Source: an uncultured Lachnospiraceae bacterium (GTDB lineage Bacteria > Bacillota > Clostridia > Lachnospirales > Lachnospiraceae). From it: a stretch of DNA of 53,642 bases. The position numbers and the translations under genes are program-made. The notes below the pieces were generated by a model. The model saw nothing but the letters and a program-made list of their open reading frames with translations, had not been told where the DNA came from and searched no databases. Positions 1 through 53,642 of this stretch are shown piece by piece. How positions within the stretch are numbered: position 1 is the first letter of the stretch; each line of letters opens with the position of its first letter. Location of the stretch: positions 1-53,642 of the forward strand of contig CAMUZQ010000008.1 of the NCBI GenBank assembly GCA_947165275.1, written 5' to 3'.

Positions 1-1623
1 GGTCATGATCTCATTCATGATATAATCCCTTGCCTCATGGCACTGCCTTATGGCCTGCTCCACTATAGGACGGGTAAGGCCGTGGATCTTGATATCCATC
101 TGGATGGCAGTGATGCCCTCGTGGGTTCCTGCCACCTTGAAATCCATATCTCCGAAGAAATCCTCAAGCCCCTGTATATCGGTGAGTACGATGAAATCAT
201 CATCCGTATCGCCTGTCACAAGACCGCAGGAAATACCTGCAACCTGCTTTTTCAGCGGTACGCCTGCTGCCATCAGAGCCATGCAGGATGCACAGACGGA
301 GGCCTGTGAGGTCGAGCCGTTTGATTCGAAGGTCTCGGATACGGCGCGGATAGCGTAGGGGAATTCCTCCTCGGAAGGAAGCATGGGCACGAGCGCCTTC
401 TCGGCAAGGGCTCCATGACCTATCTCACGGCGTCCGGGTCCTCTGGAGACCTTTGTCTCTCCTACGGAATATGACGGGAAATTATACTGATGGATGTATC
501 TCTTCTCCGTTATGTTATTATCAAGGCCGTCAACCTTCTGCTTCTCGGAAAGAGGAGCAAGAGTGACTATGTCGCAGATCTGAGTCTGTCCCCTTGTAAA
601 CATTGCCGAGCCATGGGTCCTGGGGATGATATCAACCTCTGCTGCGAGAGGCCTGATCTGCGTGATCTCCCTGCCGTCCGGCCTCTTGTGATCCTTAAGG
701 ATCATCTTCCTTACTGTCTTCTTCTGATACTGGTATACTGCATCCGGAACAAGAGCGAGCCACTCCTCATTATCGGCAAGAGCCTCCTGGATCCTTGCCT
801 GGACCGCATCCACTGCAGCCTCTCTGGCCTGCTTGTCATCATTGAATACAGCCTTCTCCATCTCCTCGGGAGGAACGATCTTCTTTATCTCATCAAAAAG
901 AGCCTCAGGTATGGCGCATGAAACATATTCATGCTTTTCCCTGCCCTCCTTGGCTGCTATCTCCTTGAAGAACTCTATCACCTTCAGATTGACGTCATGA
1001 GCCATATAGATAGCCTCAAGCATCCTGTCATCAGGGATCTCATTTGCGCCTGCCTCGATCATGATGACCTTCTGTCCCACGGATGCGACGGTAAGCTCGA
1101 GATCTCCCTCATCCCAGTCCTTCTGTGAGGGATTGATGATGAACTGTCCGTCCTTCATGCCGACCTGGGTCATAGCACAGGGTCCGTCAAAAGGAATATC
1201 GGAAATTGTTGTCGCAAGGGAAGCCCCGAGCATTCCCACAAGCTCAGGCCTGCACTCGGGATCAACTGCCATTACCATACAGTCAAGTGTTACGTCATTT
1301 CTGTAATCCTTCGGGAAAAGAGGTCTCATGGGCCTGTCTATGACACGGCTTGTAAGAACGGCGTTCTCCGAAGCCTTGCCCTCTCTCTTATTGAAGCCTC
1401 CGGGCATCTTTCCTACCGAATAAAACTTCTCCTCATACTCCACAGAAAGCGGGAAGAAATCTATGCCGTCCCTGGGCGCCTTAGAAGCTGTAGCCGTGCA
1501 GAGCACGGTAGTATCGCCATAGTGCATGAAAGCGCACCCGTTTGCCTGCTTGCCGACCCTGCCTATATCGATCGAAAGCGTCTTGCCTGCAAGTTCCATT
1601 GTGTAAGTTCTGTAATCTGCCAT
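1..1623 (-). CDS. pnp: Polyribonucleotide nucleotidyltransferase (PNPase), 3' end cut by window
   Basis: PNPase degrades RNA phosphorolytically from the 3' end in the cytoplasm. The reverse strand reads from ATG at 1623 (MADYRTYTMELAGKTLSIDIG) without a stop to the window edge, giving 541 residues of a family usually near 700. Both RNase PH-like core domains are visible: the first has KMPGGFNKREGK and SRVIDRPMRPLFP, the second has RPDGREITQIRPL, THGSAMFTRGQTQ and the SETFESNGSTSQASVC segment. The C-terminal KH and S1 RNA-binding domains would lie beyond the left edge. It follows rpsO on the same strand with a hairpin between them, the common rpsO-pnp order. Confidence 0.97.
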   Translation of the reverse strand, partial: MADYRTYTMELAGKTLSIDIGRVGKQANGCAFMHYGDTTVLCTATASKAPRDGIDFFPLSVEYEEKFYSVGKMPGGFNKREGKASENAVLTSRVIDRPMRPLFPKDYRNDVTLDCMVMAVDPECRPELVGMLGASLATTISDIPFDGPCAMTQVGMKDGQFIINPSQKDWDEGDLELTVASVGQKVIMIEAGANEIPDDRMLEAIYMAHDVNLKVIEFFKEIAAKEGREKHEYVSCAIPEALFDEIKKIVPPEEMEKAVFNDDKQAREAAVDAVQARIQEALADNEEWLALVPDAVYQYQKKTVRKMILKDHKRPDGREITQIRPLAAEVDIIPRTHGSAMFTRGQTQICDIVTLAPLSEKQKVDGLDNNITEKRYIHQYNFPSYSVGETKVSRGPGRREIGHGALAEKALVPMLPSEEEFPYAIRAVSETFESNGSTSQASVCASCMALMAAGVPLKKQVAGISCGLVTGDTDDDFIVLTDIQGLEDFFGDMDFKVAGTHEGITAIQMDIKIHGLTRPIVEQAIRQCHEARDYIMNEIMT

Positions 1624-1718
1624 TTCTCTCTCCTTCTTCTGCCTTAGTCCTTCTCTGACTAAGCTTTGCTTCCCAGATACCGGTACAAAGCCCGGCTCCT
1701 TTCATTTTCTTCTGCCGC

Positions 1719-1747
1719 AAAACAGGGCAGGAAATAAACCTGCCCTG
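1719..1747 (-). terminator. rpsO-pnp intercistronic hairpin (partial terminator or processing site)
   Basis: A perfect 9-bp stem (CAGGGCAGG with CCTGCCCTG, 7-nt loop) lies just after the rpsO stop codon and is followed on the minus strand by TTTT. It fits an intrinsic terminator, or the processing hairpin known between rpsO and pnp in other bacteria. The short T-run suggests that some transcription passes into pnp. Confidence 0.7.
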
Positions 1748-1755
1748 AAACTGCA

Positions 1756-2022
1756 TTACTTACGGATACCAAGCTTCTCTATAAGACTCCTGTATCTTTC
1801 GATATCCTTAGCCTTGAGATAATCAAGCAATCCTCTCCGTTTACCGACCATCTTCAAAAGGCCGCGTCTGGAATGATGATCATGAGTATTGAGCTTAAGA
1901 TGCTCAGTGAGCTCCCTTATACGCTCGGTAAGTATCGCGATCTGAACCTCGGGTGAACCTGTATCCCCGGGCTTCGTAGCATACTTCTCAATAACCTCCA
2001 GCTTCTTTTCCTTTGTGATCAT
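1756..2022 (-). CDS. rpsO: 30S ribosomal protein S15
   Basis: S15 binds the central domain of 16S rRNA early in small-subunit assembly. The 88-residue product is the usual length and carries the family signatures [27 protein letters not shown] and [12 protein letters not shown]. The start ATG at 2022 follows a good Shine-Dalgarno (AAAAGGAGACAG). It is the first gene of an rpsO-pnp unit with its own promoter and a structured leader of about 110 nt, compatible with S15 autoregulation as known in other bacteria. Confidence 0.98.
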
Positions 2023-2136
2023 ATCTGTCTCCTTTTAATATGAATCCACCTTGCACTAAGCGGACCGTCCGTGACCTTTCTCCGGCCTTCCTGTCGAGAC
2101 TGCTCGATCTGCCTGGTGCAGGTAACTTAAGCAACC
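2023..2136 (-). promoter_or_regulatory. Structured 5' leader of rpsO, candidate S15 autoregulatory RNA
   Basis: On the minus strand the leader can form a closing stem (ACCTGCAC with GTGCA-A-GGT, one bulged A) around inner hairpins, including TCGAG-CAGT-CTCGA and CGGAC-G-GTCCG. A closed multi-hairpin structure just upstream of the rpsO ribosome binding site is what an S15-binding regulatory leader looks like in other lineages. The pairings are seen by eye; binding of S15 is inference. Confidence 0.45.
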
Positions 2137-2141
2137 CGCTT

Positions 2142-2170
2142 ATACTAACACAGATGCAGTCATAAAGCAA
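2142..2170 (-). promoter_or_regulatory. rpsO promoter
   Basis: On the minus strand there is a -35 TTGCTT (2165-2170), a 17-bp spacer and a -10 TAGTAT (2142-2147). The predicted transcription start is near 2135, which leaves a leader of about 110 nt before rpsO. Confidence 0.7.
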
Positions 2171-2173
2171 CAC

Positions 2174-2444
2174 GCCGGACTCAGGGGTTCTTCAGGCCCG
2201 GATCTTATGCATTTTATGCACAGTATCAGCTTTTCGCGCAGTGAGATGCCATTTATACCTGCGACCCGGATCAACTGCGGATTAAAGATCATTCCGCGGT
2301 ATATGCAATATGCAATATGCAGTTACACTAAAATATCTGCCTTCGACAGCTATTAAGTATAACCGGTATATGATAGAATGTCTTTATTGATATGCAGACA
2401 GTCGCAGACTGCCGGACAATACTGTAAAACGAGGTCTGATATAT
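2174..2444. other. Divergent intergenic region between rpsO promoter and the plus-strand CDS
   Basis: No gene is seen here. The region holds three tandem copies of the 7-mer ATATGCA (2301-2321), a weak hairpin (GCGGA...TCCGC, about 2276-2297), and the unassigned promoter of the plus-strand gene. A TAGAAT near 2375 could be its -10, but no convincing -35 is spaced correctly. Confidence 0.4.
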
Positions 2445-3800
2445 ATGCGTAAACTTCAAAAGGAATCTCTGCTGAGCCTCACCGACACACTCTCTGAGGC
2501 CCATTTACAGATAATAAAGCAGCTGGAGAAGGGAAATGAGGAGGCCGCACTCGATCTCCTGATGCAATGCCAGGAGGGCGCCATATCCATGGGCACAGCC
2601 ATAGAAGGCTCCGAAGGAGAAGGCCATGCCACTGTACATTATCTGGAGGACTACTGCGAAACCGCATATTCTGTGGCAGACGGTATATCAAAGGGAGATC
2701 CCATGCCGTCAAACAGGCTTTCGAAGCTTTTACAGAAATCCATCAATATAATAAAAAACAGTATCGAAAACGATATCCCCGTAAGAACAGAGATCGTTTT
2801 TCTCCCATATAAGGCATCCATGTGGGACAGTCTGGAGTCAGTATGGCGCAAGGCGGACCAGGATCCCTCCTGTGATGCATTTGTCGTTCCCATACCATAT
2901 TACGACAAGAACCCGGACGGCAGCTTCAGGGAGGAGCATTATGAAGGAAACCTCTTTCCCCCGGATGTCCCCGTGACACATTATTCCGAATACGATCTGG
3001 AGAGCAGACATCCGGACAGGATATATATCCACAATCCCTATGATGAATACAATTTCGTGACAAGCGTCCATCCGCACTTCTATTCAAAAAACCTGAAAAA
3101 CTATACGGATGAGCTGGTCTATATACCCTATTTTGTTCTGGACGAGCCCGATCCCGACAATACGGCCACCTTAGACGGTCTTGCCCACTTCATAGTGATG
3201 CCCGGGGTCTTAAACGCCGACAAGGTCATAGTCCAGTCCGAAGCCATGCGCACAGCATATATCAGGGTGCTAATGCGCCACACAGGTGACAGTTCACTGG
3301 AATACTGGGAGAATAAAATATCCGGAGAAGGCTCGCCCAAATTCGACAAGGTTGCGAATACAAAAATGGAGGATCTTGAGATCCCTGAGGACTGGCTTTC
3401 GATAATCACAAAGCCAGACGGCAGCCGCAAGAAGATCATATTCTACAATACCAGCGTACAGGCACTGCTCGATAATCAGATGGATATGATAAACAAGATA
3501 AAAGATGTATTGAAGATATTCAGGGAAAACAAGGACGAGATCGCCCTGCTGTGGCGTCCCCATCCGCTTATCAAAGCCACCATAAGCTCCATGCTGCCGG
3601 CGCTCTGGACCGAATACGAAAAGCTGGTCGATCAGTATATATCAGAGAAATGGGGTATCTATGATGACAGTCCGGATCTGGACAGAGCCATAATCTTAAG
3701 CGACGCATACTATGGAGATCCAAGCTCCGTGGTACAGCTCTACAAAAAGACCAAAAAGCCCATAATGATACAAAACGCCATGGTATTGAGTCAGACGTGA
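2445..3800 (+). CDS. CDP-glycerol glycerophosphotransferase-like protein (putative GT-B enzyme)
   Basis: The 451-residue protein has a helical N-terminal part (about 1-110) and a C-terminal part resembling CDP-glycerol:polyglycerophosphate transferases of teichoic-acid synthesis: FLPYKASMWDSLESVW near residue 120, IIFYNTSVQALL near 330, LLWRPHPLI near 367, and a closing YYGDPSSVVQLYKKTKKPIMI. The last motif matches the family's conserved D.SS....A/L segment near the nucleotide site. The N-terminal region is not typical of TagF/TarL enzymes. It is the only clear plus-strand gene and converges on a cytidylyltransferase gene, overlapping its stop by 10 bp. A role in transferring a polyol phosphate to a surface polymer is inference. 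Confidence 0.7.
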   Translation: MRKLQKESLLSLTDTLSEAHLQIIKQLEKGNEEAALDLLMQCQEGAISMGTAIEGSEGEGHATVHYLEDYCETAYSVADGISKGDPMPSNRLSKLLQKSINIIKNSIENDIPVRTEIVFLPYKASMWDSLESVWRKADQDPSCDAFVVPIPYYDKNPDGSFREEHYEGNLFPPDVPVTHYSEYDLESRHPDRIYIHNPYDEYNFVTSVHPHFYSKNLKNYTDELVYIPYFVLDEPDPDNTATLDGLAHFIVMPGVLNADKVIVQSEAMRTAYIRVLMRHTGDSSLEYWENKISGEGSPKFDKVANTKMEDLEIPEDWLSIITKPDGSRKKIIFYNTSVQALLDNQMDMINKIKDVLKIFRENKDEIALLWRPHPLIKATISSMLPALWTEYEKLVDQYISEKWGIYDDSPDLDRAIILSDAYYGDPSSVVQLYKKTKKPIMIQNAMVLSQT

Positions 3801-4492
3801 GAAAGCATCTCCCTGAACCGTTCCAGGTCCGCCATGGTTGTTATCTTAAAGTTTTTTTCCTCTCCGGGGATCATGGCGATATCCATGCCTGCAAGCACTG
3901 CCGGCTCGGATGAGCCGTTTATCTTCATGATCCTGTCAGGAAGCAGAGCCTCATTTGCCCTTAGATACTTCCCGTACTTAAATGCCTCCGGAGCCTGGCC
4001 TGCAAAGATACTGCTCCTGTCTAAAAGCTCTGACACAGTCCTCCCGTCTCTGCTCAGATAAACCGTATCCTTCATCGGAAGCACCGGCATAGCCCCGTCA
4101 TGATCCGCGCAGGCTCTCAGGCATGCATGGATCTGCTCCTTTGAAACCAGGGGTCTCGCAGCGTCGCAGACAAGGACCATATCCTCTTCCGAAGCATATT
4201 CTTTTATTCTGTTCAGTCCATTCAATATGGAAAGCTGCCTGGTGTCCCCCGGTTTTGCAAACCCCCGGAGCTTTTTCTCAAAAGGATCCACATGACGTGA
4301 AACGTCCTCGATTATGATCTCCTCATATTCTTCTGCAGCCACGATATGGACAGCATCTATCTCATCATGATCTATAAGGGTATCGAGCACATAGGTGATG
4401 ACCATCCTGTCCCCTGCCTTCACATACTGCTTGGGGATATCCATCTTCATCCGGCTTCCGGAACCGCCTGAGAGAACAAGAGCTGTATTCAT
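3791..4492 (-). CDS. IspD/TarI-family cytidylyltransferase
   Basis: The 233-residue protein has the family motifs: LSGGSGSR (7-14) for CTP, PKQY (20-23), PGDTRQLSILNGL (81-93), CDAARPLVS (109-117) and ITTMADLERF near the C terminus. Enzymes of this fold join CTP to methylerythritol 4-phosphate (IspD) or to ribitol 5-phosphate (TarI/Bcs1). IspD is possible because ispG is also in the window. The neighbours, however, are a pentose-phosphate epimerase-like protein and a polyol dehydrogenase, which favours a CDP-polyol for a surface polymer. Its start overlaps the upstream epimerase stop by 4 bp (ATGA), so the two are translationally coupled. Confidence 0.85.
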   Translation of the reverse strand: MNTALVLSGGSGSRMKMDIPKQYVKAGDRMVITYVLDTLIDHDEIDAVHIVAAEEYEEIIIEDVSRHVDPFEKKLRGFAKPGDTRQLSILNGLNRIKEYASEEDMVLVCDAARPLVSKEQIHACLRACADHDGAMPVLPMKDTVYLSRDGRTVSELLDRSSIFAGQAPEAFKYGKYLRANEALLPDRIMKINGSSEPAVLAGMDIAMIPGEEKNFKITTMADLERFREMLSHV

Positions 4493-5166
4493 GAGTCGCC
4501 ATCTTCCAGCTTAAGGCTCCTGATCTCCTCAAGAGTCTCCCTGTAGGGACGATCCTTGCCGAAAAGCAGTGTGGTTCCGAGAACAAAGCCCTTTACACCC
4601 ATGGGCGCATATTGCTTTATCTTATCCAGACCGCAGGCGCCGTCCCAGTAAATATCAAAATGCTTCTCCTTGCGTATGGCCAGCAGCTCCTCGTATTTCT
4701 CCCTGATATAAGGCAGAAACATCTGTCCCGCATTCCCGGGATTTACCGACATGACCAGCACCTTCTTCACTATCGTAAGAAGCATCCGTGAATTATCCAC
4801 ACTGGTGCCCGGGTTTAAGGCTATGCCGGGTATGATCCCTGCATCTATTATCTTTTGAAGAGTCGTTGAAGGATGGTATTCCGCTTCCGGATGTATATAT
4901 ATAGTATCCCCGGGACGCAGGGCCCTCGTAAAAAGCTCTATGGTGTTTATCGGATGCTCCACCATCAGATGCACATCCAGGGGCTTGGACGTCGCCGATC
5001 GTATAAACCTGAGATCATTCAGGGACATGGCAAAATTCGGCACATACCTGCCGTCCATTATATCTATGTGAAAGGAATCTATCCCTGCCTCAGAGAGCTC
5101 ATTCACCTCTCTTTTAAGATTTCCGTAATCCGCGCACATCATTGATGCCATAAGCTCAAACTGCAT
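4489..5166 (-). CDS. Ribulose-phosphate 3-epimerase family protein
   Basis: This 225-residue TIM-barrel enzyme keeps the metal and catalytic positions of ribulose-5-phosphate 3-epimerase: His33 and Asp35 (SFHIDIMDG), His66 (LDVHLMVE), and Asp175 (IYWDGACG), with the VMSVNPGNAGQ loop near 138-148. The usual VDGGI is WDGAC, and the C-terminal phosphate-binding segment is GFVLGTTLLFG rather than VAGSA.F, so it is divergent. Likely it interconverts a ketopentose phosphate (D-ribulose/D-xylulose 5-phosphate or similar) that feeds the adjacent dehydrogenase and cytidylyltransferase. A housekeeping rpe elsewhere in the genome is not excluded. Confidence 0.85.
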   Translation of the reverse strand: MQFELMASMMCADYGNLKREVNELSEAGIDSFHIDIMDGRYVPNFAMSLNDLRFIRSATSKPLDVHLMVEHPINTIELFTRALRPGDTIYIHPEAEYHPSTTLQKIIDAGIIPGIALNPGTSVDNSRMLLTIVKKVLVMSVNPGNAGQMFLPYIREKYEELLAIRKEKHFDIYWDGACGLDKIKQYAPMGVKGFVLGTTLLFGKDRPYRETLEEIRSLKLEDGDS

Positions 5167-5217
5167 CTTCCTGCCTCCAATTCCATATGATCAGATAATC
5201 TTTTTTTCAAATATGAA

Positions 5218-6258
5218 TCATGCCGTCATCATGACCTTGCAATAGTCCCCGCTCTTGTCCCTCATAAGACAAAGACCCTTTTCAAGGCTGTCCAGGCTTA
5301 ATCTGTGAGTGATAAGCCTCTCCGGATCGATAAGACCCTTCTCAAGCATTTCAATGGCATAATGCCAGTCATCCCCGTCACTGTGTGTAAAGGATGAATT
5401 CCATGTTCCCGTGACAGTGAGCTGGTTTCTTAATATCTTCCAATAGGTATCCCTCTCAAGAGTCATATCGGAATACGGGTTGCCTGCAGCCACTATCCTC
5501 CCGCTGTATGAGGCGCTGTCCACGCCAAGGCTTAAGGTCTCGTTTTTTCCGACGCATTCAAAAAAGAGATCTATGCTCCCGGCCTTATCCTTTATCCACC
5601 CGGACGCATCCTCCCTTGTGGTATCGCAGTATCTGCCGCCAAAAAGCCCTGAGGCTTCCGCCCTGTCTCTCTGCGCGCTGCCCTTTCCTATGGCATATAT
5701 ATCCGTATATCCGCTTTTGATGAGCACCATCGTGACCAGCTGTCCTATGGTCCCCATGCCGCAGACTGCTATCCTGTCACACGGTCTGACAACCGCGCGC
5801 CTTATGGCATGCACTGCGACGCTGAGAGGCTCAAGCATAGCCGCAGCCTCGTAGGAAACCCCGTCCGGAAGCTCTATGATATTCCATTCGGGGACCTTCA
5901 CATACTCGGCAAAAGCTCCGTCAGAGCGGGAACCCAGATAATCATAGCTCCTGCACATCTCATGGAGCCCCTCCTTACAGGGCTCACATTCCATGCACGG
6001 TATCAAAGGAAAGATCCCCGCCCTTTTGCCTTTAAGCCGCTCTGATACCCCGCTCCCTGTTTCCTCTATGATCCCCGAGAATTCATGTCCCGGTATAAGA
6101 GGCATATTATGGGCTCCGTTCTGATATATCCTAGGTATATCCGAGCCGCAGATGCCGCAGGCCATCACCCTGATAAGGACCTCCCCTTCTCCGGGTCCGG
6201 GTCTTTCGACCTCCTCAAGCCTGATATCATTCACTCCGTGAAGAACATATGCCTTCAT
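5218..6258 (-). CDS. Zinc-dependent polyol/alcohol dehydrogenase (MDR; GatD/TarJ-like)
   Basis: A 346-residue medium-chain dehydrogenase. Catalytic zinc ligands are seen in MACGICGSD and PGHEFSGIIEE; the structural-zinc loop is the C..C..C.......C pattern in CMECEPCKEGLHEMC; the nucleotide-binding site is CGMGTIGQL. It most resembles galactitol-1-phosphate 5-dehydrogenase and ribulose-5-phosphate reductase (TarJ). The start MKAYVLHG at 6258 is chosen because an in-frame extension to 6342 lies inside the NlpC/P60 gene and shows no family similarity. It begins 1 nt after that gene's stop and is upstream of the epimerase and cytidylyltransferase. Reduction of a ketopentose phosphate to a polyol phosphate is the inferred role. 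Confidence 0.88.
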   Translation of the reverse strand: MKAYVLHGVNDIRLEEVERPGPGEGEVLIRVMACGICGSDIPRIYQNGAHNMPLIPGHEFSGIIEETGSGVSERLKGKRAGIFPLIPCMECEPCKEGLHEMCRSYDYLGSRSDGAFAEYVKVPEWNIIELPDGVSYEAAAMLEPLSVAVHAIRRAVVRPCDRIAVCGMGTIGQLVTMVLIKSGYTDIYAIGKGSAQRDRAEASGLFGGRYCDTTREDASGWIKDKAGSIDLFFECVGKNETLSLGVDSASYSGRIVAAGNPYSDMTLERDTYWKILRNQLTVTGTWNSSFTHSDGDDWHYAIEMLEKGLIDPERLITHRLSLDSLEKGLCLMRDKSGDYCKVMMTA

Positions 6259-6259
6259 C

Positions 6260-7345
6260 CTACGGCAGTATCCTCCTGACTGCGTACGGTGTACGGTAGG
6301 TCGCGTTGCTGACCTTGATGCCTGTACGCTTATTTGATGCATTGACTATCTGTCCGTTGCCTATATAGATACCGACGTGGTTCACCGTGCCGCCCTTGCC
6401 GTAGAATACAAGATCTCCGGGCTTGGCGTTTTCAAGAGACACCTTGGTTCCCACGCGGGCCTGCTCTCTGGAGGTACGCGGCAGCGAGTAGCCGTACTTC
6501 CTGAATATGGACTGCACATAGCCCGAGCAGTCGCAGCCCTTTGTAAGACTTGTTCCACCCCAGACATAGGGATTTCCTATGAACTGCATCGCATAGTTTA
6601 CAAGCGACACCCTGGTATCCGACATGCCTGCCCCGTACTCAAGCTCCTTCAGGGTCATTGCCTTATCAAGCTCCTGGGATATCTTCACATACTGGGCACT
6701 GATATATCCCTCATCCTCGTCGATCTGTATCTTCACCCAGGGATCGTCCTCCTTGCCCTCAGTGATATCAAGCTTCTCCTCTATGGGGACCATGGTGATG
6801 ATGGTTGAATTCGTATTCGGCTGTTCCCTGACGAAAAGGGTCGTTGTAGTGACAGTAGCCACAAGTCTCATGACCTGCATCGCCCTGGTCTTTGCCTCCT
6901 CGCCTGTAAGCAGAAACTCCGTGCTCACATAGCCTTCCACCTTTCCGGATTTGATATGGGCCCAGGGACCGTCTATCTCCTGTATCTCGCAGGCTGCATT
7001 CTTCGTCATCTTTCCGACGAGCTCAGCGTCCTCACGCGCTTCCTTACGGACGTTTAAGTGATCGCTCACGTTTGCTATGCCGAGATTTTTGTATCCCGCT
7101 ATGACCTCTTCCTTCTGCACGTTCAGGGCAGCCTTATATGCAGACTCCATATCTCCGGATCCGGCAGTGCTTGTAAGTATCTTGTCAGCCGAGACAGTCT
7201 CAAGCCTGCCTGTCTCCATCTCCCTGGTCGCTCCGGCAGTATAAAGCTCTCCCGTCGTTGCAGCAAAAACAGGCATGCTGACCAGCATGCCCAGTAAAAA
7301 CACTGTTCCAAAAACACATATGATCCTGTGTATCATCAATCTCAT
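6260..7345 (-). CDS. Secreted NlpC/P60 cell-wall endopeptidase with two SH3b domains
   Basis: The 361-residue protein has a signal peptide (hydrophobic core about 8-27, PVFA-ATT cleavage region), two bacterial SH3 domains (about 90-148 and 160-222) and a C-terminal NlpC/P60 domain (about 245-361). The catalytic Cys is residue 273 in GCDCSGY, the His is residue 323 in VNHVGIYIG, and the third polar residue is in the following IVNASN segment. Such enzymes cut peptide stems of peptidoglycan outside the cell. It lies 10 bp after ribF and 1 bp before the dehydrogenase, so it is probably read through from the translation operon. A second ATG at 7336 is an alternative start. Confidence 0.92.
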   Translation of the reverse strand: MRLMIHRIICVFGTVFLLGMLVSMPVFAATTGELYTAGATREMETGRLETVSADKILTSTAGSGDMESAYKAALNVQKEEVIAGYKNLGIANVSDHLNVRKEAREDAELVGKMTKNAACEIQEIDGPWAHIKSGKVEGYVSTEFLLTGEEAKTRAMQVMRLVATVTTTTLFVREQPNTNSTIITMVPIEEKLDITEGKEDDPWVKIQIDEDEGYISAQYVKISQELDKAMTLKELEYGAGMSDTRVSLVNYAMQFIGNPYVWGGTSLTKGCDCSGYVQSIFRKYGYSLPRTSREQARVGTKVSLENAKPGDLVFYGKGGTVNHVGIYIGNGQIVNASNKRTGIKVSNATYRTPYAVRRILP

Positions 7346-7355
7346 TTCTGTCAGT

Positions 7356-8015
7356 TTATATCGTACAGTTCCTGATATCAGCCTTCATCTGCTGTCTCAG
7401 CATATCGATGCTGTCAAATCTCATCTCAGGTCTTATAAACCGCAAAAGCTCCACCTCGATATCCTGCCCGTACAGATCCCCGTCAAATCCGGGGATATGG
7501 GTCTCCGAGGTCAGGACATCATCATCCTCTACCGTGGGCCTGACCCCTATGTTCGTAACACCTTCAAGACAGCTGACTCCGATATGCACTCTCGAATGAT
7601 ATACTCCGTATGGAGGCAGGAGCTTATCCTCATCCGGTATAATATTTGCCGTGGGTATGTCGATCGTCCTGCCGAGTCTTTTTCCCTGCACGACCTTACC
7701 GCTTATCGAATATGGTCTTCCGAGCATTGCCCCGGCTCTTTCCATATCACCCTCTGCCACGGCATTCCTGACAAGGGTTGAGCTTATCACCTCATCCTTG
7801 TACCTGACCTTATCTATCTCAACCACCCGGCGCTTAAAGTCTCCATCCTGCTCTGAAAGGATCCGTCTGACAAGCTCCATATCCCCGGCTCCCTTATCGC
7901 CGAAGGAAATATCGCACCCTGCAGCTATAAGCCCTGCATTAAGCCTTCCTATGAGCATCTCCCTGACAAAGGCCTCCGGAGAAACCGAGACCGTATCCCT
8001 GTTTACAGGCATCAT
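7356..8015 (-). CDS. ribF: RibF C-terminal part: rest of FMN adenylyltransferase domain plus riboflavin kinase domain
   Basis: This 219-residue reading frame holds the second half of the FAD synthetase nucleotidyltransferase domain (FVREMLIGRLNAG, GDMELVRRI, ISSTLVRNAVAEGD) and a complete riboflavin kinase domain (KVVQGKRLGRTIDIPTANI, YGVYHSRVHI, GVTNIGVRPTV, IPGFDGDLYG). It is in the same frame as the 83-residue frame just upstream, from which it is separated by a single TAA. The sequence runs TAA ATG ATG, so reinitiation at 8015 is conceivable. The kinase domain (riboflavin to FMN) may therefore still be made, while the adenylyltransferase (FMN to FAD) would need two pieces to associate. 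Confidence 0.85.
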   Translation of the reverse strand: MMPVNRDTVSVSPEAFVREMLIGRLNAGLIAAGCDISFGDKGAGDMELVRRILSEQDGDFKRRVVEIDKVRYKDEVISSTLVRNAVAEGDMERAGAMLGRPYSISGKVVQGKRLGRTIDIPTANIIPDEDKLLPPYGVYHSRVHIGVSCLEGVTNIGVRPTVEDDDVLTSETHIPGFDGDLYGQDIEVELLRFIRPEMRFDSIDMLRQQMKADIRNCTI

Positions 8016-8267
8016 TTAGACAAGACCCACTCCTTTCCTTTCCAAAAGGGAAAGCTTCTCCATGTTTGTCTTAAGCACCCTGCTCTTTTGTCCTGTTACA
8101 AAGTCCATCACGGGACTCTCAAAAGTAAAAACCAGGGAATACAATCCCTGCTCCCTGTGAGATGTTATCTCTTCCAGAAGCTTTCTATGCCCCAGATGCA
8201 TACCGTCAAATTTGCCTATGGCAACTGCAGTGCGCCTGCCGTCCTTTATCCCAGAAATAATCTGCAA
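8016..8267 (-). CDS. ribF: RibF N-terminal fragment, ended by an in-frame stop
   Basis: The 83-residue frame is the start of a RibF: AVAIGKFDGMHLGHRKLLEEI contains the nucleotidyltransferase HxGH motif (HLGH), followed by SLVFTFESPVMDFV. It stops at TAA (8016-8018), where the family has a residue after GV(D/G)xL, and the next codon continues RibF similarity in the same frame. This is a split gene or nonsense mutation, or a sequencing error at one base. The start overlaps the truB end by 22 bp, the normal operon arrangement. Confidence 0.8.
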   Translation of the reverse strand: MQIISGIKDGRRTAVAIGKFDGMHLGHRKLLEEITSHREQGLYSLVFTFESPVMDFVTGQKSRVLKTNMEKLSLLERKGVGLV

Positions 8268-9253
8268 AGCCTTGCCTCACCATTATCTATATCATAGAGG
8301 GCGGCAAATGTTCCATCCTCGAGATATACTCTGTACTTCCCCGGTTCAATATCCGGGCTCAAAAAACCGTTCCCGTTTCTCACAAGCTTCTCTGTCTGCC
8401 CGTACACCCTTATTTCCGGATGATCCATAAAGAAATGCTCTATCGGTAATATATGCTTTTCTATCCCGGCTCCCTCATACACTGCAGTCTCTATCTCAGA
8501 GAGTGTCAGGCAGTCTTTTACATCTATCCCGCAGGCACGTATCCTCTCGAGGGCCTCCATTGCGGCCCCGCATCCAAGCTTCTCTCCTATGTCTCTGCAG
8601 AGGGACCTGATATAGGTTCCCTTCGAACACTCCACGGTAAATCTTACACGGTATATATCATGCCCTGCTTCATCCTGCTCTCCGCCGGGACTGTTTTGCT
8701 CCGGCGATGCCTCCCCGGCGCCCTCCGGATCACATGATCTGTCCTTATCCGTCCACGGAGGATCAAACTCAACACCGCTGATGCTCCGGATATAAACCCG
8801 GGAAGGCTCCCTTTCGATCTCTATTCCCTCCCTTGCGAGCTCATAGAGCTTCCTTCCCTTCACTTTTTTTGCGGAATACATGGGAGGTATCTGATCATAC
8901 TCTCCCACAAAGGAAAGCATGATCCCAAGCACCTTATCCGGATCAAGTCCGGCTAAGCCGTACTCTCCCGTCACCCTTCCCGTCATATCTTCGGTATCGG
9001 TGGTGATGCCGGGCCTCATGACACATCTGTAGGTCTTATCAGAATCGGTAAGATATCCCACAAGCTTAGTTGCCTTGCCGAGACATACCGGAAGCACACC
9101 TGTTGCCTCCGGATCCAGCGTCCCTGTGTGTCCTATCTTTTTCATGCGGAGTATCCCCCGGAGCCTGGCCACTACATCATTGGAGGTATATCCTCTCTCC
9201 TTCATGACAGGCAGGACTCCGGTATAGCCCTGATCAGCTCTCCTGCTTTGCAA
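8246..9253 (-). CDS. truB: tRNA pseudouridine-55 synthase TruB
   Basis: TruB makes pseudouridine 55 in the T-loop of tRNAs. The signature GHTGTLDPEATGVLPVCLG contains the catalytic Asp; KTYRCVMRPGITTDTED, IPPMYSAKKVKGRKLYELAR and CSKGTYIRSLCRDIGEKL follow in family order, and a C-terminal PUA-like extension ends the protein. An insertion of about 30 residues rich in D, E, G and P (about 167-195) is unusual. The first ATG in frame is inside the core (VMKERGYTS), so a TTG at 9253, preceded by AAGAGGAAA, is the likely start; it overlaps nrnA by 20 bp. Confidence 0.93.
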   Translation of the reverse strand: MQSRRADQGYTGVLPVMKERGYTSNDVVARLRGILRMKKIGHTGTLDPEATGVLPVCLGKATKLVGYLTDSDKTYRCVMRPGITTDTEDMTGRVTGEYGLAGLDPDKVLGIMLSFVGEYDQIPPMYSAKKVKGRKLYELAREGIEIEREPSRVYIRSISGVEFDPPWTDKDRSCDPEGAGEASPEQNSPGGEQDEAGHDIYRVRFTVECSKGTYIRSLCRDIGEKLGCGAAMEALERIRACGIDVKDCLTLSEIETAVYEGAGIEKHILPIEHFFMDHPEIRVYGQTEKLVRNGNGFLSPDIEPGKYRVYLEDGTFAALYDIDNGEARLCRLFLG

Positions 9254-10217
9254 TTTCCTCTTTTTCCTTATACTGCTTCTCTATCTCAGCTGTCACGTTA
9301 TTGATGACATCATAAAAGCTTCCGGACATATTGAGGCCTGCCGCTCTCTCGTGACCGCCTCCACCAAGCTTGGCGGCTATTTCGGCAACATTTATATTCT
9401 CGTTCGACCGGAGCGATACCTTGTACTCCTCCGTTGTCGTCTCATGCATGAATACAGCCACATCAACGCCCTTTGTATGCATAAGCTGGTTTACTATGCC
9501 CTCCAGATCCTTGGAGGTTGCATTATAGAATCTGAGCGTTCTCTGGGGGATCACGGAAACAATGACCTTCTTGTCCATAAGCAGGATGCTTTCAAGAAGC
9601 GACCTGCCCAGCAGCAGATTCTGCCGGTAGGTTTTTTCATAGAACGCCTCGTTTACGACCTTTGTATGATCAAAGCCGAAGGTCATAAGGTATCCCGCCG
9701 TCTCCATGGTCTTCTGTGAGGTATTGGAAAACTGGAACACACCCGTATCGCAGACTATGCCTGTGTAAATACATACGGCCGTATCATCATCCATACTGTC
9801 CTTCCCCAGTACGTCATAAACCATCTCCGCCGTGGACGATGCCTCCGGCACTACATAGGAATTCGTCTCCGGGGCGATCCCCTTATAACCGAGATGATGA
9901 TCTATGCACACCACATCCCCCGCATTATCAAGCAGCGCCTTGTTCTTGCCCAGTCTGTCCCTCTCTCCCATATCAAGGGCTATGAAAAGATCGTACGTCC
10001 CGTCTGAAGGCTCCGTCTTTATTTCCTCAAACCCCGGAAGAAATGAAAACACCGGATTCGGATCCAAGAGATATATGTCCGTCTTTTTATCCGGAAATCT
10101 CTTTTTCAGGTAATTATAAACCGCAAGCGTTGACCCGAATGCGTCTCCGTCCGGTCTTATATGAGAGCTTATCGCTATACTCTGTTTGTCTTCACATATT
10201 TTATTAAGATCTATCAT
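9234..10217 (-). CDS. nrnA: Bifunctional oligoribonuclease/PAP phosphatase, DHH family
   Basis: A 327-residue DHH-DHHA1 phosphoesterase: SSHIRPDGDAFGSTLA (motif I), ALDMGERDRLG, VCIDHHLGY (the DHH motif), and the C-terminal substrate motif GGGGHERAAG. Members degrade short RNA oligomers (nanoRNA) to nucleotides, and some hydrolyse pAp. Its place between rbfA and truB is the standard Firmicutes order and supports NrnA over the cyclic-di-AMP phosphodiesterase GdpP, which carries extra membrane and GGDEF-like domains. Confidence 0.93.
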   Translation of the reverse strand: MIDLNKICEDKQSIAISSHIRPDGDAFGSTLAVYNYLKKRFPDKKTDIYLLDPNPVFSFLPGFEEIKTEPSDGTYDLFIALDMGERDRLGKNKALLDNAGDVVCIDHHLGYKGIAPETNSYVVPEASSTAEMVYDVLGKDSMDDDTAVCIYTGIVCDTGVFQFSNTSQKTMETAGYLMTFGFDHTKVVNEAFYEKTYRQNLLLGRSLLESILLMDKKVIVSVIPQRTLRFYNATSKDLEGIVNQLMHTKGVDVAVFMHETTTEEYKVSLRSNENINVAEIAAKLGGGGHERAAGLNMSGSFYDVINNVTAEIEKQYKEKEEIAKQES

Positions 10218-10277
10218 CCTCTACCTCTGACATGCGTCTCCTCTGTCCGAAGCCCTCCGCACGTCTCCTTTGTCTAT

Positions 10278-10649
10278 TTAGTCCTGCCCTTCCCTGGCTT
10301 TTTCATCGGCTGCTATGACCTCTTCTATACGCTTGGACATATGGGCTCCGTAGCTTATGGAATTATCCAGCAAAAACCTGAGCTCGGGCGTGTTTCTGAG
10401 ATTCACTTCCCTTGCGAGCTCATGCCTTATATAGCCCTCGGCGTTCCTTAAGCCGGTGATCGTCTCCTCTCCGTCATCCGACAGCACGGAAACATATACC
10501 TTGCAGGTTTTCAGATCGGGGGCCACGACAACCTCGGTGACCGATACGAAGGGATCTACTCTCGGGTCCTTCACGGTCCGCAGTATCGAGGAAAGCGCCC
10601 GCTGTACCTCCGAATTTATCCTGTTGTTTTTTGTACTGTTCTTTTTCAT
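10278..10649 (-). CDS. rbfA: 30S ribosome-binding factor RbfA
   Basis: RbfA is a small KH-like factor for late 16S rRNA processing and 30S maturation. The 123 residues are the normal size and show RINSEVQRALSSIL, the DPRVDPFVSVTEVVVAPDLKT segment, CKVYVSVL and a RNTPELRFLLDNSI motif. Its start overlaps the infB stop by 4 bp (ATGA), so the two are coupled. Confidence 0.96.
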   Translation of the reverse strand: MKKNSTKNNRINSEVQRALSSILRTVKDPRVDPFVSVTEVVVAPDLKTCKVYVSVLSDDGEETITGLRNAEGYIRHELAREVNLRNTPELRFLLDNSISYGAHMSKRIEEVIAADEKAREGQD

Positions 10650-13453
10650 GTTCTTTCCACTTCTATCTGCTTATGGAATTCCAGAAGATCTCCCTCTTCC
10701 ACATCATCAAAGCCGTCAAACACAAGTCCGCATTCGAAGCCTTCCCTGACCTCCTTTACGTCATCCTTGAAACGCTTCAGGGAAGCAAGAGGTCCGTCGA
10801 ATAATACCTCGTCTCCTCTCGACACCTTGACGGTGCAGCCCTTCTCGACTATTCCGTCGGTGACATACGAGCCTGCGATCTTTCCTATGCCGGAGGCCTT
10901 GAATACCTGTCTTATCTCGCCATGACCTATGATCTTTTCCTCATAGACAGGTCCCAGCATGCCCTTCATGGCAGCCTCCACATCCTCCAGTGCCTGATAT
11001 ATGACCTTGTAGAGATGTATATCCACATTTTCGGTCTCGGCTATCTGCTTTGCCGTATTATCCGGCCTTACATTAAAGCCTATTATGATGGCGTTTGATG
11101 CGGACGCAAGCACCACATCCGACTCATTTATCGCACCGACGCCGCCATGTATGACCTTCACGGCTATCTCCTCGTTTGTAAGCTTGAGCAGCGAGGTCTT
11201 CAGAGCTTCTACAGATCCCTGTACGTCAGCCTTTATGATGATATTGAACTCCTTGAGGTCGCCCTCCTTGATCTGGTCATAGATATCATCCAGGCTTACG
11301 GACTTCTTCCTTGTCTCGGACAGAAGCTCCTTCTTATGCTGCTCGTTATATGTATTCGCAAATTCCTGCGCTTCCTTTTCGCTCTCGGGAGATACAAAGA
11401 TCTCGCCTGCCTCGGGCACCTCGTCCAGTCCCAGTATCTCAACAGGCATGGAAGGACCTGCTTCCTTAACCCTCTTGCCCTTATCATCTATCATGGCCCT
11501 GACCCTGCCGTGGCTCATGCCGCAGGCTACGAAATCTCCCACATGAAGGGTTCCCTTCTGTACGAGGACAGTGGCCACTGCGCCTCTGCCCTTATCAAGC
11601 TCAGCCTCTATGACCATTCCTCTTGCCTGTCTTCTTGCATTTGCCTTAAGCTCCATCACATCCGCCTGCAGCAGTATCATTTCAAGGAGCTCGTCCACGC
11701 CCTGTCCTGTTTTTGCGGATACAGGAACAAAGGTTGTGGAGCCTCCCCAGTCCTCCGAGATGAGCTCATATTCCGAAAGTTCCTGCTTAACCCTGTCTAT
11801 ATTCGCGCTCGGCTTATCGATCTTATTTACCGCCACTATGATCTCAACTCCGGCAGCCTTTGCATGGTTTATAGCCTCCACTGTCTGGGGCATGACTCCG
11901 TCATCAGCCGCTACCACAAGGATTACGATATCCGTTGCATTGGCGCCTCTCATACGCATGGCTGTGAATGCCTCATGTCCCGGAGTATCCAGGAAGGTTA
12001 TAGTGCTTCCGTTTATGCTTACGGTATAAGCACCTATGGCCTGAGTGATGCCTCCGGCCTCCTTATCCGTCACATGCGCCTTTCTGATGTAATCAAGAAG
12101 TGATGTCTTACCATGGTCTACATGTCCCATTACGCAGACTACGGGCGGACGCTTGTCCATCCTGGACTCGTCCTCCGGCTCCTCCTTAAGAAGTTCGGCG
12201 ATCACATCCACCGTCTTTTCCTTCTCGCAGAGGATCTCATAATCAGCAGCTATGTTTTCCGCCTCCTCATATGAAAGCTCCGAGTTCACCGTCACAACCT
12301 GTCCCGAAAGAAACAGCTTCTTGATGATGACAGAGGGCTGCATCTTCATATGGTCCGCCAGCTCCTTGATCGTAAGCGTATCGGGTATGGTTATTACCTT
12401 TATCTCCTCCTCCGCAGGCTTTGACGCTGGAGCCGGCTTCTTGAAGCCGTGAGGATTGAATTTCTTGTTCTCCTTCTCCTCATCTCTGCGGTAGGCATCT
12501 TCCTTTTTGCGCTTTACATCGTTCTGTTTTCTTCTATTGCCGCTCTTTTCCGGCGCAGGTGCTGCTTCAAAGCGTTTATCCCTTCCAAAAGCTGGGGCTT
12601 TAGCACCCGGCCCTTTGCTGCCCGGTGTCCTTCCCTGATCACCTGAATTATTCCTATCAGGCCTGCCGTTATGGTTATTGCCCGGCTTATTGCCCTGACG
12701 AATCGTATTGTTTTTATCATTTGAACCGCCTGTCCTTCTCTCTGGCCTTTCATGCACCGTATTTACCTGTGCCGGAGTATTCTGTCTTACCGGAGCAGCT
12801 GCCGTCTCCTGACGCGGCATCCTTGTTTCAGGCTGAGGCGCCTGTGCCGGCTTCTGTTCCTTTTTTTCTTCTCCGGCGGCCTTTGCTGCTGTCGGAGCGT
12901 TCCCTGACTGATCGTCCCTGTGCACAAATTTCCTTTTATTCTGCTGGTCTCCGGGTCTTATTATATTCACGGTCGGGGTAGGAGACGGTTTTGTGGAGGG
13001 CTTTATCACATTTGACCTGAAGCCTCCCTGTCCCTGTATGCGTCCCGAACTGATATTGCCGGACTGCCTGTTGTTTCCGTATCTGTCATTGCTGTTATTT
13101 ACTGTAAATATTATCCTCTTTTTCTTTTTCGGAGGCTCGGCTCCCTGCTGGGTCCCTGCCGCAGGCGCTGTCTTCTGCCCCTGCGCCGGCCTGTGTTCGG
13201 GTCTGGCTGCCTGGCTGTCTCCGGGTCTTGCAGTATTCGCAGGCTTTGCTTCAGGCTTCTTTTCCTGCTTTTCAGGACCCTTTACAAAATGATCCCTTAT
13301 TACCCTCTCTGTTTCCTCATCAACCGCTGACATGGGTTTCTTGCCTTCTATTCCCTGAGCATCGAGGAAAGCGATCACATCCTTGTTGGTGATCGTAAGA
13401 CCGTCTGACACTAGCTCCTTTGTGATATCATTTAACCTTTTACTGTTTGCCAT
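10646..13453 (-). CDS. infB: Translation initiation factor IF-2
   Basis: The 935-residue GTPase positions initiator tRNA on the ribosome. Order seen: a first IF2_N helical module (1-50), a long low-complexity linker rich in K, Q, N, P and A (about 60-340), a second IF2_N module (LTIKELADHMKMQPSVIIKKL), then the G domain with GHVDHGKTSLLD (about 441-452), DTPGHEAF and NKIDKP, and domains II-IV ending EGFECGLVFDGFDDVEEGD. It overlaps ylxQ by 14 bp and rbfA by 4 bp. The length of the basic/glutamine-rich linker is within the range of Firmicutes IF-2 proteins. Confidence 0.98.
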   Translation of the reverse strand: MANSKRLNDITKELVSDGLTITNKDVIAFLDAQGIEGKKPMSAVDEETERVIRDHFVKGPEKQEKKPEAKPANTARPGDSQAARPEHRPAQGQKTAPAAGTQQGAEPPKKKKRIIFTVNNSNDRYGNNRQSGNISSGRIQGQGGFRSNVIKPSTKPSPTPTVNIIRPGDQQNKRKFVHRDDQSGNAPTAAKAAGEEKKEQKPAQAPQPETRMPRQETAAAPVRQNTPAQVNTVHERPERRTGGSNDKNNTIRQGNKPGNNHNGRPDRNNSGDQGRTPGSKGPGAKAPAFGRDKRFEAAPAPEKSGNRRKQNDVKRKKEDAYRRDEEKENKKFNPHGFKKPAPASKPAEEEIKVITIPDTLTIKELADHMKMQPSVIIKKLFLSGQVVTVNSELSYEEAENIAADYEILCEKEKTVDVIAELLKEEPEDESRMDKRPPVVCVMGHVDHGKTSLLDYIRKAHVTDKEAGGITQAIGAYTVSINGSTITFLDTPGHEAFTAMRMRGANATDIVILVVAADDGVMPQTVEAINHAKAAGVEIIVAVNKIDKPSANIDRVKQELSEYELISEDWGGSTTFVPVSAKTGQGVDELLEMILLQADVMELKANARRQARGMVIEAELDKGRGAVATVLVQKGTLHVGDFVACGMSHGRVRAMIDDKGKRVKEAGPSMPVEILGLDEVPEAGEIFVSPESEKEAQEFANTYNEQHKKELLSETRKKSVSLDDIYDQIKEGDLKEFNIIIKADVQGSVEALKTSLLKLTNEEIAVKVIHGGVGAINESDVVLASASNAIIIGFNVRPDNTAKQIAETENVDIHLYKVIYQALEDVEAAMKGMLGPVYEEKIIGHGEIRQVFKASGIGKIAGSYVTDGIVEKGCTVKVSRGDEVLFDGPLASLKRFKDDVKEVREGFECGLVFDGFDDVEEGDLLEFHKQIEVERT

Positions 13454-13763
13454 TTACGCCTGCTTCCTCCAGTCTCTCTATTATTGTACCTGCCAGTCCC
13501 TCATCATTCACCGATATAACTGACCTTACATCCTTGCCTATAGCATGCGCCAGTCCCTCCTTGTCCGCATAGATACGGCATGGGACCTCATAATAAGCGC
13601 TTTTATCCATATATTTTTTCTTTGTGCCCTCTGAAGCATCTCCCGCTATGATCACAAGATACGACCTGAAGCTCCTGATATCAGCAAGCACCGCAGTCTC
13701 TCCGGATGACAGCTTTCCTGCTTTCCTGGCTATTGAGAGCGTTGACAAAACCCTGTCTGTCAT
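13440..13763 (-). CDS. ylxQ: L7Ae/YlxQ-type ribosomal-like protein
   Basis: A 107-residue member of the L7Ae/L30e/S12e/Gadd45 fold, which binds kink-turn RNA: LSIARKAGKLSSGE, a basic-hydrophobic core SYLVIIAGDASEGTKKKY, YYEVPCR and IGKDVRSVISVNDEGLA. YlxQ sits between nusA and infB in most Firmicutes; its exact role is not settled. Its ATG overlaps the nusA stop by one base. The ylxR gene that normally separates nusA from ylxQ is absent. Confidence 0.88.
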   Translation of the reverse strand: MTDRVLSTLSIARKAGKLSSGETAVLADIRSFRSYLVIIAGDASEGTKKKYMDKSAYYEVPCRIYADKEGLAHAIGKDVRSVISVNDEGLAGTIIERLEEAGVNGKQ

Positions 13764-15022
13764 TATTGCTCCGGATCACCCTCGGAAGGAGCAGTCTCAG
13801 GGATATCCTCTGAAGCTTCCTGCCGGTCAGCTGCTGAAGCATCCTCCTCATATGAAGCTTCCTCCTCATATGAGCCTTCCTCCGCGTAGCCTTCTTCGGC
13901 ATAGCCTTCCTCCGCATATTCCTCTTCTTCGTATCCCCCTTCTTCATACTCATCCGTAAGATAATCCTCCATACGGAATCCATGGGCATCCTTGGCCTGG
14001 GTCTCTGACTTGATGTCTATCTTGTATCCGGTAAGTCTGGCCGCAAGCCTTGCATTCTGGCCCTCCTTGCCTATGGCAAGAGAAAGCTGGAAATCAGGAA
14101 CAACGACCTTGGCTGTCTTCTCATCCGGATCGACGATAACTGATACAACCTGTGAGGGAGAAAGGGCATTCTCTATGAAAAGCGCAGGGTTCTCATCCCA
14201 GTTCACTATATCTATCTTCTCTCCTCCGAGCTCGGATACCACGGCATTCACACGGTTTCCGTTCATTCCCACGCAGGCTCCTACCGCATCCACATCCGGA
14301 TCGTTGCTGTAAACAGCTATCTTGGTCCTGCTTCCGGGCTCTCTTGAGATGCTCCTTATCTCGACTATGCCGTCACGTACCTCCGTAACCTCGGCTTCGA
14401 AAAGCTTCTTTACAAGCTCAGGATGCGTACGGCTGACAGTGATCCTGGGTCCCTTGGGAGTATTCCTTACATCGAGTATATAAACCTTGACCCTGTCGGT
14501 AGGTCTTAATATCTCTCCCTTTACCTGCTCGCTTTCGGTAAGTATGGCATCGGCCTTTCCGAGATTGATGCTGATCTTCCTGCCGTTCACTCTCTGTACT
14601 ATACCGGTCACCACATCTCTGGTAAGTCCGGAGAATCTGTCATATACGGAATTCCTTTCCTCCTCCCTTATCTTCTGAAGGATCGCGTTTTTCGCGTTCT
14701 GCGTAGCTATACGTCCGAACTCCTTGGAGTCGATATTGATCCTGACAGTATCTCCGACATTCACATTCGGATTATCCTTCCTTGCATCCTCCAGACTGAT
14801 CTCAAGGCTCTTGTCCTCAACGGTCTCAACTACTGTCTTTTCCGCGTAGACTTCATAATCACAGGTCTCCCTGTCCATTGATATATGGATGTTGTCCGCT
14901 TTTCCGAAATTATTCCTGCATGCTATGAGCAGAGAACTCTCTATAGCCTCAAAAAGCGTCTCGCGGCTTATCTCCTTTTCCCGTTCGAGTATATCCAGAG
15001 CCTCGACCAATTCCGTGTTCAT
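13763..15022 (-). CDS. nusA: Transcription termination/antitermination factor NusA
   Basis: NusA binds RNA polymerase and influences pausing, termination and antitermination. The 419-residue product has the N-terminal polymerase-binding domain (MNTELVEALDILEREKEIS), an S1 domain (TGIVQRVNGRKISINLGKADAIL), and two KH domains (RITVSRTHPELVKKLFEAEVTEV... and QLSLAIGKEGQNARLAARLTGYKIDI). After residue about 350 comes a very acidic tail with AEEGY-type repeats. The start at 15022 is fixed by a GGAGG 10 nt upstream; an in-frame extension to 15148 lies in rimP and is not NusA-like. It is the second gene of the operon. Confidence 0.97.
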   Translation of the reverse strand: MNTELVEALDILEREKEISRETLFEAIESSLLIACRNNFGKADNIHISMDRETCDYEVYAEKTVVETVEDKSLEISLEDARKDNPNVNVGDTVRINIDSKEFGRIATQNAKNAILQKIREEERNSVYDRFSGLTRDVVTGIVQRVNGRKISINLGKADAILTESEQVKGEILRPTDRVKVYILDVRNTPKGPRITVSRTHPELVKKLFEAEVTEVRDGIVEIRSISREPGSRTKIAVYSNDPDVDAVGACVGMNGNRVNAVVSELGGEKIDIVNWDENPALFIENALSPSQVVSVIVDPDEKTAKVVVPDFQLSLAIGKEGQNARLAARLTGYKIDIKSETQAKDAHGFRMEDYLTDEYEEGGYEEEEYAEEGYAEEGYAEEGSYEEEASYEEDASAADRQEASEDIPETAPSEGDPEQ

Positions 15023-15033
15023 TTCTTTGCTTC

Positions 15034-15064
15034 CTCCTCTATAAAAACAGTTTTTTATCTGACT
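15034..15064 (-). promoter_or_regulatory. nusA leader motif shared with two other genes
   Basis: Just upstream of nusA the minus strand reads AGTCAGATAAAAAACTG followed by TTTTTATAGAGGAG. Nearly the same string, from AGTCAGATA to the Shine-Dalgarno, occurs before the CDSs at 18703-19425 and 34881-35795. CAGT and ACTG can pair around the A-rich loop. Function is unknown. Confidence 0.4.
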
Positions 15065-15083
15065 GCATCCGTTTGGATGCCGG

Positions 15084-15380
15084 TTATTCGTCTTCCTCTG
15101 CTTCCTCCAAAAAGCCCCTGGAGCAGATCTCAAGTGTATATTCATCATCTATGAAATCCTCCTTATCAAGCTTTTTGCTGACTATGCGGCTTACCAGCGT
15201 GCAGTCGTTTATGCCGAGAGATGCACCGTCATTTCTCTCAATATAACCTCTTAAATACCAGTTTCCCGATTCCGATACATATTCGCACCTGATAAGGCTG
15301 TATCCGTTTTTTTCAAGCACCGGAAGGATAAGCTCCTCAAACCTCTCGGCTATCCTTTCATCATCCTGTTTTCCCGTCAT
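15084..15380 (-). CDS. rimP: Ribosome maturation factor RimP, N-terminal domain only
   Basis: RimP acts in 30S maturation. The 98 residues cover the N-terminal alpha/beta domain (RFEELILPVLEKNGYSLIRCEYV, NWYLRGYIERNDGASLGINDCTLVSRIVSKKLD, DEYTLEICS). The family is normally about 150 residues, with an SH3-like C-terminal domain that follows a SPGL.RPL motif. Here that motif is SRGFLEEAEEDE and a stop follows. The remaining space before nusA is too short for the missing domain in any frame. It is the first gene of the nusA-infB operon, its usual place. Confidence 0.85.
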   Translation of the reverse strand: MTGKQDDERIAERFEELILPVLEKNGYSLIRCEYVSESGNWYLRGYIERNDGASLGINDCTLVSRIVSKKLDKEDFIDDEYTLEICSRGFLEEAEEDE

Positions 15381-15474
15381 CTTCTCTCTCCATGCCAGGC
15401 CGCCGGTATCCGGGGCGGGCCGGTCATGCTGATCCGGCCGATATCTGCCTCGATACGGCTGTCTGACGACAATG

Positions 15475-15499
15475 AAAAGGTGGGCTTCAAAAGCCCACC
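15475..15499 (-). terminator. Intrinsic terminator hairpin in the leader of the rimP-nusA operon
   Basis: The minus strand has GGTGGGCTT-TTG-AAGCCCACC followed by TTTTC. It lies between the NhaC-like gene and rimP, but downstream of the promoter at 15519-15547. It can both end the antiporter transcript and attenuate the operon. Confidence 0.75.
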
Positions 15500-15518
15500 C
15501 TCAAAACTACGGTTATTA

Positions 15519-15547
15519 AGATAACATATCGCACGGCCTTCTGTCAA
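15519..15547 (-). promoter_or_regulatory. Promoter of the rimP-nusA-infB operon
   Basis: A consensus -35 TTGACA (15542-15547), 17-bp spacer and -10 TTATCT (15519-15524) lie on the minus strand. The -35 overlaps the last codon and TGA stop of the NhaC-like gene. The predicted start near 15512 is only a few bases before the terminator hairpin. Confidence 0.8.
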
Positions 15548-17067
15548 CCGTTGCTCCCACGGTCCGCATCTGTGAGTATCTGTCCTTTTACCTTTCTCAG
15601 GATCATAAGAGTCCCCATCAGGACGGCCAGTCCCGCGATCAGGGATACAGCCGGATTTTTTATCATTCCGGCGATAATGTATGTAATGAACGAAGCGACT
15701 GCAGCCGTCATCGCATAGGGAAGCTGGGTCGAGACATGGATGATATGATCGCATTGCGCTCCTGCGCTGGACATTATGGTCGTATCCGATATGGGAGAGC
15801 AATGATCCCCGCAAACAGCTCCGGCCATGCAGGCCGAGACACATATGATTGAGACCGGATTGCCTGATTCCAGCGGAAATACATGAAGGCAGATAGGGAT
15901 CAGTATGCCGAAGGTTCCCCATGAGGTGCCTGTGGCAAAGGCCAGAAAACATGCGATGATAAACACTATAGCCGGAAGGAAGTTGAGCAGGGAGCCTGCA
16001 GTATTCTGCACCAGGCCTGCGACGTATTCCTTGGCTCCAAGCGAATCCGTCATTCCCTTAAGCGTCCACGCAAGAGCCAGGATACAGATCGCAGGTACCA
16101 TCGCGGAAAAGCCCTCCGTGATACATTCCATGCACTTCCTGAAGGGAAGCACCTTCCTTACAACATAGAATACTGTCGTCATCACAAGCCCGCAGAAGGA
16201 GCCGAGCACAAGTCCCACAGATGCATCCGAATTGGCAAAGGCATCGACAAAGCTCTCTCCCGAAAAGAATCCGCCTGAATAGATCATGCCCGTGACGCAG
16301 GCAGCGATCAGAACGAAAACAGGGATGATAAGATCTATGACCCTGCCGTTTCCTACAGGTTTGGTCTCAGCAGCCTTGTTGCTGTCCGCCATGATATCCC
16401 CGGCCAGCGCAAGCTTCTCATGCAGTGCCATGGGACCGAATTCCATCCTTGAAACTGTAAGGGTCACCATCATGGCTATTGTGAGCAAAGCATAATAATT
16501 ATAGGGAATAGCCTTTACAAAAAGCATAAGCCCGTTTGTTCCTTCAGGTGCAAAAGCTGAAACCGCCGCAGCCCAGGAGGATATGGGCGCTATGATGCAG
16601 ACAGGCGCAGCCGTGGAATCTATCAGATAGGCCAGCTTCGCCCTTGATACCTTATGACTGTCAGTTACAGGTCGCATTACGGATCCCACCGTTAAGCAGT
16701 TGAAATAATCGTCAATGAAGATAAGGCAGCCGAGAAGGAGGGTTGCCAGCTGTGCTCCTACCCTGGTCCTGATATGCTTCTGCGCCCATTGACCGAAGGC
16801 AGCCGACCCTCCGGCTTTATTCATCATGGCCACTATGATGCCAAGGAACACAAGAAACAGAATGATCCCCACATTATACGGGTCAGACAGGACAATTATA
16901 AGTCCGTCGGAAAAAATATGGTTCATCGTACCTTCAAAGCTGAACCCGGAATAAAACAAGCCTCCTACTATGATCCCGACAAACAAGGAGCTGTATACCT
17001 CCTTGGTAATAAGCGCCAGCAATATGGCGACTATCGGCGGCAGCAGCGCCCAGAATGTTCCATACAT
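15544..17067 (-). CDS. NhaC-family Na+/H+ antiporter
   Basis: A 507-residue polytopic membrane protein with about 11-13 hydrophobic segments. It has family features such as FLVFLGIIVAMMNKAGGS, the FIDDYFNCLTVGSVMRPVTD region, a polar FATGTSWGTFGILIPI motif and the acidic GDHCSPISDTTIMSSAGAQCDH motif. The family exchanges Na+ for H+ or, in some members, organic solutes; the substrate cannot be fixed from sequence. The ATG at 17067 has a GGGAGG ribosome binding site. It sits between tRNA-Glu and the nusA operon, and its stop codon is part of the nusA-operon -35. Confidence 0.88.
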   Translation of the reverse strand: MYGTFWALLPPIVAILLALITKEVYSSLFVGIIVGGLFYSGFSFEGTMNHIFSDGLIIVLSDPYNVGIILFLVFLGIIVAMMNKAGGSAAFGQWAQKHIRTRVGAQLATLLLGCLIFIDDYFNCLTVGSVMRPVTDSHKVSRAKLAYLIDSTAAPVCIIAPISSWAAAVSAFAPEGTNGLMLFVKAIPYNYYALLTIAMMVTLTVSRMEFGPMALHEKLALAGDIMADSNKAAETKPVGNGRVIDLIIPVFVLIAACVTGMIYSGGFFSGESFVDAFANSDASVGLVLGSFCGLVMTTVFYVVRKVLPFRKCMECITEGFSAMVPAICILALAWTLKGMTDSLGAKEYVAGLVQNTAGSLLNFLPAIVFIIACFLAFATGTSWGTFGILIPICLHVFPLESGNPVSIICVSACMAGAVCGDHCSPISDTTIMSSAGAQCDHIIHVSTQLPYAMTAAVASFITYIIAGMIKNPAVSLIAGLAVLMGTLMILRKVKGQILTDADRGSNG

Positions 17068-17106
17068 AACTGATTCCTCCCTATCTTGTTTTTGCTGATT
17101 AAATGC

Positions 17107-17143
17107 AAAAGGTTCCGAAGATCATTTCCATCTTCAGAACCTT
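17107..17143 (-). terminator. Terminator of tRNA-Glu
   Basis: Immediately after the tRNA the minus strand forms AAGGTTCTGAAGAT / ATCTTCGGAACCTT with a 7-nt loop, followed by TTTT. It is strong and closely placed. Confidence 0.85.
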
Positions 17144-17145
17144 TA

Positions 17146-17217
17146 TAGCTCGTAGCGGAATCGAACCGCTGTTTCCGCCGTGAGAGGGCGGCGTCTTAAC
17201 CGCTTGACCAACGAGCC
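17146..17217 (-). tRNA. tRNA-Glu (anticodon CTC)
   Basis: The cloverleaf is complete: acceptor GGCTCGT with ACGAGCT (first pair G-U), D arm with TGGTCAAGCGGTTAAGAC, anticodon stem CCGCC/GGCGG around loop CTCTCAC (anticodon CTC), T arm GCGGTTCGATTCCGC, discriminator A. CCA is not encoded. It has its own promoter and terminator and is monocistronic. Confidence 0.96.
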
Positions 17218-17228
17218 GAACAAAAGGT

Positions 17229-17285
17229 ATATTAACATCCCAACATACCTTTTGCAAGGATTTTTTTAATTTTTTTTATCTTTTT
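17229..17285 (-). promoter_or_regulatory. tRNA-Glu promoter with A-tract UP element
   Basis: A -35 TTGCAA (17252-17257), 17-bp spacer and -10 TAATAT (17229-17234) lie on the minus strand, a few bases before the mature tRNA 5' end. Three runs of 7-8 A, about 10 bp apart, sit directly upstream of the -35 (about 17259-17286), as in a strong UP element of stable-RNA promoters. Confidence 0.8.
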
Positions 17286-17328
17286 TTCAGATCCGGTACG
17301 ACAGAGAGTCAGAACCGGCTCTGTCGGA

Positions 17329-18552
17329 TCATACCGTAAGCAGATCCTTGAACCATCTGAGAGAATCCAGATATGCTCCGTAAACAGAATCCATATCTAT
17401 ATCCCTGAGCACCATCTGTCTCGAAACCTCCTGCCAGGAAGCTGTCTCATACTCCTCAATGAAGGAAAGTATCTCTCCGAGATCACCCTTTCTGTGAAGC
17501 AGAGCCTCATCGATCGACTTTGATATCTTGACCATTGAAAGAGCCTCCTCCATGGTCTTGTCAAGCATCAGATCAAGCACTGAGAACATTCCCGTAAGGA
17601 AAAGCTCCTGTGAAAGTCCGCCTACTCCGAACACCTCAGCCAGATTCTCGGCAAATTTTGCCCTGAGCATGGAGATACGTGTCGTCTCTGAGGGCTTGTC
17701 TGCGCAGAGCTCCCTTGTGACTGCAGTATTGATCCACTTTTTGAGCTCCTTCTGTCCGAGCATGGCTGCCGCATGTCTTACGGAGGTTATCTCGGAATTC
17801 ATCGCCATATGATTGACTATCTCAAGCAGTGAGACCACGAGAGCCGCATCGTTCTGTATTATATCAGCAGCCTTTGTAAGATCGAAGTCCGGATTATTGA
17901 CGATATTCAAAAGCTCCAGATAGTTCATCTTCAGGGGTGCGAGCTCCCTCTCTCCGGAGGTCTTCGGAAGCCTGAAGAAATCTCCCTCATACAGGCTGTA
18001 GCCGCCGTCGGCAGTCAGCTTGTCATAATCCTCCTGCGAATCCACATTTATGCCCACAAGCCTGAGATTCGGGAACTGAGTCTGGAAATAAACCCTTGCG
18101 ACCTGTATCTTTATCTTCTTATGATCGAGAAGTATATAATCCATGAGCTTGAGTATCACCCTGTACTGCTCGAATTTATCAATGGGAAGGCTCCTGATGG
18201 CAAGCTTGTAGCCCTCGTTCTTGAGCGCAGACAGACGTCTGACATAATTCTCAGTAGGCGTGATCTCGGGTCCCATAAGAAGTACAAGCTTATCATGCGG
18301 CGCCGAACACTGGGAATCGATATCCGCAAATATCGATATGTCATTTACCTCTATAAATACCTCTTTGCTCCCTGACAGAGTATCTATACCGGTAGAATCC
18401 ACTATATCAAGTCCGGTAACAAAGCCTGCTCCGTCAAATCTCGCCGATCCCGCTGCCGCAGGTGTCATGAGCAGGTTCTCCTTCTGCGCAAAAATCGAAT
18501 AAGCGCATGTCATCATGTTTTTGTCAAAAAGCGGTATCAATGTAGCCAGCAT
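17329..18552 (-). CDS. EAL-HDOD (YuxH-type) signalling protein with degenerate EAL domain
   Basis: The 407-residue protein has an N-terminal EAL-like region (about 1-190) and a C-terminal HDOD domain (about 195-400, with MNYLELLNIVNNPDFDLTKAADIIQNDAALVVSLLEIVN and VRHAAAMLGQKELKKWI). The N-terminal start LIPLFDKNMMTCAYSIFA matches YuxH-like proteins (arqPIfdrnl..yGYElLfR). The EAL motif itself and its metal-binding acidic residues are not seen, so it probably does not hydrolyse cyclic-di-GMP. Both domains act elsewhere in signalling and protein-protein contacts; the target is unknown. Confidence 0.88.
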   Translation of the reverse strand: MLATLIPLFDKNMMTCAYSIFAQKENLLMTPAAAGSARFDGAGFVTGLDIVDSTGIDTLSGSKEVFIEVNDISIFADIDSQCSAPHDKLVLLMGPEITPTENYVRRLSALKNEGYKLAIRSLPIDKFEQYRVILKLMDYILLDHKKIKIQVARVYFQTQFPNLRLVGINVDSQEDYDKLTADGGYSLYEGDFFRLPKTSGERELAPLKMNYLELLNIVNNPDFDLTKAADIIQNDAALVVSLLEIVNHMAMNSEITSVRHAAAMLGQKELKKWINTAVTRELCADKPSETTRISMLRAKFAENLAEVFGVGGLSQELFLTGMFSVLDLMLDKTMEEALSMVKISKSIDEALLHRKGDLGEILSFIEEYETASWQEVSRQMVLRDIDMDSVYGAYLDSLRWFKDLLTV

Positions 18553-18657
18553 AATGTTTCCCTCTCCTCTAAAAAATACATTTTAGGATCAGCTCCAGAA
18601 AAAAACTGTCTGCTGCTCCCTATTATCTGACCCCTCTGTAAACATCAGAACAGTATC

Positions 18658-18663
18658 ATTATA
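18658..18663 (-). promoter_or_regulatory. Possible -10 element upstream of the EAL-HDOD gene
   Basis: A TATAAT preceded by GTG lies about 105 bp before the start codon. The matching -35 region is poor (ATGCAC at 17-bp spacing), so the promoter is tentative. The transcript would carry a leader with AGA/T-rich hairpins. Confidence 0.35.
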
Positions 18664-18702
18664 CACCACAAACCTCACCAGTGCATTATTTTTTTACTCT
18701 TA

Positions 18703-19425
18703 TCATTCCCACTGCTCTCTCTTTGAAACCGGGATCTTCCATTTGTCATGGAGGCATCCGAGGAAGGCCTTCCACTCCTGAGGATATTCGTTCGTACCCT
18801 GCGCTTCACACTTCAATGTCAGACTGTTTGCCCTGACCGACCATGTATCTCCGTCAAATATGCCCGGCTTCGTGAATTTATGTCCGTCCCATTTTCCGAC
18901 GCCGCAGGCCTTCATATCATCCAGGAACTCCTGCAGTCTCTGTCCAAGCTTCATTTCGCCGTAGGAAAGATCCACCGACCATGACAGATACAGCTTGTCC
19001 TGATTATCCTTTATCACGACATGGTATCCTGTGCCGTAGAGCCCCCAGGAATCAGCCCATGAAAACTCAAATACCGGCTCCTCAGGCTCACGCTTTGTCC
19101 TGATCACCTTATCCTCTGCCGCTGCCTCGACATAAGCCTCGGGCTTTCGCTGCTTCTTTTCCTCCTGCTTCGGGCGCCTGTCTCCCTTTCCGTGCCTCGG
19201 TCCCTTATCATGTCTGTTCCGTTTTCCGCTGCCCTCAGACCTGTCCCGCTCTGAGGCCTTCTCATGAGCCGCCGGCTTTTCCTGCTCGGCTGACTTCTCA
19301 GCTCTCGCCGGCTTTTCAGATCCCGCAGACCTCTCCTGTTCCTTAGACTCCCTGGGTTTATCGGATCCCTTCCCGCGGTAATGTCTCCGTCTGCCGTGTT
19401 TCTTTTTTTCCTTATTCTCTTCCAT
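18703..19425 (-). CDS. Unrecognised protein: highly charged disordered N terminus plus a compact Trp-rich domain
   Basis: I do not recognise this 240-residue protein. Residues 1 to about 115 are a low-complexity K/R/E-rich tract with repeated EKPA, EKSAEQEK and GKGDRRP-like segments, probably disordered and possibly nucleic-acid binding. Residues about 117-240 form a compact domain with six or more Trp (FSWADSWGLYGTGYHVVI, LYLSWSVDLSYGEMKLGQRL, VGKWDGHKFTKPGIFDGDTW, EWKAFLGCLHDKWKIP). No signal peptide or membrane segment is seen. It has its own promoter and lies downstream of polC. Its leader shares a motif with nusA and a DUF5688 gene. Confidence 0.75.
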   Translation of the reverse strand: MEENKEKKKHGRRRHYRGKGSDKPRESKEQERSAGSEKPARAEKSAEQEKPAAHEKASERDRSEGSGKRNRHDKGPRHGKGDRRPKQEEKKQRKPEAYVEAAAEDKVIRTKREPEEPVFEFSWADSWGLYGTGYHVVIKDNQDKLYLSWSVDLSYGEMKLGQRLQEFLDDMKACGVGKWDGHKFTKPGIFDGDTWSVRANSLTLKCEAQGTNEYPQEWKAFLGCLHDKWKIPVSKREQWE

Positions 19426-19431
19426 GGAATA

Positions 19432-19463
19432 CTCCTCTGTAAAGCGCAGTTTTATATCTGACT
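19432..19463 (-). promoter_or_regulatory. Leader motif shared with nusA and the DUF5688 gene
   Basis: The minus strand reads AGTCAGATATAAAACTG, then CGCTTTACAGAGGAG just before the start codon. It matches the nusA and DUF5688 leaders closely. A further hairpin (ATCTGAC-AGATAA-GTCAGAT) overlaps its 5' half. Confidence 0.4.
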
Positions 19464-19547
19464 TATCTGTCAGATGTCAGTGCTGTCAGCAACTCATGCT
19501 TCGCATTCATTTGACAGTACCTGGCTCGTCTATAAATATTAAAAAGT

Positions 19548-19577
19548 ATTATATGATGATTCCGGGCTCAAAAGCAA
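19548..19577 (-). promoter_or_regulatory. Promoter of the charged hypothetical gene
   Basis: The minus strand has a -35 TTGCTT (19572-19577), an 18-bp spacer and a -10 TATAAT (19548-19553), just after the polC stop. The leader to the start codon is about 115 nt and includes a small ATGC-GAA-GCAT hairpin. Confidence 0.6.
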
Positions 19578-19589
19578 TCACCGCCGATG

Positions 19590-22500
19590 TCACAGATCAA
19601 ACAGTGACAGCTGGTTTGATTCCGGCATATCCTCAAGGATGCCGAGCTCCTGCAGTCTGTCAGCCATGGCAGGCGAAGCGCCGCTTCTTGAGCAGAAATC
19701 ATCCTTTGAAAGAAAGGGACCGCCGTCCTTTGTTTCATTTATCCTTGAAATAAGGGCATCTGCCGCCTTGACTCCTATGGCGCTTATCGACGACAGGGAG
19801 GGCATTATCTTATCGTCTATGATCTGGAAGCTTCTTGCCGAGACCCTGTACAGATCGATGGGACAGAATTCAAAACCCCTGGCATACATCTCCTGTACTA
19901 TCCTCATATCCCTGAGCTCCTTCTTCTCCGTGTCCTTAAGCTCATTCTCTCTCTTCCTGTAGTCAGCGATAAGCTCTGCGAGCATCGCCGGCCCCTGACA
20001 GCATTTCTCATAGGAGAAGCCGTTTGCCCTTACCGAGAAATAACCGCAATAATACGCAAGGGGCATGTACACCTTGAACCATGCTATGCGGTAAGCCATC
20101 ATCACATATGCCGCAGCATGAGCCTTCGGGAACATGTATTTTATGGTCTGGCAGGAGGTGATATACCAGTCGGGGACACCGTGATCGGCCATATCCTGCT
20201 TCCACTTCTCCCAGTCATCACACTTCCCCTTAGCCACCTTTCCTTTTCTTACATTCTCCATTATCTTGAAGGAGACCTGGCTGTCGAGCCCCTTTCCTAT
20301 GAGGTAGAGCATGATATCATCTCGGCAGCATATGCATGTCGAGAGCGTCGCCGTTCCGCTTTTTATCAGCTCCTCCGCATTACCGGCCCACACGTCTGTC
20401 CCGTGTGCAAGTCCGGATATCCTCACGAGATCCGTGAAATTCCTGGGCTTTGCCTCCATGACCATGTTTATCGCATTATCCGTACCGAACTCGGGAAGCC
20501 CCATGGAGCCGTTTGCCGTCCCTCCTATATCAGCGCTGGTTATCCCCAGTGCGGAGGTATCCTTGAACAAGGACATGACCTTCTTGTCATCAAGAGGTAT
20601 CCCCCTGGGATCCACTCCCGTGATATCCTGGAGAAACTTGATCATCTCCGGATCCTGATGGCCGAGATTATCAAGCTTGAGCAGATTGTGATCGATGGAA
20701 TGGAAATCAAAATGGGTCGTCACGGCTGTCATGTCATCCATCTTATCCGCAGGATGCTGGATCGGGGTAAATGTGTCTATCTCCTCCCCGTGAGGAAGGA
20801 CGATGACACCTCCGGGATGCTGTCCCGTAGTCCTCAGCACTCCCGTGCATCCGAGGGCTATCCTGTCGATCTCAGCCGATCTTGCATGGATCTCATGTCC
20901 CTCGTAGAACTTTTTTGTATAGCCGTATGCAGTCTTGTCGGCAAGAGTCTCTATCGTGCCGGCGCGGAAGGCATGTCCCGCTCCGAATATGACCTCTGTA
21001 TACTTATGGGATTTTGACTGATAGTCGGATGAGAAGTTGAGGTCTATATCAGGCTCTTTATCCCCCTTAAACCCAAGGAAGGTCTCAAAGGGTATATCAA
21101 AGCCCATCTTCTGAAGCTTCTCCCCGCACTCGGGACAGACGGCATCCGGAAGATCTATCCCGCAGGTATTTTCCTCGTGATATCTTATCACGGTCTCGGA
21201 ATCAAAATCCGAATATTTGCATTTGGGACACAGATAATGCGGCCTCAGGGAATTAACCTCCGTGATCCCGGCAAGATATGCAGCAAAGGAGGATCCGACA
21301 GAGCCTCTGCTCCCCACAAGATACCCGTCCTCATTACTCTTCCATACAAGCTTCTGGGCTATGATATACATGACCGCATATCCGTTTCCTATGATGGATT
21401 TAAGCTCCGTGTCCATACGGTCCTGCACCACCTCCGGAAGCGTATCCCCGTATAATTCATGGGCCCGCTTTACGCATATGTCCTTCAGTGTCTCATCCGA
21501 TCTCTCTATGACCGGAGGACACTTGTCGGGCCGCACCGGAAATATCCTGTCGATCATATCAGCAATAAGGTTTGTATTTTCGATCACGACCTCTCTGGCC
21601 TTATCCGAACCCAGATACTGAAATTCCTGAAGCATCTCATCGGTGGTCCTTAAAAAGAGCGGAGGCTGCATATCTCCCCTCTTATCCTCCGGCTTATACT
21701 TGATTATCCTGCGGTATATCTCATCCTCCGGATCTATGAAATGCACATCTCCGGTCGCGCAGACAGGCTTGTCCCACATCTCGCCAAGCTCTGTTATCCT
21801 GCGGTTGATGTTTCTAATATCCTCCTCCGAGTTAATATCATTATCTCTTTCTATGAGCGAGAGATAATTGGACGCAGGCTGTATCTCAAGATAATCATAG
21901 AAGCCTACGATATTCGCGATCTCCTGCTCCGGCCTGTCGTCGATAAGAGCCCTGTAGAGCTCTCCTCTTTCACAGGCGCTGCCGAGAAGGAGTCCCTCCC
22001 TGTGCTTTATCAGCTCGCTCTTTGGTATCCTCGGAACCTTTTCGTAGTTTCCGCCGAAATACTTCACATGGGACAGGGATACAAGCCTGTAAAGATTCAC
22101 CCTTCCGGTCTCATTCTTGGCAAGCAGTATCACATGGAAGGGCATGAGATGCTGGATCGCCTCATCGGGGAAGGATAGCTTTTCCCTTGCCTCCATCAGC
22201 TCGCTGATCCCGTTGTCCCTCATCATGTCGCACAGTCTGACCCAGATGCCTCCGGTGGCCGTGGCATCATCCACGGCTCTGTGATGCTGGGTCAGTATCA
22301 CGCCGAGCTCCTTGGCTACACGGTCCAGGGTATGTCTGCCAAGTCTCGGCAGGAGTATCCTGGAGAGCATGAGCGTATCTGCATATACCCTGTCAAACTG
22401 TATCCCCAGCCTCCTGGCATTTTCGGCAATGAAGGAGATATCAAATGTGACATTATGCCCGACCATGACGGCGCCCCTGCTGAATTCCAAAAACCTCGGC

Positions 22501-24089
22501 AGGACCTTGTCTATGGTATCCGCGTCCTTTACCATATTATCCGTTATGGTGGTAAGCTTCGTGATCCTGTAGGGTATCGGACATTCCGGATTTACGAATT
22601 CATCATAGCTGTCCACTATCTTCCCGTCCTGGACCAGGACAGCGCCTATCTCTATTATCCTGTTGTGCACCGGGGAAAAGCCCGTAGTCTCTATATCAAA
22701 GACACAGTAGGTATCGCTAAGCATATGGGGTATGGTCACATCCGGATCTCCGGACACGTCCACTGCGGTTTTCATATCATCCACCACATATGCTTCCATG
22801 CCGTATATTATCTTAAAGTCCTTATTGTCAAACTTTACATGATTCGCGACGGGAAAGCCCTGGACAGAGCCGTGATCGGTTATGGCAAGGGCCTTCCAGC
22901 CCCATCTGTCCGCGGTTTTGAAAACATCCGAAACATCATCAACCCCGTCCATATTGCTCATCTTGGTATGGCAGTGAAGCTCCACCCTTTTCCTTACGGC
23001 ATTATCCTGTCTTTTCTTTCTGAAATCATCTATCCTTTTGATCCCCTTTACGATATTCATCGCAGGCTCATGCTCGTATTTCCCTATCGTCAGCGCTCCC
23101 CTTATCTTCAGGAATTTACCCGGAGCTATGTATTCCCGAAGCTTCTTCCCCTCCTCTGCAGGCGGGAATATCCTCACGCTTATCGTATCCGTATAATCAG
23201 TGATATTGAATCTCATCATAAGGAGGGTCCCGTCTTTTACCTCCTTATCCTCGTAGGATATGACCTCTCCTCTTACCGTTACCTCGCCGGTCTCACCCTC
23301 TATGTCCGCCATGGGCACCGACTGCCCGGGGACATCGCCTCTGTAGATCACATCGGGATCATCCGGATTGCCCGAAGACGCCCTTTTTGCATATCCCAAG
23401 GAGGCTCCTCCTCCGGATCCCCTGTAGGACGCCTTGCTCTTTTCCTGCGAGGGCTTCCTGAAATTTCTTGTTTTTTCGGGCTTCACGGCGTTCCCTGCCT
23501 GAGCCGCCCGCCCCGATATCTCAGCTATCTCCCTCTGCACCCGTCTTTCCATCTCGAGTCTCTCCGGAGACGGCTCTGCTTTTTCATAATCCACCCTTAT
23601 GGTGCATGAAAGACCGGCAACATCGGAAAAGATCCCGTTCAGATACTGCTTCAGCTCATCCGCTATATCATGGGATATGACAGTATCTGCCAGGGTGATC
23701 GTAAAATCCCTGTCTCCTTCAAAGCTTTTCCTTGCCTGATGATATATGGAATACATGACAGGCTTCTCGGCCTTCATCCCATAGGCTATGCTGCCCTTGT
23801 ATTCGTCATAGAAATTCGCTGCATTATACTGCGGCGAAAGAGAGAAATGCTCATGCAGACAGACCCTGACCCTCCCTCTGTTGTCAAGGGACGAGGCCAG
23901 CTCCTTCTGAATGATATAGATATCCTTTTTATGTATCGGATGAGGACTGTCAATATAAACATCTATCCTTGACCTCGTAGAGGTCATGGTGATGCCCGAT
24001 ACCACCACATCGGAAAGAAGCTCCCTTACCTCATCCGATGCAGGCAGGTATGAATTAAATACTTCAAAGAAAGGCTTTCTTGAGCTCAT
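19590..24089 (-). CDS. polC: DNA polymerase III PolC-type alpha subunit
   Basis: The 1499-residue replicative polymerase of low-GC Gram-positives. Order seen: N-terminal domain (1-200), OB domain (about 260-345), first PHP half (ELHCHTKMSNMDGVDDV near 370), an inserted DEDDh 3'-5' exonuclease (CVFDIETTGFSP near 460, GHNVTFDISFI, HRAVDDATATG), second PHP half, a zinc-finger-like CPKC...CPEC region (about 950-990), and the palm with EPDIDLNFSSDYQ (near 1012) and HPGGVIVLP. The PolC domain order separates it from DnaE. Its start overlaps ispG by 26 bp, an operon arrangement. Confidence 0.98.
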   Translation of the reverse strand: MSSRKPFFEVFNSYLPASDEVRELLSDVVVSGITMTSTRSRIDVYIDSPHPIHKKDIYIIQKELASSLDNRGRVRVCLHEHFSLSPQYNAANFYDEYKGSIAYGMKAEKPVMYSIYHQARKSFEGDRDFTITLADTVISHDIADELKQYLNGIFSDVAGLSCTIRVDYEKAEPSPERLEMERRVQREIAEISGRAAQAGNAVKPEKTRNFRKPSQEKSKASYRGSGGGASLGYAKRASSGNPDDPDVIYRGDVPGQSVPMADIEGETGEVTVRGEVISYEDKEVKDGTLLMMRFNITDYTDTISVRIFPPAEEGKKLREYIAPGKFLKIRGALTIGKYEHEPAMNIVKGIKRIDDFRKKRQDNAVRKRVELHCHTKMSNMDGVDDVSDVFKTADRWGWKALAITDHGSVQGFPVANHVKFDNKDFKIIYGMEAYVVDDMKTAVDVSGDPDVTIPHMLSDTYCVFDIETTGFSPVHNRIIEIGAVLVQDGKIVDSYDEFVNPECPIPYRITKLTTITDNMVKDADTIDKVLPRFLEFSRGAVMVGHNVTFDISFIAENARRLGIQFDRVYADTLMLSRILLPRLGRHTLDRVAKELGVILTQHHRAVDDATATGGIWVRLCDMMRDNGISELMEAREKLSFPDEAIQHLMPFHVILLAKNETGRVNLYRLVSLSHVKYFGGNYEKVPRIPKSELIKHREGLLLGSACERGELYRALIDDRPEQEIANIVGFYDYLEIQPASNYLSLIERDNDINSEEDIRNINRRITELGEMWDKPVCATGDVHFIDPEDEIYRRIIKYKPEDKRGDMQPPLFLRTTDEMLQEFQYLGSDKAREVVIENTNLIADMIDRIFPVRPDKCPPVIERSDETLKDICVKRAHELYGDTLPEVVQDRMDTELKSIIGNGYAVMYIIAQKLVWKSNEDGYLVGSRGSVGSSFAAYLAGITEVNSLRPHYLCPKCKYSDFDSETVIRYHEENTCGIDLPDAVCPECGEKLQKMGFDIPFETFLGFKGDKEPDIDLNFSSDYQSKSHKYTEVIFGAGHAFRAGTIETLADKTAYGYTKKFYEGHEIHARSAEIDRIALGCTGVLRTTGQHPGGVIVLPHGEEIDTFTPIQHPADKMDDMTAVTTHFDFHSIDHNLLKLDNLGHQDPEMIKFLQDITGVDPRGIPLDDKKVMSLFKDTSALGITSADIGGTANGSMGLPEFGTDNAINMVMEAKPRNFTDLVRISGLAHGTDVWAGNAEELIKSGTATLSTCICCRDDIMLYLIGKGLDSQVSFKIMENVRKGKVAKGKCDDWEKWKQDMADHGVPDWYITSCQTIKYMFPKAHAAAYVMMAYRIAWFKVYMPLAYYCGYFSVRANGFSYEKCCQGPAMLAELIADYRKRENELKDTEKKELRDMRIVQEMYARGFEFCPIDLYRVSARSFQIIDDKIMPSLSSISAIGVKAADALISRINETKDGGPFLSKDDFCSRSGASPAMADRLQELGILEDMPESNQLSLFDL

Positions 24090-25122
24090 CTTCCAATGCT
24101 CCCACTATCTCTGATTCCGCAACCTTCCTGATGATCTCACCCTTTCTGATGATGAGTCCCTCACCATGTCCTCCCGCTACGCCGATGTCGGCCTCCTTCG
24201 CCTCTCCGGGACCGTTGACAGCGCAGCCCATGACTGCCACCTTGATATTCAGATCCCTGTATTTTGTGAGCATATTCTCCACACTGGACTCCAGTGCTAT
24301 GAGGTCGATATCTGTCCTCCCGCAGGTGGGACATGACACTATCTCCACCCCGCCTGTACGAAGTCCCAGAGATCTCAGGATAATCCGGGCGCTCTTTACC
24401 TCCTCTGCCGGATCCCCGGTGAGTGATACCCTTATGGTATCGCCGATGCCCTCATAAAGGATGATGCCTATGCCTATACCGGATTTGATATTACCTGACA
24501 CCAGCGAGCCTGCCTCGGTTATCCCGACATGCAGAGGATAAGGGCATCTTGGCGCAAGAGCCTCATGGGCCTTCACTGCCATCAGCACATCAGAGGATTT
24601 GATGGAAACCACTATATTATCATAATCAGCCCCCTCTATCATCCGGACCTTATCAAGCGCGGACTCGACTATACCCTCAGCTGTCACTCCGCCGTATCTG
24701 TCGACTATCTCCCTTTCGAGGGAGCCTGAATTAACCCCGACCCTTATGGGGATCTGCCGCTCCTTTGCCGCTTTGACCACCTCCAGAAGTTTCTCTTCTC
24801 CACCTATATTCCCCGGGTTTATCCTTATCTTATCCGCTCCGTTTTCCATCGCCATCAAAGCCATGCGGTGATCAAAATGTATATCCGCCACAAGGGGTAT
24901 ATGTATCCTCTTTTTTATCTCCCGGAGAGCCTTTGCCGACCCCTCATCGGGAACCGTGCAGCGGATGATGTCGCATCCGCATTCCTCAAGACGGAGTATC
25001 TGTCCGACAGTCGCTTCCACATCGGAAGTCTTCGTATTCGTCATTGACTGGATGAGTATCGGGTTTCCTCCCCCGATGACTCTGTCGCCTATCTTTATCA
25101 CCTTTGTTTCATCTCTGTACAT
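24064..25122 (-). CDS. ispG: 4-hydroxy-3-methylbut-2-en-1-yl diphosphate synthase
   Basis: IspG performs the penultimate step of the MEP isoprenoid pathway with a 4Fe-4S cluster. The 352-residue protein has GGGNPILIQSMTNT, VADIHFDHRMAL, KIRINPGNIGG and the C-terminal cluster ligands CPTCGRTDID and a MGCAVNGPGEAKEADIG motif. The start MYRDETKVIKIGD (25122) is chosen from family alignment and a GGAGAGG upstream; an in-frame extension to 25164 is less likely. It is upstream of polC. Confidence 0.96.
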   Translation of the reverse strand: MYRDETKVIKIGDRVIGGGNPILIQSMTNTKTSDVEATVGQILRLEECGCDIIRCTVPDEGSAKALREIKKRIHIPLVADIHFDHRMALMAMENGADKIRINPGNIGGEEKLLEVVKAAKERQIPIRVGVNSGSLEREIVDRYGGVTAEGIVESALDKVRMIEGADYDNIVVSIKSSDVLMAVKAHEALAPRCPYPLHVGITEAGSLVSGNIKSGIGIGIILYEGIGDTIRVSLTGDPAEEVKSARIILRSLGLRTGGVEIVSCPTCGRTDIDLIALESSVENMLTKYRDLNIKVAVMGCAVNGPGEAKEADIGVAGGHGEGLIIRKGEIIRKVAESEIVGALEDELKKAFL

Positions 25123-25200
25123 ATCTGCCTCTCCGGATCCATAAGACATCAGGATCAGGACCATGTGAGGATCCCGGTCCCGACATCTGTTTTTTGAAAG

Positions 25201-25209
25201 ATTATATCA
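25201..25209 (-). promoter_or_regulatory. Extended -10 promoter of ispG-polC
   Basis: The minus strand reads TGATATAAT, an extended -10 (TGnTATAAT). Its TGA is the stop codon of the Ig-like gene. No good -35 is needed for this class; none is seen at 17 bp. Confidence 0.45.
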
Positions 25210-26946
25210 CATATTCACCTCGAAGCGCGCCTCCTCCGAGGATGTATTTCCGAATTCATCCATGGCAAGCACCTGTAAGCTGTACCGGCCGCTCCTGGTT
25301 ACCTCCCCTCCGTCATAATCCATTCCGTTAAGCATCACCTTGACCCGGACAAGGCTTTCATCCTCTGCGATACTGTCACCTGCCGGCATCATAAAGCTCT
25401 TCAGCACACTGCCCTGGAGTCCCGACAGCCCCCTTATCACCGGAGCATCCTTATCTATCGCAAAGGCTGTACAGCGCTCTGAGGCATTGCCCGCCTCATC
25501 CCTTGCCGATGCCTTTATGATATATACTCCGCTTTTTTCAAAAAGAAGGCTGTCCTCCTCATATTCATCACTGCCTTCATATTCGCCCGAAAGAGAATAT
25601 CTCATGACCTTCTCCCTGATGGCGCAGTCCCTGCCTGCATCGTCCGAAGCCTCGAAAAAAAGCCTTACACCCCTTCCGTATACTCCCCTGTCCGAAGCTC
25701 CCCTGATATTTAATACAGGAGGGATGCCGTCCTTTTTTTCTACGACAAAAAAGCTCCGCCCGGTATTTCCCGCATTGTCTGAGGCTGTTATGACATAGCT
25801 GCCGCTTCCGTACGTCATCGCCGACAGGTCTATCGTAACCCTGTCCCTTGTGCCCGTCCCGCTGTACAGGATCTTTTTATCTGATGCTATCGTGACGCTT
25901 TTCACTCCCGCCGTATCATCTGCAGCGCTTATGGTAAGGCTTAAGCTCCTGTCATTAATATCCACGGCCTCAGCGGTTATCACAGGAGGTTCATCATCCA
26001 CGATCACATTTTCGCCGAGGCACCTCCTCTCCGTCAGGTTTCCGGCATTATCCTTTGCCATATAATATATACTCCCCTTAAAGGGCGGCTCCACCTCGAT
26101 GATATCAGCCTTATGAGGCTCAGCGTTTCCGGTCATAACATATATGCCCTCCACACCGGAAAGCCCGTCATGCGCCTTAAGAGGCAGTACCATCCTTTCC
26201 CTGCTGATAAGGGCCGGGAGTACGGTCTCCTCCAATACAGGCGGAGTTTTATCTATGCTCACCCTCCCGGGGATATCGGCATATGTCCTGTGTCCCATGC
26301 CATCCTCGGCATAGACCGACACATTATAGATGCCGTCCTCGGAAAGCCTGAATTCTGTCTTCTCCTTTATTTCCTCAAGACTTCCGTTTTTCGGTCCCCT
26401 TATCTCACAGTACACATTTGAGTACCTCAGCGGCATGACAGTTATGATATGTTCTCCGTCCTTTTCAGTAATATAAGCGGCAGGCTTTTCATATATCCCC
26501 TCAGTGAAGCCGGCTCCTATCCTGCCTCCGTGAAGCCTGACCGTCTCCCCTTCGGCCGTTTTCCTGTAGAATGAAACCTCCCTTATCCCGCTGTCCGGAA
26601 ATATTATATATTCATCATTCTCCACGGGATTCAGGGTGCTGCCGTCCTCATAGAGATAGCACTCTCCCTCCTGCAGCTTATCCCTGTCAAAGATAAACCT
26701 TACCGGCCCTGCGGTCAGGGAATTATGCTCTTCATCAAAATCCACCTCGTGTCCGGCAGAGTCAAGTGCCCTTACCATGCCCCCGGTCACACTCTCAAGT
26801 GAGCCCGCGTACACCATGACATGAACAAGCGCAAGATCGACTATCAATGTCATGAACATCACGCAGAAAGCCCTTATCACAAGTCTCTCAAATAACTGCC
26901 CGGATCTATCCGTTTTGCTGACGACTGCCTTTTCTTTATCTCTCAT
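25207..26946 (-). CDS. Membrane-anchored extracellular protein with repeated Ig-like domains
   Basis: The 579-residue protein has a short basic N terminus and one membrane segment (about residues 24-47, LVIRAFCVMFMTLIVDLALVHVMVYA), then an extracellular region with at least four Ig-like modules. They are marked by repeated D.TPPV or DDEPPVI or DKDAPVI linkers and Y.V.A.DNAGN-type ends (VSIDKTPPVLEE, VIVDDEPPVITA, GIPPVLNIRG, AIDKDAPVIRG). The modules resemble those of bacterial surface adhesins. No sortase motif or catalytic domain is visible, so a binding or structural role is inferred. It lies alone, upstream of ispG. Confidence 0.8.
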   Translation of the reverse strand: MRDKEKAVVSKTDRSGQLFERLVIRAFCVMFMTLIVDLALVHVMVYAGSLESVTGGMVRALDSAGHEVDFDEEHNSLTAGPVRFIFDRDKLQEGECYLYEDGSTLNPVENDEYIIFPDSGIREVSFYRKTAEGETVRLHGGRIGAGFTEGIYEKPAAYITEKDGEHIITVMPLRYSNVYCEIRGPKNGSLEEIKEKTEFRLSEDGIYNVSVYAEDGMGHRTYADIPGRVSIDKTPPVLEETVLPALISRERMVLPLKAHDGLSGVEGIYVMTGNAEPHKADIIEVEPPFKGSIYYMAKDNAGNLTERRCLGENVIVDDEPPVITAEAVDINDRSLSLTISAADDTAGVKSVTIASDKKILYSGTGTRDRVTIDLSAMTYGSGSYVITASDNAGNTGRSFFVVEKKDGIPPVLNIRGASDRGVYGRGVRLFFEASDDAGRDCAIREKVMRYSLSGEYEGSDEYEEDSLLFEKSGVYIIKASARDEAGNASERCTAFAIDKDAPVIRGLSGLQGSVLKSFMMPAGDSIAEDESLVRVKVMLNGMDYDGGEVTRSGRYSLQVLAMDEFGNTSSEEARFEVNM

Positions 26947-26988
26947 ATGCTGTCTCCCTTCTCCGGAGCATCTGCTGCAGGTAAAGCC

Positions 26989-27152
26989 CTAGTATAGCGT
27001 TTCTTAAATAACTGTACCAAATGCTTGCCTGCTCACCTGATAGCACATTTCCAAAAGCCTCGGCGTAGCCCGCTACGCCTGCGTTTTTGAAAACGCACTC
27101 TCAGGCAAGCATTCTGCGCATTAGTCCAGTTATTTTTCGAACGCTATACTAG
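26989..27152. repeat. CTAG-bounded palindromic element, copy A
   Basis: A 164-bp imperfect inverted repeat. Outer arms are CTAGTATAGCGTTT and its partner AACGCTATACTAG, then ATAACTG/CAGTTAT, then AATGCTTGCCTG with CAGGCAAGCATT. The tip is GGCGTA-GCCCGC-TACGCC. Copies B and C have the same layout but different stem sequences. It contains no open frame. The two ends read C-TA-G, consistent with insertion at a CTAG site with TA duplicated. Confidence 0.85.
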
Positions 27153-27339
27153 TATCCTGAAAATACGCGCAGCAAAAAACCCCCGGAATATTACTTTAAT
27201 ATTGTGTTTAGAAAAATTGGAACAATTCCCAGATGAAAATGCAGTCATTCCGGGCGGAAGAACCCGCCCGATTTTTTAAGATCTAAAAAAATATATCACA
27301 AACAGAGCAATGTTTCAATGATAATATGCCGGACATGTG
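27153..27339. other. Intergenic remainder between element A and suhB
   Basis: AT-rich DNA with no convincing gene. It holds AATTG-GAA-CAATT (near 27214-27228) and a plus-strand terminator at 27251-27277. An 18-codon plus-strand frame at about 27233 runs through the hairpin but lacks a ribosome binding site. Confidence 0.4.
27251..27277 (+). terminator. Orphan plus-strand intrinsic terminator
   Basis: The stem CGGGCGG/CCGCCCG (6-nt loop) is followed on the plus strand by ATTTTTT. On the minus strand no T-run follows. Both flanking genes are on the minus strand, so the transcript it would end is not accounted for. Confidence 0.65.
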
Positions 27340-28119
27340 TCACCATGGCATCTCACAGACCCCGCGGGACCTGCAGAGGGCTGACGAGGCTCCAGTATAC
27401 GACAGGGGCTCTCCGTTTATATCAGTTACCCTGCATCCGGCCTCGGCTGCTATAAGCCCCGCAGCAGCATAATCCCAGATCTGTATCCGCATTTCAAAAT
27501 ACAGGGCGCATCTCCCCATCGCAACACAGCACATATCCCAGGCTGCCGTACCTGAGCGTCTTATATCGACGCATTTATCCATAAGAGCCTTTGCCCTGTC
27601 AAAGGTCTCATCCCTGAGTCCGGTATAATACGGCGCGGTACCGAAGGCTGCGAGAGAATCGGAAAGAGGCGCCTCGGATGACATTATCCTCTCGCCGTTC
27701 ATATAAGCTCCCTCACCCTCTGCGGCCTCAAACATCATATCATCATATGGATTGTATACCACACCCAGATAAGGTCTGCCCTCCTTCAGAAGTCCTATCG
27801 ATACCACTGACGGGTGATATGCAGAGATAAAATTCGAGGTCCCGTCTATGGGATCGATCACGAAAACATATCCATGCTTCATCTTTTCCGTAAAAACATC
27901 CTGTCCATCCTCCTCTCCGAGAAAGGATGCCTCCGGGAGCACGCCGGACAGTCTGTCCATGAGATATTTCTGTATCTTCTCATCGTATTGGGTAACAAAA
28001 TTGGCATGGCCGCTCTTTTCCATAATCTTCGGTCTCACCGCCTCCTTCATTATCCTGCCGGCCTCTCCTGCCGCCTTTTTGATATCCTCCAGGAGTTTTT
28101 CATCCTTCATGCCGTTCAT
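27340..28119 (-). CDS. Inositol monophosphatase family protein
   Basis: The 259-residue protein has the metal-dependent phosphatase motifs: GEEDGQ (about 67-72), the DPIDGTSNF signature (about 88-96), and WDYAAAGLIAAEAG with the third-motif Asp. Family members hydrolyse inositol monophosphates or fructose-1,6-bisphosphate/PAP-like substrates; the specific one cannot be read. Its ATG overlaps the upstream transporter stop by 4 bp. A second ATG at 28110 is a possible start (GGAGG spacing 3 nt versus 12 nt). Confidence 0.9.
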   Translation of the reverse strand: MNGMKDEKLLEDIKKAAGEAGRIMKEAVRPKIMEKSGHANFVTQYDEKIQKYLMDRLSGVLPEASFLGEEDGQDVFTEKMKHGYVFVIDPIDGTSNFISAYHPSVVSIGLLKEGRPYLGVVYNPYDDMMFEAAEGEGAYMNGERIMSSEAPLSDSLAAFGTAPYYTGLRDETFDRAKALMDKCVDIRRSGTAAWDMCCVAMGRCALYFEMRIQIWDYAAAGLIAAEAGCRVTDINGEPLSYTGASSALCRSRGVCEMPW

Positions 28120-28691
28120 GCACCTCCAAATCCGAATATGATCCCTACAGCCGCTGAGGCCGCGATAAATACCACAGGATGCAGCTTAAGCTTTTGTCTG
28201 GTTATAAATATCACGGCAGCCAGTACAACCGCCTTCCATATCACAAGGTCTGTTATATCATGGCTCTCCATGAAAGCAGGTATGTTTATTAAGGCGATCT
28301 TCACCACGTTTATCCCTGCAGCTGATATCATGGCAAGAGAGGCCGGCCTCAGTCCGAAAAAGGCCGCTTCCACGTACCTGTTATCCTTAAATCTGTCCAG
28401 AAAGCCGGCTATTATCAATATGATGATGAAGGACGGAAGAGCAAGCCCCAGTGAAGCTGTTATTCCTCCGATGATGCCGGCAGTCTGGTATCCGGCATAG
28501 GTACTCATATTTATCCCTATGGCTCCCGGCGTCGACTCCGATATCGCGATCATATCAGCTACGTCCGCATGGGAAAACCATCCTGTGCTGTCCGACATCT
28601 CGTACAGAAAGGGAAGGGTCGCAAGTCCTCCTCCCACTGAAAAAAGTCCCGTCTTAAAGAACTGCAGGAATAAAAGAAGAAGCGTACTCAC
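28116..28691 (-). CDS. Chromate transporter (ChrA) family protein, half-size
   Basis: A 191-residue membrane protein with about five to six segments and the family motifs FFKTGLFSVGGGLATLPFLYEM and STPGAIGINMSTYAGYQTAG. It is one of two adjacent half-size members, which in this family probably pair to make one transporter. Family members export chromate or move related anions; the true substrate in an anaerobe is unknown. It overlaps the other half by 4 bp and the phosphatase by 4 bp. Confidence 0.9.
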   Translation of the reverse strand: MSTLLLLFLQFFKTGLFSVGGGLATLPFLYEMSDSTGWFSHADVADMIAISESTPGAIGINMSTYAGYQTAGIIGGITASLGLALPSFIIILIIAGFLDRFKDNRYVEAAFFGLRPASLAMISAAGINVVKIALINIPAFMESHDITDLVIWKAVVLAAVIFITRQKLKLHPVVFIAASAAVGIIFGFGGA

Positions 28692-29287
28692 CCTGCCACC
28701 TCCTTATGCCCGCGTATCAGTATGCCTGCAATGCCTGCAGCGACAACAAAAACCGCCGCCGGGATCTTTACCGGCATAAGACCCGAAAAGGCCATCAGTA
28801 GAAATATGACAGCATATATCCCAAAAGCTATCCTGTCTATTATGGATTTTTTCCACAGTCTGATCACAGCCTCAAGTATGAGAACACAGACACAGACCCT
28901 TATCCCCGCAAAGGCATTTTTGACCAGTGGTATATCCGCGAAGTTTGTAAGAAATGCGGTTATGATCAGTATAAGGATCACAGGGCAGGTCAGAAACCCC
29001 AGCGTCGCAAAAACCGCCCCCGGGATCCCCTTTCTTTTGTTTCCTATAAATGTGGACACGTTTAAGGCTATGACCCCCGGAGTGCATTGCCCTATGGCAA
29101 AATAATCCATCAGCTCCTCCGTCGTAACCCAGCCTCTTTTTTTATTGAGATCCTCCTCAAGCAGCGGAAGCATAGCATATCCTCCGCCGAAATTAACTGC
29201 TCCTATCTTAAGGAAGGCCAGATAAAGCTCAATCAGTTCCTTCAAGCCATACTCCTTTCCAGGGCAGGATTCATTTTCACCTGCCAA
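28688..29287 (-). CDS. Chromate transporter (ChrA) family protein, half-size
   Basis: A 199-residue membrane protein with LAFLKIGAVNFGGGYAMLPLLEEDL and CTPGVIALNVSTFIGNKRKG, the paired partner of the downstream half-size protein. The overlap of start and stop codons (ATGA) indicates co-translation in a fixed ratio. It is 27 bp downstream of the CPA2 antiporter gene. Confidence 0.9.
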   Translation of the reverse strand: MAGENESCPGKEYGLKELIELYLAFLKIGAVNFGGGYAMLPLLEEDLNKKRGWVTTEELMDYFAIGQCTPGVIALNVSTFIGNKRKGIPGAVFATLGFLTCPVILILIITAFLTNFADIPLVKNAFAGIRVCVCVLILEAVIRLWKKSIIDRIAFGIYAVIFLLMAFSGLMPVKIPAAVFVVAAGIAGILIRGHKEVAG

Positions 29288-29314
29288 ACACTATGTCTGC
29301 CTTTGACAGACTTA

Positions 29315-30505
29315 TCATTCCGAGATCACATGCTGCTCCGGGAAGACATCATACAGGAACTTCAACATCACAGGCGTGAGTATCGAGCTTACGATTATGA
29401 GCAGGATGACTGCGGTAAAATATGACTCCCCCATCATTCCTGCCGCAAGACCCCTCTGCGCAACGATCAGAGCCACCTCGCCTCTCGTCATCATTCCTAC
29501 GCCTATCTTTGCAGAGTCTCCCCAGCTGTATCCCATGATCTTTGATATGCCTCCGCAGCCGATGACCTTTGACAGCAGCCCCACGACCACGAAGCCCAGG
29601 GAGAAAAGGATAATGGTGGTATCAAGAGTCCTTACATTTGTCTGCAGTCCTATAGAGCAGAAAAACACCGGTCCGAAAAGCATATAGGAATTGACATCCA
29701 TCTTTCTTGAAATATAGCTGGAATCATCCAGGGATGAAAGAATCACGCCGGCAATATAAGCTCCAGTGATATCCGCGACCGAAAAATACCTGTCGGCCAC
29801 ATATGCCATCACAAAAGCCAGAGCCATTCCCATTATCGGTATCCTTCTCGTATGGGGATATCTTTTGTCTATTATCTTGAAAACATGATATATGATTATC
29901 CCGACTCCCACTGCAAAAACGAAAAAAAGAACAGTATGGAGAATAACAGATATGATATCAGCATCGGGATCCTTAAAGCTTATGACCACCGTAAGCACTA
30001 TGATGCCGATAACATCATCGATTATGGCTGCGCTCATTATCGTGGTGCCTATGGTGCCCGAAAGCACTCCCAGCTCCTTCAGGGCCTCTACAGTGATGGA
30101 AACCGATGTAGCGGTAAGAATGGTCCCTATAAAAAGAGCCTTGTAAAACTCCTCAGATCCCGCAGGGGCAAAACCATAAAAACACATATAAAGGATAGTG
30201 CCGCCGATAAGCGGAACAAACACACCGACGCAGGCTATGACAGTCGCCTTGACCCCGGTCTCCTTCAGCTCCTTGAGATCAGTCCCAAGCCCTGCCGAGA
30301 ACATCAGCATTATAACGCCTATCTCAGCCATGCCGGAAAGAAAATCAGACGGCATGACAAATCCGCAAAGACTGGGCCCTATGACAAGTCCCGCAATTAT
30401 CTCTCCTGCTACCTGTGGCGCATGGATCTTTCTGGCCACAAGGCCAAAGAGCTTCGCCGCTATCACGATAACGGCAAGCTGTCGTAAAATCTCGATCGTT
30501 TCCAT
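29315..30505 (-). CDS. CPA2-type cation/H+ antiporter
   Basis: A 396-residue membrane protein with about 12 segments, of the Kef/NapA type. Motifs include KIHAPQVAGEIIAGLVIGPSL, SATSVSITVEALKELG-like helix 4 (residues TLTATSVSITVEAL), and AAIIDDVIGIIVL with the conserved Asp pair used for ion translocation. No C-terminal TrkA-N domain is present. Exchange of Na+ or K+ for H+ is inferred. It may share an operon with alaX, 71 bp upstream, and with the chromate-type genes downstream. Confidence 0.9.
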   Translation of the reverse strand: METIEILRQLAVIVIAAKLFGLVARKIHAPQVAGEIIAGLVIGPSLCGFVMPSDFLSGMAEIGVIMLMFSAGLGTDLKELKETGVKATVIACVGVFVPLIGGTILYMCFYGFAPAGSEEFYKALFIGTILTATSVSITVEALKELGVLSGTIGTTIMSAAIIDDVIGIIVLTVVISFKDPDADIISVILHTVLFFVFAVGVGIIIYHVFKIIDKRYPHTRRIPIMGMALAFVMAYVADRYFSVADITGAYIAGVILSSLDDSSYISRKMDVNSYMLFGPVFFCSIGLQTNVRTLDTTIILFSLGFVVVGLLSKVIGCGGISKIMGYSWGDSAKIGVGMMTRGEVALIVAQRGLAAGMMGESYFTAVILLIIVSSILTPVMLKFLYDVFPEQHVISE

Positions 30506-30576
30506 AATATCCTCCCCGTCCGGAATACTCCTCCGAACAGTTAGGAATTATATCACAAAAGTTCCGGAGAGCATAA

Positions 30577-31743
30577 TCAGATGCTCAGGAGGATATCACA
30601 GATCTCCCTCTCACCTCCACGAACATTTCCCTGGACCATTTCCTTCGATCCGCCTCCTCTTGCGCCGAGCTTTTCCTTAAGCCTTCCGGCTATATCCCGC
30701 GCATCTCCGGAGGGATATGAGATTATGAAGTTATATCCTTCTCCTCCGTCGGATGCAAAAACCGCGCATATCCCCTCGTATTTTTCTGACAGCTCATTGA
30801 CGGCATTTCTCTGGACCGTATTATCCACGGAACCGGTAAATAATACCGCATTCTTCTCACCCAGCGGGATCGATGCGATATCCGCCTCAAGTCTCTGCCT
30901 TGCGGCATTTTTCAGTTTAATCTCAAGAGAGCTCTTTTCTCCGAGTATCCTCTTCACCGCCTCATCAAGCTTATCCGTGTTTTCCGAGAGTATATGAGAG
31001 AGATTTTCTATCATATCATGCTCACCGGAGAGAAACTCATAACCCCTTTCCCCGCACAATATGGTAAGCCTCATCCCGCCCTTATACCTTATCGCTTTTA
31101 TTATCTTTATGATGCCTATCTCGCCTGTGTGAGCCACATGCGGAGCACAGCAGGCGCATATATCCACACCGGGTATGGTGACAAGCCTCACGTCGGAATC
31201 AAATGTCTTTTTGCTCCTGTATTCCAGTCCCTTAAGCTCTTCAGGCGGATAATAACGGCAGCATACGGGCAGATCAAGATAAACGACACGATTCGCCTCT
31301 CTTTCAAGCTCCTTCAGCTCATCCCCTGAAAGCTCCCTTGAGGTATCCAGGGTCACGATATTATCTGACAGATGGAAGCCTGTATTCTCAGATCCCCATC
31401 TGCTGTGAAGAAAGCCTGATAATATATGCTCGCCGGTATGATTCTGCATATTGGAAAATCTGTGATCCCAGTCGATCACCCCATGCGCCTCAGCTCCCGC
31501 CTTCAGATCCGAAACAGAACAATCCACCTCATGGACCACTGTATCACCCTCTATGGACACATGCTTTACCTTAAATCCCGAAAGCATGCCGGTATCAGAG
31601 GTCTGTCCTCCCTCCTCAGGAAAGAAAAGAGTCTGATCAAGCTCGATGAGACAGCCTCCGTCTTCTGCGCTGCTTATCCTGACTATCCTTCCCGTGAATT
31701 CCTTTTCATAAGGTTTATCATCATATAATCTGACCGTTCCCAT
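30577..31743 (-). CDS. Free-standing alanyl-tRNA editing protein (AlaX-L type with DHHA1)
   Basis: The 388-residue protein resembles the editing half of alanyl-tRNA synthetase. The zinc-binding motifs are QNHTGEHILSG and CACCAPHVAHTGEIG; the GGQTSDTG segment is in the N-terminal barrel; the C terminus is a DHHA1 domain with a GGGSKEMVQGNVRGG motif. It removes Ser or Gly mischarged on tRNA-Ala. The start MGTVRLYDD (31743) is chosen because GGGAG lies 8 nt upstream; an in-frame extension to 31800 crosses the gdhA terminator. Confidence 0.92.
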   Translation of the reverse strand: MGTVRLYDDKPYEKEFTGRIVRISSAEDGGCLIELDQTLFFPEEGGQTSDTGMLSGFKVKHVSIEGDTVVHEVDCSVSDLKAGAEAHGVIDWDHRFSNMQNHTGEHILSGFLHSRWGSENTGFHLSDNIVTLDTSRELSGDELKELEREANRVVYLDLPVCCRYYPPEELKGLEYRSKKTFDSDVRLVTIPGVDICACCAPHVAHTGEIGIIKIIKAIRYKGGMRLTILCGERGYEFLSGEHDMIENLSHILSENTDKLDEAVKRILGEKSSLEIKLKNAARQRLEADIASIPLGEKNAVLFTGSVDNTVQRNAVNELSEKYEGICAVFASDGGEGYNFIISYPSGDARDIAGRLKEKLGARGGGSKEMVQGNVRGGEREICDILLSI

Positions 31744-31756
31744 ACTCAAAACTCCC

Positions 31757-31785
31757 AAAAGGCGGGATAGATAAACTATCCCGCC
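31757..31785 (-). terminator. Terminator of gdhA
   Basis: A 10-bp stem (GGCGGGATAG/CTATCCCGCC, 5-nt loop) followed on the minus strand by TTTT lies 36 bp after the gdhA stop. The same region precedes alaX, whose own promoter is not evident; read-through is possible. Confidence 0.85.
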
Positions 31786-31821
31786 GATCCCTGCTTCCAA
31801 AATCCGACTTATATCCGGAGC

Positions 31822-33180
<1,359 letters not shown>

Positions 33181-33199
33181 CTAAAGAATAATGATTGAT

Positions 33200-33248
33200 A
33201 AAAAACAGGCGTCAAAGAAAAGAGGTAAACGACCTCTTTTCGTTGACG
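33200..33248 (-). terminator. Long terminator hairpin in the gdhA leader
   Basis: On the minus strand GTCAACGAAAAGAGGT pairs with ACCTCTTTTCTTTGAC around CGTTT, followed 4 nt later by TTTTTT. It ends the upstream SH3 gene but is also downstream of the putative gdhA promoter (33264-33292), so it may attenuate gdhA. Confidence 0.75.
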
Positions 33249-33263
33249 TCTTTGTCACAGCAC

Positions 33264-33292
33264 ATATTACACCCTATACGAGGATATTACAA
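33264..33292 (-). promoter_or_regulatory. Putative gdhA promoter
   Basis: The minus strand has -35 TTGTAA (33287-33292), a 17-bp spacer and -10 TAATAT (33264-33269), beginning just below the stop of the SH3 gene. The leader to the gdhA ATG is about 90 nt and contains the long hairpin. Confidence 0.65.
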
Positions 33293-33295
33293 GTA

Positions 33296-34567
33296 TTAAT
33301 TCTTGGTCGCAAAATCACTCTTTATATATCCGGTGCTTCCCTTGAAGTCAATCTGATACCATCCGTCGACCTCTCCGGTGAGCGTATAGGTCTCACCCGA
33401 ATCCGCCTTGCCGAGGATATTGTCATTACTGTTTGTATCCGCCGAAGACCTGATGCGCACACCGCTGTCATTTACGGTCACGGAGCCTGAAGCGCTTGCA
33501 ACCTGGCCTCCTCCGTCAGCCGCCGCTGCATCTCCTCCGGTATTTGCGCCTGCGTCAGGGGTTGCTCCCGAAGACGGTGTATCCACCACTTCCACATAAT
33601 CAGAGCTGACATATGCCTCTGTATCCTTATATCTGATCTTTGTCCAGTTTCCTTCCTCGCCTATCTTTGTATAGGTATCACCGGCCATGGCCTTTGCTAT
33701 GATATTACTGTCACTGGAATCATCAGCCGAGGATCTGATACGTACCGAATCCGTAAGCTTTACTGTCACCTCGGCATTATTGTCCGATACGGCAGCAGAT
33801 GCTCCGTCATCCACCGTGGAGCCGGATGCCAGTCTTGCCGCTACTGCCTCATCAAGCCTTGCGGGAAGAGCATCCATAAATGCCTTTAGAGTCTTGTCGG
33901 ATTCCACTGCGTTATTGTACTCTGTGTCAACCTGGCTGAGCAGAGCGACCACATCCTCCTGCGCTGCCACGCCCTTGATATAATTCGAAACATTCTCGGC
34001 GAGGTCACCGTTATATACATACAGGGAGCCTGTATTATCATCAGTACATACATAAAGCGAAGAAAGTCCCGGGGCCTTGGTATCAATATTCACATACTTA
34101 ATCTGATAATATGCGAATACGATATAGGAATTCGGTATGGGACCGGGCTTTGTATAGCATTTCAGATCGTCATAGCTTTCGGTATAATTGGCCTTCTCCT
34201 GTATCCTTATCTTTGCTGCATCATCAAGATCGCTGCATATGGTCGAAAGCGTAGCCACGTCACCTGTAGCCATTGCTGTAAAATACGAGCTCACCAGAGC
34301 ATTGACCTCAGGATAGGCATCCACCTTCAGCTCTTCGTCGGGAAGCGGTATCTCCGCATTCTCGTCATATGATGATGTCTCGGTTGCTGCTTCTGTAGTC
34401 TCTGTCTCCTCCTCATCCTTTTTTGACTGCCCATCCTTATGCTTCGCCGAAAAGATAGCAAGCACAACAACGAGGATGATGAATAATCCGCCTACGATAA
34501 GATATTGATAATGCTGCATCAGAAATTCTCTTATATCAAAATCGCCTCTGCCTCTTCTTTTCTTCAT
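33296..34567 (-). CDS. Membrane-anchored protein with two SH3b domains
   Basis: The 423-residue protein has a basic N terminus, one membrane segment (about 23-43, YLIVGGLFIILVVVLAIFS), an acidic/Thr-rich linker, a globular region (about 85-230) of no recognised family resembling an NTF2-like fold (YPEVNALVSSYFTAMATGDVATLSTI), and two SH3b domains at the C terminus (about 265-333 and 363-423). Each SH3b has the DSVRIRSSAD or DSGVRIRSSAD start. It probably binds cell wall on the outer face. Function is unknown; the two SH3b modules are near duplicates. Confidence 0.8.
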   Translation of the reverse strand: MKKRRGRGDFDIREFLMQHYQYLIVGGLFIILVVVLAIFSAKHKDGQSKKDEEETETTEAATETSSYDENAEIPLPDEELKVDAYPEVNALVSSYFTAMATGDVATLSTICSDLDDAAKIRIQEKANYTESYDDLKCYTKPGPIPNSYIVFAYYQIKYVNIDTKAPGLSSLYVCTDDNTGSLYVYNGDLAENVSNYIKGVAAQEDVVALLSQVDTEYNNAVESDKTLKAFMDALPARLDEAVAARLASGSTVDDGASAAVSDNNAEVTVKLTDSVRIRSSADDSSDSNIIAKAMAGDTYTKIGEEGNWTKIRYKDTEAYVSSDYVEVVDTPSSGATPDAGANTGGDAAAADGGGQVASASGSVTVNDSGVRIRSSADTNSNDNILGKADSGETYTLTGEVDGWYQIDFKGSTGYIKSDFATKN

Positions 34568-34656
34568 TATAACTTCCCTCCATAACTGGACACAGAGCCT
34601 AACCCTTTCCTGCAGATCCCTGTGCCGTATATTTCTTGATTTCTAAAGGTTCCAAA

Positions 34657-34730
34657 TGCGTCCAGGGGGATTCGAACCCTCGACACCAGGCGTCGGAGGC
34701 CTGTGCTCTATCCATCTGAGCTATGAACGC
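34657..34730 (-). tRNA. tRNA-Arg (anticodon CCG)
   Basis: Acceptor GCGTTCA with TGGACGC (one G-U pair), D arm TAGCTCAGATGGATAGAGCA, anticodon stem CAGGC/GCCTG around CTCCGAC (anticodon CCG), T arm with GGTTCGAATCC, discriminator A. CCA is not encoded. It lies downstream of a promoter and a long leader with a GC-rich hairpin. Confidence 0.95.
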
Positions 34731-34787
34731 CGGCTCACCGGTCCGGCCCCTGCATGGCATTCGTGCAGCAGGTCTGAAAACCGGCCA

Positions 34788-34810
34788 GCGGGGAGAGGGT
34801 CTCTCCCCGC
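34788..34810 (-). other. GC-rich hairpin in the tRNA-Arg precursor leader
   Basis: A perfect 10-bp stem GCGGGGAGAG-ACC-CTCTCCCCGC lies between the promoter and the tRNA. No T-run follows directly, so it is more likely a precursor structure or processing signal than a terminator. A second CCGG-rich pairing surrounds 34731-34785. Confidence 0.6.
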
Positions 34811-34822
34811 ATACGTCTAAAC

Positions 34823-34852
34823 ATATTATCATAATTTGTCAGGCACTTGCAA
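34823..34852 (-). promoter_or_regulatory. tRNA-Arg promoter
   Basis: The minus strand has -35 TTGCAA (34847-34852), an 18-bp spacer and -10 TAATAT (34823-34828) with an upstream TGA. The start would be near 34816, about 85 nt before the mature tRNA. Confidence 0.65.
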
Positions 34853-34880
34853 CTTTTTGTTGCGGCCCGGCAGTCTGTTC

Positions 34881-35795
34881 CTAAACTGCAGCCGCTTTTT
34901 TGCCTTTCATGGATCTTACGATCCGGACCTCATCCTCATCTCTGTAATACCTGTACAGGCTGTAGGAAAGGATCTCCTCCCTCGACACCTGTGTGTCATT
35001 GACCTCTGCTATCATATCGGTAAGGTAGTCCGGATCTCTGACATCACATTCCGGCACAAGGATGAGCTCATGAACTGATGAAGGCAGTATGAAGAGATCA
35101 TTTCCGAGGTTATCAGCGAATTTTTTCAATACCCCGTTATATATCAGTGCGGCAGCGCCGTTTATCCTTTCCTTATTCGAAAGGATATACATGGGGATCT
35201 CATTCGGGATATCTGCTGCGGGAGCGCCCATATCATACAGAAGATCCTTCATGGTCCAGATGGCTGAGGGCAGTATTCTCGGAGTATTCCTTAAGGCAAG
35301 CGTCCTTAATTCCTCCTCGTCTGTGTGCCAGATTTCCATATGCTCCCGTCTTATCATGACCGATGAAAATGCATTCCTGAAGTTACCCATATACACGCCG
35401 AAAACAAGAGCCAGATCCAGATAGCCAAAGCTCGGGACCTTCTGGAGCATAGCAGCATTTTCATGCGCATTTATGAGCTTGAAGAAGATCCTGTCCCTGA
35501 CCCATTCAAAATCTGAAAACCTCTCAGCCTCCACATCCGGACCGTTCCTGTTCTCGGAATATATCCGCAGTATCTCATTTACTATATCCTCTATATCTCT
35601 TCCGTCGCAGTAATCCGTATAGAATTCATCCATATAGATCGTAGGCGCTATCCATTTATCGTTTTCCTTTATGGATATCCCCTTATGCATCACCGAATTG
35701 TTTTTCATCGCCTCATATATCGATACCGAAAACTCCGGACCGCATATTCCGGCAAGCTTGCTTCTTACAAGTTCATTGAAATCATCATATCTCAT
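34881..35795 (-). CDS. DUF5688 family protein
   Basis: The 304-residue protein matches a family of unknown function that is common, often in several copies, in Lachnospiraceae. Features: APTIYMDEFYTDYCDGRDIEDIVNEI near the start, the FEWVRDRIFFKLINAHENAAML segment, PSFGYLDLALVFGVY, and NTPRILPSAIWTMKDLL. It has no signal peptide or membrane segment, so it is cytoplasmic. The ATG has GGAGG 8 nt upstream. The palindromic elements B and C begin 37 bp upstream of the start codon and separate it from any far-upstream promoter. What the family does is not known. Confidence 0.85.
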   Translation of the reverse strand: MRYDDFNELVRSKLAGICGPEFSVSIYEAMKNNSVMHKGISIKENDKWIAPTIYMDEFYTDYCDGRDIEDIVNEILRIYSENRNGPDVEAERFSDFEWVRDRIFFKLINAHENAAMLQKVPSFGYLDLALVFGVYMGNFRNAFSSVMIRREHMEIWHTDEEELRTLALRNTPRILPSAIWTMKDLLYDMGAPAADIPNEIPMYILSNKERINGAAALIYNGVLKKFADNLGNDLFILPSSVHELILVPECDVRDPDYLTDMIAEVNDTQVSREEILSYSLYRYYRDEDEVRIVRSMKGKKAAAV

Positions 35796-35803
35796 TTTTC
35801 TTC

Positions 35804-35833
35804 CTCCTCTGTAATACGTGGTTTTATCTGACT
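35804..35833 (-). promoter_or_regulatory. Leader motif shared with nusA and the charged hypothetical gene
   Basis: The minus strand reads AGTCAGATAAAACCACG, then TATTACAGAGGAGG before the start codon. It is the third copy of this leader. Element B is inserted directly at its 5' edge (CTAGTCAG). Confidence 0.4.
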
Positions 35834-35993
35834 AGTACACCGAATAATAAATTTCTGGTACATTCACGCAGGATGATTGTTCATATGCAATGAAGCCGAA
35901 TGAGGCAATGCGGGCATTGCCGATTGAGGATGAAGCAGCATATGGGCAATCAGACAAGCGAATGTGCCAGTTAATTAATATTCGGGGTACTAG
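35832..35993. repeat. CTAG-bounded palindromic element, copy B
   Basis: A 162-bp imperfect inverted repeat. Outer arms pair GTACACCGAATAATAAATT with AATTAATATTCGGGGTAC and CTGGTACATTC with GAATGTGCCAG. Inner blocks are GCAGGATG, CATATGC/GCATATG and CAGACAAGC. The tip is GGCAAT-GCGGGC-ATTGCC. It is in the opposite orientation to copies A and C and shares its right-hand CTAG with copy C. Confidence 0.88.
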
Positions 35994-36149
35994 TGTCCTG
36001 ACACGTTCTTATTCGAACTAATTGCTTGTCTGATTTCCATATGCCGCGTTGTCGTTGGTCGCCGGTGCCCGCACCGGCTCCCGCCTCCGCCTTGCATATG
36101 AAAACCATCCTGCACAATTAGTTCAGAAATGAACGTGTCAGTACACTAG
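35990..36149. repeat. CTAG-bounded palindromic element, copy C
   Basis: A 160-bp imperfect inverted repeat. Outer arms pair CTGACACGTTC with GAACGTGTCAG and GAACTAATTG with CAATTAGTTC. Read on the minus strand it has GCAGGATG, CATATGC/GCATATG and CAGACAAGC, as in copy B. The tip is GCCGGT-GCGGGC-ACCGGC on that strand. The arms differ from copy B while the internal blocks agree. Confidence 0.88.
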
Positions 36150-36330
36150 CTCCGGCCTGCTTCTCTTTTTTTGTTTTGTGAACACTGACCTGATCCCAGG
36201 CGGTATGACGCTGTTCCGGAAATACGATGGCATATCACGGCCGGAGTATTTTGCAGATCTCAGATTGCCGGAAGTTAAAGATGATCTGAAATGGCCGCAT
36301 ATGTATCGGCTCATTAAGAATTATTTCAGA
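36150..36330. other. Intergenic remainder between element C and the efp terminator
   Basis: No convincing gene. A 64-codon plus-strand frame begins at 36178 but has no ribosome binding site and runs into the efp terminator. A run of T (36167-36173) follows element C on the plus strand without a hairpin of its own. Confidence 0.4.
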
Positions 36331-36358
36331 AATACAAAGGGGGCACCTTCGTGCCCCC
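36331..36358 (-). terminator. Terminator of efp
   Basis: Stem GGGGGCAC/GTGCCCCC with a tetraloop (GAAG on the minus strand), followed by TTTGTATTTC, lies 26 bp after the efp stop. Confidence 0.85.
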
Positions 36359-36383
36359 GGAAAGAACTATAGATAAAAAGGAT

Positions 36384-36941
36384 TTATACTCTGGACAGAT
36401 ATTCCCCTGTCCTTGTGTCTATCTTGAGCTTGTCTCCGATATTGACAAAAAGCGGTACCATAACCTGAGCGCCGGTCTCCACAGTAGCAGGCTTTGAAGC
36501 GCCTGTAGCCGTATCTCCCTTAAGTCCGGGCTCAGTCTCGGTAACCTCAAGCTCCACAAACAGCGGAGGCTCTACCGAAAAGACACTGCCCTTGTATGAG
36601 CAAACCTTACAGCTGTCATTCTCTTTGACAAATTTCATCGCATCGCCGATTATGTCCTGATTGATCCCGATCTGCTCATATGTCTCAGGATCCATGAAAT
36701 TATACACATCACCGTCACTGTAAAGATACTGCATATCCTTCCTGTCGATATGCGCCGTCTCAAATTTCTCAGTGGGACGGAAGGTCTTCTCAACGACTCC
36801 TGAGTTTATGACGTCCTTAAGCTTGGTACGGACAAAAGCCGCTCCTTTTCCGGGCTTAACATGCTGAAACTCCATAATCTGATAGACTGTACCATCTATT
36901 TCCAAGGTCACACCATTTTTAAATTCACCAGCCGATATCAT
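36384..36941 (-). CDS. efp: Elongation factor P
   Basis: EF-P relieves ribosome stalling at proline runs. The 185-residue protein has the three domains, with [17 protein letters not shown] at the start, the [17 protein letters not shown] loop whose Lys is the modification position in other species, and the C-terminal [44 protein letters not shown] signature. The start 36941 is chosen because AAGGAGG abuts the ATG at 36950 (no spacing) but lies 9 nt before the ATG at 36941. It has its own promoter. Confidence 0.96.
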
Positions 36942-37056
36942 CTGAATCATCCTCCTTAAGTTTTTGGCATGAGAATTCCGCGTCAGAAGACCAGATCCTG
37001 ATGCCGATCAATATAAACGTGATAAACACGCCATATCAGACGTAAATGCGTTTAAC

Positions 37057-37085
37057 ATTATAAACCAGCACAGAGTTAAACGCAA
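37057..37085 (-). promoter_or_regulatory. efp promoter overlapping the end of aroQ
   Basis: The minus strand has -35 TTGCGT (37080-37085), a 17-bp spacer and a consensus -10 TATAAT (37057-37062). The -35 contains the last codons of aroQ. The same stretch can form GCGTTTAAC/GTTAAACGC. Confidence 0.75.
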
Positions 37086-37531
37086 GAGTGCTTTTTATCC
37101 CAATATGACATGATAAAATCCATGGCCTCAAGATAGCCGTCAAGGCCATGCCCCACTATCTGCTTGTTGCATGCCGGGGCAGTCACCGATTTTTTACGGA
37201 ATTCATCCCTTGAATTGATATCGGAAATATGTACCTCGACCATTGGTATTGTATCGTAGGAACCGAGTGCGTCATATAATGCATAGGAATAATGGGTCAG
37301 GGCACCGGGATTTATCACTATTCCCGAAGTCCCGTCCGCATAGGCCTGCTGGATCCTGTCAATAAGCTCCCCCTCATGATTGCTTTGAAAGCATTCCGCC
37401 TCTATGCCGTCCCGTGCCGCCTTTTCTTCTATCATCCCGACAAGATGTGCATAATCCTTCTCGCCGTAAACCGCTCTGTCCCTTATCCCGAGAAAATTAA
37501 GATTAGGACCGTTGATTATCAATATCCTCAA
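37076..37531 (-). CDS. aroQ: Type II 3-dehydroquinate dehydratase
   Basis: AroQ makes 3-dehydroshikimate in the shikimate pathway. The 151-residue protein has IINGPNLNFLGIRD with Tyr in AVYG, FQSNHEGELIDRIQ, INPGALTHYSYAL and VEVHISDI. The size and motifs are those of the dodecameric type II enzyme. It follows aroK by 25 bp and ends the yqeG-aroE-aroK-aroQ unit. Confidence 0.96.
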   Translation of the reverse strand: MRILIINGPNLNFLGIRDRAVYGEKDYAHLVGMIEEKAARDGIEAECFQSNHEGELIDRIQQAYADGTSGIVINPGALTHYSYALYDALGSYDTIPMVEVHISDINSRDEFRKKSVTAPACNKQIVGHGLDGYLEAMDFIMSYWDKKHSCV

Positions 37532-37556
37532 AATACAACCTCCATGGAAAAAATGA

Positions 37557-38060
37557 TCAGAGTCTCTTTATTATCCTGTCGCAGATCTCCGGGATATCCT
37601 CATCAGCTATGGTGATCACGATATCCGCAAGCTCAAGATATCTTTCTTCCCTCGACTCCAAAAGCCCCCTTACTCTTTCATTCAGGTCATACCCCCTGAG
37701 CATGGGTCTTTGCTCCACTCCGTTTTCAAGCCGCTTCAGCAGGGTTTCTGCAGACGCCCTGAGATATACCACTCTCCCGAGGCTTTTTATGACCGGAGCA
37801 TTTGCCCTCCTGACAGGCGTGCCTCCGCCAAGAGATATGACCGCTTCGGTATCTGCAAGAAGCAGCCCCTGCAGCATGGATGTCTCCATCTGTCTGAAGG
37901 CTTCCTCACCAAAACGGTCAAAAATATCAGCTATACTTGAGGACTGTCTTTTCTCGATCTCCGAATCAGTATCGATGAAGGGAAGTCCCACCCTTAAAGC
38001 AAGCATGCTTCCCACCGCCGACTTTCCGGATCCCATGAAGCCCTCAAGAATCAAGCTCAT
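37557..38060 (-). CDS. aroK: Shikimate kinase
   Basis: The 167-residue P-loop kinase phosphorylates shikimate. It has the Walker A GFMGSGKSAVG (7-17), the DTDSEIE motif for shikimate, FRQMETSML, and the GGGTPVRRANAP motif. The lid contains the QRPMLRG segment. Its start overlaps aroE by 17 bp. Confidence 0.96.
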   Translation of the reverse strand: MSLILEGFMGSGKSAVGSMLALRVGLPFIDTDSEIEKRQSSSIADIFDRFGEEAFRQMETSMLQGLLLADTEAVISLGGGTPVRRANAPVIKSLGRVVYLRASAETLLKRLENGVEQRPMLRGYDLNERVRGLLESREERYLELADIVITIADEDIPEICDRIIKRL

Positions 38061-38883
38061 TATACAGTTCCTCTATTATCTCCTCCGGAACCTCTTTTTT
38101 TGTAAAAAACTCATATGAGGATACTGCCTGATAGACAAGCATTCTCAGACCGTTATATGCTCTTCCGCCATGAGAAATGACCTTTCTCATGAAAGCGGTC
38201 TCCTTTGGTTTATATATAAGATCCACAGCGGAATCGATAAGATCATAAAAGCCCTCATCATCGATCACACAGGCCTCGTCATCGGGAGACAGACCCACAG
38301 ATGTGCACTGAACGCAGATATATTTTCCCTCAGGTATTTTATTCCAGTCACCAAAGCCCATTATGGAGGTGTTTGGTTCTTTCCCGAAGATATCCTCTGC
38401 TTTTTCAATGCTGCGGTTTAATATATAGACATGCCCCGCGCTGAATCTTTTCAGGGCATACATCACAGCCTTGGCGGCACCTCCGGCCCCCAGCACTATC
38501 ACATTCCTGCCGTTAACCTGGATATCAACACTGTCCAGCTCTCTCATAAAGCCGGAAAAATCGGTATTATATCCCTTATATCCGCCTCTTATGCGGGCCA
38601 GGGTATTGACCGCGCCTATCTCAAGAGCCGCATCATCCAGCTCCGTCACATACTGCATGACCTCCACCTTATGAGGCACCGTGACATTAAGACCCTCTAT
38701 CCCGAGCGCGTACGCCCCGGCAACTGCCTCCTCAAGTCTCCTTCCCTTTACATGGAAGGGAACATAGATCATATTATCTCCAAGCTTGTCCGCCAGAAGA
38801 TTGTGGATTGCCGGACTGCCCGTATGCTCTATCGGGTCTCCCATCACTCCGAGTATTTTTGTACTTCCGTTCACACTGTTCAT
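38044..38883 (-). CDS. aroE: Shikimate dehydrogenase
   Basis: The 279-residue NADP-dependent enzyme reduces 3-dehydroshikimate. It has the substrate motif EHTGSPAIHN, LNVTVPHKVEVM with the catalytic Lys, NTDFSGF, and the nucleotide-binding LGAGGAAKAVMYAL. Its start overlaps yqeG by 4 bp. Confidence 0.96.
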   Translation of the reverse strand: MNSVNGSTKILGVMGDPIEHTGSPAIHNLLADKLGDNMIYVPFHVKGRRLEEAVAGAYALGIEGLNVTVPHKVEVMQYVTELDDAALEIGAVNTLARIRGGYKGYNTDFSGFMRELDSVDIQVNGRNVIVLGAGGAAKAVMYALKRFSAGHVYILNRSIEKAEDIFGKEPNTSIMGFGDWNKIPEGKYICVQCTSVGLSPDDEACVIDDEGFYDLIDSAVDLIYKPKETAFMRKVISHGGRAYNGLRMLVYQAVSSYEFFTKKEVPEEIIEELYNELDS

Positions 38884-39395
38884 AAAAGATCCTCTGCACT
38901 TCTTTTTCTGTGGGTGAGCTTATATATCCATACTATCACAGTTTCGGGTATTCTTTTAAAATAAATCTGTATTTCCTCATGTAATGCTATGCGGCGGACC
39001 ATTATGCTCCTTATCCCCGCATTATTCGCCCCCCAAATATCCGTAAAAAGCTGGTCTCCCACGGCAAAGGTCGTCCTTCTGTCCGTTGACATCTTTTTCA
39101 TAGCCTTCAGATAACCTCCGGCACGTGGCTTTCCTGCTTTATATACATATTCACAGCCGACAGCCTCAGCAAAATCCCTGACTCTCGGCTCTTTATTATT
39201 TGATACCACTGCGGTCCTGAACCCTGTGGCCGCCAGTCTCTCAAACAAACGCTCTGCCCTGTCCGTAGCAGGCTCATTATGCTCTACCAGAGTATTGTCT
39301 ATATCAAAGATTATACCCCTGTAGCCCCGTTCCCACAGCCTTTCGTAATCTATGGCATAGGTGCTGCCGCACATCGCATAAGGGAAGATTCTCAT
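38880..39395 (-). CDS. yqeG: YqeG family HAD IIIA-type phosphatase
   Basis: The 171-residue HAD protein has the nucleophile motif FDIDNTLVEHN, VVSNN (motif II), AGKPRAGGYLKAM (motif III Lys) and VGDQLFTDIWGANNAG (motif IV). YqeG-type phosphatases are conserved in Firmicutes; the substrate is not established in this family (phosphatidylglycerophosphate is one proposal for relatives). It heads the unit with aroE. Confidence 0.93.
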   Translation of the reverse strand: MRIFPYAMCGSTYAIDYERLWERGYRGIIFDIDNTLVEHNEPATDRAERLFERLAATGFRTAVVSNNKEPRVRDFAEAVGCEYVYKAGKPRAGGYLKAMKKMSTDRRTTFAVGDQLFTDIWGANNAGIRSIMVRRIALHEEIQIYFKRIPETVIVWIYKLTHRKRSAEDLL

Positions 39396-39418
39396 AATAT
39401 CTCTTTCTTAAAACTGAT

Positions 39419-39436
39419 GCCCTGCTTTTGCAGGGC
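39419..39436 (-). terminator. Hairpin between nrdR and yqeG
   Basis: Stem GCCCTGC/GCAGGGC with an AAAA loop, then ATCAGTTTT on the minus strand. A second stem (AGGAGCTTT/AAAGCTCCT, 39463-39488) overlaps the nrdR stop. The T-run is displaced, so termination may be partial. Confidence 0.5.
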
Positions 39437-39486
39437 ACCCGTGATCATAAATTCAGGATCCAAGGAGCTTTCCAGAAATAAAGCTC

Positions 39487-39942
39487 CTAAGAATTATTAA
39501 GTACTTTTTTAAGCTCGTCCACAAAGGTATTTACATCCTTGAATTCCCTGTATACAGATGCAAATCTCACATATGCAACAGCATCAAGATCCTTAAGCTT
39601 GTTCATAATGAGCTCTCCTATGATCGAGCTGCCTATCTCACGCTCCTCAAGCTCATATATTTCCTTCTCAACCTCATCTATCATAAGGTTTATCTTCTCT
39701 GCGGATACCGGTCTCTTGTGGCATGCCCTCAGGATACCGCGCTCCATCTTTTCCCTGTCGTATGTCTCTCTGTTATTATCCTTCTTTATAACTATAAGCG
39801 GGATGGTTTCCACCTTCTCGTATGTAGTGAAACGCTTTCCGCACTCATCACACACCCTTCTTCTTCTGATCGAATTGTTTTCTTCAGCCGGTCTTGAATC
39901 GATAACCCTGATATTCTCATGACCGCAAAAAGGACATCTCAT
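39487..39942 (-). CDS. nrdR: Transcriptional regulator NrdR
   Basis: NrdR represses ribonucleotide reductase genes. The 151-residue protein has the N-terminal zinc ribbon MRCPFCGHENIRVIDSR...RRRVCDECGKRFTTYE and an ATP-cone domain (PLIVIKKDNNRETYDREKMERGILRACHKRPV). Its position after ftsZ is common in Clostridia. NrdR boxes are expected at target promoters outside this window. Confidence 0.97.
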   Translation of the reverse strand: MRCPFCGHENIRVIDSRPAEENNSIRRRRVCDECGKRFTTYEKVETIPLIVIKKDNNRETYDREKMERGILRACHKRPVSAEKINLMIDEVEKEIYELEEREIGSSIIGELIMNKLKDLDAVAYVRFASVYREFKDVNTFVDELKKVLNNS

Positions 39943-39975
39943 ATTCTCTCCCTTTCTTTTCTTAGTCCCGGTTTA

Positions 39976-41238
39976 TCAGTGTCTCTTCAGGAAATCCGGT
40001 ATATTTATGCTCTTTGGCTCAACCCTGCTTATAGTCATAGGCTCTGTCGGAACCGCAGGCGAAGGCCTTGACTGTACATGTGAAGCCGTCTGATGTGACA
40101 GGCTTGCTGTCCCTCCCGTACCAAGAACCTGTACGTTATCTGTCTGAGGAGCAACAGGTCTCATCCCGCCTATGCTGCTGACGCCTCCTGCCCCAAGCAC
40201 TCCGGTCGCGCCGAAATTCATGCCTCCGCCAAGTCCGGTGCCGAAGACACTCTGCGGCTTTGGCTTCTCGGGCTGCTTCTGTTCCTCACGGCTTACGAGT
40301 CCTGTCGCTATGACGGTAACTGAAATGGTATCATCATTAGCATCACCGGAATTATCCGTACCGAATATGACATCGGCATCAGGATCGATCAGATTGTTGA
40401 GGAAATCAGATATCGAATAGACATCTTCATTTGTAACATTGCCGGTAATATTGTAGATAAGGTTCTTTGCCCCATCAAGCTTGGTATCAAGGAGAGGGTT
40501 CTCCACAGCCTTCTTGACGGCATCCATTGCCCTGCTCTCGCCTTTGCCTGAGCCCATTCCGATATGAGCTATGCCCTTATCGTGCATCGTAGTCCTTACA
40601 TCGGCGAAGTCCACATTCATGAGAGCCTCACCTGTGATAAGATCAGTGATACCCTGTACCGACTGCTGCAGCACTTCATCCGCCTTCTTGAAGGACTCCT
40701 CAAAGGGAAGCTTGGGATCCAGAGCTCTCAGCTTATCATTGGGTATTACTGTATATGTATCAACGCTTTCCGCAAGCTTTGCTATGCCTGATTCCGCTTT
40801 TTTCATTCTGCCGCGGGACTCAAAGGAGAAAGGCTTTGTGACTATCGCAGTGGTAAGGATACCCATTTCCTTGGCAGCTCTTGCGATCACAGGCGCAGCC
40901 CCGGTTCCGGTACCTCCTCCCATTCCGCAGGTAATGAAAACCATGTCGTATCCTTCTATACGGCTCTTTATCTCATCTATAGTCTCCTCAGCCGCCTTCT
41001 CTCCCCTCTCGGGATCAGCTCCGGCGCCGAGTCCTTTTGTAAGCTTCTGTCCTATCTGCACATAATTAGGTGCCTTACAGCTCCGAAGATCTTTAAGATC
41101 CGTATTCACAGCCATAAGCTCGACACCCCTTATACCCACATCTACCATACGGTTCAGAGCGTTATTACCTGCTCCTCCCACCCCTATGACCATGATCTTG
41201 CAAGCATACTCTGAAGCGTCAGATTTCATCTCAAACAC
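39976..41238 (-). CDS. ftsZ: Cell division protein FtsZ
   Basis: The tubulin-like GTPase forms the division ring. The 420-residue protein has MVIGVGGAGNNALNRM, the tubulin signature GGGTGTGAAPVIAR (near 106), and the NVDFADVRTTMHDKG loop. A Gly/Pro/Gln-rich linker (about 320-405) precedes the C-terminal peptide SINIPDFLKRH that binds FtsA/SepF. The start is GTG at 41238, supported by GGAGG 7 nt upstream; ATG at 41229 is less likely. It has its own promoter. Confidence 0.98.
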   Translation of the reverse strand: MFEMKSDASEYACKIMVIGVGGAGNNALNRMVDVGIRGVELMAVNTDLKDLRSCKAPNYVQIGQKLTKGLGAGADPERGEKAAEETIDEIKSRIEGYDMVFITCGMGGGTGTGAAPVIARAAKEMGILTTAIVTKPFSFESRGRMKKAESGIAKLAESVDTYTVIPNDKLRALDPKLPFEESFKKADEVLQQSVQGITDLITGEALMNVDFADVRTTMHDKGIAHIGMGSGKGESRAMDAVKKAVENPLLDTKLDGAKNLIYNITGNVTNEDVYSISDFLNNLIDPDADVIFGTDNSGDANDDTISVTVIATGLVSREEQKQPEKPKPQSVFGTGLGGGMNFGATGVLGAGGVSSIGGMRPVAPQTDNVQVLGTGGTASLSHQTASHVQSRPSPAVPTEPMTISRVEPKSINIPDFLKRH

Positions 41239-41299
41239 AACAAATCCTCCTCAAAACCCTTCCTAAAATAAACCACTTATCTTTTAAAGGCTAAATTAC

Positions 41300-41328
41300 A
41301 TAATAACTTCTAAGTCAAAAATACGCAA
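41300..41328 (-). promoter_or_regulatory. ftsZ promoter
   Basis: The minus strand has -35 TTGCGT (41323-41328), a 17-bp spacer and -10 TATTAT (41300-41305) within the 108-bp gap between ftsQ and ftsZ. It allows ftsZ expression apart from the mraZ promoter. Confidence 0.7.
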
Positions 41329-41346
41329 GACAATTTTTAATATTAA

Positions 41347-42066
41347 TCACGTATCCTTTTCAAAAGTTACGTAGCCTTCGTCCTTATCAACCGAGTAATT
41401 CTCCAGATGAAGCTCTCCGGTCAGTCCTGCGATATTATCGATGACACTCTTGAGCTTCATCATCTTCTCGTCTATATTTTCCATTGTACCGATCACTGCC
41501 CTGGCGTTTCCGAAATACAGGGTCACATTCATATCATCGTCAAAATAAATACGGTCCGCATGGATATCATATTTATCAAAAAGCTGGGTCAGAGCCAGTA
41601 TAGTCGAAAAAACAGTCCGGTCAGGCACCGGAAGAGGCTCGTAAAGCACGCATTCATCAAATGAAAGCCCGGTCACATACGGTATTCCGGGTATGACCTC
41701 CGTTGAAGACTCAACTATAGTACCCTCTCTGTCAAAATACATATACCTGCCAAGGTATTTCACGAAGCCCGCTACGGCCTTTTCGTAAACAGTTATCGTA
41801 ACCGAGGTCGGAGAATCGATGGTCACATCCATCCTCTCTATAAAAGGCACGTCCGTCACCGATCTGTTCCTGTATCTCAGATAAAGATACAGCGAATTAT
41901 GACCCAGAGGTCCCTTGAGCACCATATCCTCTATCTCTTTTTCGCTGTACTGGGTATTCCCTGTTACAGAAACATCCTCCACATCGAAATAAGTCCACAC
42001 CGCTGCCGCAGCGAGCAGTATGAGTACTGCTGCCGCCACAGCTGCGACCGCTCTCTTATCAATCAT
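41347..42066 (-). CDS. ftsQ: Cell division protein FtsQ/DivIB
   Basis: A 239-residue bitopic membrane protein: short cytoplasmic N terminus, membrane segment about 7-26, POTRA domain (VEDVSVTGNTQYSEKEIEDMVL) and the beta domain (MDVTIDSPTSVTITVYEKAVAGFVKYLGRYMYFDREGTIVE). FtsQ/DivIB links FtsL and FtsB/DivIC in the divisome. It begins 1 nt after the ftsW stop region. Confidence 0.92.
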   Translation of the reverse strand: MIDKRAVAAVAAAVLILLAAAAVWTYFDVEDVSVTGNTQYSEKEIEDMVLKGPLGHNSLYLYLRYRNRSVTDVPFIERMDVTIDSPTSVTITVYEKAVAGFVKYLGRYMYFDREGTIVESSTEVIPGIPYVTGLSFDECVLYEPLPVPDRTVFSTILALTQLFDKYDIHADRIYFDDDMNVTLYFGNARAVIGTMENIDEKMMKLKSVIDNIAGLTGELHLENYSVDKDEGYVTFEKDT

Positions 42067-42067
42067 A

Positions 42068-43243
42068 TCAGCCCATCCTGATGGTCCTTGATACGGACAG
42101 TGCTATACCTATCTCCGTCAGAAGGAAAACCGAAGACGATCCCCCGTAGGATATAAAGGGAAGCGTTATTCCCGTATTCGGCAGTGTATTGGTAACAACA
42201 GCGATATTGAGCACTACCTGGAGCGCGAAATGCGTCATTACCCCGGTGACAAGCAGGGAACCGAAAAGATCCGGCGCATTGGTCGCGATCATCAGCAGGT
42301 GGTATATCAGCATGATGAAAAGAAGTATGACCGCAAGCGCTCCGAACATTCCAAGCTCCTCGCATATTATCGAAAAGATCATGTCATTCTGAGCCTCCGG
42401 CACGAAGCCGAGCTTCTGGGTGCTCTGTCCGAGCCCCTTTCCCAGTGTGCCTCCCGATCCTATGGAATACAGAGCCTGAAGGGTCTGGAAGCCTCTGCTG
42501 GAGGCATATGCTTCCGGATCGAGCCAGGCCTTTATCCGTCCCAGACGGTAGGAAAGCTCTGCAGGGATTATATTGTGAGCTATGACATAAACAAGCAGCG
42601 CCGCGATCCCTGCAAGCACAACAGCAAGTACTATATAAGGCGCGCTCTTGGGGCTGGCTATAAAAAGCATAATATAGACTATCGCAAATATGATTATGGC
42701 CGAGCTGAGGTTATCCGTTATGCTGTATACCATGAGCGCCGGAACCGCAGCAAGGGTTATCGTCTTCAATATACCCTTTAAATGCTGCACGCGTCTCAGA
42801 TTTCCGCAGACATAGGCAGAGAAAAAGATTATCACACCCACCTTGGCAACCTCCGCCGGCTGAAGCGAAAGTCCCAGGTTCAGCCATCTCCTTGCTCCGT
42901 TTATAGTCATCCCCAGAGGAGTCAGAACAAGGGCTATCAGAACAAGCGAAACTATATATGCAGGCCATGCGAACCTTCTGAGTATATGATAATCTATCCT
43001 CGAGACGCCGAGCATAGCCATAAGCCCGAGCAGGGTCGCCCTCAGCTGGCTCATCAGATAATAATCCGCCTTCCTGCCAGCGCGGACAGCCGAATATGCG
43101 CTGGCCGAATATATCATGATAAGCCCGAACACAACAAGGAAAAGGACTATGAAGATCAGACTTCTGTCTGCCTGTCCATGTCCCTTCGTTTTTTCCCTTC
43201 TGACCGGTCTGGCCCCGCTTCTGACCCTTCTTGCAGTGTCCAA
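42068..43243 (-). CDS. ftsW: SEDS peptidoglycan glycosyltransferase FtsW
   Basis: A 391-residue polytopic protein with about ten membrane segments. SEDS motifs: NGARRWLNLGLSLQPAEVAKVGVI, RIKAWLDPEAYASSRGFQTLQALYSIGSGGTLGKGLG and the C-terminal NTGITLPFISYGGSS. FtsW polymerises septal glycan with its cognate class B PBP. It lies next to murD and ftsQ in the dcw cluster, which favours FtsW over RodA. Confidence 0.95.
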   Translation of the reverse strand: MDTARRVRSGARPVRREKTKGHGQADRSLIFIVLFLVVFGLIMIYSASAYSAVRAGRKADYYLMSQLRATLLGLMAMLGVSRIDYHILRRFAWPAYIVSLVLIALVLTPLGMTINGARRWLNLGLSLQPAEVAKVGVIIFFSAYVCGNLRRVQHLKGILKTITLAAVPALMVYSITDNLSSAIIIFAIVYIMLFIASPKSAPYIVLAVVLAGIAALLVYVIAHNIIPAELSYRLGRIKAWLDPEAYASSRGFQTLQALYSIGSGGTLGKGLGQSTQKLGFVPEAQNDMIFSIICEELGMFGALAVILLFIMLIYHLLMIATNAPDLFGSLLVTGVMTHFALQVVLNIAVVTNTLPNTGITLPFISYGGSSSVFLLTEIGIALSVSRTIRMG

Positions 43244-43246
43244 AGT

Positions 43247-44626
43247 CTATTCCTCCAGGCCATTGACCAGATCCTTGAATATCCGGCCTCTCTCCTCGTA
43301 GTTATTAAACATTCCCCAGCTTGCGCAGGCCGGAGACAAAAGCACAGCCTCACCGTCTTCAGCAAGCTCCGAGGATCTCTTCACGGCTTCTTCCATGGAA
43401 GAGACCATCTCGATATCATTAAACCCGTGCTCCCTGGCGCATTCGGCGATCTTATCGGCGGTCTGTCCCAGAAGCACAAGCTTCTTTACCTTCCCGTCGA
43501 AGGACTCGATCCATTCATCATAGGACGATTTCTTGTCGAAGCCGCCTCCGATGAGAACTGTCCTCTTTTTCATCGCCTTTATTCCCTTGATGGCTGCATC
43601 CGGATTTGTCCCCTTGGAATCATTATAATAATCAACCCCGCCGACTGTCCGCACATATTCGATCCTGTGCTCTACAGCCTTAAATGTACGGATCGTGTCC
43701 CTTATCATATCCATGGGCACACCGTAGGCAGAAGTCATCCCTATGGCAGCCATTACATTTTCATAATTATGGGTTCCTATAAGAAGCATATCATTTACAT
43801 CTATGACATCCATGTCGTTATACATGATCATGTCGCCGTCCATATGGAGCACATCACACCCTTCCGAGCGCGCCCCTTCATAGTCTTTTCTTGTAAAATA
43901 AATGACCCTGCAGTCTGTCCTGGTACCGAAATCCCTTGTATAGGCATCATCGTAATTCAGGACGATCACATCATCCTTTGTCTGTCTTAAGGCGATGCGT
44001 TCCTTGACACTTACATAGTTTTCCATGGTGTAATGCCTGTTGAGATGATCCGGGGTTATGTTCAGGATCGCCGAAACCTTCGGTCTGAAGCTGTCGGTAG
44101 TCTCAAGCTGAAAAGATGATATCTCGGCCACCACTATACTGTCATCCCGGGTATCGGAAGCTATGGCGGTATACGGGTTTCCTATATTTCCCACGACAAA
44201 GGTTTCCCCGCCCTTTACCTTTGAATAATTACTGCATATCTCACCTACAAGCGTTGTGGTTGTAGTCTTACCGTTGGTTCCCGTGATCGCGAGCACGTCG
44301 CCCTTTGAGTATTCATAGGCAAGCTCGATCTCTCCGGTGATCCTTACGCCCTTATCCCTAAGCTCCGTCACGAGCGGATTGTCTATCGGCACCCCCGGTG
44401 AAAGTACGGCTTCATCCAGTGTATCCATCACATTCCGGGGAAGCTCGCCGACATAAATATCAACGCTCGTCTCCTCCATGAATTTTCTTTTTATATCATC
44501 TATGACAAGCTTGTCGTTCGAATCAAAAAGAGAGACTGCCACACCTGATCTTTCAAGTAATGCCGCGGCATTTATACCGCTTATCCCGCTTCCTATGACA
44601 AGTACGTTTTTGCGCTTATTCTCCAT
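43247..44626 (-). CDS. murD: UDP-N-acetylmuramoyl-L-alanine--D-glutamate ligase
   Basis: MurD adds D-Glu to UDP-MurNAc-L-Ala. The 459-residue protein has VLVIGSGISGINAA at the start, the ATP loop ITGTNGKTTTT (about 117), NITPDHLNRH, YNDSKGTNPDAAIKGI and LLSPACASWGMFNNYEERGRIFKDLV. The start MENKRKN at 44626 has GGGGGAG just upstream; an in-frame extension to 44656 runs into mraY. Confidence 0.97.
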   Translation of the reverse strand: MENKRKNVLVIGSGISGINAAALLERSGVAVSLFDSNDKLVIDDIKRKFMEETSVDIYVGELPRNVMDTLDEAVLSPGVPIDNPLVTELRDKGVRITGEIELAYEYSKGDVLAITGTNGKTTTTTLVGEICSNYSKVKGGETFVVGNIGNPYTAIASDTRDDSIVVAEISSFQLETTDSFRPKVSAILNITPDHLNRHYTMENYVSVKERIALRQTKDDVIVLNYDDAYTRDFGTRTDCRVIYFTRKDYEGARSEGCDVLHMDGDMIMYNDMDVIDVNDMLLIGTHNYENVMAAIGMTSAYGVPMDMIRDTIRTFKAVEHRIEYVRTVGGVDYYNDSKGTNPDAAIKGIKAMKKRTVLIGGGFDKKSSYDEWIESFDGKVKKLVLLGQTADKIAECAREHGFNDIEMVSSMEEAVKRSSELAEDGEAVLLSPACASWGMFNNYEERGRIFKDLVNGLEE

Positions 44627-44642
44627 TATCTCCCCCGCTTTC

Positions 44643-45617
44643 TTAAATCGCGACAAATGCAGCCAGTATAAGGAGCACTGTAGTCAGTGTAAAAATAAGG
44701 ACCACCTTTGTCTCACTCCAGCCCGACAGCTCAAAGTGATGATGTATCGGAGCCATCTTGAAAAACCTCTTTCCGCCGGTAGATCTGAAATACAGTACCT
44801 GTATGATAACGGAAAGTACCTCTGCAAAATAAATAAAGGCTGCTATCAAAAGATAGATGGGCATATTCATCATGATAAATGCCGAGGAGACAAAGCCTCC
44901 CAGAGCAAGTGATCCGGTGTCGCCCATGAAAACCTTTGCCGGATGATGATTATATACCAGAAAACCCAGAAGGCAGCCCAGAAACGCCATCGAGGCAGGA
45001 GCTATCCCCGCGTTTGTCACTGTCGAGGCCGCTGTCACAAAAACCGTTATCACAGCTGTCACCGACGCGGCCAGCCCGTCAAGTCCGTCAGTGAAGTTCG
45101 CACCATTCACCGTACCGCATATCGCGATGATCTCTATAGGTATGGCAAGGATACCGAGAGAGACGATGTAAGCCGTACCTCCAGTATTGAAGAAGGAGCT
45201 GAAGGGTATCCTCATATCAAATGAAATATTTGTAAAACACTTGACAGCAAAGAGCACTGCCGCCGCTGCCACTATCTGCATCAGGAATTTCTGCCAGGCT
45301 CTGAGCCCGAGGTTATGATGCCTTATGACCTTCAGATAATCATCAAAAAATCCGATAAGCGCGTAACAGATCACTGCCGTGAATACCGGGATGATATTCC
45401 TGTGATCCGAAAGATAAAAGCACATCACTGCTATCCAGGGGATAAGGAATATGATGCCTCCCATTGTCGGAGTGCCGTTCTTCGCCTTATGGGAAGCAGG
45501 CCCCTCTTCTCTCTCGGTCTGCGCCGCGCGGAGCCTCACAAGCATCGGCAGCACCAGGCGCCCGAAGATGACCGTTAATATAAAAGTTATGATAAATGGC
45601 AATACATATTCCCTCAT
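44643..45617 (-). CDS. mraY: Phospho-N-acetylmuramoyl-pentapeptide transferase
   Basis: MraY moves phospho-MurNAc-pentapeptide to undecaprenyl phosphate, forming lipid I in the membrane. The 324-residue protein has about ten segments and the motifs KNGTPTMGGIIFL, GFFDDYLKV (catalytic Asp pair), NFTDGLDGLA, FMGDTGSLALGGF and the APIHHHFELSGWSETKVV signature. The ATG at 45617 lies 8 nt from GGAG and is preferred over a TTG two codons upstream. Confidence 0.98.
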   Translation of the reverse strand: MREYVLPFIITFILTVIFGRLVLPMLVRLRAAQTEREEGPASHKAKNGTPTMGGIIFLIPWIAVMCFYLSDHRNIIPVFTAVICYALIGFFDDYLKVIRHHNLGLRAWQKFLMQIVAAAAVLFAVKCFTNISFDMRIPFSSFFNTGGTAYIVSLGILAIPIEIIAICGTVNGANFTDGLDGLAASVTAVITVFVTAASTVTNAGIAPASMAFLGCLLGFLVYNHHPAKVFMGDTGSLALGGFVSSAFIMMNMPIYLLIAAFIYFAEVLSVIIQVLYFRSTGGKRFFKMAPIHHHFELSGWSETKVVLIFTLTTVLLILAAFVAI

Positions 45618-45619
45618 AG

Positions 45620-47932
45620 TCAATACTCCAGATCAGATCTAACATTTTCATCAATCGGCATCAGTGTTTCCGGATCCAGAACCTCACCTGTATTAGGATC
45701 CAGGGGAAAACCTGTCCCGGGGTCATATTGTATCACATTTGGTGTATATATTTCATCTGCCGACACCATACCGCCATTATTCCCGTCTCCTGCGGCCCCA
45801 TTCCCCGAAACACTGTTTCCGGAAACGGAATTCCCGGACACCGCATTTTCCGATACCGCATTTCCCGAAACCGCATCCGAGCCTATGAAGAAGGAAGCCT
45901 CCGCATCCGAGAGCTCCTCCCTTTCCTCATCCGTGAGTGCCACCGTCGGGAAGATATTCATATAAGGGAGCACCTCAGTCATGATATCCTTGCAAAGCAG
46001 GGTGGCAAGTCTTGTGGAATTTGACTGGTCCGGATGATTCGGATGATCGATCACCACATAGCACAAAACCTCCGGATCATCAGCCGGCACATATCCCATA
46101 AATGAGATAAGATAATTCTTTGCCGATCTCGGGAGCTTCTCCGCAGTCCCCGTCTTTCCGCCCATTGTATATCCGGCCGGCCGCGCAGTCCATCCTGTGC
46201 ATTCCTCCGGATCGCTCATCACAACTGCATTGCAGTCATCCCTGACCTGGTCGGAAACCTCATGTGATATGACCTGCTTGATCTTCTTAGGTTCGAATTC
46301 CTTTACCACAGCTCCTTCCGAGTTCACTACCCTGCTCACAAGATGAGGCTCATAATAATCACCGCCGTTTATGAGAGCGCTGAAGCCGGAAGCCATCTGT
46401 ATCATGGAAACATTGAAGCCCTGGCCGAAGGAAGCAACAGCAAGATCCGTCTGTCCCATTTTTTCCGTAAATACATTCGCGGCCCCGTTGACCTCTCCGG
46501 CAAGATCTATGCCTGTATAATTACCGAAGCCGAAATTCCTGTTATACCTGAGCCACTCCTGCTTGCCCATAACAAAAGCCACATCCATCAGCACCACGTT
46601 GCAGGATTTCGCTATGCCCTCTTTTACAGACAACGGTCCATCTCCGAACCTGTTATGGCAGTGTATCGTATGTCCCCCTATATCGAGGGCCCCGTTGCAG
46701 ACATATACCTCATTTCCCTTTATATTGGCCGAATCGATCGCCGCAGCCACCGTAAAGGGCTTCATTGTGGATCCGGGCTCGTAGGTATCCGATATGCAGT
46801 AATTCTTCCAGACTGCATTTTTTATTATCGCATTATCCGACAGAGACTCGTTGGTTACAAGCTCCAGAAGATCTATCTCATTATCCGAGACCTCATTCAT
46901 GGATACCCCTATGGCCTCGGCAAGATCCGACTTCGAAAGAAGGCCTGCATACTGGGTAAGGTCAACCCCCTCCATATTCTGGGGATCATTAAGATCAAAG
47001 GCAGGATAACCTGCCATGGCGAGGATCTCTCCGTTGTTGGGATTCATTATGATGACTCCCACATTGTCCGCTGCAGGACCCGTGCGGTATGCATTGCGGT
47101 TCTCATCGGCAAACTCTTTTATATGCTTTTCGACTATGGACTGGATATTGGTATCCAGGGAGGTTACGAGAGTATACCCGTCATCCGCCTCCTTTACGGT
47201 ACGTGTAAGCGTCCCGTCGGAATTCAGATATCCATACGACCTGCCGTTAATCCCGTTCAGGGTATCATTATAGAATTCCTCAAGTCCGTACTGTCCCTCA
47301 TTGCCGGTCTGCACAAAGCCTATTACATCACAGGCCAGAGTATTATAAGGGTATTTTCTCTTATATTCCTCCTCGAACCATATCCCGTTTTTTACAGGAT
47401 CGATCAACTCTTCAGCCTCTTTGTCCTTCCCGTCCTTCCTGAGCTGGCTCCTCTTTGCATCATTTGCAGAGACGGCTTCATCGATCATCTTGTTGTAGTT
47501 TTCTATCCTGCTGCTCTCAAGCTGCTTCAGAAACTTTTTGTAGGAAGCCCCCGGATTCTTTTCCACATAGCTTCTCACCTCATCTATATCCAGCTCAGCA
47601 AAGGCCTTCTGAAGTATATCAAGCGTGGGTCCCACATGCACTCCCTCGTCTACATTAAGGAGCTTTGAATCGATTATCAGATTGTATACCTTTTCCGAAT
47701 ATGCAAGTACGGTCCCGTTCCTGTCCTCTATGGAACCGCGCTTGAAGGGAAGCGTCGTGCTGTCGTAGGACTGCTGGGCAAGAACCTGCTTTTTATATGC
47801 TTCGCCGTTATCGCGGTTTATGTGTGCTATCCTTATAATAAGATATGCAAAAGCCAGTAGTACCAAAAAAAACAGCACTACCAGCTTTTTTTGCATAGAG
47901 GAGGTGAACTTTCTTTGCTTATTACTTGCCAT
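45620..47932 (-). CDS. Class B penicillin-binding protein (FtsI/SpoVD type) with VSGN-repeat tail
   Basis: A 770-residue transpeptidase: membrane anchor about 16-35, a dimerisation domain (RGSIEDRNGTVLAYS), and the transpeptidase domain with EPGSTMKPFTVA (catalytic Ser), KSCNVVLMD (SxN) and MGGKTGTAEKL (KTG). The position before mraY marks it as the division PBP or its sporulation paralogue. It has no PASTA domain. After residue about 685 the tail has repeats of SGNAV/SENAV/SGNSV-type pentads, then a Pro/Asp-rich end, which is unusual for this family. An inserted region (about 340-385) also lies before the STMK box. Confidence 0.95.
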   Translation of the reverse strand: MASNKQRKFTSSMQKKLVVLFFLVLLAFAYLIIRIAHINRDNGEAYKKQVLAQQSYDSTTLPFKRGSIEDRNGTVLAYSEKVYNLIIDSKLLNVDEGVHVGPTLDILQKAFAELDIDEVRSYVEKNPGASYKKFLKQLESSRIENYNKMIDEAVSANDAKRSQLRKDGKDKEAEELIDPVKNGIWFEEEYKRKYPYNTLACDVIGFVQTGNEGQYGLEEFYNDTLNGINGRSYGYLNSDGTLTRTVKEADDGYTLVTSLDTNIQSIVEKHIKEFADENRNAYRTGPAADNVGVIIMNPNNGEILAMAGYPAFDLNDPQNMEGVDLTQYAGLLSKSDLAEAIGVSMNEVSDNEIDLLELVTNESLSDNAIIKNAVWKNYCISDTYEPGSTMKPFTVAAAIDSANIKGNEVYVCNGALDIGGHTIHCHNRFGDGPLSVKEGIAKSCNVVLMDVAFVMGKQEWLRYNRNFGFGNYTGIDLAGEVNGAANVFTEKMGQTDLAVASFGQGFNVSMIQMASGFSALINGGDYYEPHLVSRVVNSEGAVVKEFEPKKIKQVISHEVSDQVRDDCNAVVMSDPEECTGWTARPAGYTMGGKTGTAEKLPRSAKNYLISFMGYVPADDPEVLCYVVIDHPNHPDQSNSTRLATLLCKDIMTEVLPYMNIFPTVALTDEEREELSDAEASFFIGSDAVSGNAVSENAVSGNSVSGNSVSGNGAAGDGNNGGMVSADEIYTPNVIQYDPGTGFPLDPNTGEVLDPETLMPIDENVRSDLEY

Positions 47933-48366
47933 TATTCAACTGGGATATCCTTATACTGCCTCACATAATCCGAATCTTTGCTCTCCGTCACAGCCACCTG
48001 CCCTGAATCAGGATATTTCATATGGAGCTCGTTCATAGCGATCTTTTTGATCTCCTCCATATCCACATTACCGATTATCCTGTCATATTCCTCATCATTT
48101 TCAAGCTTTAATGATGCCACCTTGCTCTGCAGACCTTCCACTGTCTTCTGCTTTTCTGTGATCTCGTTCCTGAGATTTATGTACGCAGTACAGCCGACAA
48201 AGAGTACTATGGCCATGACCAGCAAAAAAGCAACATACCCCAGATTCATATGCGCTGCTTTCTCACGGTTCTTTTTTACAGTCTCCGAGACAGGCTTTTT
48301 AAAGGGAGCGCTGTAATCCCTTTCTATCTCTCTGACGGTATTTCCTTCTACAATGTACTCTTTCAT
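47932..48366 (-). CDS. ftsL: FtsL-like cell division protein
   Basis: A 144-residue bitopic protein: a basic cytoplasmic N terminus, membrane segment about 43-65 ([21 protein letters not shown]), then a coiled coil ([28 protein letters not shown]). The gene follows rsmH with a 4-bp overlap and abuts the PBP, the standard ftsL position. Sequence similarity is low, as is normal for FtsL. Confidence 0.82.
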
Positions 48367-49298
48367 TTTTTCTCAAATATCCTCAGCTTCGCACTGTGCG
48401 CCCTCGGATTCTCCTTCAGTTCCTTATCGTCCGCTGTTATGGCTTTTTTATTTATACATCTGCCCCTGCTCTGCTTCCCGCATACGCAGACCGGAAAATC
48501 AGGGGGACAGGTGCATGGATTTTCATTTTTTCTGAAGTTTTCCTTCACTATCCTGTCTTCCAGTGAATGAAAGCTTATTACCGCGATCCTTCCCCCGGAA
48601 GATAAAAGATCTATCATTACATCAAGACTGTCACTCAATACATCAAGCTCATGATTCACCTCTATCCTGAGTGCCTGGAAGGTCCGCATTGCCGGATTCC
48701 CGCCGGCATGTCTCGCCCTGCCCGGCACCGCCTTCTCTATGATCTCACAGAGCTTTGAGGTAGTCCTGATCTCTCCGGAGCCGCGTTCTCTCACTATCGC
48801 TTTTGCTATGGATCCGGCGTACCGCTCTTCGCCGTAATCCTTTATAATCCTGTATAGCGCGCTCTCCGTACTGTTGTTTACTATATCTGCTGCTTTAGTC
48901 GAGGAGGTTTTGTCCATTCTCATGTCCAGAGGCCCGTCTTTCATATAGGAGAAGCCCCTGTCCGCATCATCGAGCTGATGTGATGAGACACCGATATCAA
49001 GGAGGATCCCGTTCACTTCATCGATGCCGAGATCATCCATGATCTTTTTTATATTCCGGAAATTATCCCGGATGATAGTGACCCTGTCACCATATTCTTT
49101 CAATCTCTGACCCGCAGCTGCTATGGCTTCATCATCCTGATCTATGGCTATCAGTCTTCCTTTTTCAGAAAGCCTTCCGGCTATGAGTGCCGAATGACCG
49201 CCTCCGCCTGCGGTACCGTCCACATATATGCCGTCAGGAGTTATATTAAGACCCTCTATGGTCTCTTCCGGGAGCACCGGTATATGCGAAAATCCCAT
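48363..49298 (-). CDS. rsmH: 16S rRNA (cytosine-1402-N4) methyltransferase
   Basis: RsmH methylates C1402 of 16S rRNA. The protein of 311 residues has the SAM motif [30 protein letters not shown] and [28 protein letters not shown] and a Cys-rich [15 protein letters not shown] segment. The ATG at 49298 is preferred (4 nt from AAGGAG); one codon upstream an ATG at 49301 has only 1 nt spacing. Confidence 0.97.
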
Positions 49299-49307
49299 CA
49301 TGCTCCT

Positions 49308-49739
49308 TTACAGGGATAAACCCATCTCCTCCAGCTTCAATGCCACTTCATCCACATCTATGCTTTCCTCAGCGGCATCATATCTTTCCTTGCTCCAGAT
49401 TTCTATATGATTGCCTACACCGACCAGGACCACGTCCTTTTCCAGTCCTGCATGCTCCCTGAGCGGTGCGGCTATAAGTATCCTGCCCTGTTTGTCAAAC
49501 TCACTCTCCTGTGCCGATCCCAGGAAGAATCTCGATATTGCGCGACTTGCTTTATTGGAGAGGGGGAGAGCACGGATCTGGTCGCCAAGAGCCTTAAAGT
49601 CTTCTTCGCCGTATACAAAGAGACAATCATCATACCCTTTCATGACATAGAAGTGCTCTCCCAGGTTATCACGATATTTCGCCGGGACGATAAGCCGCCC
49701 CTTGGCATCGATTGTATGGTTATACTCGCCAATGAACAT
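49308..49739 (-). CDS. mraZ: Division/cell wall cluster regulator MraZ
   Basis: MraZ is an AbrB-like DNA-binding protein that regulates the dcw operon. The 143-residue protein has the duplicated motif: FIGEYNHTIDAKGRLIVPAKYRD (first) and SEFDKQGRILIAAPLREHAGL (second). It is first in the cluster. Four GTGG boxes lie immediately upstream. Confidence 0.98.
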   Translation of the reverse strand: MFIGEYNHTIDAKGRLIVPAKYRDNLGEHFYVMKGYDDCLFVYGEEDFKALGDQIRALPLSNKASRAISRFFLGSAQESEFDKQGRILIAAPLREHAGLEKDVVLVGVGNHIEIWSKERYDAAEESIDVDEVALKLEEMGLSL

Positions 49740-49750
49740 TTCCGGAAATT

Positions 49751-49798
49751 CACCACTTTAAACCACTATCATGGATTTATCACCCACTTTTTACCACT
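49751..49798 (-). promoter_or_regulatory. MraZ operator boxes
   Basis: Four GTGG boxes on the minus strand (CCAC at 49753, 49763, 49783 and 49793 on the plus strand) are on a 10-bp lattice with the central position (49773) vacant. They lie between the promoter and mraZ, as MraZ boxes do in other bacteria, so negative autoregulation is likely. Confidence 0.8.
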
Positions 49799-49807
49799 TG
49801 TGTGATA

Positions 49808-49836
49808 ATAATATCCCTTTTCAGGATGTTATGCAA
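49808..49836 (-). promoter_or_regulatory. mraZ (dcw) promoter
   Basis: The minus strand has -35 TTGCAT (49831-49836), a 17-bp spacer and -10 TATTAT (49808-49813). Predicted start is near 49801, just before the MraZ boxes. Confidence 0.75.
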
Positions 49837-49854
49837 GCACTAATTTGAAAAAGT

Positions 49855-49893
49855 GCACAAAAAAACACGCCCTGAAAGACGTGTTTTTTGTGC
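49855..49893 (-). terminator. Terminator of lgt (possibly bidirectional)
   Basis: GCACAAAAAACACG pairs with CGTGTTTTTTTGTGC around a 10-nt loop. The A/T ends make a usable U-tract in both directions. It lies between the lgt stop and the mraZ promoter. Confidence 0.75.
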
Positions 49894-49946
49894 ATTATTA
49901 CCATATTTTGTATTTTTTCTCTATAATCCGTACAATATCTTGTGCT

Positions 49947-50801
49947 TTACTGCTTTTGTAATTTTTTTCTGTAATATATCTCCATTACCGCCGCCGCAGC
50001 CACCATAAGGCAGGCCATGACCATGGAAACCGGTATCTGTGTGCCCGTGATATAGAGCTGATCCGTCCGTATGGATTCTATCCAGAACCTTCCTATGCCA
50101 TATCCTGCGATATACAGACAGAATATCTCTCCGGAGAACTTCTTATGCTTTCTGTACAGATACAATAATATGAGAAGCATCAGGTTCCACATGGATTCAT
50201 AAAGAAAGGTCGGATGCACCTGGATGAAATTCTCTCCTGCTCCTATGGTACCGGCAAGTGCCGGGCTTATATCCCTCGGCCTTACAGCATCAATGGGAAG
50301 CCTCATGGCAAAAATATTATCGGTATATCCCCCGAAAACCTCTCTGTTAAAGAAATTCCCCCATCTCCCCAGGGCCTGTCCCACCAAAAAGCCCAGCGCT
50401 ATGGAATCCCAGAGCTCCAGAAAACCCACCTTTTTGATCCTGCAGTAAATAAAGATAGATATGAAGGCTCCTATCACTCCGCCGTATATAGCCAACCCTC
50501 CCTGTCTTATATTGAAAATCCGGACAGGATCATCCTTATAAAAATCCCATGCAAATATTATGTAATAAATCCTTGCGCCTATGATGCCGCAGGGAATCCC
50601 TATCAGTGCAACATCCCATACCGCCTCCTCAGGAAGACCTCTGCTCTTTCTGTCGTGTACTGCAACAGCAACTCCGAGAAGCATGCCGACGGCAATGACG
50701 ACACCGTACAGGGCTATGAAAAAGCCAAATACCGTAAAGCCGCGTGGAACATCATGAAGATAAATATTCAGATTCGGGAATGCTATATCATTAATGCCCA
50801 T
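49947..50801 (-). CDS. lgt: Prolipoprotein diacylglyceryl transferase
   Basis: Lgt adds diacylglycerol to the lipobox Cys of prolipoproteins. The 284-residue membrane protein has about seven segments and the signature GRWGNFFNREVFGG, with HPTFLYESMWNL and GIGRFWIESIRTDQL. The start MGINDIAFPNLNIYL (50801) is 1 nt after the ychF stop; an extension to 50831 would overlap ychF and lacks similarity. No strong Shine-Dalgarno is present, so translation is probably coupled to ychF. Confidence 0.96.
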   Translation of the reverse strand: MGINDIAFPNLNIYLHDVPRGFTVFGFFIALYGVVIAVGMLLGVAVAVHDRKSRGLPEEAVWDVALIGIPCGIIGARIYYIIFAWDFYKDDPVRIFNIRQGGLAIYGGVIGAFISIFIYCRIKKVGFLELWDSIALGFLVGQALGRWGNFFNREVFGGYTDNIFAMRLPIDAVRPRDISPALAGTIGAGENFIQVHPTFLYESMWNLMLLILLYLYRKHKKFSGEIFCLYIAGYGIGRFWIESIRTDQLYITGTQIPVSMVMACLMVAAAAVMEIYYRKKLQKQ

Positions 50802-50802
50802 A

Positions 50803-51900
50803 TCACACGTTGAATTTGAAAAGCACCACATCTCCGTCCTTTACGACGTAGTCCTTCCCCTCCTGTCCGACAAGTCCCTTTTCCTTTGCGGCGCTCATTG
50901 AACCGCATTCGATGAGGGTATCATACGGTACGACTTCCGCTTTTATGAATCCCCGCTCAAAATCGGTATGTATCTTACCGGCTGCCTGAGGAGCTTTTGT
51001 TCCTTTTTTGATAGTCCAGGCCCTTGATTCATCCTCTCCGCAGGTGAGGAATGAAATAAGTCCAAGGAGCTCATAACTCGCCTTTATGAGCTTATCAAGC
51101 CCGGATTCCGCAAGGCCCAGATCCTCAAGAAATACCGCCTTGTCTTCATCGTCAAGCTCGGATATCTCCTCTTCTATTTTGGCACAGATCACATATGCGG
51201 CCGAGCCCTCTTTCTCTGCAAATTCCCTTACTTTGGAAACATATCCGTTTGATGCGCCGTCATCGGCGAGATCATCCTCACTGACATTCGCCGCATATAT
51301 GACGGGCTTGGCGGTGAGCAGGCTGTAGCCGCGCATCAGAGCCTCCTCTTCCTCATCCTCGATACTGAGGCTTGCGGCTCTCTGTCCTTCTTCCAGAGTT
51401 TTTTTCAGTCTTTCAAGCAGCGCAGCCTCCTTCTGATACTCCTTCTGGGACTTTGCTACCTTGCCTACCTTGCCGAGTCTCCGCTCCACCACCTCGAGAT
51501 CCGCCATCTCGAGCTCCACATTTATCGTATCGATATCACGAATCGGATCTACGGATCCGTCCACATGGACCACATTGGGATCCTCAAAGCACCTCACCAC
51601 ATGGATTATCGCATCGGTTTCCCTGATATTTGCAAGGAACTGATTTCCGAGTCCCTCTCCCTTTGAAGCTCCCTTTACAAGTCCTGCGATATCCACAAAT
51701 TCTATGACCGCATGGGTTACTTTTTTTGAGGAATAGATCTCCCCCAGCTTATCCACCCGCTCATCCGGCACGGGCACTACTCCCACATTGGGATCAATGG
51801 TACAAAACGGAAAATTAGCCGCCTCCGCTCCTGCCTTTGTTATCGAATTAAAAAGCGTGCTTTTCCCCACATTGGGAAGCCCGACGATTCCTAGTTTCAT
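50803..51900 (-). CDS. ychF: Ribosome-binding ATPase YchF
   Basis: An Obg-related ATPase of 365 residues. It has GLPNVGKSTLFNSIT (7-21, P-loop), NFPFCTIDPNVG, FVDIAGLVKGAS, a helical hairpin (about 130-200) and the C-terminal TGS domain (RAWTIKKGTKAPQAAGKIHTDFERGFIKAEV). It binds the ribosome and prefers ATP in well-studied members. The GGAGG lies 9 nt upstream. A small hairpin (GCCCG-TAAAA-CGGGC) precedes it. The integrative element begins just upstream of this gene. Confidence 0.97.
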   Translation of the reverse strand: MKLGIVGLPNVGKSTLFNSITKAGAEAANFPFCTIDPNVGVVPVPDERVDKLGEIYSSKKVTHAVIEFVDIAGLVKGASKGEGLGNQFLANIRETDAIIHVVRCFEDPNVVHVDGSVDPIRDIDTINVELEMADLEVVERRLGKVGKVAKSQKEYQKEAALLERLKKTLEEGQRAASLSIEDEEEEALMRGYSLLTAKPVIYAANVSEDDLADDGASNGYVSKVREFAEKEGSAAYVICAKIEEEISELDDEDKAVFLEDLGLAESGLDKLIKASYELLGLISFLTCGEDESRAWTIKKGTKAPQAAGKIHTDFERGFIKAEVVPYDTLIECGSMSAAKEKGLVGQEGKDYVVKDGDVVLFKFNV

Positions 51901-51949
51901 AATATTTCCTCCATGCCCGTTTTACGGGCTTTCTGGCGTTTTACAGGAA

Positions 51950-52020
51950 GGGTTTACGCCCTTTTTACGCCCTTTTAAATAGATGTTTACGCCCTTTTTG
52001 ATTGAAAGGGCGTAAACCCT
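51950..52020. repeat. Direct and inverted repeats next to int (candidate integrase arm sites)
   Basis: Three direct copies of TTTACGCCCTTTT (51953, 51964, 51986) and one inverted copy AAAGGGCGTAAA (52005-52016). The outer pair forms AGGGTTTACGCCC ... GGGCGTAAACCCT; the inner pair forms a 13-bp stem with a 7-nt loop after the int stop. Either arm-type integrase sites at the element end or an int terminator, or both. Confidence 0.6.
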
Positions 52021-52029
52021 ATCATTAAA

Positions 52030-53268
52030 TCAAGCAATAATAGCTGTAGTTTTTCCTTGTGCTTTCATGGCTTCAAATACCGATTCCTCAGACGAACCAA
52101 CATATGTATCATTCGTTGTCGCAAGATGTTCATGGCCAAGGATTTTCTGCACCGTCTTAGGCTTCACGCCGTTTTCAATAAGCATCGTCGCCAGAGTATG
52201 TCTGAACGTGTGCATACTGATATGCCTAATGCCAGCCTCATCACACAGTTTCCATAAATGAGTGTCATAAGAACTGTTCTTTGTAGGCATCCCCGTTCTA
52301 TAATTAACAAAAACGAGGTCCTTCATATTAAGATATCGTGTGTTTTCAGTACGCCTGTCCTTAAAAGAAAGAACCTGATTCAATTCTTCAGACTCATATC
52401 TGACATTACGATTATTGTACAGTCTTTTAAGAATATTGAATACCTCTTCTGTCATAGGAATCGGTCTGTAACCCGCTACCGTTTTAGGGGGGCCCGCTTC
52501 CCAGGTACCTCTGTCATAGCGATACGAAAGGGTTTTGTTAATATCAATGATACCCTTGTCGAAATCTACGGAGTCCCAACACAAACCTACAATTTCAGAC
52601 GTACGGCACCCTGTAAATCTAGCGACTCGAAATACATCGTAATTATGAGACCGTTTCGCTACCTCAAAAAATCTTTCTTCTTCATCAACCGTAAGAAAAT
52701 CATCGGTTTTTGTTTTCGGGGGACGTTTTGCATTCAAACCATCCATAGGATGAACAGAAATAATCCTATTAATACGGGCAGCCTTAAACATCGTTCCCAT
52801 CGTAATGTACGTCTGATAAATCGTCGAGGTGGCATAAACGCCCTTCATATTATCAAGCACAGCCTTACAATGAATCTGAAGGACATCCTTGACTTTTATT
52901 CTTCCCATTACAGGCTGAATATTAAATTCGTATCGTTCTCTATAATTACGCTTTGTATTATAGGCGCGGTCCGAAAGGATATTCTTCATCCAGAAATCAA
53001 ACCACTGGTCAACCGTCATATCCGAAAGAACCTCGAGGTCATCATCTCTCTTCATTATCCCTTCTGCAGCCAAACCAAATGGTGAAAGTACCTTGAGATT
53101 AGCATCCTCATGTTTAGCTTTATCAAGCCAATTCCTTGCTTGTGGAAGGCTGTCAAAATATTTCTCTATTCTTTTACCTGTCTTGGAACGGTACCTTGCA
53201 GAGTACTTTCCGTCCTTTCTTTGCGAGAGCCCTCTGCCCAACTCTCTTCCTCTCAAATCTTTTCCCAT
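52030..53268 (-). CDS. int: Tyrosine recombinase (Tn916-type integrase)
   Basis: The 412-residue protein has an N-terminal arm-binding region (about 10-55, KDGKYSARYRSKTGKRIEKYFDSLPQARNWL), a core-binding SAM-like domain (about 85-175) and the catalytic domain. The catalytic residues are Arg in FTGCRTSEIVGL, the HTFRHTLATMLIENG box (His and Arg), His in LGHEHLATT and the nucleophile Tyr in NDTYVG. Codon use and base composition are lower in GC than the neighbouring housekeeping genes, a sign of transfer. It is adjacent to an excisionase gene. The element extends to the right beyond the window. Confidence 0.93.
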   Translation of the reverse strand: MGKDLRGRELGRGLSQRKDGKYSARYRSKTGKRIEKYFDSLPQARNWLDKAKHEDANLKVLSPFGLAAEGIMKRDDDLEVLSDMTVDQWFDFWMKNILSDRAYNTKRNYRERYEFNIQPVMGRIKVKDVLQIHCKAVLDNMKGVYATSTIYQTYITMGTMFKAARINRIISVHPMDGLNAKRPPKTKTDDFLTVDEEERFFEVAKRSHNYDVFRVARFTGCRTSEIVGLCWDSVDFDKGIIDINKTLSYRYDRGTWEAGPPKTVAGYRPIPMTEEVFNILKRLYNNRNVRYESEELNQVLSFKDRRTENTRYLNMKDLVFVNYRTGMPTKNSSYDTHLWKLCDEAGIRHISMHTFRHTLATMLIENGVKPKTVQKILGHEHLATTNDTYVGSSEESVFEAMKAQGKTTAIIA

Positions 53269-53312
53269 ATAGAGCTCCTTTCCAAGGAAATGAAGCTCGG
53301 TATAACTTTAAT

Positions 53313-53341
53313 ATCATACCATTTTAGCCCCATTTCCTCAA
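53313..53341 (-). promoter_or_regulatory. Putative int promoter
   Basis: The minus strand has -35 TTGAGG (53336-53341), a 17-bp spacer and -10 TATGAT (53313-53318) between xis and int. A short inverted repeat GGTAT...ATACC covers the start region. Confidence 0.55.
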
Positions 53342-53391
53342 GACTAGTTTCATTTTTTAGTTGCCAATATTCCTTGAAAAATCAATAGTTT

Positions 53392-53583
53392 TCAGACTTC
53401 AAGGGTGCTGCTGATAAACTGTTCAAACTCTTTCCTCTTAACCAGCTTTCTTGCTCCGACAAACAACACAAACGGGCAGTTTGGTGTCTTAAGGAGCTTT
53501 TCAATTTTGTTTTGACCAATATTGCTATATGTAGCCGCCTCAGAAATCGTAAGTACTGCCTTGTGTTGTAATGGAACACTCAT
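53392..53583 (-). CDS. xis: Excisionase (Xis, Tn916 family)
   Basis: The 63-residue protein has the winged-helix MerR-like pattern of Tn916-type excisionases: AVLTISEAATYSNIGQNKIEKLL, FVLFVGARKLVKRKEFEQFI. It lies upstream of int in the same direction, the usual xis-int order. Xis directs the integrase to excision. The ATG at 53583 is the first start in frame. Confidence 0.85.
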   Translation of the reverse strand: MSVPLQHKAVLTISEAATYSNIGQNKIEKLLKTPNCPFVLFVGARKLVKRKEFEQFISSTLEV

Positions 53584-53642
53584 CTCTCGGAAGTTTGACA
53601 GTCTAGCCTCATAAATCTTAGTTCATCATACCCCTCAATCCC

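Follow-up and report, generated by a model that had tools for sequence, protein, structure and literature searches.

Non-autonomous transposons of the MITE kind are commonly regarded as transposon ends and little else. ERIC, NEMIS/Correia and YPAL are MITE-like palindromes which fold as RNA hairpins, are restricted to narrower host groups and have arms that are alike in sequence. The elements described in this work share with them the character of MITE-like hairpin palindromes, and would be set apart by their wider host range and their dissimilar arms.

Bacterial MITEs are short, encode no protein, have terminal inverted repeats, generate a target duplication and have ends in common with an autonomous IS family (PMC10969869). 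The elements analyzed here are likewise short and noncoding, with inverted ends, a target duplication and, in other hosts, IS-shared ends; they differ in having a core common to Actinomycetota and Bacillota, a sharp length peak at 158 bp, covarying replacement of the arms and strand-biased mismatches (PMC10969869). A second related system is bcr1 from the Bacillus cereus group, a mobile noncoding repeat present in many copies and one of 18 repeat types of 100–400 bp, which is linked to a TTTAT motif and occurs in one species group only (PMC6542083). Our elements are also mobile, noncoding and multi-copy, and bcr1 would be set apart by this motif and host range (PMC6542083). The GTAG/CGTC REP sequences are 20–40 bp long and carry an unpaired GTAG or CGTC tag, the GTAG type being linked to a tyrosine transposase (RAYT) (PMC3733652). 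They are, as our elements are, palindromes in many dispersed and mostly intergenic copies, but with a length of about 150–160 bp and CTAG flanks our elements do not have the size given there for REP (PMC3733652). The palindromes reported here are a structured variant of the MITE kind which has no Rfam match and is not described in the literature searched, consisting mostly of titles and abstract openings; neither did these contain an account of its conserved core.

The window, i.e., the whole stretch of 53,642 nucleotides analyzed, includes three such palindromes, termed A, B and C. Their parts are the following:

26989..27152, minus strand: copy A, a 156-bp palindromic element with CTAG on each side
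27023..27031, minus strand: mid-arm block CAGGCAAGC of A
27062..27079, minus strand: tip hairpin of A, GGCGTA-GCGGGC-TACGCC in the minus-strand reading
27110..27117, minus strand: mid-arm block GCAGAATG of A
35832..35993, plus strand: copy B, a 154-bp palindromic element with CTAG on each side
35868..35875, plus strand: mid-arm block GCAGGATG of B
35904..35921, plus strand: tip hairpin of B, GGCAAT-GCGGGC-ATTGCC
35951..35959, plus strand: mid-arm block CAGACAAGC of B
35990..35993, no strand: CTAG common to B and C, which are arranged in tandem
35990..36149, minus strand: copy C, a 152-bp palindromic element with CTAG on each side, bearing the cross-phylum core
36024..36032, minus strand: mid-arm block CAGACAAGC of C
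36046..36055, minus strand: 3′ half of the core in C, ACGACAACGC in the minus-strand reading
36061..36078, minus strand: tip hairpin of C, GCCGGT-GCGGGC-ACCGGC in the minus-strand reading
36084..36093, minus strand: 5′ half of the core in C, AAGGCGGAGG in the minus-strand reading; its equivalent in B is AATGAAGCCGAATGAGG
36106..36113, minus strand: mid-arm block GCAGGATG of C

All three elements have terminal inverted repeats, and the GCGGGC of the tip lies on the plus strand in B and on the minus strand in C and A. Each of them is predicted to fold as one long hairpin. When each copy was folded as RNA together with a few flanking bases and compared with 200 shuffles, z values of −9.0 (B), −11.2 (C) and −10.5 (A) were obtained, and none of the 200 shuffles folded as well. 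The B-C pair is located between an elongation factor P gene (window positions 36384–36950) on one side and a gene for a DUF5688 protein (34881–35795) on the other.

An earlier description of these palindromes, the sequence-only reading, had provided the coordinates and the tip sequences of A, B and C, and re-reading the DNA returned the same values. CATATGC/GCATATG is kept in B and C, as that reading had pointed out. It had also found no open frame inside the elements and recognized no named family. In agreement with this, the longest of the ORFs of at least 30 aa overlapping B-C measures 58 aa, and A contains no ORF of at least 100 aa. Rfam searches at gathering thresholds, performed on the window and 16 further loci, returned tRNAs only, and nothing was retrieved up to an E value of 1 for window positions 35820–36160 or for positions 7480–7730 of locus L181. 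Two claims need to be narrowed. That the three copies share one layout is correct for the tip, the mid blocks and the ends, but A lacks the core. Similarly, GCAGRATG and CAGRCAAGC are present in A, B and C, but the former is not constant, a subfamily termed A1 having GACGAATG in this place (loci L050 and L053 of the same genome).

The draft genome from which the window comes (G000; 2.88 Mb, 153 contigs) contains 12 full copies of B (98–100% identity), five of C (99–100%) and six of A (99–100%), together with the A1 subfamily, 88–90% identical to A. Further copies, for which the sequence-only reading had proposed to look, hence exist both as full copies in the own genome and as matches in related ones, and the shared blocks persist when copies are aligned. 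As several contigs of this draft break off within a copy, and the elements tested have no Rfam match, the family is a ready target for annotation.

We tallied the flanks of the 31 full copies of G000 with both ends readable (12 B, five C, one long C, six A, four A1 and three long A/A1). The 4 bp on both sides were equal in 23 of them (22 CTAG/CTAG and one ATAT/ATAT) and unequal in eight. In six of these eight copies CTAG is opposed to CCAG or CTGG, which is unexpected from simple duplication. These unequal flanks (L024, L026, L029, L030, L049 and L006) vary more than the element bodies do; a T-to-C repair bias at CTAG might account for them. A different element is present in the isolate genome of Clostridiaceae bacterium 1XD21-72 (G064), where the ends could be read in 19 full copies; 18 of these are at 97–100% identity and one is at 90%. 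Its flanks were equal in 16 of the 19 copies (14 CTAG/CTAG and two CTAC/CTAC) and unequal in three. The equal ATAT/ATAT and CTAC/CTAC flanks, departing as they do from CTAG, point directly to a duplication of 4 bp.

Tandem copies with a common CTAG occur in the window and in two other contigs (G000:C6 and C122), and we interpret the B/C tandem as the result of one element inserting at the flank of another that was already present. At least four of the G064 copies adjoin a second palindrome family, which begins with CTAG followed by AGCGTGTTTGAAAA; at L369, L375, L384, L387 and L447 this second family lies beside copies or ends of the first, with a CTAG in common. Ends of approximately TWAGGA...TCCTWA instead of CTAG were seen in L135-L137 (G023), in L152 and L154 (G032) and, on one side only, in L169 (G000); the G032 elements with ends of this type have the same core and come from another family of the order. 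No clean empty site was found upon joining 19 flank pairs, searching 15 of them and scoring six candidates per genome. The site of L022 is spanned in five relatives, which show a single TAG-like motif there; we give this little weight, intergenic conservation being poor and the right flank having been taken a few bases short.

Small size, absence of a transposase gene, many dispersed and near-identical copies, inverted ends and target duplication are traits of MITEs, and the elements have each of these. The sequence-only reading was right in describing a palindromic family with constant blocks and covarying arms; it overlooked the recent mobility, the 4-bp flank duplications and the match of the ends to the IS5 family in other hosts.

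To establish the range of the core, the pattern AAGGCGGAGG N(20–50) ACGACAACGC was scanned over the GTDB genome set, and at least 120 genome stretches matched. Among the matches listed, all 120 belong, judging from their record titles, to Actinomycetota (Streptomyces, Kitasatospora, Nocardia, Gordonia, Nocardioides, Micromonospora, Rathayibacter and others) or Bacillota (Lachnospiraceae, Oscillospiraceae, Blautia, Peptococcaceae and others), phyla which we presume from the names. At least 30 pairs between the core flanks within 75 nt were formed in 102 of the 120 listed stretches; in seven of the other 18 the retrieved sequence did not include full flanks, and 11 had full flanks and fewer than 30 pairs. 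Five viral contigs also matched, three of them with such arms; L173 and L175, without such arms and without consensus, look like chance. A covariance model (R1), the training set of which includes C, recovered C with an E value of 3e-26 and B with 5e-13, and of A only 21 nt of the tip (E 0.064), so A belongs to the group by its ends, mid blocks and tip and not by the core. Within the genus of the window, the model matched 15 of 48 genomes at E 1e-5. The core is old; the three elements of the window are young copies and mobile.

For the analysis of pairing, window C was aligned with 41 of the 82 stretches having a 48–50-nt core and long flanks, chosen for spread (40 named genome loci and one viral contig). 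The claim that the arms change while keeping pairing was borne out, 23 of 28 pairs changing on both sides. Paired cells amounted to 90.9%, as compared with 66.1% upon shuffling and at most 50.8% upon sliding, and the covariation score was 0.663 against 0.212 (shuffled) and at most 0.159 (slid), a contrast that these controls somewhat overstate, as the structure was derived from the same alignment. Length is also nearly constant. A usable inverted end was available for 94 core elements, and 34 of these measure 158 bp between the flanks found; if only the 40 with CTAG-like flanks (at least six of eight letters) are considered, 29 measure exactly 158 bp and 38 lie at 157–160 bp, the end finder favoring CTAG-like flanks and not length. 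The same length is divided in different ways: 16 elements, all of them from Streptomyces or Kitasatospora records, show an arm split of 56+49+53, and nine show one of 54+50+54. A smaller group was placed at 170–173 bp by the end finder, for which we suspect wrong ends. The 158-bp rule is not absolute, the window copies measuring 152, 154 and 156 bp. That size and fold are nearly kept across two phyla while most of the letters change suggests that the folded strand does a job.

It could alternatively be considered that these are ordinary MITEs in which only the ends matter, the core being a frozen remnant spread through descent and transfer and the pairing a mere consequence of inverted-repeat symmetry. 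Near-identical copies, 4-bp flanks and IS5-family ends all fit such an origin, and core-less relatives are known (copy A and the Streptomyces palindromes L411 and L412). Nevertheless, a passive remnant should decay at the rate of the arms, and here the arms have turned over while the core, the length and the strand-biased mismatches (see below) stayed. We consider this explanation unlikely, albeit the most serious of the alternatives.

Mismatches between the arms were used to find out which strand folds. Arms were aligned to each other rewarding Watson-Crick pairs only, G.T and A.C being treated alike, in 52 arm clusters that represent 103 elements, among them window C. G.T mismatches (200) clearly outnumbered A.C mismatches (57), as did purine-purine (251) over pyrimidine-pyrimidine ones (50). 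G.T exceeded A.C in 47 of the 52 clusters and A.C exceeded G.T in three, with a p value of 4e-11 that is too small given that the clusters share ancestry. The bias was strongest beside the core (99:12) and lower in the outer part (57:24), the ratios expected from base composition alone being 1.2 and 1.4. When window C was left out (51 clusters), G.T was ahead in 42 columns and A.C in 12. Unrelated inverted repeats from the same loci and strand, used as a control, showed almost no bias (870:827). As a double-stranded end reads alike from both strands, the biased mismatches indicate that the core strand works in single-stranded form. The fold of one strand is constrained, a conclusion which rests on the wide set and not on A, B and C: in the window copies alone the G.T:A.C ratios (A, 7:3; B, 3:3; C, 3:4) show no clear bias. 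The folded strand would act as RNA, which we prefer because G.U is well tolerated there, or else as single-stranded DNA. The arms probably stay matched by occasional recopying of one arm from the other and by loss of unpaired variants. B copies have a 3′ end that either mismatches the 5′ arm (TTAATATTCGGGGTAC) or pairs fully with it (TTATTATTCGGTGTAC), as expected if an arm is recopied from its partner.

Our main reading, to which we give a probability of roughly 60%, is that elements of the A, B and C type are MITEs of a new structured kind, moved by IS5-family transposases, with a fold that is under selection. The outer part of the arms would be the terminal inverted repeat, bound in trans by an IS5-family transposase which would insert the element at CTAG and duplicate 4 bp; the inner arms, core and tip would form the hairpin of one strand, that of AAGGCGGAGG and GCGGGC, and selection would act on the fold of this strand beyond the double-stranded ends. 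The proposal of the sequence-only reading that an RNA or DNA hairpin is selected is upheld by the strand-biased mismatches of the wide set as far as a single-strand fold is concerned, but the pairing of the arms is in part no more than the usual symmetry of transposon ends, since in other hosts their outer portions match the terminal inverted repeats of the IS5 family. From Streptomyces to Lachnospiraceae the elements retain a core and an overall length while their arms are exchanged one pair at a time, and the mismatches reveal the folding strand; it thereby becomes testable whether functional RNA or single-strand structures can be carried by a MITE, and in what way a passenger switches transposase. 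A more far-reaching version, which we put forward tentatively and with somewhat less than even confidence, is that two phyla have in common a family of mobile elements acting as structured RNA or as a hairpin of single-stranded DNA, in which core, tip and the nearly fixed 158-bp geometry would serve the spread of the element itself and the exchangeable outer arms would come to match the resident IS5-type transposase, one passenger thus riding on many transposases.

Candidate partners with the corresponding ends were found outside the genus of the window. A plasmid of Streptomyces anulatus carries an 864-bp IS enclosed by CTAG flanks, with DUF4096 in one of its two frames and unannotated in the gene table, which starts with CTAG followed by GGGGTGTCTTGTCGATCA, the same 22 nt as in element L181 from S. 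longwoodensis. [Kitasatospora] papulosa has a CTAG-flanked stretch of 1532 bp, including an annotated IS5-family transposase, and its start, CTAG followed by GGTCTTTCGTTTGGATCA, is the same 22 nt as in element L188. Positions 2001–3540 of L410 are CTAG-flanked and contain an annotated IS5-family transposase; a SMI1/KNR4-family gene is enclosed there as well. The human-faecal record MT835477.1 includes an 878-bp IS with pieces of DUF4096 and DDE_Tnp_1, starting with CTAG followed by AGCGTGTTTGAAAAA; the second palindrome family of G064 opens with the same 19 nt. Ends and CTAG flanks of IS with PF13340 (DUF4096, the N-terminal domain of these IS5-family elements) and PF01609 are hence matched by two Streptomyces elements and by the AGCGTGTTTGAAAA family of G064. 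We take the elements with DUF4096 and DDE_Tnp_1 to be the IS427-like group of the IS5 family. Unlike these IS, the palindromes encode nothing and carry a structured core. Mobilization in trans by the IS5 family is well supported outside the genus of the window.

We infer that an IS5-type transposase also moves the window's own copies. In this genus, DUF4096 was absent from all 48 draft genomes, and no IS with the ends of the A, B or C families was found. DDE_Tnp_1 matches were present in five of nine genomes searched, with one locus in G000 and none in G007, G020 and G023, which are element-rich. Draft assemblies often lose repeated IS copies, and these absences are therefore weak. The ends of A, B and C matched 16, 0 and one stretches of viral contigs, respectively, none of them with the inverted partner end of an IS, and we read these matches as chance; C-type and G064-type ends gave no relevant match in plasmids. 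The G064 end pattern CTAGTGTTCCATCC, with one mismatch allowed, gave 40 matches, nearly all of them paired element ends, and none in the reversed control. No autonomous partner was found among the single ends of G064: L446 leaves the contig after about 135 bp, and at L447 no transposase-like ORF was seen by eye.

A strand-specific fold, and the copies in which one flank is CTAG and the opposite one a variant, would also be compatible with single-strand transposition of the folded strand into a CTAG target by a Y1/HUH enzyme of the IS200/IS605 or RAYT type. Y1 matches were obtained in 22 of the 48 genomes of the genus, G000 having two, one of them partial. However, the drafts G007, G020 and G023, rich in elements and incomplete, gave no Y1 match, an absence which is again weak, and the duplicated ATAT/ATAT and CTAC/CTAC flanks are not expected from such a pathway. 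We therefore disfavor a Y1 transposase as the mobilizer and consider this route very unlikely.

Taking into account the strong covariation and the intergenic positions, with only two of the 32 copies with both neighbors found lying between divergent genes, a host RNA element (terminator, mRNA stabilizer or regulator) spread by duplication and selected through its neighbor genes was also considered. Gene orientation was determined from simple long ORFs around 37 copies (27 in G000 and 10 in G064). For the 41 genes running into copies, transcription would give the conserved strand in 20 cases and its complement in 21. As there is no bias between sense and antisense, no role for host genes is visible, and the constraint is apparently one on the element itself. 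The presence of near-identical copies in unrelated places, with duplications of 4 bp, also argues against a host element, which we regard as highly improbable.

G000 also contains variants of the full-length element. Longer forms (L054, L055, L057 and L006) have an extra hairpin of about 50–64 bp in or near the tip. Four 3′ half elements (L007, L033, L034 and L058) start in the tip loop, their starts agreeing within one base. Their flanks, at the tip and the far end, are CTAG and CTAG in L007 and CTTG and CTTG in L034; L058 has CCAG and CTAG. Such halves might be incomplete reverse transcripts from RNA-mediated copying with 5′ truncation, for which both the start at the tip and the equal flanks of L034 and L007 speak. 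Nevertheless, a 5′ half (L079) is also present, L033 has no such 4-bp motif at the tip to match its other flank, and a cut at one end combined with cleavage at the tip explains the halves as well. We regard reverse transcription as very unlikely.

Four elements from Streptomyces plasmids (L317, L318, L411 and L412) each start at a gene's TAG stop codon, and insertion at CTAG leaves this stop intact. Two of them, L411 and L412, are core-less and short and have IS5-like ends.
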